Translations under genes and position numbers: made by a program
Origin: Neoarius graeffei
Lineage: Eukaryota > Chordata > Actinopteri > Siluriformes > Ariidae
Length of the DNA stretch: 64,000 nucleotides
Reading direction: 5' to 3'
NCBI RefSeq assembly: GCF_027579695.1
Contig: NC_083579.1
Coordinates: 72,339,371 to 72,403,370, forward strand
In this document: in pieces, positions 1 to 64,000 of the stretch
Numbering within the stretch: position 1 is the first letter of the stretch
Layout: the number at the start of each line of letters is the position of its first letter
The notes under the pieces: model-generated
The model's database searches: none
What the model saw: the letters and a program-made list of their open reading frames with translations, nothing else
Told to the model about the DNA's origin: nothing

Positions 1-281
1 GATGAACAGTGTCGATTGTTATAATCTTCTATAACCGAAGGCCGTTCCACAGACCATGGAAATATTGCTGTGTCACAGTTTAAGTACGTCTTTTTCCTAC
101 CAGAGAAACGTAAGCTACAAACACTTGTCCATTTCGATTCAGTTGGAAGGTTTTCAATGTGGATTAAACTTATCCATTTCTTTCTTCTCTTCTCGACTGG
201 CAGCTGATAAAAGCTCAAATTAGGTGCTCTCTTTGTTGTGGAGACACAGTAAGGCACACAGCAATTCACTTTAGGTGGCAT
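1..281 (-). CDS. THAP-domain ORF, truncated by window edge
   Basis: Reading from the ATG at 281-279 to position 1 gives 93 open codons with no stop. The start MPPKVNCCVPYCVS, the Trp at residue 36 and the CSLRF segment near residue 55 make a THAP-type C2CH zinc finger, a DNA-binding fold found in P-element-like and other transposases and in host proteins. It is a close paralogue of the ORF at 14760-15170. The ligand position that is His there (CSLHF) is Arg here (CSLRF), so the zinc site should be impaired. The C-terminus lies outside the window. It sits beside repeat DNA and is most likely transposon-derived. Confidence 0.75.
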   Translation of the reverse strand, partial: MPPKVNCCVPYCVSTTKRAPNLSFYQLPVEKRRKKWISLIHIENLPTESKWTSVCSLRFSGRKKTYLNCDTAIFPWSVERPSVIEDYNNRHCS

Positions 282-1010
282 TCCCATAATTTCCAGTAAG
301 CCTGTGCTACTTGCTCTCCATAGCACCGGCTTGACTGCTTTATTAGCGTTCGCTAACACTACTGATGAATGCTACACTGGCTGGAAGGTGACTTCACTGC
401 TGCACTGACAGCACCAAGTTGCGGGTAAGCTAGTGTTGGCCTTCGAGAATGCTGATATGTTGATATGAAGAGAGTGTATTATAATAATAATAATAATAAT
501 GATTTTCTCGCGGTATATCCAATATATTCCATTCAGCTACTTGTCTTCAACTCGTTCAGTATCATGCTAGCTGAATGGAATATATCTGATATACCAGTCA
601 AAGCCAGCCAATATTATTTAAATATGTCACTCAGATCCACAATGTATTTTATATGAAAAATGTGTTTTTTTCAACACCAGAAGATAAATTTCATATCTTC
701 AAGACAACATATGATTTTCTTTTTATTATATCGACACATTCACAAAACAAAAAGTACCCAAATTTATCAAAACCGTTCATCGATATCCTCATGAGTGGCA
801 TGTAGAGAATTAAGTCACGGTTTTGGATCTCCATGTCCAAGATGTAGCTCGTATTAAAAATACAAGTAATGTATTTAAATAATATTGGCTGCCGTTAAGT
901 GGTCTATCAGATATATTCCGTTCAGCTAGCATGATCCTGAACAAGTCAAAGACGAGTAGCTGAATGGAATATATCTGATAGAGCACGAAAAAAGCCAGCC
1001 AATATTATTA
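282..1010 (+). repeat. Unclassified dispersed repeat with hairpins (part 1)
   Basis: This stretch shares blocks with 17460-17820, 52230-52400 (opposite strand) and 60960-61090 (opposite strand), including GCTAACACTACTGATGAA and the gene-dead text around it. It holds an (AAT)n run at about 479-500 and two near-perfect hairpins at 515-590 and 908-981, whose arms read CAGATATATTCCATTCAGCT and its complement. I see no coding capacity. It looks like a non-autonomous transposable element of unknown class. Confidence 0.55.
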
Positions 1011-1388
1011 TCTCATCTCATCTCATTATCTCTAGCCGCTTTATCCTTCTACAGGGTCGCAGGCAAGCTGGAGCCTATCCCAGCTGACTATGGGCGAAAG
1101 GCGGGGTACACCCTGGACAAGTCGCCAGGTCATCACAGGGCTGACACATAGACACAGACAACCATTCACACTCACATTCACACCTACGGTCAATTTAGAG
1201 TCACCAGTTAACCTAACCTGCATGTCTTTGGACTGTGGGGGAAACCGGAGCACCCGGAGGAAACCCACGCGGACACGGGGAGAACATGCAAACTCCGCAC
1301 AGAAAGGCCCTCGCCGGCCCCGGGGCTCGAACCCAGGACCTTCTTGCTGTGAGGCGACAGCGCTAACCACTACACCACCGTGCCGCCC
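1011..1388 (-). mobile_element. tRNA-derived SINE, full length
   Basis: On the minus strand it starts GGGCGGCACGGTGGTGTAG, has box A-like GTGTAGTGGTTAGC and box B-like GGTTCGAGCCC, a conserved body, and a GAGATAATGAGATGAG 3' end. It is flanked by the target duplication AATATTATTA at 1001-1010 and again from 1389. It interrupts the dispersed repeat around it. Confidence 0.85.
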
Positions 1389-2400
1389 AATATTATTATT
1401 ATTATTATTATTATACATACACACTCTCTTCATATCAGCTTTCTCGAAGGCAAATGTGAGCTTACCTGCGACTCAGTGCTGTTAGCGGGGCAATCCAGTT
1501 AGCTTCCAGCCGGCATAGCAGTAGCGTTAGAGAAGGCCAATGCCAGCTTACCCGCAACTTGGTACTGTTAGCATGGCAATCCAGTTACCTTCTAGGTGGT
1601 GTAGCATTAGCGAAGGCCAATGCTAGCTTACCCATGACTTGGTGCTGTTAGCGCGGCAATCTAGTTACCGTTTAGGTTGTGTAGTGTTAGTGAAGGCCAA
1701 TGCTAGCGTAGTCAAGCTTATTGCTGTTGTTGTTGTTGTTGTTGTTATTATTATTATTATTATTATTATTTTCCCTGTGTAATTTACTTAGTTACTTTTA
1801 AAATCAACATTGACAGCTACATACACCAGAGCAACCTGGCAGCCAAAATTCTCTCAAAATCTTCCGCTTTTAATGAAGCAAACCTCATGGCCATGTTTGT
1901 TTACAAACTGTCAGCCACTCACTAGCGCAGAAATTTTACATCTCCGACATGTCTCTTTTCCAGTTTTTCTATGTCTGTTGGTATGTTTTTCCCTTGTAAA
2001 TATGCATGAAGAATATATAATGAAGTTTTGGTAGCCTTTCGGGTGTTCATCTCATCTTTAGTTTCAGATTTCAGTTTATTTATTTAGTACTTAAACCAAG
2101 CACTGGATTAGCCTCGTCTTCTCTCTTTCCTGGCCGACAAAGAAATGATTGTGCACATGTGCAGCAGAAAAGGTTTGTCATTAGATGTTCACATGAGCTC
2201 TGGCGTGTGATGTCATGTTGTCTTGACAACATGCAATATTATAACAATATTGCACGCTCATTCTCCATTGGGTAGAGTGGCGTAATACATGCAGGATAAG
2301 CGATATGATAACGATATTGCATGCTATCGATAGACCCGCTAGAAGGGAATAGAACACATTTTTATTCCATGGATAAAGTGGCCCGAATGTATAATATTTC
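1389..2400 (+). repeat. Unclassified dispersed repeat (part 2) with about 84-bp tandem array
   Basis: After an (ATT)n run, 1444-1705 holds three to four copies of a roughly 84-bp unit containing AAGGCCAATGCTAGCTTACC and GCTGTTAGCGNGGCAATC. An (ATT/GTT) microsatellite follows at 1723-1770. The block 2040-2380 matches the opposite strand of 17040-17400. Nothing convincing is coded. Confidence 0.55.
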
Positions 2401-2780
2401 CTAATAAAACACTCATGACTATATAATATATGCTAGTTACTTTCTCTTATCACTTCTATTATACCAACGACAAACAGCCGTTATCTTGGAATGGAATTCA
2501 GCTGTTCTCAAGGCTTTATAATAGAAGGTTACAAAGTGCTGACACCTGAGACTCCTTCCATAAATATCTCGTTCAAGAAATATTTAAAAATATGTTTATT
2601 AGTATTTGTTATGGACTATGAGGAGCATCCACCATACAAGTCCCTCTGAATTAGCTGTTCCTATTAAAAAGCTAGCAGATTAGAAGAAGCGTATTAATAT
2701 AAACCTGTGATTTGAATGACAGCTAAAACGATAGTCAAGAATTCAGCAGCCCTGTGGAATAAGGTTCCAAAGAATACAAC
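2401..2780. other. No feature recognised
   Basis: AT-rich sequence 3' of V1. I see no gene, RNA or classified repeat here. Confidence 0.4.
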
Positions 2781-2797
2781 TGCTCTTGATACAGTAT

Positions 2798-2800
<3 letters not shown>

Positions 2801-2854
<54 letters not shown>
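2801..2854. repeat. (GT)n microsatellite next to V1 signal
   Basis: A long GT run lies about 25 bp downstream (in gene sense) of the V1 nonamer. Confidence 0.95.
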
Positions 2855-2858
<4 letters not shown>

Positions 2859-2878
2859 CATATATGGAGTGCATGGGA

Positions 2879-2916
2879 GGTTTTTGTAGCAGAGTGAGAT
2901 GACTTGGAGCACTGTG
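2879..2916 (-). other. V1 recombination signal (RSS)
   Basis: Heptamer CACAGTG (2916-2910), 22-bp spacer, nonamer ACAAAAACC (2887-2879) on the minus strand. Both motifs are consensus. Confidence 0.92.
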
Positions 2917-3351
2917 CTGTACTTGCTGCACAGTAATACAAAGCAGTGTGCTCAGCTGCTGTCAGTTCAACAAGATGGAGTTTTGACTGTTTTTGACCAT
3001 CTCCAGATACATTAAAGTGACTTGAGAAAGAAGGTTCAACATTTCTATTCTTGTAACGTACATGTGCTATAAGTTTCAGTGACGTATCGTTAACAGACTG
3101 TTGATACCATGAGATCATATAAAGTGATGAACTGCTGTGTTTGCAGAAAATTTCAATGTTTTCTCCTTGAAAACTCAGCATGTCAGAAGGACTTTGATGA
3201 ATGTCATAGTTTTCCTGCTGTCCTGGAAAATAAAGTCAAAATTTATTTTTAGTGTAGAATTTTAATTTTGTGCTGTGTGTGTGCCATATCGTGGTATTAA
3301 CTCACCCTGTACTGAATGTAAGACAGCCAGAAGGAGAATGTGTGTCCTCAT
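2917..3351 (-). CDS. T-cell receptor V segment V1 (family C)
   Basis: The leader exon 3351-3306 encodes MRTHILLLAVLHSVQG, a hydrophobic signal peptide, and ends at a GT donor. An 83-bp intron follows, then the V exon 3222-2917. The V domain shows IEIFCKH (first Cys), ISWYQQS (core Trp), LKLIAHV and ALYYCAAS (second Cys), then runs into a consensus RSS. The gene would be joined to a D/J segment to form the antigen-binding domain of a receptor chain on the T-cell membrane. The ISWYQQ plus CAAS style recalls fish sequences annotated as TCR beta V. It is the only member of its family here. Exons look intact. Locus assignment (beta versus alpha/delta) is inference. Confidence 0.85.
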
Positions 3352-4360
3352 CCTGAAGGGTTTCTGAGATGTAAATGAATAGAATGGATTTTCATTCAAA
3401 ACCACAAACTCATAGTATGATTCTGCCTGAGATGAGCTCATGAACAGGAACTCCAGTCTGTTACAGAAACATGCACGGAGTGGACGCATTAAGAGGTTCC
3501 ACCCAGATCAGTGTTAATACGCATGCGCATATGATCACAGTAACACAGTCAGACAGTATGTATTAACTGTGTTTTAATTTTTTTCCAATAAAATTGGGTT
3601 AGTGTGTGTGTGTGTGTGTGTGTTAGAGTGTGGAGTTAGATGTTATGCATACATTTGAATAATTTAATCAATTATTACTTTCAAGTTATATTGCCTTTCA
3701 GATTTTTCAAGTGTAGGTCATAAAAAGAATTTTCCCCGACACCTAATTATTTTTGTTTAGTGGACCAAAAGCGACTAAATTCGAATCACAGATTTCCAAT
3801 TTTATTATTTTTTTAACTGAACAATTAAGGAATTTATCTCCACGTGGCCCTAAATTCTCTGATATTTTTTCCTGCTTCACCATGACCCAAGTCCAGATAC
3901 TATGTCATGCATCATGGTGGTGGTGGGCTTTCCCCGTTCACGCAAGGCATTGTGGGATACAAATTTGAAACAGGAGAGAAAAATGGAGATCGTGAGTGTA
4001 CGAATGAAACCTGAAAGCCCGACTACAGTAACGGAACGCGAGAAGAAAAGACGTTATGTTATATGCGAAGGAAAGGAAACGCAGGACCAAACTAATAAAT
4101 ATCGGCGGTCAGCGAGCATCTCGGTGTGATCAGCTGTTCGTTTAGCGACAGAATGATGGAACTCTCAGTGCACGGTCAACGGTAAACCTGTAGATGGCAG
4201 TATTGCAGCACTGTGGATACCAGCTACTGTAAAACCCAAAAGAAGAAGAAAAAGGAGGAGGTAAACCTGTGCATGCACACATGGACTTCCTCTGTCTGCT
4301 TGACTGCATGAAACGGGTGATTTCATGCACATTATTTGCTTTAATCCCATCACATTAAAT
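3352..4360. other. V1 5' flank; nothing further recognised
   Basis: Upstream flank of V1, including a short (GT)n run at 3602-3622. Short open frames here have no recognisable domain and no V-like or RNA gene signature. Confidence 0.4.
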
Positions 4361-5692
4361 AACTTCCCAGCCACAGAATGGCCTGATATTTTGTGAGATA
4401 TTACAGAAATAAACATACATCACAATGATCAAGTTTCAGAGGGAAATAAATTTCACCGATTTTATGAAATCGAAAGGCCATCTAGCTTTAAGCTTCATGT
4501 GCAGGTTTTTTTTTTTTAAATGGACAGATGTATGGATGATAGATAGATAGACTAAATACATCGTGTATTACACGGGGCCAAGGTGCACCCGTACAGATAT
4601 AGTATAACCTGGGTGCGATTTGCTGGGGGGGATCATCCCCCCCCCCTCTGGTTTTTATCTCTGCTGAAAAAAAATCCTCTGGGACAACCCCGTCAATAAA
4701 ACAAACAAACCAAAAAAAAGTTGACATGACAGGCATGTTGTGACACAGTTTTCTATGGTCTACATTGCACTCACTTTCAAAATGACCCGAAGTGGCAGCT
4801 TTGATGTTCACGAACGTCCCCAGCAAATAGATACATTGTAGATAATAACAATATCTTTGCGTTCTATGCAGGGATGCAAACAGCGCGCCTTTTGGCGGAT
4901 GCCGCCTTTTTCACGGCTGATTTTTTTTGGGGGGGACGTTGGAGTGTCTGATTATAATTTCAAAGTAAATTCTGTATTAAAATTACTAAATAAGCAAATC
5001 CGTTACAGTCCATGAAACAGGAAGTATAAGGATGAGAAAAAAAAACAGTTTAAATCGGAAAGCTGCGCACAATGTGAACTGTGCCATCAGAGCAAACTGT
5101 TCATTTAGTATTCATGTATTTTAGTGATTTTCGAGTCACTGTCCATTTGTCCATTTAATCCGAAGGGAGAGAAACATCACAGCAACGCGACAAGCAATGC
5201 GAACTTTGTTGTGTTAGTGTTCGTGTATTTAGTCAGAGAGATAGGAAGATGAATTTACTATCTCTGGTTTAGTGTTCGTTTTCATTTAGTGTTATTCATT
5301 TGATATCATCAGATGTTATTGAGCTGTTAGCCTATTGTTACCTTAATTTTGTGACGTTTCATGATTAAAAAAAACCCATCCCCCCTTCTGGTTTTTTGAC
5401 AAATCGTACCCTGAGTATAACCAGGGGTGGAATAACTTTCCAGCCATAGAATGGCCTGATATTTTGTGAGATATTACAGAAATAAACATATATCACAATG
5501 ATCAAGTTTCAGAGGGAAATAAATTTCACCGATTTTATGAAATCGAAAGGCCATCTTGCTTTAAGCTTCATGTGCAGGGGTTTTTTTTTAAATGGACAGA
5601 TGTATGGATGATAGATAGATAGACTGTAAATACATCGTGTATTACACGGGGCCAAGGTGCACCCGTACAGATATAGTATAACCAGGGGTGGA
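4361..5692. repeat. Direct duplication of about 260 bp split by a transposon
   Basis: 4361-4608 (ending GATATAGTATAAC) recurs at 5434-5692 with few differences, including the ACAGATGTATGGATGATAG and GTATTACACGGGGCCAAGG blocks. The left copy continues at 5416 after an inserted element. I know no function for the unit. Confidence 0.8.
4609..5415. mobile_element. Small non-autonomous DNA transposon
   Basis: The 807-bp insertion has imperfect inverted ends (CTGGGTGCGATTTG at the left; the right end complements to CTCAGGGTACGATTTG). The direct repeat TATAAC flanks it at 4603-4608 and 5416-5421. A poly-C and CTGGTTTT motif near each end is also inverted. No transposase is seen. The superfamily is uncertain; hAT-like is possible, though a 6-bp duplication is short for hAT. 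Confidence 0.65.
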
Positions 5693-6025
5693 ACAGAACA
5701 GACAATGTGTAGTCTCATTAAAATACTTGAGTACATGGTTCACTATAACAGTAATTTTTTTTTTAAATAATGAAATCAAAGTATATTATATGTTTAACAA
5801 ATAAAACAATCAACTTTATGGCATTTATTTTTTATCAGAGTGAAGAAAAAATAATAATGCAGTTAACCTCAGAAAACTGTCAGAGAACAACAATCCTGAA
5901 AAAACAGCAACTACTTAGTACACGTTTATTTGTCTATTTATTTTTTTTATATATTTTTGTCCTTTTAAAAAAAAATAGAGAACAACCAAACCCAATAGAC
6001 ACCAGGAAGCCATTTTAGTAGAACA

Positions 6026-6066
<41 letters not shown>

Positions 6067-6369
6067 GAAGAAGAAGAATCTGCTAAAACCTACCTAATTG
6101 TTTTGTGGGACCCTTATGAGGCAAAAGAAATACAAATGCTCCAGTCTCCTTTCACTTAAACAAACGAATCAACAGCACCATCTACAGACCATAGATTTGC
6201 GAGGACAGACCATAACATGGACTAGAGTACCAGGCAGCTTTGTAAAATCATTTTTAAAAATAAATAATTTGTTTGTTATTAATCTTAGGTTATGGGCACA
6301 TCCATTATATAAGTACCTCTGAATGAACCGTTACTACAGAAATGATAACTTAAAATAAACACATAAAAT
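5693..6369. other. AT-rich, (TAA)n microsatellite, no gene
   Basis: Low-complexity AT-rich sequence with a (TAA)n run at about 6026-6066. No gene is supported. Confidence 0.5.
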
Positions 6370-6514
6370 GGGGTGGCACAGTTGTGCAGTGTTTAGCACT
6401 GTCACCTCACAGCAAGAAGGTTCTGGGTTCAAGCCCAGTGGCCGACGAGGGCCTTTCTGTGTGGAGTTTGCATGTTCTCCCCGTGTCTGTGTGGGTTTCC
6501 CCCGGGTGCTCTCG
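6370..6514 (+). mobile_element. SINE fragment (5' part)
   Basis: Carries the tRNA-like head, box B-like GGTTCAAGCCC and the body up to GGGTGCTCTCG, then stops and joins a short CCCTGGACAAG piece, so the 3' half is rearranged. Confidence 0.75.
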
Positions 6515-6914
6515 CCCTGGACAAGCCAAAACTTGGACATTTATCAAAAACTAACCCATCATGATACATTTTTGAAAGACATTTTTTCTTTTAATATAGA
6601 GTCCTTCAAATCTGAAAATGCGCCACTGTCTTCACTATGAAAATAACGTTACTTACTGATCAAAAAAATAGATTTTAATATATTTTTAAGACATTATTTT
6701 ATTTAATTTATACCATTTATTAATAATATATTTATTTTCAAGATTTGGAACATGCTACATACATGACAGATTCATTATTAAGCTGCAACTCTTCTCACAT
6801 AACAGGACAGACAACACAAGTTATCCAAACAATGTTTCTTTGTTAGGGAATTAAATGATTGTAAATAGATTTACAAATTAAAGTCTGTTGGTGCTAATTT
6901 TCATTTCAAAAACT
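6515..6914. other. No feature recognised
   Basis: AT-rich sequence between a SINE fragment and a LINE tail. Nothing recognised. Confidence 0.4.
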
Positions 6915-7073
6915 GATTAGATTAGATTAGATTAGATTAGATTAGATTAGATTAGATTAGATTAGATTAGATTAGATTAGAGAGAACTTTACTGATCCCT
7001 TTGGGAGGATTCCCTCAAGGAAATTAAAATTCCAGCATTATTACAGGATAAACAGAGAATAGAAAATAGAGAA
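6915..7073 (-). mobile_element. Rex1/Babar-like LINE 3' end
   Basis: A (GATTA)n tail followed by AACTTTACTGATCCCTTTGG is the complement of the 3' end of the LINEs at 27162-28744 and 45200-46645. Only the 3' untranslated end is present, typical 5' truncation by target-primed reverse transcription. Confidence 0.85.
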
Positions 7074-7447
7074 GGGGCGGCATGGTGGTGTAGTGGTTAG
7101 CGCTGTTGCCTCACAGCTAAGGTCCAGGTTCGAGCCCCGTGGCCAGCGAGGGCCTTTCTGTGCGGAGTTTGCATTTTCTCCCCTTGTCCACGTGGGTTTC
7201 CTCCGGGTGCTCCGGTTTCCCCCACATTCCAAAGACATGCAGGTTAGGTTAACTGGTGACTCTAATTTGACTGTAGGTGTGAATGTGAGTGTGAATGGTT
7301 GTCTGTGTCTATGTGTCAGCCCTGTGATGATCTGGCGACTTGTCCAGGGTGTACCCCGCCTTTCGCCCGTAGTCAGCTGGGATAGGCTCCAGCTTGCCTG
7401 CGACCCTGTAGAACAGGATAAAGCGGCTACAGATAATGAGATGAGAT
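7074..7447 (+). mobile_element. tRNA-derived SINE, full length
   Basis: Complete head, body and GATAATGAGATGAGA end, abutting the LINE 3' fragment on its left. Confidence 0.85.
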
Positions 7448-7689
7448 ACTTCAACTACTATTTAAGTAGGCCATGTAGTCTGGAACTAGGAAAAAGAATT
7501 GTGTAATGAAAAATGATTGTTCAAAAATGACACAGCTCTTACAAGCATAATAACATTAGGAAGTGTGACACACAGCAATTCATCACTTTTACAAAAACTT
7601 GAAAAACTGTGGTCTGGTTGAACTTTTCTTTTCATCCAGAACAGGCATTGATAGTCTTTTGGTGATGCTGATAATGGATTCTATCGATA

Positions 7690-7936
7690 TGTCAGGATGT
7701 GTTGGCCACTCGTACAGTCCAGTAGAAGTTTTCTCCAGGTTGCTTGCGACCCTGTAGAACAGGATAAGCAACTACAGATAATGGATGGATGGATGAAGCT
7801 TAACCATAGTTTGAAGCTGACCACACAGACAAAGAAAAAGCCTTCTGGAGGAGAGCTGTATGGTCAGGTGAGACAAAGACTGAGTTGTTTGGCCACAATG
7901 ACCACCATGTGTATTTATATTCATGTATAATTTAAC
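7690..7936 (+). mobile_element. Fragment of a Tc1 element already carrying a SINE
   Basis: The SINE 3' piece (TGCGACCCTGTAGAACAGG) runs into Tc1 transposase DNA (AAAGCCTTCTGGAGGAGAGC) with the same junction, AAGCTTAACCATAGTTTGAA, seen on the other strand at 8935-9070. It is a second copy of a SINE-in-Tc1 composite in inverted orientation. Confidence 0.75.
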
Positions 7937-8205
7937 TTCAGCTGGAAAAACCTCCTTGATCTGGAATTTAAAAAAAAAATGCTAACGAGGACAGATACAG
8001 CAGCGTCTGTCAAGGTTACGTGAGAGTTTTCGTCATATCTGAAAACTGTTCACGATCACTGCACTTGGACAGACAGTTATATGAAAACAGTGTCTGTCGC
8101 TGAATGGCCTTTTTTTTTTACCTCAAACTTCCAATTCGAAAAAGGTGTATTTATATTCATGTATAATTTATATTGTGAATAAAGTTCAAAATTGTACATT
8201 GTTTA

Positions 8206-9948
8206 CAGTGTGGTCAGAAGTTTACATGTCACTGTAGTGACATGACTGTCATCTTGGATATGAATGTCATGGCAATATTTGGGCTTTCAGTAATTTCTTT
8301 GAACTGTTCTGTTTCTGTGGCAGAATGATTGTACAGCATACATCTTTAATAAAAAAAAACACTATAATTTGGTTTTAATTTTCTTTGGGTTTTCTGAAAT
8401 CAACCCAGGGTCAAAATTATACATACACGGTCATAAATATACATACAGCACACCTAATATTTGGGTAAAATGTCTCTTCGCAAGATTCACCTTGACCAAA
8501 CATTTTTATTTACCATGAACAAGCTTCTGGCAGAATTCTGGTTGGATATCTCATGACTCTTCATGGTAGAATTGGTAGAGTTCAATTATTATTATTTTTT
8601 TCTTGGCATGGACATGACTTATAAGCACGGTCCATATATTTTCAATCGGGTTGAAGTCAGGACTTGTTTTAAGCTTAATGTTAGCCTGCTTTATCCTCCA
8701 CAACCAGCTCTGATGCGTGTTTGGGTTCATTGTCCTGTTGTAAGTCCCAAGTCATGTTCAAGTTTCTGATGGTTTATGCTGAAGAATTCTGAGGTAGTCC
8801 TCCTTCTTCTTTATTCCATCCACTTTGAGCAATGAACCAGTTCCACTGGCAGCAAAACAGCCCCAGAGCATGATGATCCTACCACCACCACCAGCTGGTA
8901 CAGTGTCCCTCTGTACATAGTGGTCATTGTGGCCAAACAACTCAGTCTTTGTCTCACCTGACCATACAGCTTTCCATCAGAAGGCTTTTTCTTTGTCTGT
9001 GTGGTCAGCTTCAAACTATAGTTAAGCTTCATCCATCCATCCATTATCTGTAGATGCTTATCCTGTTCTACAGGGTCGCAAGCAAGCTGGAGCCTATCCC
9101 AGCTGACTATGGGTGAGAGGTGAGGCACACCCTGGACAAGTTGCCAGGTTATTGCAGGGCTGACAAATTACTGTAAGTTAAGCTTGAAGGTGTCAATTTT
9201 GGAGCAGGGGGTTATTTCTTAGCAGCTTCTTAGTCCATGGTGATCTGGAGTGTAGACAGTGATCCATCAGCTTCCAGTTCATGGCAGGGCTGTGCCATGG
9301 TGGTTCCCAGGTTGTTCCTGACCATCCAAACCAATTTCCTTTCAGCTGAGGGTGACAGTTTGGGTTTTCTTGAAGCAAAGTGGCTTGGCAAAGTGACTAC
9401 ACCTAACAATAACTTGCATACAATTGTTTGAACTGATCTTGGAATTTGCAGTTGTTTAGAAATGGCTCCAAGAGACATTCCGGAGTTGTGTATATCTGTG
9501 ATCCTCTTTCTCAGATCTGCACTGAGCTCCTTGGACTTTCCCATTTTACTGTGTGTTGTCAATCCAATGAATGCTGTAAACAAACCCTTTTTATGAAGGC
9601 ACAGAGAAGCTACCAGCTGTAGTCAATCATGGTCACTAATAAAAAAGTTAAAGGAACTCGGCCTTGGCAAGATAAGAGACATTTTGGAAGTTTCAGCTCC
9701 TCTGAATTAATAATCTAAGTGAGCGTATGTTAATTTTTGACCCTGTATGTATCATTTTGACCCTGTGTTGATTTCAGAAAACCTGAATAGAATTAAAACT
9801 TGTACAGCAATTTTTAGTGTTTTTTTTTTTTAAAGATGTATGCTATATAATCATTCTGCCACAGGAAAAAAAAAACAGTTCAGAGAAATTACTGAAAGCA
9901 CAAATATTGCCATTCATGACACTGTATGTAAACTTCTGACCACAACTG
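8206..9948 (-). mobile_element. Tc1-like transposon, decayed
   Basis: Inverted ends CAGTGTGGTCAGAAGTTTAC and its complement are flanked by TA dinucleotides at 8204 and 9949. The minus strand encodes transposase remains. The N-terminus MGKSKELSADLRKRI (from 9544) leads a helix-turn-helix region. Pieces of the DDE catalytic core follow, including QDNEPKHA with a catalytic Asp and SPDFNPIENIW with the Glu. The frame is broken several times and interrupted by a SINE fragment at 9030-9176. It is not expected to make an active enzyme. Confidence 0.85.
9030..9176 (-). mobile_element. SINE 3' fragment inserted in Tc1
   Basis: The SINE 3' body is flanked by the 9-bp duplication GTTAAGCTT (9021-9029 and 9177-9185), so it entered after the Tc1 element. 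Confidence 0.85.
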
Positions 9949-9950
9949 TA

Positions 9951-10262
9951 TATTTAAAAGGTTAGGAAAACATTAAAGATTTGTGTCCCATCGCTCATGT
10001 CCAAATTTTATACCATGAAATTCTGAAGATTCTTGCACTTCCGTCTGCATCAGAGTGCAACAAATTAACTGACAATTTTAGTATTGTTTATTTTATCTCT
10101 TTGAACTCTTCCAATAATAATTTGCACTTAAATTATGAAAATAGTTAAATAATAATGTTTTACAAGCCAAAAATTTGGACAGGTATCAGAAAACTGTAGA
10201 GCAAATAGAGAGACAGCTGCAAATTCTACTGAATAACATGAGACATACATATTCACCATATA
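9951..10262. other. Spacer between two Tc1 elements
   Basis: AT-rich, no feature seen. Confidence 0.4.
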
Positions 10263-11754
10263 CTAGTGCATCTCAAAAAATTAGAATACCATGAAAAAGT
10301 TCCTTTTTTCATAATTTAATTCAAAAAGGTAAACTTTCATATATTCTATATTCATTACATGTAAAGTGAAATATTTAAAGCCTTTTTTGTTTTAATTTTG
10401 ATGATTATGGCTTATAGCTCATGAAAATCAGAAATCCAGTATCTCAAATTATTAGAATATTCCCTAAGATCAATCAAAAAAAGGATTTACAATACAGAAA
10501 TGTCCAACTTCTGAAAAGTATATTCATTTATACACTCAATACTTGGTTGGGGATCCTTTACCATGAATTACTGTATCAGTGTGGTGTGGCATGGAGGTGA
10601 TCAGTCTGTGGCACTGCTGAGGTGTTATTGAAGCCCAGGTTGCTTTGATAGTGGCCTTCAGCGTATCTGTATTTTTGGGTCAGGTGTTTCTCATCTTCCT
10701 CTTGACAATACCCCATAGATTCTCTATGGGGTTCAGGTCAGGCAAGTTGGCTGGCCAATCAAACACAGTAATATCATGGTCAGCAAACCATTTAGTAGTA
10801 GTTTTGGCACTGTGGGTAGGTGCTAAGTCCTGCTGGAAAAGGAAATCAGCATCTCCAAAAAGCTCATCAGCAGATGGAAGCATGAAGTGCTCTAAAGTCT
10901 CCTGGTAGATGGCTGTGTTGACTTTGGACTTGATAAAATACAGTGGACCAACACCAGCAGATGACATGGCACCCCAAATCATCACAGGCTGTGGAAACTT
11001 CACACTGGGCTTCAAACACCTTGGATTCTGTGCCTCTCCACTCTTCCTCCAGACTCTAGAACCGTGATTTCCAAATTAAATGCAAAATGTACTTTCATCT
11101 GAAAAGAGAACTTTGGACCACTGAGCAACAGTCCATTTCTTTCTCTCCTTAGCCCAGATAAGACACTTCTGACATTGTCTCTGGCTCAGGAGTAGCTTGA
11201 TGCTAGGAATGTGAAAGTTGTATCCCCTTTCTTGAAGATGTCTGTTCGTGATGGGTCTTGATACACTGACACCAGCCTCAGTCCACTCCTTGTGAAGCTC
11301 TCCCAAGTTCTTGAATCAACTTTTCTTGACAATCCTCTCAAGACTGCAGCCATCCCTGTTGCTTGTGCACCTTTTCCAGCCACCCTTTTCAGCAATGACC
11401 TTTTGTGGCTTACCCTCCTTGTGGAGGGCATCAGTGGTCATCTTCTGGACAACAGTCAAGTCAGCAGTCTTCCCCATGATTGTGGTTGTGTGTACTGAAT
11501 TAGACCGAGAGATACACTGTGTTCATACTGTTTTATTCAAACTCGAAATGAAATATTCTAATATTTTGAGATGGGGTTGTTTTTTATGTTTTTGTACTGT
11601 ATGCCATACTGATTCAAATTAAAATAGAAAAATGCTTGAAACATTTTAGTTTATGTGTAATGAGTTTATAATATATAACATTTTCACTTTCTTAAATAAC
11701 TGATGGAAAATATTGAACTTTTTCACAATATTCTAATTTTTTGAGATGCACTAG
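10263..11754 (-). mobile_element. Second Tc1-like transposon, near full length
   Basis: Inverted ends CTAGTGCATCTCAAAAAATT lie between TA target sites. The minus-strand transposase starts MGKTADLTVVQKMTTDALH at 11477 and ends near 10680. The catalytic segments FQQDLAPTHSAK (Asp) and NLPDLNPIENLWGIVKRKM (Glu) are readable, but the reading frame shifts between the N- and C-terminal halves. It belongs to a different Tc1 lineage from the neighbour at 8206. It is an inactive copy with well preserved ends, which could still be mobilised in trans in principle. Confidence 0.88.
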
Positions 11755-11831
11755 TATATTTTCAAAAGAGTGCATATTTACTGCACTACACTGCCCCCTT
11801 TTGGTGTTGTCTATTACTTATTCACACAAAC

Positions 11832-11870
11832 AGTTTTTGTACAGCTCTGCCCTGTGGTTATAACACTGTG
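11832..11870 (-). other. V2 RSS
   Basis: CACAGTG, 23-bp spacer, ACAAAAACT on the minus strand. Confidence 0.92.
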
Positions 11871-12375
11871 TTTACTCACAGCACAGAAATACACAGTGCC
11901 ATCATTATAATCCACATCCTTCACTGTGAAGAAGCCACTCTCAGGATTGGGTTTAATGGCTGAAAATTTATTTTTGTTGAATTTTCCAAAGTCCAGAGTG
12001 CCAAAGCTGGTAGTGTACACTATGAGCTCCATGCTCTCTCCTGGATGCTGACGGAACCAGTACATCTGATTGTAATCCAAACCCTTGGTGTGTGAGCAGT
12101 TTATTGTGGCTGATTGGCCCATTGTAACCCAGAGTACATTTGGCTGAGAGACATCATTTTCCCCTGCAACTCCTGTGAATGAAAATAAATTGAATAAGTA
12201 AGCCGTAGATGCAAATCTGGCTCAAAAACATAAATAGTACCTACAGTAGAATAATAAGAAACATAAGCTTTGACAATTAGATTGTTGAAGCGATTGATAC
12301 ACATATACCATTGGACATGTTTTGGTTACCTTGGATACAGTTTAGTAAATGTACCAGTATTAAAATCCAGATCAT
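11871..12375 (-). CDS. T-cell receptor V segment V2 (family A)
   Basis: The leader exon 12375-12330 reads MIWILILVHLLNCIQG. A 157-bp intron precedes the V exon 12172-11871. The domain shows QSATINCSHTKG, QMYWFRQHPGESMELIVY and GTVYFCAVSK. It lacks the consensus TGAYRTCA promoter motif of most family A genes; the nearest match is TGACATGA at 12440. It is the most diverged intact family A member and stands alone between Tc1 elements. Exons and RSS look intact, so it is probably usable for V(D)J joining. Confidence 0.87.
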
Positions 12376-12684
12376 ATTGTTGTTGATAATGTGTCGAATG
12401 AGCTCCAGTGAGATGATTCATAGCTGTCGACACAGGATATGACATGATAAATCAATGCTCACAATCGCAGGGTTTTAAATACCTCCCACTTTCAGAGACA
12501 GGAGGGAAATGTGCAATGAACTACTCACGGATTTGAACACCAGATAGCTTTCTTGTGCAAATCGCCTTAGTAAATGCACATACATTTTGTTACTGTGGTG
12601 TGTGTTAGTAACAGAAATGGTTTACATTACTGAAGTGAAAGAGCTCCCTCTAGCAGACTGGATGGTATATTGCAGCAAATGTTT
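12376..12684. other. V2 5' flank
   Basis: Upstream region of V2 with a degenerate CRE-like TGACATGA at 12440-12447. Nothing else recognised. Confidence 0.4.
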
Positions 12685-13712
12685 CTACAACCCCAAATTA
12701 AAAAAAAAAAGCTGACTGGTATGAAAATGCAAATGAAAAAAAGCAGTGATTTCTAAATTTACTTTGACTTATAGTTCATTGCAGACAGTATAAACCCAAT
12801 ATATTTCATGTTCTTTCTGATCAACTTCCTTTTATTTCTTAGTATGCATCCATTCCTGCATTTCAGGCCTGCAACACATTCCAAACAAAGTTGTTACAGG
12901 GCAATTTATGGCTAGTAATGAGGTAAAACAATTAAATAATGATGTGATTTGAAACAGGTGATGTCAACAGATGATTGTATTTGGGACAAAATCAGCTTCC
13001 AGGAAAGACCTAGTGTTTGAGGAGGAAAGATGGGCAGAGGATCTCCAGTTTGTCAACAAATGTATGATAAAGTAATTGAAATCCTTAAAAACAATGTTCC
13101 TTAAAGAAAGATAGGAAGGGATTTGGATATTTCACCCTCTATGGTGCATAATATCATTAAACAATTCAAGGAATCTAGAGGAATTTCAGTGTGTAAAGGG
13201 CAAGAGCGCAAGCCTAAGCTGAACACCCATGATCTCTGATCCCTCAGACGGCACTGCATCAAGAACCGTCATTCATCTATAGCTGATATAACTACATGGG
13301 CTCGGGTCGGGATTACTTTGGCAGACCTTTTGTCAAGCATAACAAAACAGAGTTACAGTACATCCACAAATGACAGTTAAAATTTTACTGTGTAAAAAGG
13401 AAGCGTGAGGGAGATTTCAACAAGAAAATGCAAAACCACATTCTGCACACATTACAAAGGCATGGCTGTGGAAGAAGAGGGTGTGTCCCATCGGTATCCA
13501 ATAGAGATATTCAACGTGTGGTGAATTTTGAAATGAAGATCATGACAATGACGATGCCATGCTGTTGCAAACCTTAAGGCCTTCTAGGAAGAAAGGTACA
13601 AAATAACATCTGGAACACTTCATCACTTGGTATCTTCAGTCCCTAAACATCTTTTACGTGTTGTGAGAAGGAATGGAAAAATTATAAAGCGGTCAGTGCT
13701 TTACTGTCCCAC
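12685..13712 (+). mobile_element. Relic of a third Tc1/mariner-type element
   Basis: It begins CTACAACCCCAAATTA and includes recognisable transposase text (MGRGSPVCQQ; SLRRHCIKNRHSS; then CKP and a C-terminal SVPKHLLRVVRRNG segment at 13630). The whole resembles a widespread fish Tc1-like family in my memory. Multiple stops, frame changes and a shortened catalytic core mark it as old and dead. Confidence 0.65.
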
Positions 13713-14051
13713 TGTATTTCTTCATTGGGAAACGTTTAAGATGGAAAATGAGCTCCCTCTTGTGACCATCAGTCCAACCCCAACACCCCCACCACCCCAA
13801 CCAACTGTCTCCCAGATCCACGGATTGAAAACTCTGCACATGATCTGTCTTTCTTCTCTTTCTTCAAGTTAATATGAGAGAAAATGCAGCTTGCCATGAT
13901 AGTGAGAACCTTCAAAGCCTCCCATAACTAAAACCATCTATTTCATATGTTGGTAAAGATACAATTATAGCTTTAGCTCTGAATATTACAAAGCTCTGGA
14001 CTAACACTGGAGACTCTTTCCAAAACTGCTAAATAAATAATCACGCTAAGT
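13713..14051. other. No feature recognised
   Basis: Flank between the Tc1 relic and a SINE. No gene supported. Confidence 0.4.
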
Positions 14052-14064
14052 AAAATTTCATCAT

Positions 14065-14437
14065 CTCATCTCATTATCTCTAGCCACTTTATCCTGTTCT
14101 ACAGGGTTGCAGGCAAGCTGGAGCCTATCCCAGCTGACTACGGGCGAAAGGCGGGGTACACCCTGGACAAGTCGCCAGGTCATCACAGGGCTGACACACA
14201 GACACAGACAACCATTCACACTCGCATTCACACCTACGGTCAATTTAGAGTCACCAGTTAACCTAACCTGCATGTCTTTGGACTGTGGGGGAAACCGGAG
14301 CACCCGGAGGAAACCCACGCGGACACGGGGAGAACATGCAAACTCTGCACAGAAAGGCCCTCGCCAGCCACGGGGCTCGAACCCGGATCTTCTTGCTGTG
14401 AGGCGACAGCGCTAACCACTACACCACCGTGCCCCCC
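14065..14437 (-). mobile_element. tRNA-derived SINE, full length
   Basis: Complete copy flanked by the 13-bp duplication AAAATTTCATCAT (14052-14064 and 14438-14450). Confidence 0.92.
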
Positions 14438-14759
14438 AAAATTTCATCATATCAACAATTAAACATTTTTCTTTGTAAATAACGGCACATTTTCAATCTG
14501 TTTATTATTATTATTATTATTATTATTATCTGTTTAGTCTTACCAGAGAATGATAACATACTACATTAAATGAAGACTTTGACATAAGCCTGTGACTTGT
14601 CTTGAAGTCAGCACTGCTCAGAGAATAACCCTAAGCCCTGACTGCATCATCACTTGTTTACTGCAATGCATTATGGGTGATACTCGGGGTCAGCTCTTTC
14701 GTATTGTTTACTTTCGCCTTTGTTAAACGCTGCATTGTTCTGTCTAACTGGTTTTAACC

Positions 14760-15170
14760 ATGCTGCCTAAAGTGAATTGCTGTGTGCCTTACTGTGTCTC
14801 CACAACAAAGAGAGCACCTAATTTGAGCTTTTATCAGCTGCCAGTCGAGAAGAAGAGAAGAAAGAAATGGATAAGTTTAATCCGCAATGAAAATCTTCAG
14901 ACTGAATCGAAATGGACAAGTGTTTGTAGCTTACATTTCTCTGGTGGGAAAAAGACGTACTTAAACTGTGACCCAGCAATATTTCCATGGTCTGCGAAAC
15001 GGCCTTCAGTTATAGAAGATTATAACAATCGACACTGTTCATCATCTGAAACTAGAGATATTCCAAAGCCCGTAAAACAAATAAGCATTCTTCGGCCTTT
15101 GCCTCTCGACGTACCGAAGCACTCGGCAGCCGAACGAGCCTGTCAGATAGATAAAACTCCCAAACCATGA
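14760..15170 (+). CDS. THAP-domain protein, 136 residues
   Basis: The first 90 residues form a THAP finger: Cys8 and Cys12 in CCVPYC, the basic EKKRRKKW stretch, then Cys56 and His59 in CSLHF, and an AIFPW segment. THAP domains bind DNA through one zinc ion. The remaining 45 residues are low in structure and there is no catalytic core, so the protein is DNA-binding only or a truncated transposase. It is flanked by inverted repeats, which argues that it belongs to a mobile element. It is a paralogue of the ORF at 1-281 and keeps the zinc ligand lost there. Expression is unknown. Confidence 0.75.
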   Translation: MLPKVNCCVPYCVSTTKRAPNLSFYQLPVEKKRRKKWISLIRNENLQTESKWTSVCSLHFSGGKKTYLNCDPAIFPWSAKRPSVIEDYNNRHCSSSETRDIPKPVKQISILRPLPLDVPKHSAAERACQIDKTPKP

Positions 15171-15684
15171 AGGGTTCTCTTTCGGGTGTGTATAATGTTC
15201 AGTGTACCTCACTAGCGCCATTTATTGAAGAAAATGCATTTATACTGAACATGACACGGCAGATCAGTGGGTTTCCAAAGATTTTTTTTTTGTAATGTTT
15301 CCTGATATCAAGTTTTATTTAATGAATCACTCATTTATAAATGTTTTGATAAGACATTCTGAGATTTGATGATGTTGTTGTTGTACAGTGTTGTAGACTC
15401 AGTCAATCTCTAGGTTGTATGAATTCTTGTTACTTCCATCTTACCTTCTCACCAAGCTTGATTTGTATTCAGATTTTCCTGCTGTAAACCCTCAACATGT
15501 TATCCACCTCTTTAAATCATCAATTTAATTGTCTTCCACAACAGAGCACGGCAAAATCACTCCTCTCACATCACTCTCACATAAAATTAATCTAACTTGC
15601 GCTATATTGCACAGTTACCAACCCCAGCTATCTCCCATAATGCATTGCGATAAACAAGTGATGATGTAGTTACACTTGGGGGCT

Positions 15685-16060
15685 CATTCTCATCTCATTA
15701 TCTCTAGCCGCTTTATCCTTCTACAGGGTCGCAGGCAAGCTGGAGCCTATCCCAGCTGACTATGGGCGAAAGGCGGGGTACACCCTGGACAAGTCGCCAG
15801 GTCATCACAGGGCTGACACATAGACACAGACAACCATTCACACTCACATTCACACCTACGCTCAGTTTAGAGTCACCAGTTAACCTAACCTGCATGTCTT
15901 TGGACTGTGGGGGAAACCGGAGCACCTGGAGGAAACCCATGCGGACACGGGGAGAACATGCAAACTCCGCACAGAAAGGCCCTCACTGGCCACGGAGCTC
16001 GAACCCGGACCTTCTTATTGTGAGGCGACAGCGCTAACCACTACACCACCGTGCCACCCC
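15685..16060 (-). mobile_element. tRNA-derived SINE, full length
   Basis: Complete copy flanked by CTTGGGGG(GG)CT on both sides, lying inside the right end of the THAP element. Confidence 0.85.
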
Positions 16061-16271
16061 CTTGGGGGGGCTATTACTGCAATAGAAAATCAATCAACAC
16101 CTTCTGACCAATCAGATTTGAGCATTCAACAGGGCTGTGATATCAAGCGCATTCTGAAAAACAAGTCAAATGTTGTTCTTGAGCAAAAGACAGCTGTGTT
16201 TGGAAACAGATAGCATCAGGTGTAGTGGTTTGTACGGCGCTCAGAAAAGAGAATGGTGAGAATTGATGATT

Positions 16272-16309
16272 TGTTTTTGTAATAAAGAGAGGGGCCTCAC
16301 ACTGCTGTG
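16272..16309 (-). other. V3 RSS with variant heptamer
   Basis: Heptamer CACAGCA (last two bases non-consensus), 22-bp spacer, nonamer ACAAAAACA. Confidence 0.8.
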
Positions 16310-16736
16310 TAATATGCTGCACAAAAATAAACTCCTTCACTCTTTAGTGAAAGACTGATGATTTCTAGAGAGCCATAACCATCAAATGCGTCCCCGCCAA
16401 TTCTGATTTTGTCTTTGAAATCTTTCTCCAGGTTTGGATTGTTGGATATCAGATACCCCATGAAGATAAATTCTTTGTTCTTGGTTTCTTTGTACCACAT
16501 TATACAATCATACGTTTCGATTTTATGGGAGCATTTAATCTGCACAGTTTCTCCTGGATTCTTGATGAGGTCACGAGGTGTTTGCTGAACAACCGTCCCG
16601 TTTGTTAGACCTGTGGACAAAGATGTTTTTATTAAAAAGTTGGAACAAAAATGAAAGTCTTATTTTTCACAGTGAAAATGCTGTTACCTGTGAACAAAAC
16701 CATGAGGCTGATTAGTTTGAAGAAAACACCGAGCAT
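16310..16736 (-). CDS. T-cell receptor V segment V3 (B-like, divergent)
   Basis: The leader 16736-16688 reads MLGVFFKLISLMVLFTG. A 77-bp intron precedes the V exon 16610-16310. Framework markers are VQQTPRDLI, VQIKCSHKI, CIMWYKET and GVYFCAAYY. Compared with family B it has an extra Cys just before the core Trp (YDCIMW where others have YDRILW). The heptamer CACAGCA keeps the crucial CACA but departs at the end, so recombination may be weaker. It shares VQQTP/DLI text with fish sequences annotated as TCR beta V. Exons are open and splice sites are good. Confidence 0.83.
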
Positions 16737-16848
16737 TGTTGTGAGTTGGTGTGTAAGAGTAGATATCATATGTTCAGTCTGATCTCTAGTCAGTCTCACT
16801 GTCACTCACTGGAGCAAAATGAGAGTATTGGATCATACTGCATCTGGT

Positions 16849-16889
16849 GACTTGTCCAGGGTGTACCCCGCCTCTCACCCATAGTCTAC
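16849..16889 (+). mobile_element. Short SINE fragment
   Basis: GACTTGTCCAGGGTGTACCC and a little more of the SINE 3' body, in V3 5' flank. Confidence 0.6.
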
Positions 16890-17036
16890 TATTGGACTCT
16901 TCAAAGTCTACTATTGGAAATTTACTCATTTCCCTGCTGACCAAATAAAAGAATGGATGATGGCAAAGAGAGTAAATCTGCCCAGTTATTTTGTGCTGAG
17001 ATCAGTTTGAAAGATGCAATATGAGCTATTATTATA

Positions 17037-17650
17037 CATACAGGACACTTTTTTCCATGGAATAACAACATGTATTCTATTCCCTTCTAATGGGTTTATT
17101 GATGACATGCAATATTGTTCTCATATCGCTTATTCTCCATGTATTATGCCACTCTCCCCAATGTAGAATGAGCGTGCAATATTGTTATAATATTGCATGT
17201 TGTCAAGACAACACAACGTCACATTTCGGAGCTCATGCGAAGATCCAGTGGCAAAACTTCTGCTGCACATGCGCACAATCATTTCTTTGTCGGCCGGAAG
17301 ACAGAGAAGACAAGGCTAATCTAGTGCTTGGATTAAGCACTAAATAAATAAACTGAAATTAAAGACGTGCTGAACACCTGAAAGGCTACCAAAACTTCAT
17401 TACATATTCTTCACACATATTTACAAGAGAAAAACAGACCAACGGACATCAAAAAACTGGATTAGTTTCTCAGTTGTTAGCCTGTGCTACTTGCTCTTGA
17501 TAGCACTGGCTTGACCACTTTATTAGGATTCGCTAACACTACTGATGAACGCTACACTGGCTGGAAGGTGACTGCACTGCTGCACTGACGGCGCCAACTC
17601 ATGGTTAAGCTCACATTGACCTTCGAGAATGCTGATATGAAGAGAGTGTG

Positions 17651-17699
<49 letters not shown>

Positions 17700-17820
17700 G
17701 CTGACTTTTTTTCATCGTATATCAGATATATTCCATTCAGCAAGCATGATATTGAATGAGTTGAAGATGAATGGAATATATCTGATATACCACTCAACGC
17801 CAGGCAATATTATTTAAATA
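17037..17820 (-). repeat. Unclassified dispersed repeat, compact copy
   Basis: About 780 bp. In one piece it contains the ATGCAATATTGTTATAATATTGC block, the GCTAACACTACTGATGAA block, an (AAT)n run at 17653-17698 and the CAGATATATTCCATTCAG hairpin at 17722-17797. The same parts are scattered over 282-2380. This copy best shows the element's extent; class unknown, no ORF. Confidence 0.6.
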
Positions 17821-18250
17821 TGATACGAAACCACTGTGATTTATCAAATTACAAGAAGCAATAAAATATGGCACGCGTCAGCCTGAGAACTGATCCATCA
17901 CCGCTCGTGCTTTTTTATGAGGGCTTCTGATAGCATTACTTCTCCTACACTAGTCATACCGTAATTTTTATTCTTTAATAAAATATTTCCTTTCTACCTT
18001 AAAGCATATACGCAGAACCATGGCCTCACTTTTTGTTTATAAATGCCTTGAGACCTCAAGAATGGCACAGGAATAGTTTTAAGCTATTTTAATAGTAATT
18101 TACATGATTAAAATGATTCATATAGGTAGCAGTCTGAGCGAATGACCTTGATGTCTGTGACATCACAGCAGGAAGTCTATCGGTCTCATCCCCATTTCTG
18201 CTATGCAAAAACACAGAGCTGACTGCAACTCCGATCCTCCATTTTGAGCT
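17821..18250. other. No feature recognised
   Basis: Probably the upstream region of the broken THAP gene; no motif I can defend. Confidence 0.4.
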
Positions 18251-18261
18251 AATTTATCACC

Positions 18262-18665
18262 ATGCCACGTAGATGTGTTGCTGGCGGGTGCAGACACATG
18301 ACAGAAGGTGGATTTATGTTGCATTTATGGCCCAAGAATGTTCAAACTGCAAAGATTTGGACGTGTTTAGCGAGAAATTCACGGAATAGGCACCTATGAA
18401 GTGGTCTCTCCTCTGCTCGGCACATTTTACTGAGGACTCGTATGAAACCTCTGATCTGTTGAGGAGTGTTGGCTATAAGCCCGTATTGAAAGAGGGCCCA
18501 GTATCAACAATTAAAGGAAAAGAAGACTACAAGAAAAAGAAAGTAAGTTCAGTTGCACCAGTTCTCCCGGAGTGTGAGCCGAGCAGTAATGGTGGAGTAC
18601 TGTACTCCGCTGGATATGCTTGCCTCAGCAGCAATATCTTGTCTTTACATGGAAGAAGCGAATGA
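18262..18665 (+). pseudogene. THAP-domain gene, frameshifted
   Basis: The start MPRRCVAGGCRHMTEGGFM has the first two zinc ligands (Cys5, Cys10) and a WPKN core. After a stop near 18388 the other half of the finger continues in a different frame as WSLLCSAHFTEDSYE, with Cys and His. A Lys-rich tail follows. The domain is therefore split by a frameshift and is not a functional finger as read. It is only distantly related to the two other THAP ORFs here. Confidence 0.7.
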
Positions 18666-18981
18666 ATGAAGAACTGAAAGTCAGATTGTTTCAAAACAAT
18701 TGGCCACAAGGTCGGCCTTCAAAAGTGAGAACACAGACAGGCAAGACACGACTCTCTCATTTGGTTACATAACAAAAAAACAACACTTGTTGTTTACCTG
18801 CATTTAGATTAATACATGTAACTTGTATTATGTATTTAAGTTACCGGCATAAGATTATTTAATTTGCTTCAGAATGTGATTGTCTCAGTTCATCTGATTA
18901 TTTAATTAGCCTTTTACGTTTTATCAGTGAAAATGCATGCATGTACATGTATGTTGCATAAGTTATAACACCCATCCTGTT

Positions 18982-19284
18982 TTAATGAGAGTTACATGAG
19001 ACTGTCAGTTCAATTCCATCCAATTGTTCTATGGCTTTATTTCCTAAGGTGGGGGCCTCTGTGGCTGACGTGTTACTATCAGATTCACTTTCCGATGGTT
19101 CAAACTGACATGGTTCTACTTGTATAGCAGTAGCATGTACACACACTCCAATTTCAGGACTATCACAGTCTGATGCATTACTATCTGAGGAATCCGAAGA
19201 ATCTCCAATAAATCCAAACGAAGAGGCCAGAGCAACCATTCTTGCCTGCCGAGTCTGGCTTTGGTCTATAGCAGGGCTTTTCAA
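18982..19284 (-). other. Acidic Ser/Asp-rich open frame, uncertain
   Basis: A 100-residue frame with SDSSDSNASDCDSPE and SESESDSNTSATE acidic runs and SQTRQARMVALASSFGF. It lies opposite to the THAP pseudogene and its 5' end is interrupted by the hAT element at 19272. It may be the remains of a second ORF of the same mobile element. I do not recognise the family. Confidence 0.35.
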
Positions 19285-19936
19285 AGTGTGGGGCGCGCCT
19301 CCCCTAGGGGGCGCCAGAGTTCTTCAGGGGGCCGCAACGTGAGGAAAAATAAACCAGAATAAGTTACTATTGCGGACATTTAGCGAACTTCAGCTAGCTT
19401 TTGCCAGAGACAAAATGGATCAATTTTTAGTACCTAAAGCTACAGTGAGTGAGGAGACAGAGTCTGGGCCAAGCAAAAAAAGAAGGAAGTATGACCATGA
19501 TTATTTAAAGTTTGGATTTTCATGGACTGGATCTGAAGATGCTCCACTGCCACAGTGTGTTGTCTGCCAAGAGGTGCTAGCTAACGATGCTATGAGATGT
19601 TTAAAATGTGTAAAACAAGATGTTTTTAAAAAAAAGCACAGATGTTTAAAATGTGTAAAAAAAAAATGATGTTTTAAAAAAGCACAGATGTTTAAAATGT
19701 GTAAAAAAGAAGAGGTTTTAAAAAAGCTCATATGTTTTAAATGTGTAAAAAAGATGTTTTAAAAAAGCACAGATGTTTAAAATGTGTAAAAGAAAAAAAT
19801 AAAAATGTGTACAACAACCATTTTTTAAAAATACGAATGGAGCATTAAGTATAGCAACAACAAAAATTGTAGGGGGTGCTATTGTTTATTTGCTCTCTGA
19901 GGGGGGGCTGACTCTCCCACACTTTGAAAACCCCTG
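19272..19936 (+). mobile_element. Internally deleted hAT element
   Basis: The 665-bp element has inverted ends CAGGGCTTTTCAAAGTGTGG and CCACACTTTGAAAACCCCTG and a perfect 8-bp duplication GTCTATAG (19264-19271, 19937-19944), diagnostic of hAT. It keeps only the start of a ZBED-type transposase (MDQFLVPKATVSEETES; FGFSWTG; CVVCQEVL with the first finger cysteines). The frame then dissolves into a short tandem array of a TTTAAAATGTGTAAAAAAG unit at 19600-19800. Confidence 0.9.
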
Positions 19937-20068
19937 GTCTATAGCACCGGTTCCCACTGGGATATCACGCACTCAGGGCTGGCTGGCTCAGCGGGGCAGC
20001 TTGAATGCCAACTTTGCAGTCGATTTTAACTCTCAAACATATATTTTTTTTATTCCCAATTACGCAGC

Positions 20069-20192
20069 CCTGTGATGACCTGGCGACTTGTCCAGGGTGT
20101 ACCCCGCCTTTCGCCCATAGTCAGCTGGGATAGGCTCCAGCTTGCCTGCGACCCTATAGAAGGATAAAGCGGCTAGAGATGATAATGATGAA
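20069..20192 (+). mobile_element. 5'-truncated SINE
   Basis: The SINE 3' third is flanked by the 15-bp duplication TCCCAATTACGCAGC (20054-20068, 20193-20207). Confidence 0.92.
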
Positions 20193-20207
20193 TCCCAATT
20201 ACGCAGC

Positions 20208-20567
20208 ATACAAGAGTCAAGGATGGAGTTCCTATTCACTCAGAAATGTATTTAAAAATAAAGGTTCTGCGTTTCTCCTTTGGAGTTGTGATTTAAACTG
20301 TAAGTCTCTGCAGTCGAGAAATCTGTATAAGATTATTCAGTGATGATGAAAACTGGACTGTGGTGAATTACAGATATGTGAGAGCACGTGTTTAGGATAT
20401 TCATGTATATCCAATGAGATCACACTGTATCAATTGTAAGTAAAAAAAATATATATATATTCACCTAAACACTGAGCATCTATGTGTGCATCTATTTATT
20501 GACACTAAATCAAATCCAGCGCACAGCTGCAGGTGTTCTGGTTTGGGGGTAACGTGGATCAGATGAA
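20208..20567. other. V4 3' flank
   Basis: Downstream flank of V4. Its last 60 bp (GCTGCAGGTGTTCTGGTTTG) recur after every family B gene. Confidence 0.5.
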
Positions 20568-20605
20568 GGTTTTTGTCATTAAGTGAGCTGATCTACAGCA
20601 CTGTG
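20568..20605 (-). other. V4 RSS
   Basis: CACAGTG, 22-bp spacer, ACAAAAACC on the minus strand. Confidence 0.92.
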
Positions 20606-21054
20606 TAATAAGCTGCACAGAAATACACAGCACTGTCGCTCACTGAAAGACTGTTTATGGTCAAAGAGCCGTTGTTTCTCCCATCACCACTCAGTTTGAT
20701 CTTCGTTTCAAATTCTGCCTCGAGCATTGGAGAAGTATTGAAAATGTACCCCATGTATGTGAATCCTGTGTCCTGGCTGTGTTTGTACCACAGAATGCGT
20801 TCATAGTTCTTTACACTGTGTGAACATTTGATCTCAGCAACCTCGTCTGGTTTTTTTATGAGATCAGGAGGATTCTGGATGACAGAACAAACACCAGAAC
20901 CTGTGGAGAGAAAAAGAAAGAAATCAAGACAAATTGGGGGGAAAAAGAAATGAAAAAGAAAATGTCACAATTGTTTGTAGATTACATAACATATACATTG
21001 GATAAATTCACCTGCGAAATACAAAAGTATGGTGATGATGAGAGCAGGAACCAT
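20606..21054 (-). CDS. T-cell receptor V segment V4 (family B)
   Basis: The leader 21054-21012 reads MVPALIITILLYFAG. A 111-bp intron leads to a 295-bp V exon (20900-20606). I read it open throughout: GVCSVIQNPPDLIKKPDEV, EIKCSHSVKNYERILWYKHS, then DSAVYFCAAYY. A GT/CT-rich run begins about 10 bp before the ATG. It pairs with V5, and the B-then-A arrangement recurs at V6/V7 and V9/V10. Confidence 0.88.
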
Positions 21055-21595
21055 GCTGAGTCTCTTTTTCTTTTTCTGTGCGTGTGTGTGTGTGGTGGGC
21101 AGGGGTGCTGCTCTGAATGAAACTAAGACAAACCAGACGTGTGTTACCTTTGTTTTTAGAAATTTACCTCTTTTTTATGGATGGATGGATGGATGGATGG
21201 ATGGCATTTCAAATGAAAGGGCTCCCTCTCGCGGGTTGCATCATATATACATCATCTTGCTTCATTATAAATTCCAGCGTTAATGTAAATTGAATCTCTT
21301 TGCATTCAGCTTCAATAAACTGATGCCATTAATTTGTATATGTTGCATTATTCGTATATTACAGTACCATCTTGTAACCTGGTAAACTGTTCAGAGACTC
21401 AAACTCAAGCAAAATTTTCTCCTCTGGATATTTGAAAAAGAAAATCTTCATAACCTTCCAAAAACATTATCATAAAATGTTTTTGTCTGTATAATCAAAG
21501 TACATGTGTGTACCAATAACGCAAAGTTTTATAGATTTGTTGTGTTATACTGCCCCCTGTAGGTGTCTCTATTTCTTCCTGCCTTCCACACAGTG

Positions 21596-21634
21596 TGTTT
21601 TTGTACAGCTCTGCCCTGTGGTTAAAACACTGTG
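21596..21634 (-). other. V5 RSS
   Basis: CACAGTG, 23-bp spacer, ACAAAAACA. Confidence 0.92.
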
Positions 21635-22119
21635 TTCTCTCACAGCACAGAAATACACAGCGCTGTCATTATAATCCACATCTTTCACTGTGAAGAATCC
21701 TTCCTCAGGAACTGTTTTATTCACTGAAAATTTACTCTGGTTGAATTTTCCAAATTCCTGCGTGCCATAGCTGTTAGTGAACACTATGAGCTCCATGCTC
21801 TCTCCATGATACTGACAGAACCAGTACATTTGATTGTAAAGTGCACCCTTGGTGTGTGAGCAGGTTATTGTGGCTGATTGGCCCTTTTTAGCCCAAAGTG
21901 CATTGGGCTGAGAGACATCATTCGCTCCCTGAACTCCTGTGAATAAACAGCAAATGCAATGTCACTGTAATAAATATAACGTTGACGTTTATTGTCTTAT
22001 TTTGATTTATGGATATGTAAAGCAGTTATAGTATTACAGATGAAACCAGAAGCTTTGAAAAGATGTTAGTTACCTTGAATCCAGTACAGTGACTGAAACA
22101 CGATTATAATTCTTATCAT
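21635..22119 (-). CDS. T-cell receptor V segment V5 (family A)
   Basis: The leader 22119-22074 reads MIRIIIVFQSLYWIQG and the V exon is 21936-21635. It shows ATITCSHTKGALYNQMYWFCQYHGE in two parts around the core Trp, then SAVYFCAVRE. The residue after WF is Cys where most of the family has Arg, adding an odd third cysteine. The promoter motif TGACGTCA lies at 22196-22203, 77 bp from the ATG. Intron and 5' flank are nearly identical to V11, so the two are recent duplicates. Confidence 0.87.
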
Positions 22120-22195
22120 CTCTTTTAACGCTAAGACGACAGACTGAACTAAGTGTGTGTAAGGCTGTATACATTATCATCAATGATGTTTGATG

Positions 22196-22203
22196 TGACG
22201 TCA
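22196..22203. promoter_or_regulatory. V5 CRE/decamer-like promoter site
   Basis: Perfect palindrome TGACGTCA, 77 bp upstream of the V5 ATG; CREB/ATF-type site. Confidence 0.7.
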
Positions 22204-22249
22204 TAACGCCACCCACCCAGACAGTGTAAAAAATACTTCAAATTATTCA

Positions 22250-23292
22250 ACGTGACAAAACAGGCCTCAGCGTTAACTTTTGACACCTTATGGCCTCAAA
22301 AATTTTTTGCTCCCCTTAAAGACAATACTGCTATGTTTTGTAGGAGTATAATTGAGTTATTTAGGAAAAAGTACATGTTTAAAAAGAAAAAAATATATAT
22401 ATTTTTAAAAACAACATTGATTTCTGCAACGGAAGAATAAGACAAGTCCTGAAAACATGAAACATAAATCAATATCATATATAAAGACTTACATACGGTA
22501 TGAGTACATAATATGTCTTTTTATAGAGAGTTTAGGACACAAAACACGCTTTGTTTTGCCTATAACAATGATTAGCAATATTGTATAGATGAATTATAAA
22601 GCTAAACACATTATAAAACAGGAGTCTGTACTGCAGTACTGTCTTATCATTCAGTTTGCCATTGCATTTAGGAGGAAATTAAACAACCTGCCCTCCTCAC
22701 CTACATCAGCTTCCTGTACAGCCTCTGCAAATTGTGGGTGCCATTCACGCTGTCCCTCCATCCGCCATAGGTGGACTGCCCTCTCAGCATTATATGCATC
22801 AAGATCCGGGCCCTGTAGAGCTGGGGTTCTCAATCTTTTCTGCTTTAAGGCCAACCTATTCAAACTTGTAATGAGTTGGGCCCATTAAAAAAAAGATCCC
22901 CAATTATTTTGGCTCATCTATTCTATTCAAATTTCATAATATATTGTAAAGTGTATTAATGGGATGCAACATCACTCCCTGTTACAGATGGAAATTTAAA
23001 TAAATGCAATAAAAACACATTTTTAGATTGTAGGTATTGTATTTAAAACTGTATGGATGTGTAGGAAGCCAAACGATGTGTGCAGGTCATTCTCAGTCTA
23101 AAGGGGTTAATGATCCAAAAGTGGAGTCTGGTTCATTAACACAAGAACTTATTGCTACGTTTGTGTTCAGCAAACAAGCAAGTTATTAAAACCAAGAAAT
23201 CCACTCAAAAGAAGTGGATATAGAAACCACTCAATGGGATTAGGTCCTTACACGCTAACAAAGAAGGATTTTTCCTATGAAAGAAAAATTTA
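22250..23292. other. V5 upstream spacer, no gene supported
   Basis: AT-rich. A block at 22660-22870 encodes WHPQFAEAVQEADVGE on the minus strand and ends in GGGTTCTCAATCTTTT, a motif like some hAT ends, so a decayed transposon piece is possible. I could not delimit it. Confidence 0.35.
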
Positions 23293-23304
23293 CCACCTAA
23301 ATTT

Positions 23305-23681
23305 CTCATCTCATCTCATTATCTCTAGCCGCTTTATCCTTCTACAGGGTTGCAGGCAAGCTGGAGCCTATCCCAGCTGACTACGGGCGAAAGGCGGGGT
23401 ACACCCTGGACAAGTTGCCAGGTCATCACAGGGCTGACACATAGACACAGACAACCATTCACACTCACATTCACACCTACGGTCAATTTAGAGTCACCAG
23501 TTAACCTAACCTGCATGTCTTTGGACTGTGGGGGAAACCGGAGCACCCGGAGGAAACCCACGCGGACACGGGGAGAACATGCAAACTCCACACAGAAAGG
23601 CCCTTGCCGGCCCCGGGGCTCGAACCCAGGACCTTCTTGCTGTGAGGCGACAGCGCTAACCACTACACCACCGTGCCGCCC
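23305..23681 (-). mobile_element. tRNA-derived SINE, full length
   Basis: Complete copy, flanked by CCACCTAAATTT (23293-23304, 23682-23693). Confidence 0.92.
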
Positions 23682-24395
23682 CCACCTAAATTTGACATTA
23701 GTAAAATAAAATTTGATTATATTGTCGGCGGAACCAAATACAAAGACAATAGTTATGCATACTGTTAATTAAATTAATGTGAAGATAAACTCTTTGATGC
23801 AAAACATGGGTCAAAAGTGACCCGGCTGAGTTTTTATCTTCTATATCTTTGCAATAAATTAATTCCATCATTCAGTATTCAAGGTATTCCTCAATTAACT
23901 TGTTTTTGATCATCATACATCCTTATTTAATTTTTTTCCTTTCTTACTTTTTGAATAAAAACTCTTTTTGTATCACTACCCTTCTAATGCACAACATGGG
24001 TCAAAAACAACCTGCATTCATTTTCCAGGTTATTTCATGTATGGCTGAATGTTTCTATGATATACTTTTGAAATAAATTCATTTTGTCATTTACTTTTCC
24101 AAATATGCAGTAAATATCTTGTTTTTGTTTGGCACAAATCATCATTTTTATTTTTCCTTTCTTAAGTTATGAACAAGCACAGCTTTTGTAATTCTACATC
24201 AAGTTTACACACATGGGTCAGAACCGATCCGCATGCATTTACTCCAGCGTTTGGTGGGAACTGTGAATTGTGCTTGTGTCAGACATTTCACAGCTCAGCA
24301 CAGCGCCCTTTGCCCATCTAATACATGGAAGTAATGTTTTTCAATTGTTCTAACATTACCTTAGAAGAAATTGATTATGTTTAGGTTACCTTGAG

Positions 24396-24762
24396 GGGCG
24401 GCACGGTGGTGTAGTGGTTAGCGCTGTCGCCTCACAGTAAGAGGGTCCGGGTTTGAGCCCCGTGGCCGGCGAGGGCCTTTCTGTGTGGAGTTTGCATGTT
24501 CTCCCCGTATCCGCGTGGGTTTCCTCCAGGTGCTCCGGTTTCCTCCACAGTCCAAAGACATGCAGGTTAGGTTAACTGGTGACTCTAAATTGACCGTGAG
24601 TGTGAGTGTGAATGGTCTGTGTCTATGTGTCAGCCCTGTGATGACCTGGCGACTTGTCCAGGGTGTACCCCGCCTTTCGCCCGTAGTCAGCTGGGATAGG
24701 CTCCAGCTTGCCTGCGACCCTGTAGAACAGGATAAAGCGGCTAGAGATAATGAGATGAGATG
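24396..24762 (+). mobile_element. tRNA-derived SINE, full length
   Basis: Flanked by the 13-bp duplication AGGTTACCTTGAG (24383-24395, 24763-24775). Confidence 0.93.
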
Positions 24763-24966
24763 AGGTTACCTTGAGATTGAGTAGATTACTTGTCAGAAAG
24801 TTACAAGTAATTACTATTAGCTACCTAGCTGTTGACATATTCTACTTTAGTTAGCTAATTTTATTGTAGTTGGCTTAGCTAACTACATAGCTAATAAATA
24901 AATAACTGGCCCCATTCACTGCTAAAGTAACTACTTGAAACAAATTATTATTACACTATTAAGACA

Positions 24967-25342
24967 GGGTGGCACGGTGGTTTAGTGGTTAGCGCTGTCG
25001 CCTCACAGCAAGAAGGTCCGGGTTCGAGCCCCGTGGCCAGCGAGGGCCTTTCTGTGTGGAGTTTGCATGTTCTCCCCGTGTCCACGTGGGTTTCCTCCGG
25101 GTGCTCCGGTTTCCCCCACAGTCCAACGACATGCAGGTTAGGTTAACTGGTGACTCTAAATTGAGCGTAGGTGTGAATGTGAGTGTGAATGGTTGTCTGT
25201 GTCTATGTGTCAGCCCTGTGATGACCTGGCGACTTGTCCAGGGTGTACCCCGCCTTTCACCCATAGTCAGCTGGGATAGGCTCCAGCTTGCCTGCGACCC
25301 TGTAGAAGGATAAAGCGGCTAGAGATAATGAGATGAGATGAG
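24967..25342 (+). mobile_element. tRNA-derived SINE, full length
   Basis: Complete head-to-tail copy. The target duplication is short and unclear (ACTATT). Confidence 0.88.
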
Positions 25343-25623
25343 ACTATTTTAAATCACACTTGGATGGCCCATGTGTAGTAATATAAAAAGTATTTTTGTT
25401 CATAAAGTAGGAAAGAAAAAATTAAATTAATGATTTGTGGTAATTAAAAACAAGATATTTAAAGAATACTTGGAATATTCAATCATAAAATAAATTGATT
25501 TCAAAAGATAGAGCAAAGAAAAACTCAGTCAGCATGAAATAACCTGGAAAATGAATGCGGGTCATTTTTTACCCATGTTGTGCATTAGAAGGGGTGTGCA
25601 TATGTTTTGCATCAAAGGGTTAA

Positions 25624-26270
25624 CAGATAATCAACAGATTTAAAATCTAGGTTTTTTTTTTTTTCAAAAGACTGTGTATATTTTAGACTTTTGTATTTGT
25701 AATTATTTGTATCTGTACATGCGCGAGCCCACCAGCTCTGCTGATCAACTTATCATGTTTAAATAAAGTTATTCATTCATTACGAGTTGGAAAATTATCC
25801 ATCCGTTGAGTTCCCCGACATCTCAAACTACACTGCAAAAATTTATATCTTAGCAAGTGAAAATATCTTGAAACACACACAAATGCGCACATGCACCTGA
25901 AGCGAGCCAATCAGAATCACCATTACAAATCGGGAAGAAAAAAACAAAACGATGATCACAGGGGAGGCGTGGATGCTGGATAATACGTCTTGTTTTTTGT
26001 AATGTACTCACTCGAAAATAATTTTTGTACTAAAAGAAGCTGACCATAGGTGAGCCCGAACAGGCCTAACTCGCTAAAATGTTTCTGCCAGAATGTCTTG
26101 GGTGGGTAAATCAGGCATTCGGGCAATGCCTGGTGTTGAGGCTAGCAAAAACTGTCAATGAGCGCTTATGGTGATTCAGATGGTGGAAAACTCAAGAAAA
26201 CCTGACCTAATGGTTTAACCGTGCTGCCTGTGTGTGTGCATGTTTGTGTGGTTTATTATGAAACCAAATC
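25624..26270. other. No feature recognised
   Basis: Mixed AT-rich sequence 3' of V6. No supported gene; 26220-26270 resembles DNA at 39120-39170 upstream of another family B flank. Confidence 0.4.
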
Positions 26271-26321
26271 CAGCCCACAGCTGCAGGTGTTCTGGTTTGG
26301 GGGTAACGTGGATCAGATGAA

Positions 26322-26359
26322 GGTTTTTGTCATTAAATGAGCTGATCTACAGCACTGTG
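26322..26359 (-). other. V6 RSS
   Basis: CACAGTG, 22-bp spacer, ACAAAAACC. Confidence 0.92.
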
Positions 26360-26806
26360 TAATAAGCTGCACAGAAATACACAGCACTGTCGCTCACTGA
26401 AAGACTGTTTATGGTCAAAGAGCCGTTGTTGGTCCCATCACCACTCAGTTGGATGTTTGTTTTAAATTCTGCCTCCAGGTTTGGAGAAGTGCTAAAAATG
26501 TATCCTATGAGTGTAAATCCTGTGTCCTGGCTGTGTTTGTACCACAGAATGCGGTCATAGCTCTTTACACTGTGTGAACATTTGATCTCAGCAACCTCGT
26601 CTGTTTTTTTTATGAGATCAGGAGGATTCTGGACGACAGAACAAACACCAGAACCTGTGGAGAGAAAAAGAAAGAATTCAAGACAAATTGGGGGAAAAAA
26701 GAAATGAAAAAGAAAATGTATTAATTGTTTGTAGATGATATATTATACATTGGATAAATTCACCTGCTAAATACAAAAGTATGGTGATGATGAGAGCAGG
26801 AACCAT
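26360..26806 (-). CDS. T-cell receptor V segment V6 (family B)
   Basis: The leader 26806-26764 reads MVPALIITILLYLAG; the V exon is 26654-26360 (295 bp) and open. Distinct residues are LIKKTDEV and GYIFSTSPNLEAEFKTNIQ. It ends DSAVYFCAAYY at a consensus RSS. The longest GT run of the window (26823-26895) starts about 17 bp before the ATG, so the 5' untranslated region or core promoter must span it or start inside it. Confidence 0.88.
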
Positions 26807-26819
26807 GCTGAGTCTCTCT

Positions 26820-26822
<3 letters not shown>

Positions 26823-26895
<73 letters not shown>
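26823..26895. repeat. (GT)n microsatellite at V6 promoter
   Basis: A pure GT run just upstream of the V6 leader. Confidence 0.95.
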
Positions 26896-26896
<1 letters not shown>

Positions 26897-26998
26897 CACG
26901 CACAGTGGGCAGGGGTGCTGCTCTGAATGAAACTAAGACAAAACGGACATGTGTGTTACCATTGGTTTTAGAAATGTACCTCTTTTCTTCTTCTTCAG

Positions 26999-27161
26999 GT
27001 GGTGTAGTGGTTGGTACTGTTGTGTCACAACAAGAAGGTTCTTGGTTTGAGCCCAGTGGCCGACCTTTCAAACTCAACCTTTCTGTGTTGAGTTTGCATG
27101 TTCTTCCCGTGTCTGTGTGGGTTTCCTCTGGGTGCTCTGGTTTCCCCCATAGTCCAAAGAC
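26999..27161 (+). mobile_element. SINE, left part, split by a LINE
   Basis: Head and body up to AGTCCAAAGAC. The rest resumes at 28750. Confidence 0.85.
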
Positions 27162-28744
27162 TGTGGGGTCATCACAGTGTGAAAACCATCACAGGCCACA
27201 ACACAAAGACTTGAGTCATTGAGGGGACAATGGAGGGGGCGAACAAGTTGAATGACTTCTTCAACTGGTTCAACCAGCCCATGTCCTCCCCCCTCCCCCT
27301 CACTGCAGCCATCTCTCCTTCTTCCCTCAACACACCTCCCCCCGTCATCGCAGCAGCCCCTCCTCCCCCTCCTCCCCCACTTCAACACAGACTCCTCCAT
27401 GTATTACTGCAGACCAGGTCAGAGGTCAACTGAGGAAGCTTCATCCCAGGAAAGCAGCAGGCCTGGACAAGGTGTGTCCTCGACTACTGAAGACCTGTGC
27501 TGCTGAACTGGGTGAACCACTCCAATGCATCTTCAACCTCAGCCTGCAGCTGGGGAGAGTGACTACCCTCTGGAAGACATCATGCATCGTTCCAGTTCCC
27601 AAGAAGAACCGGCCCAGCGAGCTGAAGGACTTCCAACCGGTGGCACTCACTTCACATCTGATGAAGATGTTGGAGCGGCTCTTCCTCAGCCTCCACAGAC
27701 CCCAGGTGCAACACGCCCAGGACTGTCTGCAGTTTGCGTACCGGGCAGGTGTTGGTGTGCAAGATGCCATCCTCTACCTGCTACACCGAGCCCACTTGCA
27801 CCTGGATAAGGGAAATGGCACAGTGAGGATCCTCTTCTTGGACTTCTCGAGTGCCTTCAACACCATCCAGCCCCTTATGCTTCAGGACAAACTGAACAGT
27901 ATGCGAGTGGACCCCTGCCTGGTCACCTGGATCCCCAGCTACCTCACCGACAGGCCTCAGTATGTCAGGCTGAAGGACATCACGTCTGACACTGTGATTA
28001 GCAGCACCAAAGCACCCCAGGGCACGGTGCTGGCCCCTTTTCTCTTCACCCTGTACACCGTGGACTTCTGCTACAACTCGGAGCTGTGTCACATTCAGAA
28101 GTTCGCCGATGACACAGCCATCCTGGATTGTATCAGGGATGACAGAAAGGAGGAGTATAGGAGCCTGGTGAGGGACTTTGCCATTTGGTGCAACAGGAAC
28201 CATCTGCAGCTCAACACCTTGAAGACCAAGGAGCTGGTCATTGACATTGGGAGGTCCAGACCAAGGTCACGACCAGTTCTGATTGAGGGAGTCGAGGTGG
28301 AGGCTGTGGATTCCTACAAATACCTCAGGCTGTGGCTGGACAGCAAGCTGGACTGGACTTGCAACACCAACCACTTGTACAGGAAGGGACAGAGCAGGCT
28401 ATACTTCCTTTGGAGGCTGCGGTCCTTTAACATCTGCAAGAAATTCCTGTGGATGTTCTATCAGTCTGTGGTCGCCAGTGTCCTGTTTTACACTGTGGTG
28501 TGCTGGGGGGTCAGCACATCCAAGAAGGACACATCCAGGCTGAACATACTGATCAAACTGATTTAATTTATCTAGAAGTTTTTCTCTATTTTCTATTCTC
28601 TGTTTATCCTGTAATGATGCCGCTGGAATTTTAATTTCCCTGAGGGAACCCTCCCAAAGGGATCAATAAAGTTCTATCTAATCTAATCTAATCTAATCTA
28701 ATCTAATCTAATCTAATCTAATCTAATCTAATCTAATCTAATCT
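27162..28744 (+). mobile_element. Rex1/Babar-like LINE, 5'-truncated, internally deleted
   Basis: It encodes reverse transcriptase from about 27415 to 28566, with FLDFSSAFNTIQ, the catalytic KFADDTAI box, and YKYLRLWLDSKLDW. The C-terminal part seen in the copy at 45863-46396 is missing: after LNILIKLI the sequence jumps straight to the 3' untranslated region. It ends in AGGGATCAATAAAG and an (ATCTA)n tail at 28677-28744. Flanking AAGAC (27157-27161, 28745-28749) shows insertion into a SINE. Upstream Pro-rich frames are fragments of the same element. Confidence 0.87.
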
Positions 28745-28749
28745 AAGAC

Positions 28750-28960
28750 ATGCAGGTTAGGCTAATTGGTGGCTCTAAATTGAGCGTAGGTGTGAATGTG
28801 AGTGTGAATGGTTGTTTGTCTCTGTGTGTCAGCCCTGTGATGACCTGGCGACTTTCTAGGGTGTACCCCGCCTCTCGCCCATAGTCAGCTGGGATAGGCT
28901 CCAGCTCGCCAGTGACCCTGCACAGAATAAGTGGCTACGGATAATGGATGGATGGACGGA
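28750..28960 (+). mobile_element. SINE, right part, after the LINE
   Basis: Continues ATGCAGGTTAGGC where the left part stopped, to the GATAATGGATGGATGG end. Confidence 0.85.
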
Positions 28961-29346
28961 TGGCATTTCTAATAAAAGGGCGCCCTCTAACTGATTGCAT
29001 CATATACATCATTATCTTGCCTCATTATAAATGCTAACATCAATGTAAATTGAATCTCTTTGCGTTCAGCTTCAATAAACTGATCCCATTAATTTGTATA
29101 TGTTGCATTATTCGTATATTACAGGATAATCTTTAACCTGGTAAACTGTTCAGACTCAAACTCAAGCAAAATTTTCTCCTCTGAATTGTTGAAAAAGTAA
29201 ATTTTTATAAACTTCCAAAAACATTAGCATAAAATGTTTTCGTCTGTATAAAGTACGTGTGTAACAATAACTCAAAGTTTTATAGATTTGTTGTGTTATA
29301 CTGCCCCCTGTAGGTGTCTCTATTTCTTCCTGCCTTCTACACAGTG

Positions 29347-29385
29347 TGTTTTTGTACAGCTCTGCCCTGTGGTTAAAACACTGTG
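29347..29385 (-). other. V7 RSS
   Basis: CACAGTG, 23-bp spacer, ACAAAAACA. Confidence 0.92.
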
Positions 29386-29891
29386 TTCTCTCACAGCACA
29401 GAAATACACAGCGCTGTCATTATAATCCACAGCTTTCACTGTGAAGAATCCTTCCTCAGGAACTGTTTTATTCACTGAAAATTTACTTGGGTTGAATTTT
29501 CCAAAGTCTGGATCTTTATAGCTGGTAGTGTACACTATGAGCTCCATGCTCTCTCCTTGATATTGACGATACCAGTACATTTCTCTGTAAGCTGAACCCT
29601 TTGTCTGTGAGCATTTTATTGTGGCTGATTGGCCCAGTTTAACCCTGAGTATACTGGGCTGAGAGACATCATTTGCATCTGCAACTCCTGTGAATAAACA
29701 GGACATAAAGTGTTAAGTTTACGTATGTAAGCTAGCTGTTAATTTTATGTTTTGATGCAGAGGTGTATACAAAATTTGTCATGTTACTATGAGAATCATG
29801 TTGCTGCTTATTCTTACAGAGACGTCCAGTCGTTTTTGTAGTTACCTTGAATCCAGTAAAGTGACTGAAACACGAGTATAATCCTGATCAT
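29386..29891 (-). CDS. T-cell receptor V segment V7 (family A)
   Basis: The leader 29891-29846 reads MIRIILVFQSLYWIQG and the V exon is 29687-29386. Key text is ATIKCSQTKGSAYREMYWYR, then KDPDFGKFNPSKFSVNK and SAVYFCAVRE. The promoter site TGACATCA is 77 bp upstream of the ATG. Its 5' and 3' flanks match V8 and V10, but the flank at about 29065 lacks the SINE that both of those carry. Intact. Confidence 0.9.
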
Positions 29892-29967
29892 GTCTCTTGA
29901 TGTCAAGGCTGCAGAGTGAACTAAGAGTGTGTAAGATTACACACATTCCTGTTAATCATGTATGATG

Positions 29968-29975
29968 TGACATCA
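29968..29975. promoter_or_regulatory. V7 CRE/decamer-like promoter site
   Basis: TGACATCA, 77 bp upstream of the V7 ATG; a variant of the V-beta decamer AGTGAYRTCA. Confidence 0.65.
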
Positions 29976-30299
29976 CAACTCCACCCACAGAGACAGTGAA
30001 AAAATACGTTGATATAATTGACTATTGAATATTGCCAATGTTTGAACATGAGTACACAGTTGATGGAACAGGATGAGTTCATTTTACAAACATAAATTAT
30101 TATACTGAGCAGTAAGCAATTTTTACACATAAAATAACAACTCATAATCTATAAATAGCTCATTAGGACCTGGCGCTGGACAAAGTCCCCTCAGAGTTCT
30201 ACTCTGGATCGGGCAGGAAATGGCACTGGAACCTTAGGTGGAGGCTTGGGTTCTGGTTGGGTCTTGAATGGGAGAATAAACGCAGGTGGGGGCTTTGGT

Positions 30300-30990
30300 T
30301 TAGGCTTGGACTCGGCCATGGACATGAGGAGGGTCAGGGGCTCAGGCATAGACATGAGCGTGGACTCTGGCATAGACATGGGATTGAGCTCACATGGGCT
30401 CAGGCATAGAATCAGGCATGGACATGGGCTCAGACATAGAATCAGGCATGGACATGGGTTCAGACATAGAATCAGGCATGGACATGGGTTCAGGCATAGA
30501 CATGGGTTCAGGAATAGACATGGAATTGAACACAGGCATGGACTCAAACATGGTCATGGTCTCAGTCATTGGCATGGGATTGAGAGTGGGCATAATATGG
30601 GCTCAGGCATAGAATCGGGCATGGGCTCTGGCATAGACTCAGGCATGGACATGCGTTCAGACATAGACATGGGTTCAGGCATAGACATGGATTTGAACAC
30701 AGGCATGGACTTGAACATGGGCATGGACTCAGGCATTGGCATAGACATGGACTCAGGCATGGACCTGGGCTTGACCATGGTGTCAGCATGGGCATGAACT
30801 CGAACATGGGCATGGACTCAGTTGTCGGCATGGGCATGGATTCGAATATGGCCATGGGTGTGTACTCTGGCTTAGACTCTGACCTTGGCATAGACATGAG
30901 TTTGGACATGGGCTTGGACTTTGGCCTTGGCCTGGGCTCTGGCATTAGCATGAGAATTAACTTGGACATGGACTTGGATTGAGGCTTGGT
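30300..30990. repeat. Minisatellite built on an 18-bp theme
   Basis: Imperfect repeats of GGCATAGACATGGGTTCA and close variants. Units are mostly multiples of three, so long frames stay open on both strands, rich in Met-Pro-Glu-Ser on one and Gly-Met-Asp on the other. I treat those frames as by-products. Confidence 0.85.
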
Positions 30991-31480
30991 CTTGGGCTTT
31001 GAGACAAGCATAGGCTTTGCATTGGGCATGGGCTCTGGTGTTCTAACACAGGCACATTTGACACAGGATGAGACATGGTTGTGCATGCCAGTGAGTATGT
31101 GAGGCCACCAGTATTTGGCCCTGAGGAGCTGGTACGTGCCCCTAATGCCCAGGTAGCCAGTGAATGGTGAGGTGTGTGCCCATGCGATAACCCGGTCTCT
31201 GGGACATGCCGGAACATACCTGAGGTGAGCCAGGCAGTGAGCGGGAATTTGAAGTGGCAAGGTGCAAAAGACAGTCTCATCCTCCCTGGAGCTAGGTGGT
31301 GGAATGACGATCTCATCTTCACTGGAGCCCGGCATTAAGGTCTCCCTGTCTGCCTCTGTGTTAGCCTTCCAGGTATCAGCCCCCCCAAAAAATGTAGGGA
31401 TTGTTCCCTCTTTGTATTTGCCATATCATGGCGCTGCTCAGCCTGCAATCTCTCTTCCGCTGCATCCATTTTTGGGTGAA
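30991..31480 (-). mobile_element. Ty3/gypsy-like LTR retrotransposon fossil, pol fragment
   Basis: A short stretch at about 31030-31340 resembles the zinc-binding (HHCC) part of a gypsy-type integrase. No LTRs, gag, protease or reverse transcriptase are seen nearby. It is a small, broken, old fragment fused to the minisatellite on its left. Confidence 0.6.
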
Positions 31481-32200
31481 GTATTCTGACAGTAATGTTG
31501 GCTATGGACGTATTATTGCTTTTGTTTTATTTTGTATATATAGTTTATTATGGTGGAAAGTGACATTTGATTAGTGGTGGTATGGAGGATTAGGATTGGA
31601 TAAATTATTACTTCTTCCTAATCCTTTCTGAACATTATGTTATTGCCTTGTGGCTACGCTATTCTGTTTGTTTATGATGATGTTTTGATTATTGCATTTT
31701 TTATTTAAAATTTTTATTTTTATATCTTTCTTCTTTATTGTTCAGAATAAAGTAATCAATCAATCAATCAATATAAGTGCAGAAAGCATATTTATTTATT
31801 AAATAACAAGGAAGCATACAGATCAGAAACGTTAAGCAAACAGCAGAGTTGATAAGAGGCATGGGTCATACAAGGCACGAACAGAACACTGGAGGCAAGA
31901 CAAAAGGCCTGCAATAAACAAAGCAAAATCAAAACCAGAGTAAATGCAGAGGCACAAAGCTTAGTATTCAAAGACACATGGTATGGCAGAGACACTTTGC
32001 AAAGTCCTTGAATTATTTGCATCCTTATTGGTATGTGCTAATTGCACTCTAATCCAGGACAACTGCATGTAATTAGTATTTGTGGCACGCACAGCGCACA
32101 GATCCACGTGGACGCAAACAACAGTACACTGAGCGCACTGATGTGACAGCATTAGAGACTCAAACTCAAGCAAAATTTTCTCCTTTGAATTGTTGAAAAA
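31481..32200. other. No gene; V-flank scrap at the end
   Basis: AT-rich sequence with an (AATC)n run near 31755. At 32155-32200 a scrap of family A 3' flank (CAAACTCAAGCAAAATTTTC) appears, a sign of rearrangement. Confidence 0.45.
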
Positions 32201-32205
32201 GCAAA

Positions 32206-32486
32206 GTGGAGTTTGCATGTTCTCGCCGTGTCTGTGTGGGTTTCCTCCGGGTGCTCCGGTTTCCCCCACAGTCCAAAGATAAGGTTAATTGGTGGCTCTA
32301 AATTGACCGTAGGTATGAATGTGAGCGTGAATTGTCATTTGTCTCTATGTGTCACCCCTGTGATGACCTGGCGACTTGTCCAGGGTGTACTCCGCCTCTT
32401 GCCCATAGTCAGCTGAGATAGGCTCCAGCTTGCCCATGACCCTGCACAGGATAAATGGCTACAGATAATGGCTGGATAGATGGATG
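32206..32486 (+). mobile_element. SINE fragment (body and 3' end)
   Basis: Starts within the body at GGAGTTTGCATGTTCTC and runs to a (GATG)n-like end; the tRNA head is missing. Confidence 0.8.
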
Positions 32487-32604
32487 GCATTTCTAATGAA
32501 AGGGCTCCCTCTAGCAGATTGCATAATGTGCATCATTATCTTGCCTCATTGTAAATTCTAGCGTCAATGTAAATTTAATCTCTTTGTGTTCACCTTCAAT
32601 AAAC

Positions 32605-32887
32605 AAGTCAAAGTCCTTCCCGCACTACTCATGGCACATTTGGCGCCGCCGATCTCCATTTCGTAGTGCTCGGCATCTCACGTATATTACATAGCTAGGG
32701 TTAGAGTGGGCGGCTGGTCCTCTGGTAACTACGAGAGTTTGACTCCCCACTCGCATGTGTATTGTAGCGTGCCTTGCCAGATGGCAGTAGGCACCATTTG
32801 ATCTTTGGTATGACCCAACCGTGAGTAGAACTCACGATCTCCCGATCAAGAGGTGGACACGCTAACCACTAGGCCACTCGCCAGTGG
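32605..32887 (-). mobile_element. Second tRNA-derived SINE family
   Basis: The minus strand begins GGCGAGTGGCCTAGTGGTTA with box A, then GATCGTGAGTTCTACTC for box B. It is unrelated to the common SINE. Near-identical TTCACCTTCAATAAAC and TTCACTTCAATAAAC flank it (32589, 32888). The same insertion is at 36200-36489, while V5 and V7 flanks have the empty site. Confidence 0.85.
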
Positions 32888-33175
32888 TTCACTTCAATAA
32901 ACTGATCCCATTAATTAGTATATGTTGCATTATTCAGATATTACAGTATCATCTTGTAACCTGGTAAATTGTTCAGACACTCAAACTCAAGCAAAATTTT
33001 CTCCTCTGGATTGTTGAAAAAGCAACTCTTTATAACCTTCCGAAACATTAGCATAAAATGTTTGTCTGTATAATCAAAAAAATTTGTCTGCAACCATGAC
33101 TCAAAGTTTTATAGATGTGTTGTGTTATACTGCCCCCTGTAGGTGTCTCTATTTCTTCCTGCCTTCCACACAGTG

Positions 33176-33214
33176 TGTTTTTGTACAGCTCTGCCCTGTG
33201 GTTAAAACACTGTG
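33176..33214 (-). other. V8 RSS
   Basis: CACAGTG, 23-bp spacer, ACAAAAACA. Confidence 0.92.
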
Positions 33215-33720
33215 TTCTCTCACAGCACAGAAATACACAGCGCTGTCATTATAATCCACAGCTTTCACTGTGAAGAATCCTTCCTCAGGAACTGTTTTAT
33301 TCGCTGAAAATTTACTTTGGTTGGATTTTCCAAAGTCTGGATCTTTAAAGTTGGTAGTGTACACTATGAGCTCCATGCTCTCTCCTTGATATTGACGATA
33401 CCAGTACATTTCTCTGTAAGCTGCACCCTTTGTCTGTGAGCATTTTATTGTGGCTGATTGGCCCAGTTTAACCCTGAGTATACTGGGCTGAGAGACATCA
33501 TTTGCATCTGCAACTCCTGTGAATAAACAGGACATAAAGTGTTAAGTTTACGTATGTAAGCTAGCTGTTAATTTTATGTTTTGATGCAGAGGTGTATACA
33601 AAATTTGTAGTTTTCCTATGAGAATCATGTAACTGCTTATTCTTACAGAGACGTCCAGTGTTTTTTGTAGTTACCTTGAATCCAGTAAAGTGACTGAAAC
33701 ACGAGTATAATCCTGATCAT
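33215..33720 (-). CDS. T-cell receptor V segment V8 (family A)
   Basis: The leader 33720-33675 (MIRIILVFQSLYWIQG) and V exon 33516-33215 are intact. It differs from V7 in a handful of residues (TKGAAYREMYW; TTNFKDPDFGKSNQSKFSANK), mostly in CDR1, CDR2 and framework 3. Promoter TGACGTCA is at 33797-33804. Flanks up to about 34660 are duplicated with V10. Confidence 0.9.
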
Positions 33721-33796
33721 GTCTCTTGATGTCGAGGCTGCAGAGTGAACTAAGCGTGTGTAAGATTACACACATTCCTGTTAATCATGTATGATG

Positions 33797-33804
33797 TGAC
33801 GTCA
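33797..33804. promoter_or_regulatory. V8 CRE/decamer-like promoter site
   Basis: Perfect TGACGTCA, 77 bp upstream of the V8 ATG. Confidence 0.7.
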
Positions 33805-34084
33805 CAACTCCACCCACAGAGACAGTGGAAAAATATGTTGATATAATTGACTATTGAATATTGTCAATGTTTGATCATGAGTACACAGTTGATGGAACAG
33901 GATGAGTTCATTTTAGAAACAGAAATTATTATACTGAGCAGTAAGCAATTTGTACACATAAAATAACTACTCTTAATCAGCTAGTTATAGATTAAGGCAA
34001 AATGATATTGGAATATAATAGCAATATTCTCAAAATCATAATGTAATAATGTTGAGCTATTATTTATTACATGTATAAAATGTC

Positions 34085-34665
34085 CTGGGTATGACTTTAA
34101 ATTGCAACCGGTGGTGAGTCTCAGATCCAGGAGGACTTGAGTATTGGGGAAACTGGACTTACCCCTTAATCACCATTGCTCCTACGTCCACTCAGGCCTG
34201 GAGTGGTAGCACCTGCCTGGGTTCCAGCTATGGGTTAAATAGTACATCACCAATAAGGCTCTGGCAGCAGGGCACTTTTCGGTGCAGTGTGGCAGATGAA
34301 CCAACAGGGTCAATGGCACACCACCAGATGGCATGTGGAAGAGCCACTCAAATGGCCAACGCATGGCATCATCTGGCAAGTCAGTTATCACTGTGGGGCA
34401 ACTTCTATACCCATCAGATCTGTGGCACTTTTGTGCACCACTTGGCATCAGGTCTGGAGGTCCAGAGAGACAATATGATGTGGGGCATGACATAGTTTGT
34501 CTTACCTTACCGTGCAAGGCACTTCGTTAGGAGAGGAGAATAGTATGCGAGAGTTCACGAGGCCAGACATTCCGTGGCGGCTTGGCCGGGCCGTTCGTGC
34601 CACCGCTGCGGGCGACGCTGTCGCTCTGGTGTGGGCCTCGCGGCCCTTCTGTGTTTCTGCGCATC

Positions 34666-34670
<5 letters not shown>
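34085..34670. repeat. V8 upstream block duplicated at V10
   Basis: About 580 bp, from GTCCTGGGTATGACTTTAAA on, recurs at 37485-38070 with few differences. Short frames on both strands are not convincing genes. Confidence 0.8.

Positions 34671-34758
<88 letters not shown>
34671..34758. repeat. (AT)n(GA)n compound microsatellite
   Basis: About 42 bp of AT followed by about 46 bp of GA. Confidence 0.95.
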
Positions 34759-34760
<2 letters not shown>

Positions 34761-35049
34761 AGCGAGAGAGAGATACACACACAAGTGTTTTACTGGGAAA
34801 TACGTCACTTGGATTTTTCATGCAAACTAAATTCGGGACTTCAGGAACATAATTTCCAATATCCTCACTCTTGAGGAAATCGATGAATTGTTTTGATAAA
34901 TGTGGGTACTTTTTGTTTGTGACTGTGTCTATATCATAAGAAAATCACACATTGGCTTGAAGACATCATGACACTATTTATTGGCACTAAACCAAATCTA
35001 GCCCACAGCTGCAGGTGTTCTGGTTTGAGAGTAACGTGGATCAGATGAT

Positions 35050-35087
35050 GGTTTTTGTCATTAAGTGAGCTGATCTACAGCACTGTG
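35050..35087 (-). other. V9 RSS
   Basis: CACAGTG, 22-bp spacer, ACAAAAACC. Confidence 0.92.
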
Positions 35088-35534
35088 TAATAAGCTGCAC
35101 AGAAATACACAGCACTGTCGTTCACTGAAAGACTGTTTATGGTCAAAGAACCGTTGTTGTTCCCATCACCACTCAGCTTGATCTTCGTCTCAAATTCTGC
35201 CTCCAGGTTTGGAGAAGTATAGAGAATGTATCCCATGAGTGTAAATCCTGTGTCCTGGCTGTGTTTGTACCACAGAATGCGGTCATAGTTCTTTACACTG
35301 TGTGAACATTCAATCTCAGCAACCTCGTCTTGTTTTTTTATGAGATCAGGAGGATTCTGGACGACAGAACAAACACCAGAACCTGTGGAGAGAAAAAGAA
35401 AGAATTCAAGACAAATTTGGAGGAAAAAGAAACAAAAAAGAAAATGTAATAATTGTTTGTAGATGATATATTATACATTGGATAAATTCACCTGCAAAAT
35501 ACAAAAGTATGGTGATGATGAGAGCAGGAACCAT
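35088..35534 (-). CDS. T-cell receptor V segment V9 (family B)
   Basis: The leader 35534-35492 reads MVPALIITILLYFAG; the V exon 35382-35088 is open across 295 bp. Notable text is KKQDEVAEIECSHSVKNYDR, GYILYTSPNLEAEF and NDSAVYFCAAYY. A (CT)n run of about 55 bp begins just before the ATG, where V6 has GT. Its flank continues into a SINE at 35706. Confidence 0.88.
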
Positions 35535-35538
35535 GCTG

Positions 35539-35539
<1 letters not shown>

Positions 35540-35594
<55 letters not shown>
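35540..35594. repeat. (CT)n microsatellite at V9 promoter
   Basis: A pure CT run, then a short GT run, directly 5' of the leader. Confidence 0.95.
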
Positions 35595-35598
<4 letters not shown>

Positions 35599-35705
35599 GC
35601 TGTGTGTGTGTGTGTGGTGGGCAAGGGTGCTGCTTTTAATGAAACTAAGACAAAACAGACATGTGTGTTACCATTGTTTTTAGAAATGTACCTCATTTTT
35701 TTTCA

Positions 35706-36082
35706 GGCGGCACGGTGGTGTAGTGGTTAGCACTGTTGTGTCACAGCAAGAAGGTTCTGGGTTGAGCCCAGTGGCTGAATGGTAGAGTCTTTCTGTGTGG
35801 AGTTTGCATGTTCTCCCTGTGTCCGCGTGGGTTTCCTCCGGGTGCTCCGGTTTCCCCCACAGTCCAAAGACATGCAGGTTAGGCTAATTGGTATCTCTAA
35901 ATTGACCGTAGGTGTGAATGTGTGTGTGAATGGCTGTTTGTCTCTATGTGTCAGCCCTGTGATGACCTGGTGACTTGTCCAGGGTGTACCCCACCTCTCG
36001 CCCATAGTCAGCTGGGATAGGCTCCAGCTTGCCCACGACCCTGCACAGGATAAGTGGCTATGGATAATGGATGGATGGATGG
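35706..36082 (+). mobile_element. tRNA-derived SINE, near full length
   Basis: Head to GATAATGGATGGATGG end. It sits at the same place relative to the V gene as the split SINE of the V6/V7 unit, so it is probably the same ancestral insertion. Confidence 0.85.
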
Positions 36083-36199
36083 CATTTCTAATGAAAGGGC
36101 TCCCTCTAGCAGATTACATCATGTGCATCATTAACTTGCCTCATGATAAATGCTAGCATCAAGGTAAATTGAATCTCTTTGCGTTCACTTTCAATAAAC

Positions 36200-36489
36200 A
36201 AGTCAAAGTCATTCCCGCACTATTCATGGTGCATTTGGCAGCGCCAATCTCCATTTCGTAGTGCTCGGCATCTCACCTATATTACATAGCTAGGGTTACA
36301 GTGGGGGGCTAGTCCTCTGGTAACCACAAGAGTTTGACTCCCCACTTGCATCTTTATTGCAGCGTGCCTTGCCAGATGGCAGTAGGCACCATTTATATGA
36401 TGATCTTTGGTCTGACCCAACCGTGAGTAGAACTCACGATTTCCCGATCGAAAGGCAGACACGCTCGCCACTAGGCCACTCACCGGTGG
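36200..36489 (-). mobile_element. Second tRNA-derived SINE family, copy 2
   Basis: Same sequence and same target site as 32605-32887, duplicated along with the V gene. Confidence 0.85.
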
Positions 36490-36778
36490 TTCACTTAAAA
36501 AAACTGATCCCATTAATTCATATATTTTGCATTATTCAGATATTACAGTATCATCTTGTAACCTGGTAAATTATTCAGAGACTCAAACTCAAGCAAAATT
36601 TTCACCTCTGGATATTTGAAAAAGCAAATCTTTATAACCTTCCGAAACATTAGCATAAAATGTTTTTGTCTGTATAATCAAAGAATTTGTCTGTAACCAT
36701 GACAGAAAGTTTTATAGATGTGTAGTGTTATACTGCCCCCTGTAGGTGTTTCTATTTCTTCCTGCCTTCCACACAGTG

Positions 36779-36817
36779 TGTTTTTGTACAGCTCTGCCCT
36801 GTGGTTAAAACACTGTG
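36779..36817 (-). other. V10 RSS
   Basis: CACAGTG, 23-bp spacer, ACAAAAACA. Confidence 0.92.
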
Positions 36818-37323
36818 TTCTCTCACAGCACAGAAATACACAGCGCTGTCATTATAATCCACAGCTTTCACTGTGAAGAATCCTTCCTCGGGAACTGTTT
36901 TATTCGCTGAAAATTTACTTTGGTTGGATTTTCCAAAGTCTGGATCTTTAAAGCTGGTAGTGTACACTATGAGCTCCATGCTCTCTCCTTGATATTGACG
37001 ATACCAGTACATTTCTATGTAAGTTGAACCCTTTGTCTGTGAGCATTTTATTGTGGCTGATTGGCCCAGTTTAACCCTGAGTATACTGGGCTGAGAGACA
37101 TCATTTGCATCTGCAACTCCTGTGAATAAACAGGACATAAAGTGTTAAGTTTATGTATGTAAGCTAGCTGTTAATTTTATGTTTTGATGCAGAGGTGTAT
37201 ACAAAATTTGTAGCATTACTATGAGAATCATGTAACTGCTTATTCTTACAGAGATGTCCAGTCGTTTTGGTAGTTACCTTGAATCCAGTAAAGTGACTGA
37301 AACACGAGTATAATCCTGATCAT
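36818..37323 (-). CDS. T-cell receptor V segment V10 (family A)
   Basis: The leader is 37323-37278 and the V exon 37119-36818. Text TKGSTYIEMYWYRQYQGE and TTSFKDPDFGKSNQSK place it closest to V8. The base before the ATG region differs slightly, but the leader peptide is the same MIRIILVFQSLYWIQG. Promoter TGACATCA is at 37400-37407. Intact. Confidence 0.9.
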
Positions 37324-37399
37324 TTCTCTTGATGTCGAGGCTGCAGACTGAACTAACAGTGTGTAAGATCACACACATTCCTGTTAATCATGTATAATG

Positions 37400-37407
37400 T
37401 GACATCA
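37400..37407. promoter_or_regulatory. V10 CRE/decamer-like promoter site
   Basis: TGACATCA, 77 bp upstream of the ATG. Confidence 0.65.
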
Positions 37408-37484
37408 CAACTCCACCCACAGAGACAGTGGAAAAATACATTGATATAATTGACTAAGTGTCCAGACTAGTTGATCATTCTTAG

Positions 37485-38070
37485 TCCTGGGTATGACTTT
37501 AAACTGCAACTGGTGGTGAGTCTCAGATCCAGGAGGACTTGAGTATTGGGGAAACTGGACTTACCCCTTAATCACCATTGCTCCCACGTCCACTCTGGCC
37601 TGGAGTGGTAGTACCTGCCTGGGTTCCAGCTATGGGTTAAATAGTACATCACCAATAAGGCTCTGGCAGCAAGGCACTTTTCGGTGCAGTGTGGCAGATG
37701 AACCCAACAGGGTCAATGGCACTCCACCAGATGGCATGTGGAAGAGCCACTCAAATGGCCAACGCATGGCATCATCTGGCAAGTCAGTTATCACTGTGGG
37801 GCAACTTCTATACCCGTCAGATCTGTGGCACTTTTGTGCACCACTTGGCATCAGGTCTGGAGGTCGAGAGAGACAACATGATGGGGGCATGACATCGTTT
37901 GTCTTATCTTACTGTGCAAGGCACTTCTTTTGGGTAGGGGAATAGTATGTGAGAGTTCACGAGGCCAGACATTCTGTGGTGGCTTGGCCGGGCTGTTTGT
38001 GCCACCGTTGCGGACGACTCTGTCGCTCTGGTGTGGGCCTTGCAGCCCTTCTGTGTTTCTGCACTTCCTA
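37485..38070. repeat. V10 upstream block, copy of 34085-34670
   Basis: Segmental duplicate. The AT/GA microsatellite of the other copy is replaced by unrelated DNA with a short (AG)n at 38111-38136. Confidence 0.8.
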
Positions 38071-38341
38071 ATGAAGCAGTCATCACCGCTAGCAATGGAA
38101 AGCTGACTATGAGAGAGAGAGAGAGAGAGAGAGAGAAGTGTTTTCCTGGGAAATACACCACTTGGATTTTGTATACAAAATGTACAGTAATATTTTTACT
38201 ATAACATTTTGCGTGACTACAAGAATGCACTGTAAACATTGTAAACAGTGCAAGGTTTTGATGACATTGTCATCCCGAGGATTTGTTGTGTTATACTGCC
38301 CCCTGTAGGTGTCTCTGTTTCTTCCTGACTGACACACCGTG

Positions 38342-38380
38342 TGTTTTTGTACAGCTCTGCCCTGTGGTTATAACACTGTG
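38342..38380 (-). other. V11 RSS
   Basis: CACAGTG, 23-bp spacer, ACAAAAACA. Confidence 0.92.
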
Positions 38381-38865
38381 TTCTCTCACAGCACAGAAAT
38401 ACACAGCGCTGTCATTATAATCCACATCCTTCACTGTGAAGAATCCTTCCTCAGGAACTGTTTTATTCACTGAAAATTTATTCTGGTTGAATTTTCCAAA
38501 GTCTGGATTGCTGAAGGTGTTCGTGAGCACTATAAGCTCCATGCTCTTTCCACGATACTGACAGAACCAGTACATTTGATTGTAAAGTGCACCCTTGGTG
38601 TGTGAGCAGGTTATTGTGGCTGATTGGCCCTTTTTAGCCCAAAGTGCATTGGGCTGAGAGACATCATTCGCTCCCTGAACTCCTGTGAATAAACAGCAAA
38701 TGCAATGTCACTGTAATAAATATAACGTTGACGTTTATTGTCTTATTTTGATTTATGGATATGTAAAGCAGTTATAGTATTACAGATGAAACCAGAAGCT
38801 TTGAAAAGATGTTAGTTACCTTGAATCCAGCACAGTGACTGAAACACGATTATAATTCGTATCAT
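38381..38865 (-). CDS. T-cell receptor V segment V11 (family A)
   Basis: The leader 38865-38820 reads MIRIIIVFQSLCWIQG; the V exon is 38682-38381. It carries the same MYWFCQY framework as V5, with Cys for Arg, and SNPDFGKFNQNKFSVNK. Its site TGATATCA (38942-38949) is a weaker CRE at the usual 77 bp. Leader intron and 5' flank match V5 nearly base for base. Intact. Confidence 0.88.
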
Positions 38866-38941
38866 CTCTCTTAATGCTAAGACGACAGACTGAACTCAGA
38901 CCGTGTAAGGTTATATAGATTCTCATCAATGATTTTTGATG

Positions 38942-38949
38942 TGATATCA
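38942..38949. promoter_or_regulatory. V11 variant promoter site
   Basis: TGATATCA, 77 bp upstream of the ATG; fits TGAYRTCA. Confidence 0.6.
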
Positions 38950-39231
38950 TAACTCCTCCCACCCAGACAGTGTAAAAAACACTTCAAATTATTCAACGTG
39001 ACAAAAACTGCCAATGAGCAGTTGTGATTCCGATGGTTTAAAACTCAGAAAACCTGACCTAATGGTTTCTAGATTATATAAAATTACACACTGGTTAAAT
39101 TCACTTGTGAAATAATGAGAGCGGGAACCGTGCTGCCTGTGTGTGCATGTTTGTGTGGTTTATTGGCACTAAATCAAATCCAGCCCACAGCTGCAGGTGT
39201 TCTGGTTTGGGGGTAACGTGGATCAGATGAA

Positions 39232-39269
39232 GGTTTTTGTCATTAAGTGAACTGATCTACAGCACTGTG
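39232..39269 (-). other. V12 RSS
   Basis: CACAGTG, 22-bp spacer, ACAAAAACC. Confidence 0.92.
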
Positions 39270-39740
39270 TAATAAGCTGCACAGAAATACACAGCACTGT
39301 CACTCACTGAAAGACTGTTTATGGTCAAAGAGCCGTTGTTTCTGCCATCACCACTCAGTTTCATCTTCGCTTCAAATTCTGCCTCGAGCTTTGGAACAAT
39401 ATTATTTAGATATCCCATGTATGTAAATCCTGTGTCCTGGCTGTGTTTGTACCACAGAATGCGGTCATAGTTCTTTACACTGTGTGAACATTCAATCTCA
39501 GCAACCTCGTCTTGTTTTTTTATGAGATCAGGAGGATTCTGGATGACAGAACAAACACCAGAACCTGTGGAGAGAAAAAGAGAGCAATCCAGTTGTATGA
39601 AATGAATATATTAAAATATTATATAAAATTATATTGTTAGTTCCTATTAAACAATATTATATTAAAATATGATATTTTACATGATATTTACCTGGGAGGT
39701 ACAATAGTGTGGCAGTAAAAGTGATGAGAACAGTATACAT
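39270..39740 (-). CDS. T-cell receptor V segment V12 (family B)
   Basis: The leader 39740-39692 reads MYTVLITFTATLLYLPG, a second leader type within family B (49 bp rather than 43). The V exon 39564-39270 is open with EIECSHSVKNYDRILWYKHS and GYLNNIVPKLEAEFEAKMK. V19 at 61942 shares its leader, intron and upstream sequence but is broken. It has no long microsatellite before the ATG. Confidence 0.87.
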
Positions 39741-40024
39741 GTTGAGTCTGTCTGCTGTGGGAGTGGAAGCGTGTCATCCAATCCATTCTCTTCTTCTTGA
39801 CTCCTGCATGACGCTCCACTCCGTTATCTATTTCTTACATTACCATTTCTAATGAAACGGCTCCTTCTAGTAGATGCTTTAAACTTTTGTATTTGAGAAC
39901 TTAGTGATTCAGACTTACAAACTAAGAGTCTAGATTCTAGAAATGTAAATGTTCATGACTCCTGAAAAGAGTGATTTTTGTGTCATTGTGCCCCATTTAG
40001 GCGTCTCCATTTCATTCTCCATTG

Positions 40025-40243
40025 GGTGGCACTGTCACCTCACAGCAAGAAGGTTCTGGGTTCGAGCCCAGTGGTTGACAGGGGCCTTTCTCTGTGGAGT
40101 TTGTATGTTCTCACCGTGTCTGTATGGGTTTCCTCTGGAAGCTCCGGTTTCCCCCACAGTCCAAAGACATGCAGGTTAGGTTAACTGGTGACTCTAAATT
40201 GACCGTAGGTGTGAATGTGAGTGTGAATTCACACCTTCATGTA
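40025..40243 (+). mobile_element. SINE, left part, split by Tc1
   Basis: Head and body up to GTGTGAATTCACACC; the right part resumes at 41064. Confidence 0.8.
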
Positions 40244-41063
40244 CAGTGGTGCTTGAAAGTTTGTGAACCCTTTAGAATTATTTATATTTATGCATAAATA
40301 TGACCTAAAACATCATCAGATTTTTACACAAGTCCTAAAAATAGATAAAGAGAACCCAGTTAAACAAATGAGACAAAAATATTCTCCTGATGGTGGACTC
40401 ATGAACATTAGCATTAGCCAATGCGAGAGAGGCCTTCAGTTGCTTAGAAGTTACCCTGGGGTCCTTTGTGACCTCGCCGACTGTTACATGCCTTGCTCTT
40501 GGAGTGATCTTTGTTGGTCGACCGCTCCTGGGGAGGGTAACAATGGTCTTGATTTTCCTCCATTTGTACACAATCTGTCTGACTGTGGATTGGTGGAGTC
40601 CAAACTCTTTAGAGATGGTTGTATAACCTTTTCCAGCCTGATGAGCATCAACAACGCTTTTTCTGAGGTCCTCAGAAATCTCCTTTGTTCATCCATGATA
40701 CACTTCCACAAACATGTGTTGTGAAGATCAGACTTTGATAGCTCCCTGTTCTTTAAATAAAACAGGGTGCCCACTCACACCTGATTGTCATCCCATTGAT
40801 TGAAAACACCTGACTCTAATTTCACCTTCAAATTAACTGCTAATCCTAGAGGTTCACATACTTTTGCCACTCACAGATATGTAATATTGGATCATTTTCC
40901 TCAATAAATAAATGACCAAGTATAATATTTTTGTCTCATTTGTTTCACTGGGTTCTCCTTATCCAATTTTAGGACTTGTGTGAAAATCTGATGATGTTTT
41001 AGGTTATATTTATGCGGAAATATAGAAAATTCTTAAGGGTTCACAAACTTTCAGGCACCACTG
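40244..41063 (-). mobile_element. Internally deleted Tc1-like element, copy 1
   Basis: Ends CAGTGGTGCTTGAAAGTTTG and the matching inverted right end; TA on the left, altered on the right. Only the N-terminal helix-turn-helix half of a transposase remains and its frame is damaged at the start. It was duplicated together with V12; compare 62899-63717. Confidence 0.85.
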
Positions 41064-41218
41064 TCGTTTGTCTCTATGTGTCAGCCCTGTGATGATCTGG
41101 CAGCTTGTCCAGGGTGTACCCCGCCTCTTGCCCATAGTCAGCTGGGATAGGCTCCAGCTTGCCTGCGACCCTGTACAGGATAAGCGGTTTCGGATAATGG
41201 ATGGATGGATGGATGGAT
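41064..41218 (+). mobile_element. SINE, right part
   Basis: Continues GTTTGTCTCTATGTGTCAGC to a (GATG)n end. Confidence 0.8.
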
Positions 41219-41479
41219 GTTAGAGATTCTTTTTCTAGTGTAGAGAAGTTTCTCTTTTTGGCTGTATTACGCCTCTGCATATCTGAAAGTTTGGGGCGTG
41301 GCATCTAAACTGAGAATATATACGGGCGTGATTATGTAAATGATGATGGTTTTAAGTTCTTACTCTGAGATTGGCGAGATATGAACATTTCAAGAATCAC
41401 ACATGAACCCTGTAGTGCAATGATTTCTACATTCGAGTCTGCACTGTTTTCTGCGCTAGATTAATAAATGTGGGGGAGT

Positions 41480-41703
41480 GATTATGACATTGTCTTTATT
41501 CATAACACAGAAATACGCAGCGCCATCATTATAATCCACATTTTTAACTGTGAAAGGCTGAAAGTTGATCTTGGTTGAATTCTGGATTGTCCTCGGTGAT
41601 GGTGTGCACTCTGAGCTCCATTCTCTCTCCTTGGTGTTGACAATACCAGTCCGATTACGGTTTGCATCCTTGATGTTTGAACAGTTTATTGTGGCCACAA
41701 CCA
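41480..41703 (-). pseudogene. V segment pseudogene V13 (family A)
   Basis: Recognisable family A pieces ATINCSNIKD, KNVDYNDGAAYFCVMNK remain, but the core Trp region is garbled, the 5' end stops at 41703 with no leader, and the heptamer position reads GACAATG without a nonamer. It abuts the 3' flank of V14 directly. Not recombination-competent. Confidence 0.85.
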
Positions 41704-41747
41704 CAGCTGCAGGTGTTCTGGTTTGGGGGTAACGTGGATCAGATGAA

Positions 41748-41785
41748 GGTTTTTGTCATTAAGTGAGCTGATCTACAGCACTGTG
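41748..41785 (-). other. V14 RSS
   Basis: CACAGTG, 22-bp spacer, ACAAAAACC. Confidence 0.92.
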
Positions 41786-42236
41786 TAATAAGCTGCACAG
41801 AAATACACAGCACTGTCATTCACTGAAAGACTGTTTATGGTCAAAGAGCCATCTTTGGTCCCATCACCACTCAGCTTGATTTTGGTTTCAAATTCTTCCT
41901 CTGGCTTTGGAAGAGTATTGAAAATGGATCCCATGAGTGTAAATCCTGTTTCCTTGCTGTGTTTGTACCACAGTATTTGATTATAGCTCGCGACAGTGTG
42001 CGAACATTTGATCTCAGCAACCTCGTCTTGTTTTTTGATGAGATCAGGAGGATTCTGGACGACAGAACAAACACCAGAACCTGTGGAGAGAAAAAGAGAG
42101 AAATCAAGGTAGCTAAAATGAAAAAGTAAAACATTTGGGGATTAGATTTTCTAAGATGTTCGATAGAAAGACATGTATGATATGCACCTGTTAGAAATAA
42201 TAGTGTGGCAGGAAATATGATGAGAACAGTACACAT
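41786..42236 (-). CDS. T-cell receptor V segment V14 (family B)
   Basis: The leader 42236-42188 reads MCTVLIIFPATLLFLTG; the V exon 42080-41786 is open. It differs from its siblings at SHTVASYNQILWYKHSKETG and GSIFNTLPKPEEEF. An Ets-like ACAGGAAGT lies about 75 bp upstream. Its upstream region is duplicated at 63720-64000, where the gene itself is gone. Confidence 0.88.
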
Positions 42237-42529
42237 GTTGATGCTCTGGGTTGCGTGTGTAATCTAAATTAAAATAAAAGAGAGTAGAAGCATGTCATCC
42301 ATCCTCTACTTCCTGTATGGGGTGTACCAGTACTCTTATCTATTTGATACATTGCCATTTCTAATGAAAGTGTGTCCTCTAGTGGATTGCATGATGGAGA
42401 GTAAAAGTAGAATAAGTGAAATCTATAATAATTTTGACAGCTGGCCTTTACTGATACTTCCTGAAAAAAAAGGAGAAAAAAAAGAAAAGCAAAACTAAAC
42501 CAGAAATATTGTTTTTGCAATAACACTGA

Positions 42530-43256
42530 GGTATGTGTTCATGGCTATGAGTGATGGTTGATAAATAACACGACTGTAAATAGATAGTATAGTATATAGT
42601 GTTTTTTAATGTTACTCATATGTGAATAAGATTTTTGTCAAATGTAAAATTCTGAGCAGATTAAATAACAGGAGAAATGATTTATTAATCATTTTTATAT
42701 CAGAATTCACATGGCATATGTTAACAATTTATACTTTATCCAAAGTTTGTTTCTATGACAGAATCAGATGAAATCAATCAAAACGTGTTTCCACATAAAT
42801 TTATGAAGTTTTATTCTGAGCTTTTGGACCCACGGTCCATGACATCAGGGACAGAACGGAATGTGTATTTACAAATGTCAATGAAATAGTTTAGCGGAAA
42901 ACAACAACAACAACAACAACAACTAAACTATTGTGTACATTATGATGGGTCGTGAGCTTGTAAAATAAAATAATTTACAAGAAACATTGAATAGAAATAA
43001 AAAAAATGCATACAAAAATAAATACTATGAGATAAACTTACCTTAAATAAAGTTAAAATGTATGAGAAATTTACCTTCCATAAAGTTCACATGCTAAAAA
43101 TGTATCATCTTTTTCCTTTAAACCTGTTATGACAAAAACATAACTGTATCATAAGCGTGTCATGAATGATGTCAAACGTTCACAAGTTATCATAACAATG
43201 CATATGGAGTAATAAAACAGTATTGCTAGTCTTGATCATGATATGTGTCATAATAA
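42530..43256. other. No gene; AT-rich
   Basis: AT-rich intergenic sequence with a short (CAA)n run at 42902-42921. Nothing else recognised. Confidence 0.4.
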
Positions 43257-43258
43257 TA

Positions 43259-44413
43259 GAGCGGCGGCTACAGTAATCGACACCTTAAACTTTTTTCCGT
43301 TGCAAAAGTAGAAAAGACTTTCAATATGTAAATTGTGCATGAATAATTACTCAAACTTCCACTGGGAAAAAAAGAATTGATTCCCGATTACTTAGCGTAT
43401 CAGATCATGTGACATCGTTCCATAATTATCGACACCTTAACCTGCGCCAGAAAATCTTTTTGTTCCACTTTCTACCCGCTTTCTAAGTCTTTTCGTAGAT
43501 CATGTTTTGTTAATCGTTCGTTGTTGTTTGTATTAATTTCTAGTTTTGTAGTTTAACAATAAATATCAACAGGGAATCGACACTGTAACCACATGGAAAT
43601 CCAGGTCAAAGGCCGCAGGTCTTTCCTCGAACCAAAATAGAAAATGTCTACTGATATTGTAATATGTGGTAGATATTTACAGCAAACTGCAACATATATA
43701 TATATATTTTTTTTTTCTGAAAAAATAGAAAAATCTGAATATTTTAAGCATGTAATTTTTTTTATATGCTTGGAATTTAATTCTGGTCTAATTCTATTTA
43801 TTGCAATCGGATTCCAAATACTCTATAAACATTCCGTCGTTCTGTTATGAATCAGAAAAAAACATATTATAAATCACAACACTTTTATTTTTTTAAAGTA
43901 CTTCATCTACTGTACTTCAACAATGTTACACAAAGATCGATCCATAACAGTTGTAAATGTCACTTAATTCCACAGGGTGTCGATAATGGTGGACACCGGT
44001 GAAAGTGGTCACTCTTATCGACACCTCACGTGACTTCTCAAACGCACATTTAGATACAAAATGGCGGCTGTCAAATGAAAGAGTAAGAAATAAAGTAGGT
44101 TTCGTCAAGGAGATCATGAAATATCGGTGAATCTGATCAGTAAAAACATGTCCATGATCTTTCCACCATGCTTACCTGCGATGATAACGTCCGGGTTTTC
44201 CTTAAATTGCTGATCGTGCTAAAAAAATTCCATCTCAGGTAACGAGCTGTGTCATCAGATGACAAGATCAAAGGGAGAGGAGGGTCTTCCAGTTGATTAA
44301 TTAACCAATAATAACTGTTGTAACTGAAATTCAGCTTTGTAAAATAGTTTTTTATTGGTAAATCTGAAAAGGCGTCGATAATTATGGACTGTCGATAATT
44401 GTAGCCACCGCTC
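43259..44413. mobile_element. 1.15-kb inverted-repeat element, TA flanked
   Basis: The left end GAGCGGCGGCTACAGTAATC and the complement of the right end, GAGCGGTGGCTACAATTATC, are inverted partners, with TA on both sides. The motif ATTATCGACACC or its complement recurs inside near 43275, 43428, 43980, 44016, 44373 and 44390. No transposase is readable. A TA-duplicating superfamily (Tc1/mariner/pogo) is likely. Confidence 0.7.
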
Positions 44414-44501
44414 TATATGTCATGACATTGTTATCTCAATGGCTTTTATGTTATTCAGCCCTCATTAGGTGTCTCTGTTTCTTCCTGACTGACACACCGT
44501 G

Positions 44502-44540
44502 TGTTTTTGTACAGCTCTGCCCTGTGGTTATAACACTGTG
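44502..44540 (-). other. V15 RSS
   Basis: CACAGTG, 23-bp spacer, ACAAAAACA. Confidence 0.92.
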
Positions 44541-45037
44541 TTTACTCACAGCACAGAAATACACAGCGCTGTCATTATAATCCACATCCTTCACTGTGAA
44601 GAATCCTTCCTCAGGAACTGTTTTAATGACTGAAAATTTACTTTGGTTGAATGTTCCAAAGTCTGGATCTTTATAGCTGGTAGTGAAGACGATGAGCTCC
44701 ATGCTCTTTCCTCGATACTGACGATACCAGTACATCTGATTATGAAATGCATCTTTGGTGTGTGAGCAGTTTATTGTGGCTGATTGGCCCAGTTTAACCC
44801 AGTGTATACTGGGCTGAAAGACATCATTCATCCCTGCAACTCCTGTAAATAAACAATACGTTTATTTCAAAAAAAGTTTCCGTTTCACAAATACGTATCA
44901 GGTGTTTATTGCCCTATTTTGATTGACAGGCATGTGTAGCAGTTATATCATTACAGATCATCATTATTTTTCCCCAGATATTTTTAATTACCTTGAATCC
45001 AGTAGAGTGACTGAAAAAAGACTAAAACACTGATCAT
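44541..45037 (-). CDS. T-cell receptor V segment V15 (family A)
   Basis: The leader 45037-44992 reads MISVLVFFQSLYWIQG; the V exon is 44842-44541. Text: SIHWVKLGQSATINCSHTKD, HNQMYWYRQYRGKSMELIVF and SAVYFCAVSK. Its promoter site is a perfect ten-base match to the V-beta decamer, AGTGACATCA at 45115-45124. Intact and the last intact family A gene in the window. Confidence 0.9.
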
Positions 45038-45114
45038 TGTGGTTCTTGATAATGAGACTACAGACTGAACAAAGACTGTAGAAGATTATTCAGATTCTGG
45101 TCAGTGATGTATGC

Positions 45115-45124
45115 AGTGACATCA
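45115..45124 (+). promoter_or_regulatory. V15 V-beta-type decamer
   Basis: AGTGACATCA fits AGTGAYRTCA exactly, about 80 bp upstream of the ATG (opposite strand to the gene; the core is near-palindromic). Confidence 0.7.
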
Positions 45125-45199
45125 TAACTCCACCCACAGAAACGGTGTAAAAATACACCATTCATAGGCACTGCCATGTGAACCTTGACATGTGAACCT

Positions 45200-46645
45200 T
45201 GACTGGTGGCACTCACTTCACATATGATGAAGACGTTTGAGCGGCTCTTCCTCAGCCTCCTTAGACCTCAGGTGCAACATGCCCAGGACTGTCTGCAGTT
45301 TGCGTACTGGGCAGGTGTTGGTGTGGAAGATGCCATCCTCTACCTGCTACACCGAGCCCACTCGAATCTGGATAAGGGAAATGGCACAGTGAGGATCCTC
45401 TTCTTGGACTTCTTGAGTGCCTTCAACACCATCCAGCCCCTTATGCTTCAGGACAAACTGAACAGGATGCGAGTGGACCCCTGCCTGGTCACCTGGATCT
45501 CCAGCTACCTCAACGACAGGCCACAGTACGTCAGGCTGAAGGACATCACGTCTGACACTGTGAATAGCAGCACCGGAGCATCCCAGGGCATGGTGCTGGC
45601 CCCTCTTCTCTTCACCCTGTACACAGCAGACTTCTGTTACAACTCAGAGCTGTGTCACATTCAGAAGTTCGCCGATGACACAGCCATCCTGGGGTGTATC
45701 AGGGACGACAGAGAGGAGGAGTATAGGAGCCTGGTGAGAGACTTTGCTATTTGGAGCAACAGGAACCATCTGCAGCTCATCACCTCGAAGACCAAGGAGA
45801 TGGTCATTGACTTTGGGAGGCCTAGACCAAGGTCACGACCAGTTCTAATCGAGTGAGTCGAGGTGGAGGCTGTGGATTCCTACAAGTACCTCGGGCTGTG
45901 GCTGGACAGCAAGCTGGACTGGACTTGCAACACCAACCACTTGTACAGGAAGGGACAGAGCAGGATATACTTCCTGAGGAGGCTGCGGTCCTTTAACATC
46001 TGCAGGAAACTCCTGTGGATGTTCTATCAGTCCATGGTCGCCAGTGTCCTGTTTTACACCGTGGTGTGCTGGGGGGGCAGCACATCCAAGAAGGACACAT
46101 CCAGGCTGGACAAACTGATCAGGCGGGCCGGCTCTGTGGTCGGCATGGACTCTCTGGTGATGGTGGCAGAGAAGAGGACTATGGACAAACTACTGAACCT
46201 CATGGATGATGCCAGTCACCCTCTGCACACCGTCATCAGCAACCAGACGAGCCTGTTCAGTGACAGAATGCTCCTTCCCAAGTGCAGGACTAACAAACTT
46301 AAAAACTCCTTTGTCCCTCACTTCATCAGACTGTACAACTCCTCTCTGGGGGGGAGGAGCGGTAACAGGAGGACAGAGGATGGGAAGGAGCAGTAGCCGA
46401 GCCTGACAAAAAGCAACACTGGACAATGTGCAATATAAATGTGCAATACCTCTCCTGCTGGACTTTTTTTCACCCCATATCTTGTTCTTTTTTATATTTG
46501 TATTTGTAAATACTTAATTTAATTTAATTTATCTATAAGTTTTCTCTATTTTCTATTCTCTGTTTATTCTGTAATGATGCTGCTGGAATTTTAATTTCCC
46601 TGAGGGAACCCTCCCAAAAGGATCAATAAAGTTTTATGTAATCTA
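45200..46645 (+). mobile_element. Rex1/Babar-like LINE, 5'-truncated
   Basis: Reverse transcriptase from the FERLFLSLLRPQ region on, with FLDFLSAFNTIQ, KFADDTAI and YKYLGLWLDSKLDW, and the C-terminal region to 46396 (RAGSVVGMDSL; LKNSFVPHFIRLYN). One in-frame stop at 45854 splits the frame after RPVLIE, and the N-terminal third is absent. The 3' end is AGGGAACCCTCCC and AATAAAG. More complete at its C-terminus than the copy at 27162. Confidence 0.88.
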
Positions 46646-46945
46646 ATGTTGACTATGGGCAAGAGACACCCTAGACAAGTCACCAGATCATCACAGGGCT
46701 GACACCTAGAGACAAACTAGGTGTGAATTCACACTCACAGTCAATTTAGAGCAACCAGTTATCCTAACCTGCATGCCTTTGGACTGTGGGTGAAACCAGA
46801 GCGCCCAGAGGGGACCCACGCAGACACGGGGAGAACATGCAAACTCTACACAGAAAGACCTGCGTCAACCACTGGGCTCAAACCCAGAACCTTCTTTCTG
46901 TGAGGTGACAGTGCTAACCACTACACCATCATGTCACCTGCTGGA
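46646..46945 (-). mobile_element. SINE, diverged
   Basis: Most of the SINE body and tRNA head (ending GTGCTAACCACTACACCATC) directly after the LINE. Confidence 0.75.
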
Positions 46946-47154
46946 GCACCTTTTCTGAAACAGAAATATATATAGTGATATGGCACTATATTTACACTTT
47001 TAATAAAATGAAATACAAAACAAAACACTGCTAATATGATGTTAGAAATGAGTCACGTAAACACTTTGCATGTTTGTGTGGTTTATTGGTATGAAACCAA
47101 ATCCAGCCCACAGCTGCAGGTGTTCTGGTTTGGGGGTAACGTGGATCAGATGAA

Positions 47155-47192
47155 GGTTTTTGTCATTAAGTGAGCTGATCTACAGCACTGTG
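47155..47192 (-). other. V16 RSS
   Basis: CACAGTG, 22-bp spacer, ACAAAAACC. Confidence 0.92.
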
Positions 47193-47625
47193 TAATAAGC
47201 TGCACAGAAATACACAGCACTGTCGCTCACTGAAAGACTGTTTATGGTCAAAGAGCCATTGTTTCTCCCATCACCACTCAGTTTGATCTTTGTTTCAAAT
47301 TCTGCCTCCAGGTTTGGAGTCGTAAGAGAAAGGTACCCCATGAGTGTAAATCCTGTGTCCTGGCTGTGTTTGTACCACAGGATGCGGTCATAGCTCTTTA
47401 CACTGTGTGAACATTTGATCTCAGCAACCTCATTCTGTTTTTTTATGAGATCAGGAGGATTCTGGACGACAGAACAAACACCAGAACCTGTTGAGAGAAA
47501 AAGAGAACCATCAAGGTGTACAAAATGAAGTAGTCTGTTCAATTTGGGAGCACATTTTATAAAATATTGTATTTACCTGGAAGGCACAATAGTATGGCAG
47601 AAAATATGATGAGAACAGAACACAT
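47193..47625 (-). CDS. T-cell receptor V segment V16 (family B)
   Basis: The leader 47625-47577 reads MCSVLIIFSAILLCLPG; the V exon 47487-47193 is open (GVCSVVQNPPDLIKKQNEV; SVKSYDRILWYKHS; GYLSLTTPNLEAEF). A (CT)n run begins 6 bp before the ATG. Gene plus about 2 kb of upstream DNA is duplicated with V17; here that DNA is interrupted by the foldback element at 48382. Confidence 0.89.
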
Positions 47626-47629
47626 GTTG

Positions 47630-47631
<2 letters not shown>

Positions 47632-47695
<64 letters not shown>
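47632..47695. repeat. (CT)n(GT)n microsatellite at V16 promoter
   Basis: CT run, then a short GT run. Confidence 0.95.
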
Positions 47696-48189
47696 CTTAA
47701 AATTAGAATAAAAGAGAGTGGAAAAGTCTCATCCACCCACTACTTCCTGTCTAAAGCATGATGGAACTCTAATCTATTGGTTACATTACCTTTTCGAATG
47801 AAATGGCTCCCTCTAAAGGATTGCAGGAAAATGCTTCAGAAAATGTTGTTATTGTGTCATGCTAATGTTAAACAAGTTAATAATCTAACAATGTGGACAA
47901 ATTGCCATATTTAATATTGGCTGGAGGGAAAAAAAACCTCCATGAAGCCACAAATAATGTATTTGTGAGATCATTGAACTAATATCAGCTTCGAAACTTA
48001 AAATAATGATGATTAATATTAAAGACTCCAGGAGGCAGTATCTCTCAGAAAATGACACTAGATATAATGTCACATGATGACAACATACATTACCAGGGAA
48101 CAGACATCGACATTTTATACAATATAATAATTTAAAGAAAATTACAAATAAATCTACTGTTGTGTTTTACTGAGTAACAATGCTGCCAG

Positions 48190-48381
48190 GCAAAACAAAC
48201 CTCACCCGGCAGCACTGAATTTAGTGCTTTTGATACTGGCTCAATTTTACAAGTCTGACCTAGTCAAATTACAAGGTGAATCTGTGACCTTAAGTTTGAC
48301 ATTTCAAAGTCATTCAAGGTCAAAGATCATGGCGGCAACTGAAAGCCCATATGGGACTTCTTATATGTTGATAATGGTAAA
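48190..48381. repeat. AGGTCA-rich dispersed repeat, left part
   Basis: Shared with 54000-54190. It contains CTCAAGGTCA-like motifs and continues at 50672 after the inserted foldback element. Confidence 0.8.
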
Positions 48382-50671
48382 TAGTGGGGCTGTTAAGCTC
48401 TTATTATCAGAAGAATTGTGCACAAAATGAAAAAAGCATGAAACTTTCAGAGTTTGTTCTTGAAGGCATAAGCTTTAATTTGAGATGTGGAGGCATTCTC
48501 AGTTTGACCTCTGGGGTCAGCTAGAGGTCATTGACCTCCATGATGGCACATTTCTATGCATGAAATTAGAAAAGGCTGTATTTTAACACCTAAATGTGAT
48601 GTAAATATAAAATAAATGTGTTTTTCCATGTTACTGGGCATGAAAAAATCATATATAATACTGATATTCCTCTTAGGGGTAACTTCAGGGGTCAGGTAGA
48701 GGTCATTGACCTTTGAAATTTGAAGTTTCTATGCATGACATTCTAGACGGGTGTATCTTAGGATCTAAATGTGATAGAAATGTGAAATTAATGTGTATTT
48801 CCTTGTTTCTGACCATGAGAAACCCATTTTTAATACTGGTATTACTCTTACAGGTCATCTCTGGGGTCAGCTAGAGGTCACTGACCTCCAGCATAATGCA
48901 TATCTATGCACGAAATTAGAAACGGGTGTATCTTAGTTTCTAAATGTGATAGAAATGTAAACTAAATGTGTATTTCCATGTTTCTGGCCATGATAAACTA
49001 ATTTCTAATACTGATATCATTTTTATAAGTCACCTCTGAGGTCAGCTAGAGGTCACTGACCTCCACGATAATGCATTTCTAAGCATGAAATTAGAAACAA
49101 TCTATCTTTGGATTAAAATGTGAAATACTGTAAATGTAAAGTAAATATATGATTCCATGTTTCTGGACATGACACAACTCATTTCTGATAAGTAAAACAT
49201 CTCCAGTGGTCACAAACTATGTCAGAAGCTGAACACAGTTGCCCCATTTCCATTGATAATTTCAAAGTGAGTAATGTTTTGGAGCATTTGTTCTCATTTG
49301 CACTAGAGTTGAAGAATACAGTATATTGTAGTTTAATTTTCAGTCATTTTAATGTTGGACATTGATAGGGCAATTCTAAATTCACAGGAATAACTATATG
49401 TCAGTCTAGCAGAGGTAGAGATTCAACGGAATTTGCTTTGAGGCAACACATAAAAAGAGCAATGTACCAGGCTAATATATGGAACCTTGCTTTGGTTTCT
49501 CAACCATGTTTGCCCAGTCCATCAGACTGGGGATGGATTGACACCGATGCTGGATGGCAGCCACTTTGGACAACACTCCCTGAAGCTTCACAGGCTTGCT
49601 ATGAACTTGTGCACTGTGCAAAAAGGGTTGTACTGGGCACTGTAGATGTAAAAAGGCAGCCTTAAAGTGCACAGCACTGTGCACATGCTCTGGTGACTGC
49701 AGCGACTAAATCAGTGTTCTGTAGTTACAATTTGTAGGCCAACATTGTAATCCCCAAAGGTCAAGGCCCTTAGAATAAATGTAGATACTATAAGTGATTT
49801 TAAAATGTTCTTTATGGAACCTGTTCAACTGTTTACACTGCATTTAGAGTTTTGATTGTAGTTCAAGTTTTTGATTAGTTAAAGTTTATAATTTCTGACA
49901 AGTTGAAGTATATTTCTGTCATGTTCATATTCATATGGAATTGTTTCTTACAATCCAAAACACATGAGATTTTTATATAGATTTATCAAAATGTGGGATG
50001 TTTCCCAACCTTGCCTGTTCTCCATGATGTTGACCTCTCAGAATGATATCAGTATCAAAAATGGGTTTCTCATGTACAGAATCATAGAAATACAAATTTA
50101 GTTTACATTTCTATCACATTTAGAACCTGAGGTACACCCGTTTCTAATTTTATGCATAGAAATGCATTATGCTGGAGGTCAGTGACCTCTAGCTGACCCC
50201 AGAGATGACCTGTAAGAGTAATATCAGTATCAAAAATGGGTTTCTCATGGTCAGAAACAAGGGAATACACATTAACTTCACATTTCTATCACATTTAGAT
50301 CCTAAGATACACCCGTCTAGAATTTCATGCATAGAAACTTCAAATTTCAAAGGTCAATGACCTCTACCTGACCCCTGAAGTTACACCTAAGAGGAATATC
50401 AGTATTATATGTGATTTTTTCATGTCCAGGCACATGGAAAAACACATTTATTTTACATTTACATCACATTTAGATGTAAAGATACAGCCTTTTCTAATTT
50501 CATGCATAGAAATGTGATATCATGGAGGTCAATGACCTCTAGCTGACCCCAGAGGTCAAACTGAGAATGCCTCCACGTCGCAAATTAAAGCTTATGCCTT
50601 CAAGAACAAACCCTGAAAGTTTCATGCTTTTTTCATTTTGTGCACAATTGTTATGCTTAACAGGCCCACTA
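48382..50671. mobile_element. 2.29-kb foldback element with 175-bp periodic arms
   Basis: The ends are inverted: TAGTGGGGCTGTTAAG at the left and the complement TAGTGGGCCTGTTAAGC at the right. Near-identical arms of about 640 bp (48382-49020, 50042-50671) flank a loop of about 1 kb. Each arm contains a palindrome GAGGTCANTGACCTC (one base varies) every 175 bp: starts at 48524, 48699, 48874 and 49049, and at 50175, 50350 and 50525. The loop holds a coding remnant at 49438-49730. The uninterrupted site at 54180-54195 shows that it is an insertion, with a short A-rich (AAA) duplication. Superfamily unknown. Confidence 0.85.
49438..49730 (+). pseudogene. Remnant of a transposon-borne Cys-rich ORF
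   Basis: Frame 49438-49665 reads KRAMYQANIW, SPSDWGW and TTLPEASQACYELVHC. Just past its stop another frame gives LKCTALCTCSGDCSD. Together these recall the C-terminal Cys-rich region of ORFs common in fish repeats, here frame-broken. Function unknown; similarity is from memory. Confidence 0.45.
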
Positions 50672-51240
50672 AAACACCTGGCTATCATGAACCGTTTTAA
50701 AGTTATTGCCCTCTGAAAACCTATGATCTTGAGTTTGACATTTCAGGGTCACTCAAGGTCAAAGATCATGGTGCCAAGTGAAAGGCCATATGGGAGCTCC
50801 AATATGCTCATAACAGTAAACATCTGTCTATCGGCAACCGTTTTTGAGTTACAATGGAAAATATGTTATTTTGACCGATGACCTTGACACACCTGACCTT
50901 TAACCCCCAACTGCTACAGAGACTGTACAAGCTACCCCATCATGCAGCATATGGTTTGAAGCAGAACTGAAAAATGCTCATTTTGGTTTGAAGTCAAAAT
51001 GATGAATTTGAAGAAACTTATCACACAAAAAAATATTTTGAACTTTCTGGTGACCTTGACCGTGACCTGATTACACCCAGAATTTAAAGAGGTAATCTAG
51101 AGACCGTTGCCCACCTACGCTGGAAATTTGAAATCAATCAGTCCAACTGTCTAGATGCTAGATTGTTAACAGACAGACAGACAAACAAACAAACCGCACT
51201 GATTCCAATACCTCACCCCGCTGACTCCGTCGTTGATGAG
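50672..51240. repeat. AGGTCA-rich dispersed repeat, right part
   Basis: Continues AAACACCTGGCTATCATGAA where the left part was cut. It ends in a short GACAGACAGACAAACAAAC stretch. Same as 54190-54920. Confidence 0.8.
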
Positions 51241-51660
51241 ATAAAAGTGATTGAATGCAAGTCCACAGAAGCTGATATGGCTCATATGGTCAGGAAGTAC
51301 AGTTTATAAGAGAATGACTGACTATGTGGGATTGTGAGGTGAAGGAAATTTACTTTGAACTTTCATCACTTGTGTGCAAAAGCCATTTTCATCCAACAAA
51401 CACGTTGGGAACAAAACACAAATACAGTCAGTCACTTAAACGAAGCAATAACACATGCATTCATTCATCGTTAGTCAGCTCTTTATCAGGGTCAGAGTTC
51501 TTGTAGATCCTGAGACAATAAATGAAAATAAAAGGAGCATGAAGCTTTGTGAAGAGTCACCTGTCTCCTGAGTCCTCCTTCCCATGCATACACGTCACGG
51601 TTTCATACAATGGTTGTCTCCATGTCAGTGTCCATGCAGATTTTAAGCACACTGTTAATA
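51241..51660. other. No feature recognised
   Basis: Intergenic, nothing supported. Confidence 0.4.
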
Positions 51661-51990
51661 TTTCTACAACACTGACTGTTCTGGGTTCGAGCCCGGTGGC
51701 CGACGAGGGCCATTATGTGTAGAGTTTGCATGTTCTCCCCGTGTCTCCTCCGGGTGCTCCAGTTTCCCACACAATCCACAGACATGCCGGTTAGGTGAAT
51801 TGGTGGCTTTAAATTGACTGTAGGTGTGAATGTGAGTGTGAATTCACACCTAGTTTGTCTCTATGTATCAGCCCGGCGATGATCTGGCGACTTGTCCAGG
51901 GTGTACCGTGCCTCTTGCCCATAGTCATTTGGGACAGGCTCCAGCTAGCCCGCGACCCTGCACAGGATAAGCGGTTATGGATGGATTATT
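51661..51990 (+). mobile_element. SINE, head partly lost
   Basis: Starts at the box B-like GGGTTCGAGCC and runs to GATAAGCGGTTATGGATGG. Confidence 0.8.
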
Positions 51991-52079
51991 CTCTTCTAAT
52001 TTTAATTTGGCCTCATTTTCTATCAAATTTGCTTAAGGAGTGAAAGAGTTACCGTCCTGAAAACATTAAAATCAAGTTA

Positions 52080-52600
52080 TCCAATGAGACTTTTTTGTTT
52101 GCTGTCTCCACGCTCAGAAGAGTTAAGAGCTGCTCACTCTTTGGTTCGGACTTCATTGCCGGGACAGAAGGCCATGGCAGTGTATGTTTATGTAGGAAGT
52201 GACAGATGAATTAACCAATCAGATATTGAGTTCTAGTGAGAGGGACCAGAAATTTCTCACCCTCGGCCTTCTGGAAGGCCAACGCGAGCTAAACCATGTG
52301 TCGTTCATCAGTAGTGTTTGCGAATGCTCATAAAGCGGTAAAGCCAGTGCTATCGAGAGCAAGTAGCACAGGCTAACGACTGAGAAATTAAGATTTCTGT
52401 CTCCAGACTCTTCTTCCACACGGCACACTCACTACAGTATTTTTCACTCAGACTTAAGTATTCATTTCCTGATATAATTTACTGAGTTACTTTTAAAATC
52501 AACATCGATAGCTACACACAACGGAGTGACCCGGCAGCCTGCCGCTAATCCCTTACAAAATCCTTTGACCTGTTGCTTTTTTGGTGTCTGGCTAAGTTTT
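52080..52600 (-). repeat. Unclassified dispersed repeat, copy at V17 unit
   Basis: The opposite strand matches 282-480 and 1780-1880. The same block is at 60770-61300 beside V19, so it moved by segmental duplication. Confidence 0.65.
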
Positions 52601-52654
52601 GGCTGAGCTCAAGTCCAAACTCTAATAATAACGCTTCACCACTGTTCATAATCA

Positions 52655-53100
52655 GTTAGCTGAAGGTATTCTGTATTTCTGTACTCATCTGTAGCGTCCT
52701 GATTCTCAGTGCTAATAAATCTTCTAATAAAAAAAACAACACGTTAAATGTGAACTGAAAAATAAATGTATCCATATTCAAATGTGCTTGATTTTGTACC
52801 GAGAGGCTACAGATTTGTTGTCTTATACTGCCCTCTTTAGGCGTCTCTCCTTCTTGTAGAGTAGTGAATATATTATGATCGTGTGAGGATGGGGTAATCA
52901 CTGTACGATCAGATGTTTGTATCACATTACATTTCCCAATTTATATGGAAAGCAGTGAGGTTTAGGCCTGAGATTAGGAGTTGGACTTTTTCTGATAATT
53001 TTATATGAAATAAGTCAAATAAAATTCATCCACATGCCCTCGCCTGTGCAATTTTTTTAATGACATCACTGTGTGTAAACTATAAATAAAAATGTTCACC
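52655..53100. repeat. Triplicated block with lost family A gene scar, copy 1
   Basis: Shared with 57165-57545 and 61365-61835. It includes TTATACTGCCCTCTTTAGGC, which matches the sequence just 3' of family A RSSs (TTATACTGCCCCCTGTAGG). No V exon follows, so these look like scars of deleted family A genes. Confidence 0.65.
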
Positions 53101-53189
53101 GAAATGATAAATATGGTTCATTGGTACGAAACCAAATCCAGCCCACAGCTGCAGGTGTTCTGGTTTTGGGGTAACGTGGATCAGATGAA

Positions 53190-53227
53190 GGTTTTTGTCA
53201 TTAAGTGAGCTGATCTACAGCACTGTG
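53190..53227 (-). other. V17 RSS
   Basis: CACAGTG, 22-bp spacer, ACAAAAACC. Confidence 0.92.
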
Positions 53228-53661
53228 TAATAAGCTGCACAGAAATACACAGCACTGTCGCTCACTGAAAGACTGTTTATGGTCAAAGAGCCGTCTTTGG
53301 TCCCATCACCACTCAGTTTGATCTTCGTTTCAAATTCTGCCTCCAGGTTTGGAGAAGTAATTAAAATGAACCCCATGAGTGTAAATCCTGTGTCCTGGCT
53401 GTGTTTGTACCACAGAATGCGATTATAGTCCTGTACAGTATGTGAACATTTGATCTCAGCAACCTCATTCTGTTTTTTTATGAGATCAGGAGGATTCTGG
53501 GCTACAGAACAAACACCAGAACCTGTGGAGAGAAAAAGAGAACCATCAAGGTGAACAAAATGAAGTAGTCTGTTCAAATTTGGGAGCACATTTTATAAAA
53601 TATTGTATTTACCTGGAAGGCACAATAGGATGGCAGAAAATATGATGAGAACAGAACACAT
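53228..53661 (-). CDS. T-cell receptor V segment V17 (family B)
   Basis: The leader 53661-53613 has the MCSVLIIFSAILLCLPG sequence of V16; the V exon 53522-53228 is open. It differs from V16 at CDR1 (HTVQDYNRILWYKHS), CDR2 (GFILITSPNLEAEF) and the GTKDGSLT turn. It is the tandem partner of V16. A shorter (CT)n run precedes the ATG (53668-53696). Confidence 0.89.
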
Positions 53662-53665
53662 TTTG

Positions 53666-53667
<2 letters not shown>

Positions 53668-53696
<29 letters not shown>
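53668..53696. repeat. (CT)n microsatellite at V17 promoter
   Basis: Shorter version of the V16 run. Confidence 0.95.
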
Positions 53697-53701
<5 letters not shown>

Positions 53702-53999
53702 CATAATTAGAATAAAAGAGAGTGGAAAAGTCTCATCCACCCACTACTTCCTGTCTAAAGCATGATGGAACTCTAATCTATTTGTTACATTACCTTTTCT
53801 AATGAAATGGCTCCCTCTAAAGGATTGCAGGAAAATGCTTCAGAAAATTTTGTGACATGTGATGACACTAGATATGATGTCACCTGATGGGAACATACAT
53901 TACCAGGGGACAGATATCGACATTTTATACAATATAATAATTTAAAGCAAATTACAAATAAATCTACTGTTGTGTTTTCCTGAGTAGCAATGTTGCCAG

Positions 54000-54920
54000 G
54001 CAAAACAAACCTCACCCGGCAGCACTGAATTTAGTGCTTTTGATACTGGCTCAATTTTACAAGTCTGGCCTAGTCAAATTACAAGGTGAATCTGTGACCT
54101 TAAGTTTGACATTTCAAAGTCATTCAAGGTCAAACGTCATGGCGGCAACTGAAAGCCCATATGGGAGTTCTTATATGTTGATAATGGTAAACACCTGGCT
54201 ATCATGAACCGTTTTAAAGTTATAGCCCTTTGAAAACCCATGACCTTGAGTTTGACATTTCAGGGTCACTCAAGGTCAAAGATCATGGTGCCAAATGAAA
54301 GCCCATATGGCACTTCCTATAAGTTGATAATGGTAAATATCTGTCTACCATCAACCATTTTTAAGTTACAGCCCTCTGAATATATATGACCTTGAGTTTG
54401 ACCTTTCAGGGTCACTCAAGGTCATAGATCATGGTGCCAAGTGAAAGCCCATATGGGAGCTCCAATATGCTTATAACAGTAAACATCTGTCTATCAGCAA
54501 CCATTTTTGAGTTATAATGGAAAATATGTTATTTTGAACGATGACCTTGACACACCTGACCTTTAACCCCCAACCGCTACAGAGACTGTACAAGCTACCC
54601 CATCATGCAGCATATGTTTGGAAGCAGAACTGAAAGATGCTCATTTTGGTTTTGGCTTGAAGTCAAAATGATGAATTTGAAGAAAGTTATCGCAAAAAAA
54701 ATTTAAAAAATGATTTTGACCTTTCCGGTGACCTTGACATTGACCGTGACCTGATTACCTCCACAATTTAATGAGCTAATCTACAGACCGTTGCCCACCT
54801 ATGCTGGAAATTTGAAATCAATCGGTGCAACCGTCTAGACGCTAGATTGTTAACAGACAGACAGACAAACAAACAAACCACACTGATTCCAATACCTCAC
54901 CCCGCTGACTCTGTCATTGA
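54000..54920. repeat. AGGTCA-rich dispersed repeat, uninterrupted copy
   Basis: Tandemly repeated GGTCACTCAAGGTCA and TGAGTTTGACCTTTCAG motifs with period near 110 bp in 54120-54480. It carries the empty site of the foldback element near 54190. Confidence 0.8.
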
Positions 54921-55085
54921 TGAGTTCAACGTTCTTAAGTCTAGGTCGGAAGAGATCAAGGTCTTAAGTCTAGGCTGAGTGATCTAAGTGAGATCAAGGT
55001 CTTAAGTCGAGGCTGAAAACATATCTGTTTAGTCAAGCCTTGTGTTAATGGTGTTTATGAGGTAAAGGTGTAGCTCTGGAGGTAA
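54921..55085. repeat. Unclassified fish repeat, left part
   Basis: Contains CTTAAGTCTAGGCTGA repeats. It resumes at 56459 after the L2 LINE. Confidence 0.6.
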
Positions 55086-55211
55086 ACTGAGATTCAAGAT
55101 TCAAGATTTTTTATTTGTCATATACACAATAACAGACACAGCGGTTTATTATTGGGTAATGAAATTCTTATTTTGCAACTGCCCACCAAACTATGCTTAC
55201 CAATATAAAAA

Positions 55212-55288
<77 letters not shown>

Positions 55289-56458
55289 GAAATATAAAGT
55301 GCATATGCAATGCAAAATATAAAGGTAGAGTGAAAAAAGAAGATAACATTAAAAAAAGAGGCAAACAAAACAGTGTGCAAATATAGAGGTAGATATACTG
55401 TGCAATGTCTTTTAAAAAAAAAAGGAGAGGCAAACAAACAATGTGCAAACATAGAGGTAGATATACTGTGCAATGTCTTGTGCAAAAATTGTTAATATAA
55501 TCCATGGTTCGAAGCCTGATGGAAATATAGAGGTAGATGGTGATTATAATCCGTGGTTCAAAGCCTGATGGAAATATAGAGGTAGATGGTGATTATAATC
55601 CATGATTCAAAAGCCTGATGGCCTGAGGGTAAAAACTGTTTGTCAGTCTAGTAGTCCTTGCTTTCACACTCCCGTAGTGTCTGCCAGATGGTAGGAGTGT
55701 GAATAGTCTGTGTTGTGGGTGTGTTTGGTCCCTGATGATGCTCTGTGCCCTTTTTGTGACCCGGGTGTTGTAAATGTCCTGTAGTGGGGGGAGGACAGCT
55801 CCACAGATGAACTGTGCCATTTTAATGACACGCTGGAGAGCCTTTCTGTCCTGAGTTGTGCAGTTCCCGTACCACACAGTGATGGAATTTGTCAGGACGC
55901 TCTCCACTGTGCACCTGTAGAAGTTGCTGAGGAGTTTGGTGGACAGTCCAAATTTCCTCAGCTTCCTCAGGAAGAAGAGTCTCTGTTGAGCCTTCTTGAT
56001 GGTCTGCTGTGTGTCATGTGTCCAGGTGAGATCCTCACTGATGTGAGTTCCGAGGAATTTAAATGTTTTCACCCTCTCCACCTGTGTCCCATTGATGTGC
56101 AGCGAGGCGTGCTGGTCTCTCCTCCTCTTCCTCGGGTCAATAATCATCTCCTTGGTCTTCTCAGCATTCAAGGAGAGGTTATTTTCCTGGCACCAAGAGA
56201 CCAGCTGAGCCACCTCCTCCCTGTAGGCGCTCTCATCTCCGCCGGTGATCAGCCCAATGACAGTGGTGTCGTCAGCGAACTTGATGATGGAAGTGTTGTT
56301 CTGGGTGGGGGTGCAGTCGTAGGTGAAGAGGGTGTACAGGAGTGGACTGAGCACGCAGCCTTGGCGGGTCCCTGTGCTCACTGTCTTGGTACTGGATATT
56401 CTGGTACCGACTCTGACAGCCTGGGGTCTGTTTGTGAGAAAGTCCAAACAGGATGCAT
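55086..56458 (-). mobile_element. L2-like LINE, 5'-truncated
   Basis: Minus-strand reverse transcriptase C-terminal half: DFLTNRPQAVRVG, TRQGCVLSPLLYTLFTYDC, the KFADDTTV box, KTKEMIIDPRKRR, FKFLGTHISEDLTW and the terminal LPSGRHYGSVKARTTRL region. The frame is open to 55593. The N-terminal residues of the longer open frame (beyond about 56458) belong to the flanking repeat. The 3' tail is (TTGAATC)n at 55086-55100. A (TA)n run sits in its 3' untranslated region at 55220-55281. Confidence 0.85.
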
Positions 56459-57155
56459 GGATGCTGTCAGTCCCCACTCGCTCACTCACTCGAGATTGTT
56501 GACGGTGTAGTGGCTCCTGCTTTATGTCCCGGGGCTCCCTCATGCCTGTGTTACCTTCTGGCTCTCCCCTTTTAGTTATGCTGTCATAGTTAGTTGCCGG
56601 AGTCCCTGCTTGTACTCAGTGCAATATGTATACTGTTCCTACTTATTCAGGTGACATTGGGCATACCTAACAACCTGTGTTTTCTCTCTCTTCCCCCCCC
56701 CAAAAAAAAAAAAAATCTTTCCCTATGAGTTACATGTCGGTCCTGGGATCAAGATGCTGACCTCTTCTGCTCCTCGGACCTGCCTGATCCATCCTAGTGC
56801 CCTGTGTCTGGTTGGAGTTTCATCGCATCGCTCCTGTGGAGGGCAGCCCCATGTGGACAGTTGGGGGTTGCGCCTGGAGGACGCTCTGGATTCTTGCAGT
56901 GGTGCTTTTTTGGCTGGGGACTGCAGTTGACTTGCTGACTTTAGGACTGCAGTTGACTTGCTGACTTTGGGACTACGGTTGTAGTGAAAGGTTTTGCGCT
57001 CAGGTTTCCATCGGTGGGGGGGTTTATAGCATCGATGAAGCTGACTTTATGTCAGGACTGTTAATGTTATAGTCATGTTGTCTGTTGTTGCCAAATGAGG
57101 ATGGGTTCCCTTTTGAGTCTGGTTCCTCTCAAGGTTTCTTCCTCAGGTCGTCTGA
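56459..57155. repeat. Unclassified fish repeat, right part
   Basis: Text such as TTTATGTCCCGGGGCTCCC and GGTTTCTTCCTCAGGTCGTC is familiar as a common fish repeat. It includes a short tandem GGACTGCAGTTGACTTGC at 56920-56960. No ORF that I trust. Confidence 0.55.
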
Positions 57156-57164
57156 GGGAGTTTA

Positions 57165-57545
57165 AAAAAAAAACAACACATTAGATGTGAACCTAAAAAT
57201 GTATCCATATTCAAATGTGCTTGATTTTGTACTGAGAGGCTGCAGATTTGTTGTGTTATACTGCCCTCTTTAGGCGTCTCTCCTTCTTGTAGAGTAGTGA
57301 ATATATGATCGTGTGAGGATGGGGTAATCAGTGTACGATCAGATGTTTGTATGACATTATATTTCCCAATTTATATGGAAAGCAGTGAGGTTTAGGCCTG
57401 AGATTAGGAGTTGGACTTTTTTCTGATAATTTTATATGAAAGAAGTCAAGTAAAATTCATCCACATGCCCTCACCTATGCAATTTTTTAATGACATCACT
57501 GTGTGTAAACTATAAACAAAAATGTTCACCGAAATGATAAATATG
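57165..57545. repeat. Triplicated block, copy 2
   Basis: Same as 52655-53100, shorter at its left end. Confidence 0.75.
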
Positions 57546-57619
57546 GTTTATTGGTACGAAACCAAATCCAGCCCACAGCTGCAGGTGTTCTGGTTTGGGG
57601 GTAACGTGGATCAGATGAA

Positions 57620-57657
57620 GGTTTTTGTCATTAAGTGAGCTGATCTACAGCACTGTG
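57620..57657 (-). other. V18 RSS
   Basis: CACAGTG, 22-bp spacer, ACAAAAACC. Confidence 0.92.
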
Positions 57658-58109
57658 TAATAAGCTGCACAGAAATACACAGCACTGTCGCTCACTGAAA
57701 GACTGTTTATGGTCAAAGAGCCGTCTTTGGTCCCATCACCACTCAGTTTGATCTTCGTTTCAAATTCTGCCTCCAGGTTTGGAGAAGTAACAGAAAGGTA
57801 CCCCATGAGTGTAAATCCTGTGTCCTGGCTGTGTTTGTACCACAGAATGCGATTATAGCCGTTTACAGTGTGTGCACATTTGATCTCAGCAACCTCGTCT
57901 GGTTTTTTTATGAGATCAGGAGGATTCTGGACGACAGAACAAACACCAGAACCTGTGGAGAGAAAAAGAGAGGAATCAAGACAAATAAAAAAAAGGAAAT
58001 AAAAACAAGTAACCTACCAAGAGACATCATTGTTTATGTAAAATATTATATGTCGGTTAAATTCACCTGTGAAATAAAATAGTATGGCGATAACGAGTGC
58101 AGTAACCAT
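57658..58109 (-). CDS. T-cell receptor V segment V18 (family B)
   Basis: The leader 58109-58067 reads MVTALVIAILFYFTG; the V exon 57952-57658 is open. The first-Cys region is EIKCAHTVNGYNRILWYKHS (CAH where siblings have CSH), then GYLSVTSPNLEAEFETK and YFCAAYY. A (GT)n run of about 58 bp starts 24 bp before the ATG. A degenerate second leader relic lies further upstream at 58330. Confidence 0.88.
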
Positions 58110-58129
58110 GTCGCCTCTCTGTACTGTGC

Positions 58130-58132
<3 letters not shown>

Positions 58133-58190
<58 letters not shown>
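58133..58190. repeat. (GT)n microsatellite at V18 promoter
   Basis: GT run directly upstream of the leader. Confidence 0.95.
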
Positions 58191-58193
<3 letters not shown>

Positions 58194-58329
58194 CTGAATG
58201 AAACTAAGATAAAACTCAAGTCTGTCACAGCATTCTTCTTCCTGTGAAATGGCGGATAAATAATAAGTCAGTCCATTCAATTTTGCATATGGATTTTATA
58301 AAATATTATATGTATATATATCCACTTTC

Positions 58330-58378
58330 TTTGGAGACACAATAGTGTGGCAGAAAAAAAGATGAGAACAGATCACAT
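58330..58378 (-). pseudogene. Orphan V leader exon relic
   Basis: ATGTGATCTGTTCTCATC resembles the V16/V17 leader (ATGTGTTCTGTTCTCATC), but the second codon is a stop and no V exon follows before the V18 leader. Confidence 0.7.
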
Positions 58379-58442
58379 GTTTTATCTCTGTGTTGTGTGA
58401 AATAAAATAAGTGCGAGAGTGCAAGCATCACTCCTGTACTGG

Positions 58443-58681
58443 GCGGCACGGTGGTGTAGTGGTTAGCACTGTCGCCTCACAGCAAGAAGGTTCTGGGTTG
58501 GAGCCCAGCGACTGACGAAGGCCTTTCTGTGTGGAGTTTGCATGTTCTCCCCGTGTCTGTGTGGGTTTCCTCTGGGTGCTCCGGTTTCCCACACGGTCCA
58601 AAGACATGCAGGTTAGGCTAACTGGTGGCTCTAAATTGACCGTAGGTGTGAATGTGAGTGTGAATGGTTGTTTGTCTCTAT
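58443..58681 (+). mobile_element. SINE, left part, split by a hAT element
   Basis: Head and body to GTTTGTCTCTAT; the rest is at 60352-60470. Confidence 0.85.
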
Positions 58682-60351
58682 CACGGGTGATTGCTCTAAG
58701 CCAATGAGGGAGGCTCAGCCTCCTCTAAAAATGACGAACATCGTGTAGGATGAATTGCGCTAGGCTTATGTTATAGCCGACCTTATATCATTGTTATTTC
58801 AGATCCAGAATCAGAAATATATGTGCTCAACCCAACTACAGTGCGAAATCATTCCGTTATAACTTTCCACAGTTCGCCTAATGTGTGTGTGAGTTTTTCC
58901 CCCTCGTGACAGCGCGATGCAGCCCAGCCTCAGTGGACTTCAATGGCATTTGGGAGCTATGCGCTTTTCAATATCAAAATGCAAGACGATTATTGGACAA
59001 ATACTGTGAAAATGTCCGCCCCACGGACTCCCAGCCTCAGTGGACTTCGATGGCATTTGGGAGCTATGCGCTTGTCAATCTCAAAATGCAAGACAGTTAT
59101 TGGACAAATAGTGCAAAAATGCCCGCCCCACGGACTGCCAGCTTCACGGGAGGGACATGGCAGTTTCCGGGAGGAGACTGGTGATTGGTGAAAGCGGCCG
59201 GATATTTTCTTTGATTGACAGCTCGTTTCAACTATAGACAGGCAGCGGTGAATTTCAGTTCAGTCCCATGCGGATTCGCAAGTGCTGTGGTGTATTGTAA
59301 GAGATCAGCTTACATTTCGATTTCATTCATTACATACGGTTTCTCCCAGCTTTTTTAGTTTGTATATATTTTCACTGTAAATAAAGTGTAAATATAGTGT
59401 TGTCAAGTTTGCTATCTTAGTTCCAGAAATTTCGCTTATTTGAGTGACTGAACTTGAACTTGAGGGGGCTAGTCAGCTAGCAAGAAAGCTGCGCACGGAT
59501 GCCAAGCATTGCTGATTTAATTTTGGCAAAGCCATTTGCCAGTCTTCCTTTCGAGGAAAAAATAAAAATTAAAGAACAGGGTAGACCAACGCCTCAAATT
59601 GACTTGGTGAAAAAGGTAGGGAATAATACTTGTTCCTTTCAGCTCTCCTGGTACGAGAAAGTGAATTGGCTAACAGCAAGTGACCCACATCAACAACAGT
59701 AAATAGGCTACTTTAGTAATATGTCATGGATGGACCAAAAATATAGAATCTATTTAAAATGTTTATGCTGAGTATATTATACTGGAATATATATTTCTCT
59801 GGATATGAATTAAACACAGCTACAATTTAGAAAACATTTTTAAACAAAAACACAGCCGAGAACATTTCACACTACAGACCTGGATTAAAAGTGAAGGGTT
59901 ATCAAAATTGTCAATAAAACATTTCTCAGTCAAAATAAGTAAAATATAGGGAAAGTGTCATTGAATGAAATGTGTGGCACCCAGCTCTATGTTTGGCTCC
60001 CCAAGGTCAGTGCTTGTGCCTATTCCAGAACACTCTGCTGTGACTGCTGAGGGTCCTGACAAAGAGCTGCTTTCAATAATGATCAATTTTTAAACAACAT
60101 GCCACAATTTTAAAATATAAAATGTTAAAATATACCCCCCCCCCCCCCAACACCACCATCATGTATATTGGACAGTAGGCTAAAGGGCCAAGAGAACCTG
60201 TTATTTCACAGTTTGTGACCCTGCCAACAATCAGCCAGATCAGAGGCAAGAGTATGGGCAAAATTGATGTGTTTTTTCTTTTTTCTTTTAAAATCTTGAA
60301 ATATCATAACTGACCAGCCTCCCCTGTTTGAAAGACTACCAGCCGCCACTG
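58682..60351 (+). mobile_element. 1.67-kb hAT-type element
   Basis: The 8-bp duplication GTCTCTAT (58674-58681, 60352-60359) and imperfect inverted ends (CACGGGTGATTG; right end complement CAGTGGCGGCTGG) identify hAT. Inside, 58925-59031 is repeated in tandem at 59032-59138 (107-bp period). The frame 59499-59702 (PFEEKIKIKEQGRPTPQ; SWYEKVNWLTASDP) resembles the N-terminus of TTF-finger hAT transposases. The rest of the enzyme is missing, so it is non-autonomous. Confidence 0.8.
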
Positions 60352-60470
60352 GTCTCTATGTATCAGCCCTGTAATTATCTGGTGACTTGGTGAGGTGTAC
60401 TCCGCCTCTCGCCCATAGTCAGTTGAGATAGGCTCCAGCTTGCCCATGACCCTGCACAGGATAAGTGGTT
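60352..60470 (+). mobile_element. SINE, right part
   Basis: Resumes at GTCTCTATGTATCAGCCC and runs to GATAAGTGGTT. Confidence 0.85.
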
Positions 60471-60665
60471 AAAAGAAGAAGAAGAAGAAACCTTTATTTG
60501 TCACATGCACACTTCAAGCACAGTGAAATTCATCCTCTGCATTTAACCCATCTGAAGCAGTGAACACACGCACACACACCCAGAGCAGTGGGCAGCCACA
60601 CCAGAGCGCCCGGGGAGCAGTCAGGGGTTAGGTACCTTGCTCAAGGGCACTTCAGCCCAAGGCCG
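60471..60665 (-). mobile_element. LINE 3'-end fragment (L2/RTE-like)
   Basis: A (GAA)n run, then CCTTTATTTGTCACATGC and CTTGCTCAAGGGCACTTCAG are typical of a widespread fish LINE 3' end read in reverse. Family not certain. Confidence 0.55.
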
Positions 60666-60694
60666 CCCTACGTTAACCTAACTGCATGTCTTTG

Positions 60695-61300
60695 AATGGA
60701 TTATTCTCTTCTAATTTTAATTTGGCCTCATATTCTAACAAATTTGCTTCAGAAATTAAAGAGTGACTGTCCTGAAAACATTAAAATTGAGTTATCCAAT
60801 GAGATTGTTTTGTTTGTTGTCTCCAGGCTGAGAAAAGTTTAGAGCTGGCTCACTCATTGGTTCGGACTTCATTGCCGTGACAGAAGGCCATGGCAGTGTA
60901 TGTTTATGTAGGAAGTGACAGATGAATTAACCAATCAAATTTTGATTTATTGTGGGAGGGACCGAAAATGTATCACCCTCAGCCTTCTGGAAGGCCAACA
61001 CTAGCTTAACCGTGAGTCATTCATCAGTAGTGTTCGTGAATGCTAATAAAGCAGTCAAGCCAGTGCTGTCGAGAGCAAGTAGCACAGGCTAACAACTGAG
61101 AAACTAAGATTTCTGTCTCCAGACTCTTCTTCCACACGGCACACTCACTACAGTATTTTTCACTCAGACTTAAGTATTCATTTCCTGATGTAATTTCCTG
61201 AGTCACTTTTAAAATCAACATCGATAGCTACACACAACGGAGCGACCTGGCAGCCTGCCGCTAATCCCTTACAAAATCCTTTGACCTGTTGCTTTTTTGG
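60695..61300 (-). repeat. Unclassified dispersed repeat, copy at V19 unit
   Basis: Duplicate of 51990-52600. Confidence 0.65.
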
Positions 61301-61364
61301 TGTCTGGCTAAGTTTTGGCTGAGCTCAAGTCCCAACTCTAATAATAACGCTTCACCACTGTTCA

Positions 61365-61835
61365 TAATCAGTTAGCTGAAGGTATTCTGTATTTCTGTAC
61401 TTGTCTGTCGGGTCCTGATTCTCAGTGCTAATAAATCCACTAATTAAAAAAAAAGACACATTAAATGTGAACTGAAAAATAAATGTATCCATATTCAAAT
61501 GTGCTTGATTTTGTACCGAGAAGTTGCAGATTTGTTGTGTTATACTGCTCTCTTTAGGCGTCTCTCCTTCTTGTAGAGTAGTGAATATATGATCGTGTGA
61601 GGATGGGGTAATCACTGTACGATCAGATGTTTGTATCACATTTCATTTCCTAATTTATATGGAAAGCAGTGAGGTTTAGGCCTGAGATTAGGAGTTGGAC
61701 TTTTTCTGATAATTTTATATGAAAGAAGTCGAATAAAATTCATCCATATGGCCTCACCAGTGCAATTTTTTTAATGACATCACTGTGTGTAAACTATAAA
61801 TAAAAATGTTCACCGAAATGATAAATATGGTTTAT
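61365..61835. repeat. Triplicated block, copy 3
   Basis: Same as 52655-53100; includes the family A 3' flank scar near 61540. Confidence 0.75.
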
Positions 61836-61903
61836 TGGTACGAAACCAAATCCAGCCCACAGCTGCAGGTGTTCTGGTTTGGGGGTAACGTGGATCAGAT
61901 GAA

Positions 61904-61941
61904 GGTTTTTGTCATTAAGTGAGCTGATCTACAGCACTGTG
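61904..61941 (-). other. V19 RSS
   Basis: CACAGTG, 22-bp spacer, ACAAAAACC; still consensus although the exon is broken. Confidence 0.9.
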
Positions 61942-62401
61942 TAATAAGCTGCACAGAAATACACAGCACTGTCGCTCACTGAAGGTCAAAGAGCCGTTGT
62001 TGTTCCCATCACCACTCAGTTTCATCTTCGTTTCAAATTCTGCTTCCAGGTTTGGATAAGTATTTAAAATGTATCCCATGAGTGTAAATCCTGTGTCCTG
62101 GCTGTGTTTGTACCACAGAATGCGGTCATAGTTCTTTACACTGTGTGAACATTTGATCTCAGCAACCTCATTCTGTTTTTTTATGAGATCAGGAGGATTC
62201 TGGATGACAGAACAAACACCAGAACCTGTGGAGAGAAAAAGAGAGCAATCCAGTTGTATGAAATGAATATATTAAAATATTATATTAAATTATATTGTTA
62301 TTTCATATTAAACAATATTATATTAAAGTATGATATTTTACATGATATTTACCTGGGAGGTACAATAGTGTGGCAGTAAAAGTGATGAGAACAGTATACA
62401 T
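61942..62401 (-). pseudogene. V segment pseudogene V19 (family B)
   Basis: The leader 62401-62353 (MYTVLITFTATLLYLPG) and the first part of the V exon are intact. The exon is 284 bp instead of 295: the 11 bases AGACTGTTTAT found in all siblings are missing at about 61983 (plus strand). This shifts the frame in framework 3, before the second Cys. The RSS is preserved. It is the duplicate of V12. Confidence 0.9.
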
Positions 62402-62682
62402 GTTGAGTCTGTCTGCTGTGGGAGTGGAAGCGTGTCATCCAATCCATTCTCTTCTTCTTGACTCGGGCATGACGCTCCACTCCGTTATCTATTTCTTACA
62501 TTACCATTTCTAATGAAACGGCTCCCTCTAGCAGATGCTTTAAACTTTAGTGTTTGAGAACTTAGTGATTCAGACTTACAAACAAAGAGTCTAGATTCTA
62601 GAAATGTAAATGTTCATGACTCCTGAAAAGAGTGATTTCTGTGTCATTGTGCCCCATTAAGGCGTCTCCATTTCATTCTCCA

Positions 62683-62898
62683 TTGGGTGGCACTGTCATC
62701 TCACAGCAAGAAGGTTCTGGGTTCGAGACCAGTGGTTGACAGGGGCCTTTCTCTGTGGAGTTTGTATGTTCTCACCGTGTCTGTCTGGGTTTCCTCCGGG
62801 TCCTCCGGTTTCCCCCACAGTCCAAAGACATGCAGGTTAGGTTAACTGGTGACTCTAAATTGACCGTAGGTGTGAATGTGAGTGTGAATTCACACCTA
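62683..62898 (+). mobile_element. SINE, left part, cut by Tc1
   Basis: Duplicate of 40025-40243. The right part is absent on the far side of the Tc1 element. Confidence 0.85.
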
Positions 62899-63717
62899 CA
62901 GTGGTGCTTGATAGTTTGTGAACCCTTTAGAATTTTTTATATTTCTGCATAGATATGACCTTAAATATCATCAGATTTTTACACAAGTCCTAAAAATAGA
63001 TAAAGAGAACCCAGTTAAACAAATGAGACAAAAATATTCTCCTGATGGTGGACTCATGAACATTAGCATTAACCAATGTGAGAGAGGCCTTCAGTTGCTT
63101 AGAAGTTAACCTGGGGTCCTTTGTGACCTCGCCGACTGTTACATGCTTTGCTCTTGGAGTGATCTTTGTTGGTTGACCACTCCTGGGGAGGGTAACAATG
63201 GTCTTGAATTTCCTCCATTTGTACACAATATGTCTGACTGTGGATTGGTGGAGTCCAAACTCTTTAGAGATGGTTTTGTAACCTTTTCCAGCCTGATGAG
63301 CATCAACAACGCTTTTTCTGAGGTCCTCAGAAATCTCCTTTGTTCGTGCCATGATACACTTCCACAAACATGTGTTGTGAAGATCAGACTTTGATAGATC
63401 CCTGTTCTTTAAATAAAACAGGGTGCCCACTCACACCTGATTGTCATCCCATTGATTGAAAACACCTGACTCTAATTCCACCTTCAAATTAACTGCTAAT
63501 CCTAGAGGTTCACATACTTTTGCCACTCACAAATATGTGATATTGGATCATTTTCCTCAATAAATAAATGACCAAGTATAATATTTTTGTCTCATTTGTT
63601 TAACTGGGTTCTCTTTATCTACAGTACTTTTAGGACTTGTGTGAAAATCTGATGATGTTTTGGGTCATATTTATGCAGAAATATTCTAAAGGGTTCACAA
63701 ACTTTCAAGCACCACTG
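62899..63717 (-). mobile_element. Internally deleted Tc1-like element, copy 2
   Basis: 819 bp with TA on both sides. The minus strand keeps an open N-terminal transposase from the ATG at 63354 (MARTKEISEDLRKSVVDAHQ; HQSTVRHIVYKWRKF), a paired-type helix-turn-helix. The catalytic domain is missing, replaced by a short run to the inverted end. Confidence 0.88.
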
Positions 63718-63741
63718 TATGATGAGAACAGTACAAATGTT
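63718..63741 (-). pseudogene. Orphan V leader remnant
   Basis: TATGATGAGAACAGTAC matches the V14 leader start, but the initiator ATG has become ATT, and intron and V exon are missing. The upstream sequence to the window end matches the V14 5' flank. Confidence 0.75.
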
Positions 63742-64000
63742 GATGCTCTGGGTTGCGTGTGTAATCTAAATTAAAATAAAAGAGAGTAGAAGCATGTCAT
63801 CCATCCTCTACTTCCTGTATAGGGTGTGCCAGTACTCTTATCTATTTGATACATTGCCATTTCTAATGAAAGTGTGTCCTCTAGTGGATTGCATGACGGA
63901 GAGTAAAAGTAGAATAAGTGAAATCTATAATAATTTTGACAGCTGGCCTTTACTGATACTTCCTGAAAAAAAAGGAGAAAAAAAAAGAAAAGCAAAATTA
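63742..64000. repeat. Duplicate of V14 upstream flank
   Basis: Near-identical to 42240-42500. The Leu/Phe-rich short frames in both copies are not supported as genes. Confidence 0.75.

Follow-up and report, generated by a model that had tools for sequence, protein, structure and literature searches.

The element at positions 48382-50671 of the window, the 64-kb stretch of Neoarius graeffei DNA analyzed here, is a cut-and-paste DNA transposon whose long, Foldback-like arms are built of tandem units and whose loop holds the remains of a much larger transposase gene. Taken as a whole, the explanation that we favor, with moderate confidence, is an internally deleted cut-and-paste element derived from a probable Academ parent, in which the Foldback-like arms carry clusters of half sites that would be bound by the transposase.

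Both ends of the complete transposon (48382-50671) are directly flanked by an unstranded AAA target site duplication, with the left copy at 48379..48381 and the right copy at 50672..50674, as established by flank comparison and by an empty site. The element starts with TAGTGGG and ends with CCCACTA. Copy comparison delimited the left tip, TAGTGGGGCTGTTAAGC (48382..48398, plus strand), which 29 of 30 both-ended copies share without change and the remaining copy shares except for one base, and tip comparison delimited the right tip (50655..50671, minus strand), the reverse complement of which is TAGTGGGCCTGTTAAGC. The window copy was inserted within a 146-bp repeat, and comparison within the window identified a plus-strand unit of this repeat showing the empty target site (54095..54240), in which 3 of 80 bases differ from the flanks joined with one AAA.

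A search of the host genome (2.34 Gb, 38 contigs) for the arms and loop found them again on many contigs, mostly at ~99% identity, with one locus (L009) at 96%. Of 286 candidates, 40 were scored, a figure that is not a copy number. The window copy and 39 fetched loci were compared, and both ends gave clean matches in 30 of these 40 loci. Exact 3-bp target duplications flank 27 of the 30 both-ended copies, with 20 different triplets among them, and no copy (0/30) has a 4-bp duplication. Three copies (L027, L029 and L043) have no matching duplication. As L028 and L030 share their flanks, they count as one insertion in duplicated DNA, giving 26 of 29 independent insertions with a duplication. The right arms of the 30 copies differ on average by 1.2% over 435 pairs, a divergence that we read as suggesting recent amplification. 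The fixed inverted ends and the constant length of the target duplication are those of a cut-and-paste transposon with terminal inverted repeats (TIRs), and these ends, together with the varied 3-bp duplications and the ~99% alike copies, show that this element belongs to that class and was recently active. In a separate observation, the flanks of L027 are inverted copies of each other (39/40 bases) and both of its tips are of the left type; this element lies at the center of an inverted duplication.

The surroundings of the window copy contain many minus-strand V-type frames ending in YFCA (for example, 36752-37144, 47180-47572 and 53215-53592), and from its look we take the window to be a T-cell receptor alpha/delta V array of fish. 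The element lies between two V-type frames. The 146-bp tandem repeat that forms its insertion site is found at 48279-48381, 50672-50851 and 54095-54516, has several AAGGTCA/TGACCTTGA half sites of its own and may be part of another mobile element.

The left TIR (48382..49032, plus strand), about 650 bp in length, matches the right one (50031..50671, minus strand) at 92-93%, and a gap-free alignment of 48408-49032 with 50031-50655 gives 93% complementarity over 625 nt. Direct repeats follow each other in steps of 175, 175 and 175 bp in the left arm and of 175 and 175 bp in the right arm, and a separate repeat analysis also gave a period of 175 bp on both sides; there are four units on the left and three on the right. 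Long TIRs made of tandem repeats are the mark of a Foldback-like element, and both arms of this element are of that kind. Units of the same rank agree closely across the arms (L1-R1 93.7%, L2-R2 97.1% and L3-R3 88.6% identity) and units of different rank are 67-79% alike; this rank-wise pairing, with the lower likeness between ranks, indicates that the array is older than the last homogenization of the arms. An independent satellite origin of the 175-bp units was rejected, as the units are part of an element that has exact ends and target duplications.

Each unit carries a composite of half sites, consisting of an exact AGGTCANTGACCT palindrome (AGGTCA-N-TGACCT, IR-1) overlapped by a DR5 (RGGTCA-N5-AGGTCA), to which an everted pair (ER3) is added in the first unit of each arm. 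On the plus strand, these are the 175-bp units L1 (48507..48681; ER3 48505-48519, DR5 48514-48530, IR-1 48525-48537), L2 (48682..48856; DR5 48689-48705, IR-1 48700-48712) and L3 (48857..49031; DR5 48864-48880, IR-1 48875-48887), followed by unit L4 (49032..49184; DR5 49039-49055, IR-1 49050-49062), which has no right-arm partner. On the minus strand, they are the 175-bp units R1 (50382..50556; ER3 50544-50558, DR5 50533-50549, IR-1 50526-50538), R2 (50207..50381; DR5 50358-50374, IR-1 50351-50363) and R3 (50032..50206; DR5 50183-50199, IR-1 50176-50188). All seven exact palindromes of the window are inside the element, and no others appear in the 64 kb when one mismatch is allowed. A chance origin was rejected with 100 shuffles searched with one mismatch allowed, which gave a mean of 0.27 palindromes, three at most and in no case seven. 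In none of 30 first-order Markov copies of the window did an IR-1 occur, and none had more than one DR5. The initial annotation had called this stretch a Foldback transposon with a repeated palindrome in both arms, and this description is correct, as the ends recur in other genomic copies with target duplications. Its limits of 48382 and 50671 are the exact tips with AAA on either side, and its inverted arms of about 640 bp and its seven palindromes in 175-bp steps, four on the left and three on the right, are likewise borne out.

A sister family, 75-80% identical over the ends, was read at three ends (L060 right, L056 left and L056 right). ER3 and DR5 are present in all three and IR-1 in none (0/3), and scans of the whole L060 and L056 loci found one cluster per end. 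In the two sister right ends with the tip read, the distance from the tip is 124 bp to the start of ER3 and 133 bp to that of DR5, matching the left end of the window copy, the right end of which is 10 bp shorter than the left. In the sister ends, conservation of the terminal ~150 bp extends beyond the half sites. With ER3 and DR5 in all three sister ends read and IR-1 in none, the case for IR-1 as the defining part is weakened: the AGGTCA-N-TGACCT arrangement emphasized in the initial annotation is literally correct, but it is one part of a composite site and is missing from the sister ends. In the simplest reading of these sequences, the ancestral end would have had one ER3+DR5 cluster, which the window family multiplied and in which it perfected IR-1; alternatively, the sister family may have lost units.

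We consider it most likely that the clusters are binding sites for the transposase of the element itself. A different and rather doubtful reading is that the half sites have no role and that the arms are a passive, satellite-like tandem duplication carried along by the element. The different-rank units have drifted, as passive arms would, and Foldback arms can seed satellites, as described for Tetris (PMC4079207), but several features of the clusters argue against it. Among the seven units, 25 of 33 columns are invariant in the first, core part versus 65 of 148 elsewhere (Fisher p 0.001), a comparison that offers support rather than proof since the columns are not independent and the border was set by us. 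Six or seven IR-1 palindromes are kept in every both-ended copy (30/30), although these copies are young, and the ER3+DR5 pair recurs at all three sister ends.

It is less credible, and in our estimate clearly unlikely, that the arrays are host nuclear-receptor response elements, with RAR/RXR on DR5 and FXR/RXR on IR-1, and thereby a candidate enhancer, in which case transcription or mobility of the element might follow the hormone state and its copies might carry an enhancer to host genes. DR5 is a site for RAR, and the seven perfect IR-1 and seven DR5 sites of the window copy stand out against the Markov copies, with DR5 shared by all three sister ends read. The IR1 AGGTCANTGACCT is reported as the FXR consensus (PMC9181207). 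Alu repeats resemble the window element in being mobile repeats that spread consensus receptor sites, since they disperse DR2 retinoic-acid elements, several of which recruit RAR in cells (PMC1785376), but Alu is a retroelement with DR2, whereas the window element carries seven IR-1 and seven DR5 per copy as candidate sites. Against a receptor role, the clusters lie in both arms near both tips, as transposase sites would, while one enhancer would suffice; IR-1 is absent from the three sister ends read, and the match to receptor sites is one of sequence. It is more improbable again that the arrays are dual-purpose, so that transposase and host nuclear receptors would read the same AGGTCA grammar (ER3, DR5 and IR-1) and compete or cooperate on the arms, with each burst seeding clusters of perfect RAR/FXR-type sites genome-wide, also within the apparent T-cell receptor V-gene array.

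The loop joins a 5' leader to the final ~90 codons of a transposase that was much larger. The remaining 5' part, the parent leader (49185..49434, plus strand, from copy comparison), is followed by the remnant of these last ~90 codons (49434..49710, plus strand, with an approximate end taken from the L043 match), the Cys-rich part of which is frame-broken in the window copy. In 33 of the 39 other fetched loci, the match to the window copy ends at precisely element position 1053 (window 49434), and this common stop marks 49434 as the deletion junction of the window copy. Two longer copies, L043 (3092 bp) and L045 (3781 bp, with a further repeat inserted), hold missing coding DNA between the same arms, and their frames contain a missing protein part with acidic motifs, followed by a Cys-rich end that continues the window remnant. 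The Cys-rich ORF that had been noticed in the loop is indeed a remnant, with an identity that is now given by L043 and L045 as the frame-broken C-terminus of a transposase.

Further parts of the transposase come from a rearranged locus on C1 (21221900-21233300), where element positions 144-1053 run into a 601-aa frame that has a Cys/His cluster at its N-terminus, and where DDE-like frames adjoin arm sequence. A relative, L060, is 72% alike in the protein part compared and has a 1252-aa frame that starts at the N-terminus, spans the DDE-like part and extends into the acidic-motif part, with the rest in frames of 189 and 113 aa. A distant relative with 31% identity (L076, 1-6512), on a contig in a Planctomycetota-labelled bin, combines DDE-like, acidic-motif and Cys-rich parts within a single frame of 1466 aa that is open at its 5' end; this contig is likely a eukaryotic contaminant of the bin, the other explanation being lateral transfer. 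As longer copies and relatives supply the missing transposase, the window element is an internal-deletion derivative, resembling Ds, which derives from Ac by internal deletion. No intact parent of the exact family of the window element was present among the loci read, in which L047, L049 and L059 have masked stretches. In viral contigs, a pattern search gave 105 stretches, none of which was confirmed as a transposase relative, and another search gave none.

Several side observations accompany these loci. The C1 locus (L062-L065) includes two inverted duplications (2800 bp at 99.96% and 1330 bp at 100%) that consist of parent-like coding DNA with the left arm, beside a short element copy; the fold-back arms may have promoted these rearrangements, or the assembly may be at fault. 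The host genome contains many more diverged transposase relatives, down to ~30% identity, some with frames of at least 1200 aa, and a 2060-aa frame at L059 includes a masked stretch.

The parent transposase probably belongs to the Academ superfamily, AcademX type, an assignment that we hold with reasonable confidence. An alignment of 12 relatives has 35 invariant columns, from which we picked an acidic subset comprising D152, D195, E286-E287-x-D289, D313-x-D315 and D372, all invariant except D315 and D372, which each come close. These acidic residues follow the order of the metal ligands in FEN/XPG nucleases, and the nuclease domain of AcademX elements is XPG-type. The motif EADTRLFLH...RTVDSD of the transposase relatives can be set beside EADAQLAFL...ITEDSD in an exon of the same genome, which we take to be EXO1. 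AcademX elements are described with a "nuclease" part and target duplications of 3 or 4 bp (PMC10045372), and the 3-bp duplications found here fall within that length. Academ is listed for zebrafish, medaka and stickleback (PMC4746887), and curated bivalve Academ elements have a mean length of 5565 bp (PMC10294476). The window element is thus like AcademX in its 3-bp duplications and in a large transposase with an extra nuclease-like part, the latter at the motif level only, and differs from it in its Foldback-like arms with 175-bp units. In the open-access literature searched, which did not extend to the main Academ description, no Foldback-like arms are described for Academ-type elements.

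Domain searches were less informative. The Pfam tesmin/TSO1 CXC model matched one of the 12 relatives at E 0.00036 and L076 only at E 1.1, and the DDE-like part matched DUF6589 only, below the cut-off (E 0.0016 and 0.003), in two distant relatives; no literature on DUF6589 was found. Pfam scans of two distant relatives gave no zinc-finger match to the N-terminal Cys/His cluster. For the acidic-motif part, and likewise for L076, nothing useful was found in Pfam or PDB, and matches to Pox_A11 (2/12 at E 0.0024) and Dis3l2_C_term (1/12 at 0.036) were taken as chance. A genome search with Pfam XPG_I matched four places, none a copy of the window element. A profile-profile comparison with four XPG/FEN-type exons from this genome, a weak test at 53 columns, did not reach significance, its score falling short of the best among 40 shuffled controls, and the single-sequence predicted fold of L076 was too poor for use (mean pLDDT 35.9).

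These negative sequence and profile tests of the nuclease-like part leave some room for a parent from another or an undescribed superfamily that makes 3-bp duplications and whose protein has DDE-like, nuclease-like and CXC-like parts, a possibility that we judge to be unlikely but worth keeping in mind. The duplication length, the agreement of the acidic-motif order with the FEN/XPG fold, the listing of Academ in other fishes and the size of the bivalve elements argue for Academ instead. Other superfamilies fit less well. PIF/Harbinger elements duplicate a 3-bp TWA target and were rejected on the 20 different triplets among 27 duplications, and CACTA/EnSpm elements begin with CACT(A/G), which the TAGTGGG start of the window element does not match. 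Kolobok elements, with a TTAA duplication, were set aside on the varied 3-bp duplications. The P superfamily, including Galileo, has a 7-8 bp target duplication and was rejected on the 3-bp length and on the lack of any THAP or P-type Pfam match in the relatives.

Under the preferred explanation, the window element would be a non-autonomous internal deletion of a larger parent, estimated at about 7 kb, with a transposase predicted to combine a Cys/His cluster at the N-terminus with a DDE-like part, a region whose acidic motifs follow the FEN/XPG order and a CXC-like C-terminus. Fuller relatives would mobilize the deleted element in trans, with insertion producing 3-bp target duplications. One half-site cluster near each tip (ER3+DR5, here also with the perfect IR-1) would have been multiplied into the 175-bp units, the parent transposase would bind the terminal sequence and the clusters, and the arrays would concentrate the transposase locally and assist in bringing the two ends together, as in Galileo.

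Galileo, of the P superfamily in Drosophila, has long TIRs consisting partly of direct repeats that hold transposase sites, and footprinting and EMSA placed the footprint of its THAP domain at +63 to +80, with two more sites in the first two TIR repeats, the site being absent from repeats 3 and 4 of Galileo-G (PMC3688188). The window element resembles it in long TIRs built partly of direct repeats, with a repeated site near the tip, and differs in its transposase, its 3-bp duplication, its regular 175-bp unit and the presence of a candidate site in every unit. Tetris, a Foldback element of Drosophila virilis, is described as apparently non-autonomous with TIR tandem repeats of ~220 bp (PMC4079207); it shares this apparent lack of autonomy and the internal tandem repeats of the TIRs with the window element, for which, in contrast, parent coding sequence was found. 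The nematode Mutator/Foldback family Tm1 is listed as another Foldback-like case. The initial view that the arms and loop fit no known element class was dropped after the longer copies and relatives revealed the transposase, since tandem-repeat TIRs are known from Galileo and Tetris and the loop's transposase is probably Academ. Foldback-like arms were already known, and the window element, which pairs them with a probably Academ-type transposase, is an uncommon version of an element type already described.

The finding connects arms of the Foldback type with a different transposase in a vertebrate host. As the sister ends read have one cluster each and the window family has an array, the question of why transposons build repetitive arms becomes testable in these two families. 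If receptors were indeed to bind the arrays, the young copies would amount to naturally occurring groups of hormone-response sites.
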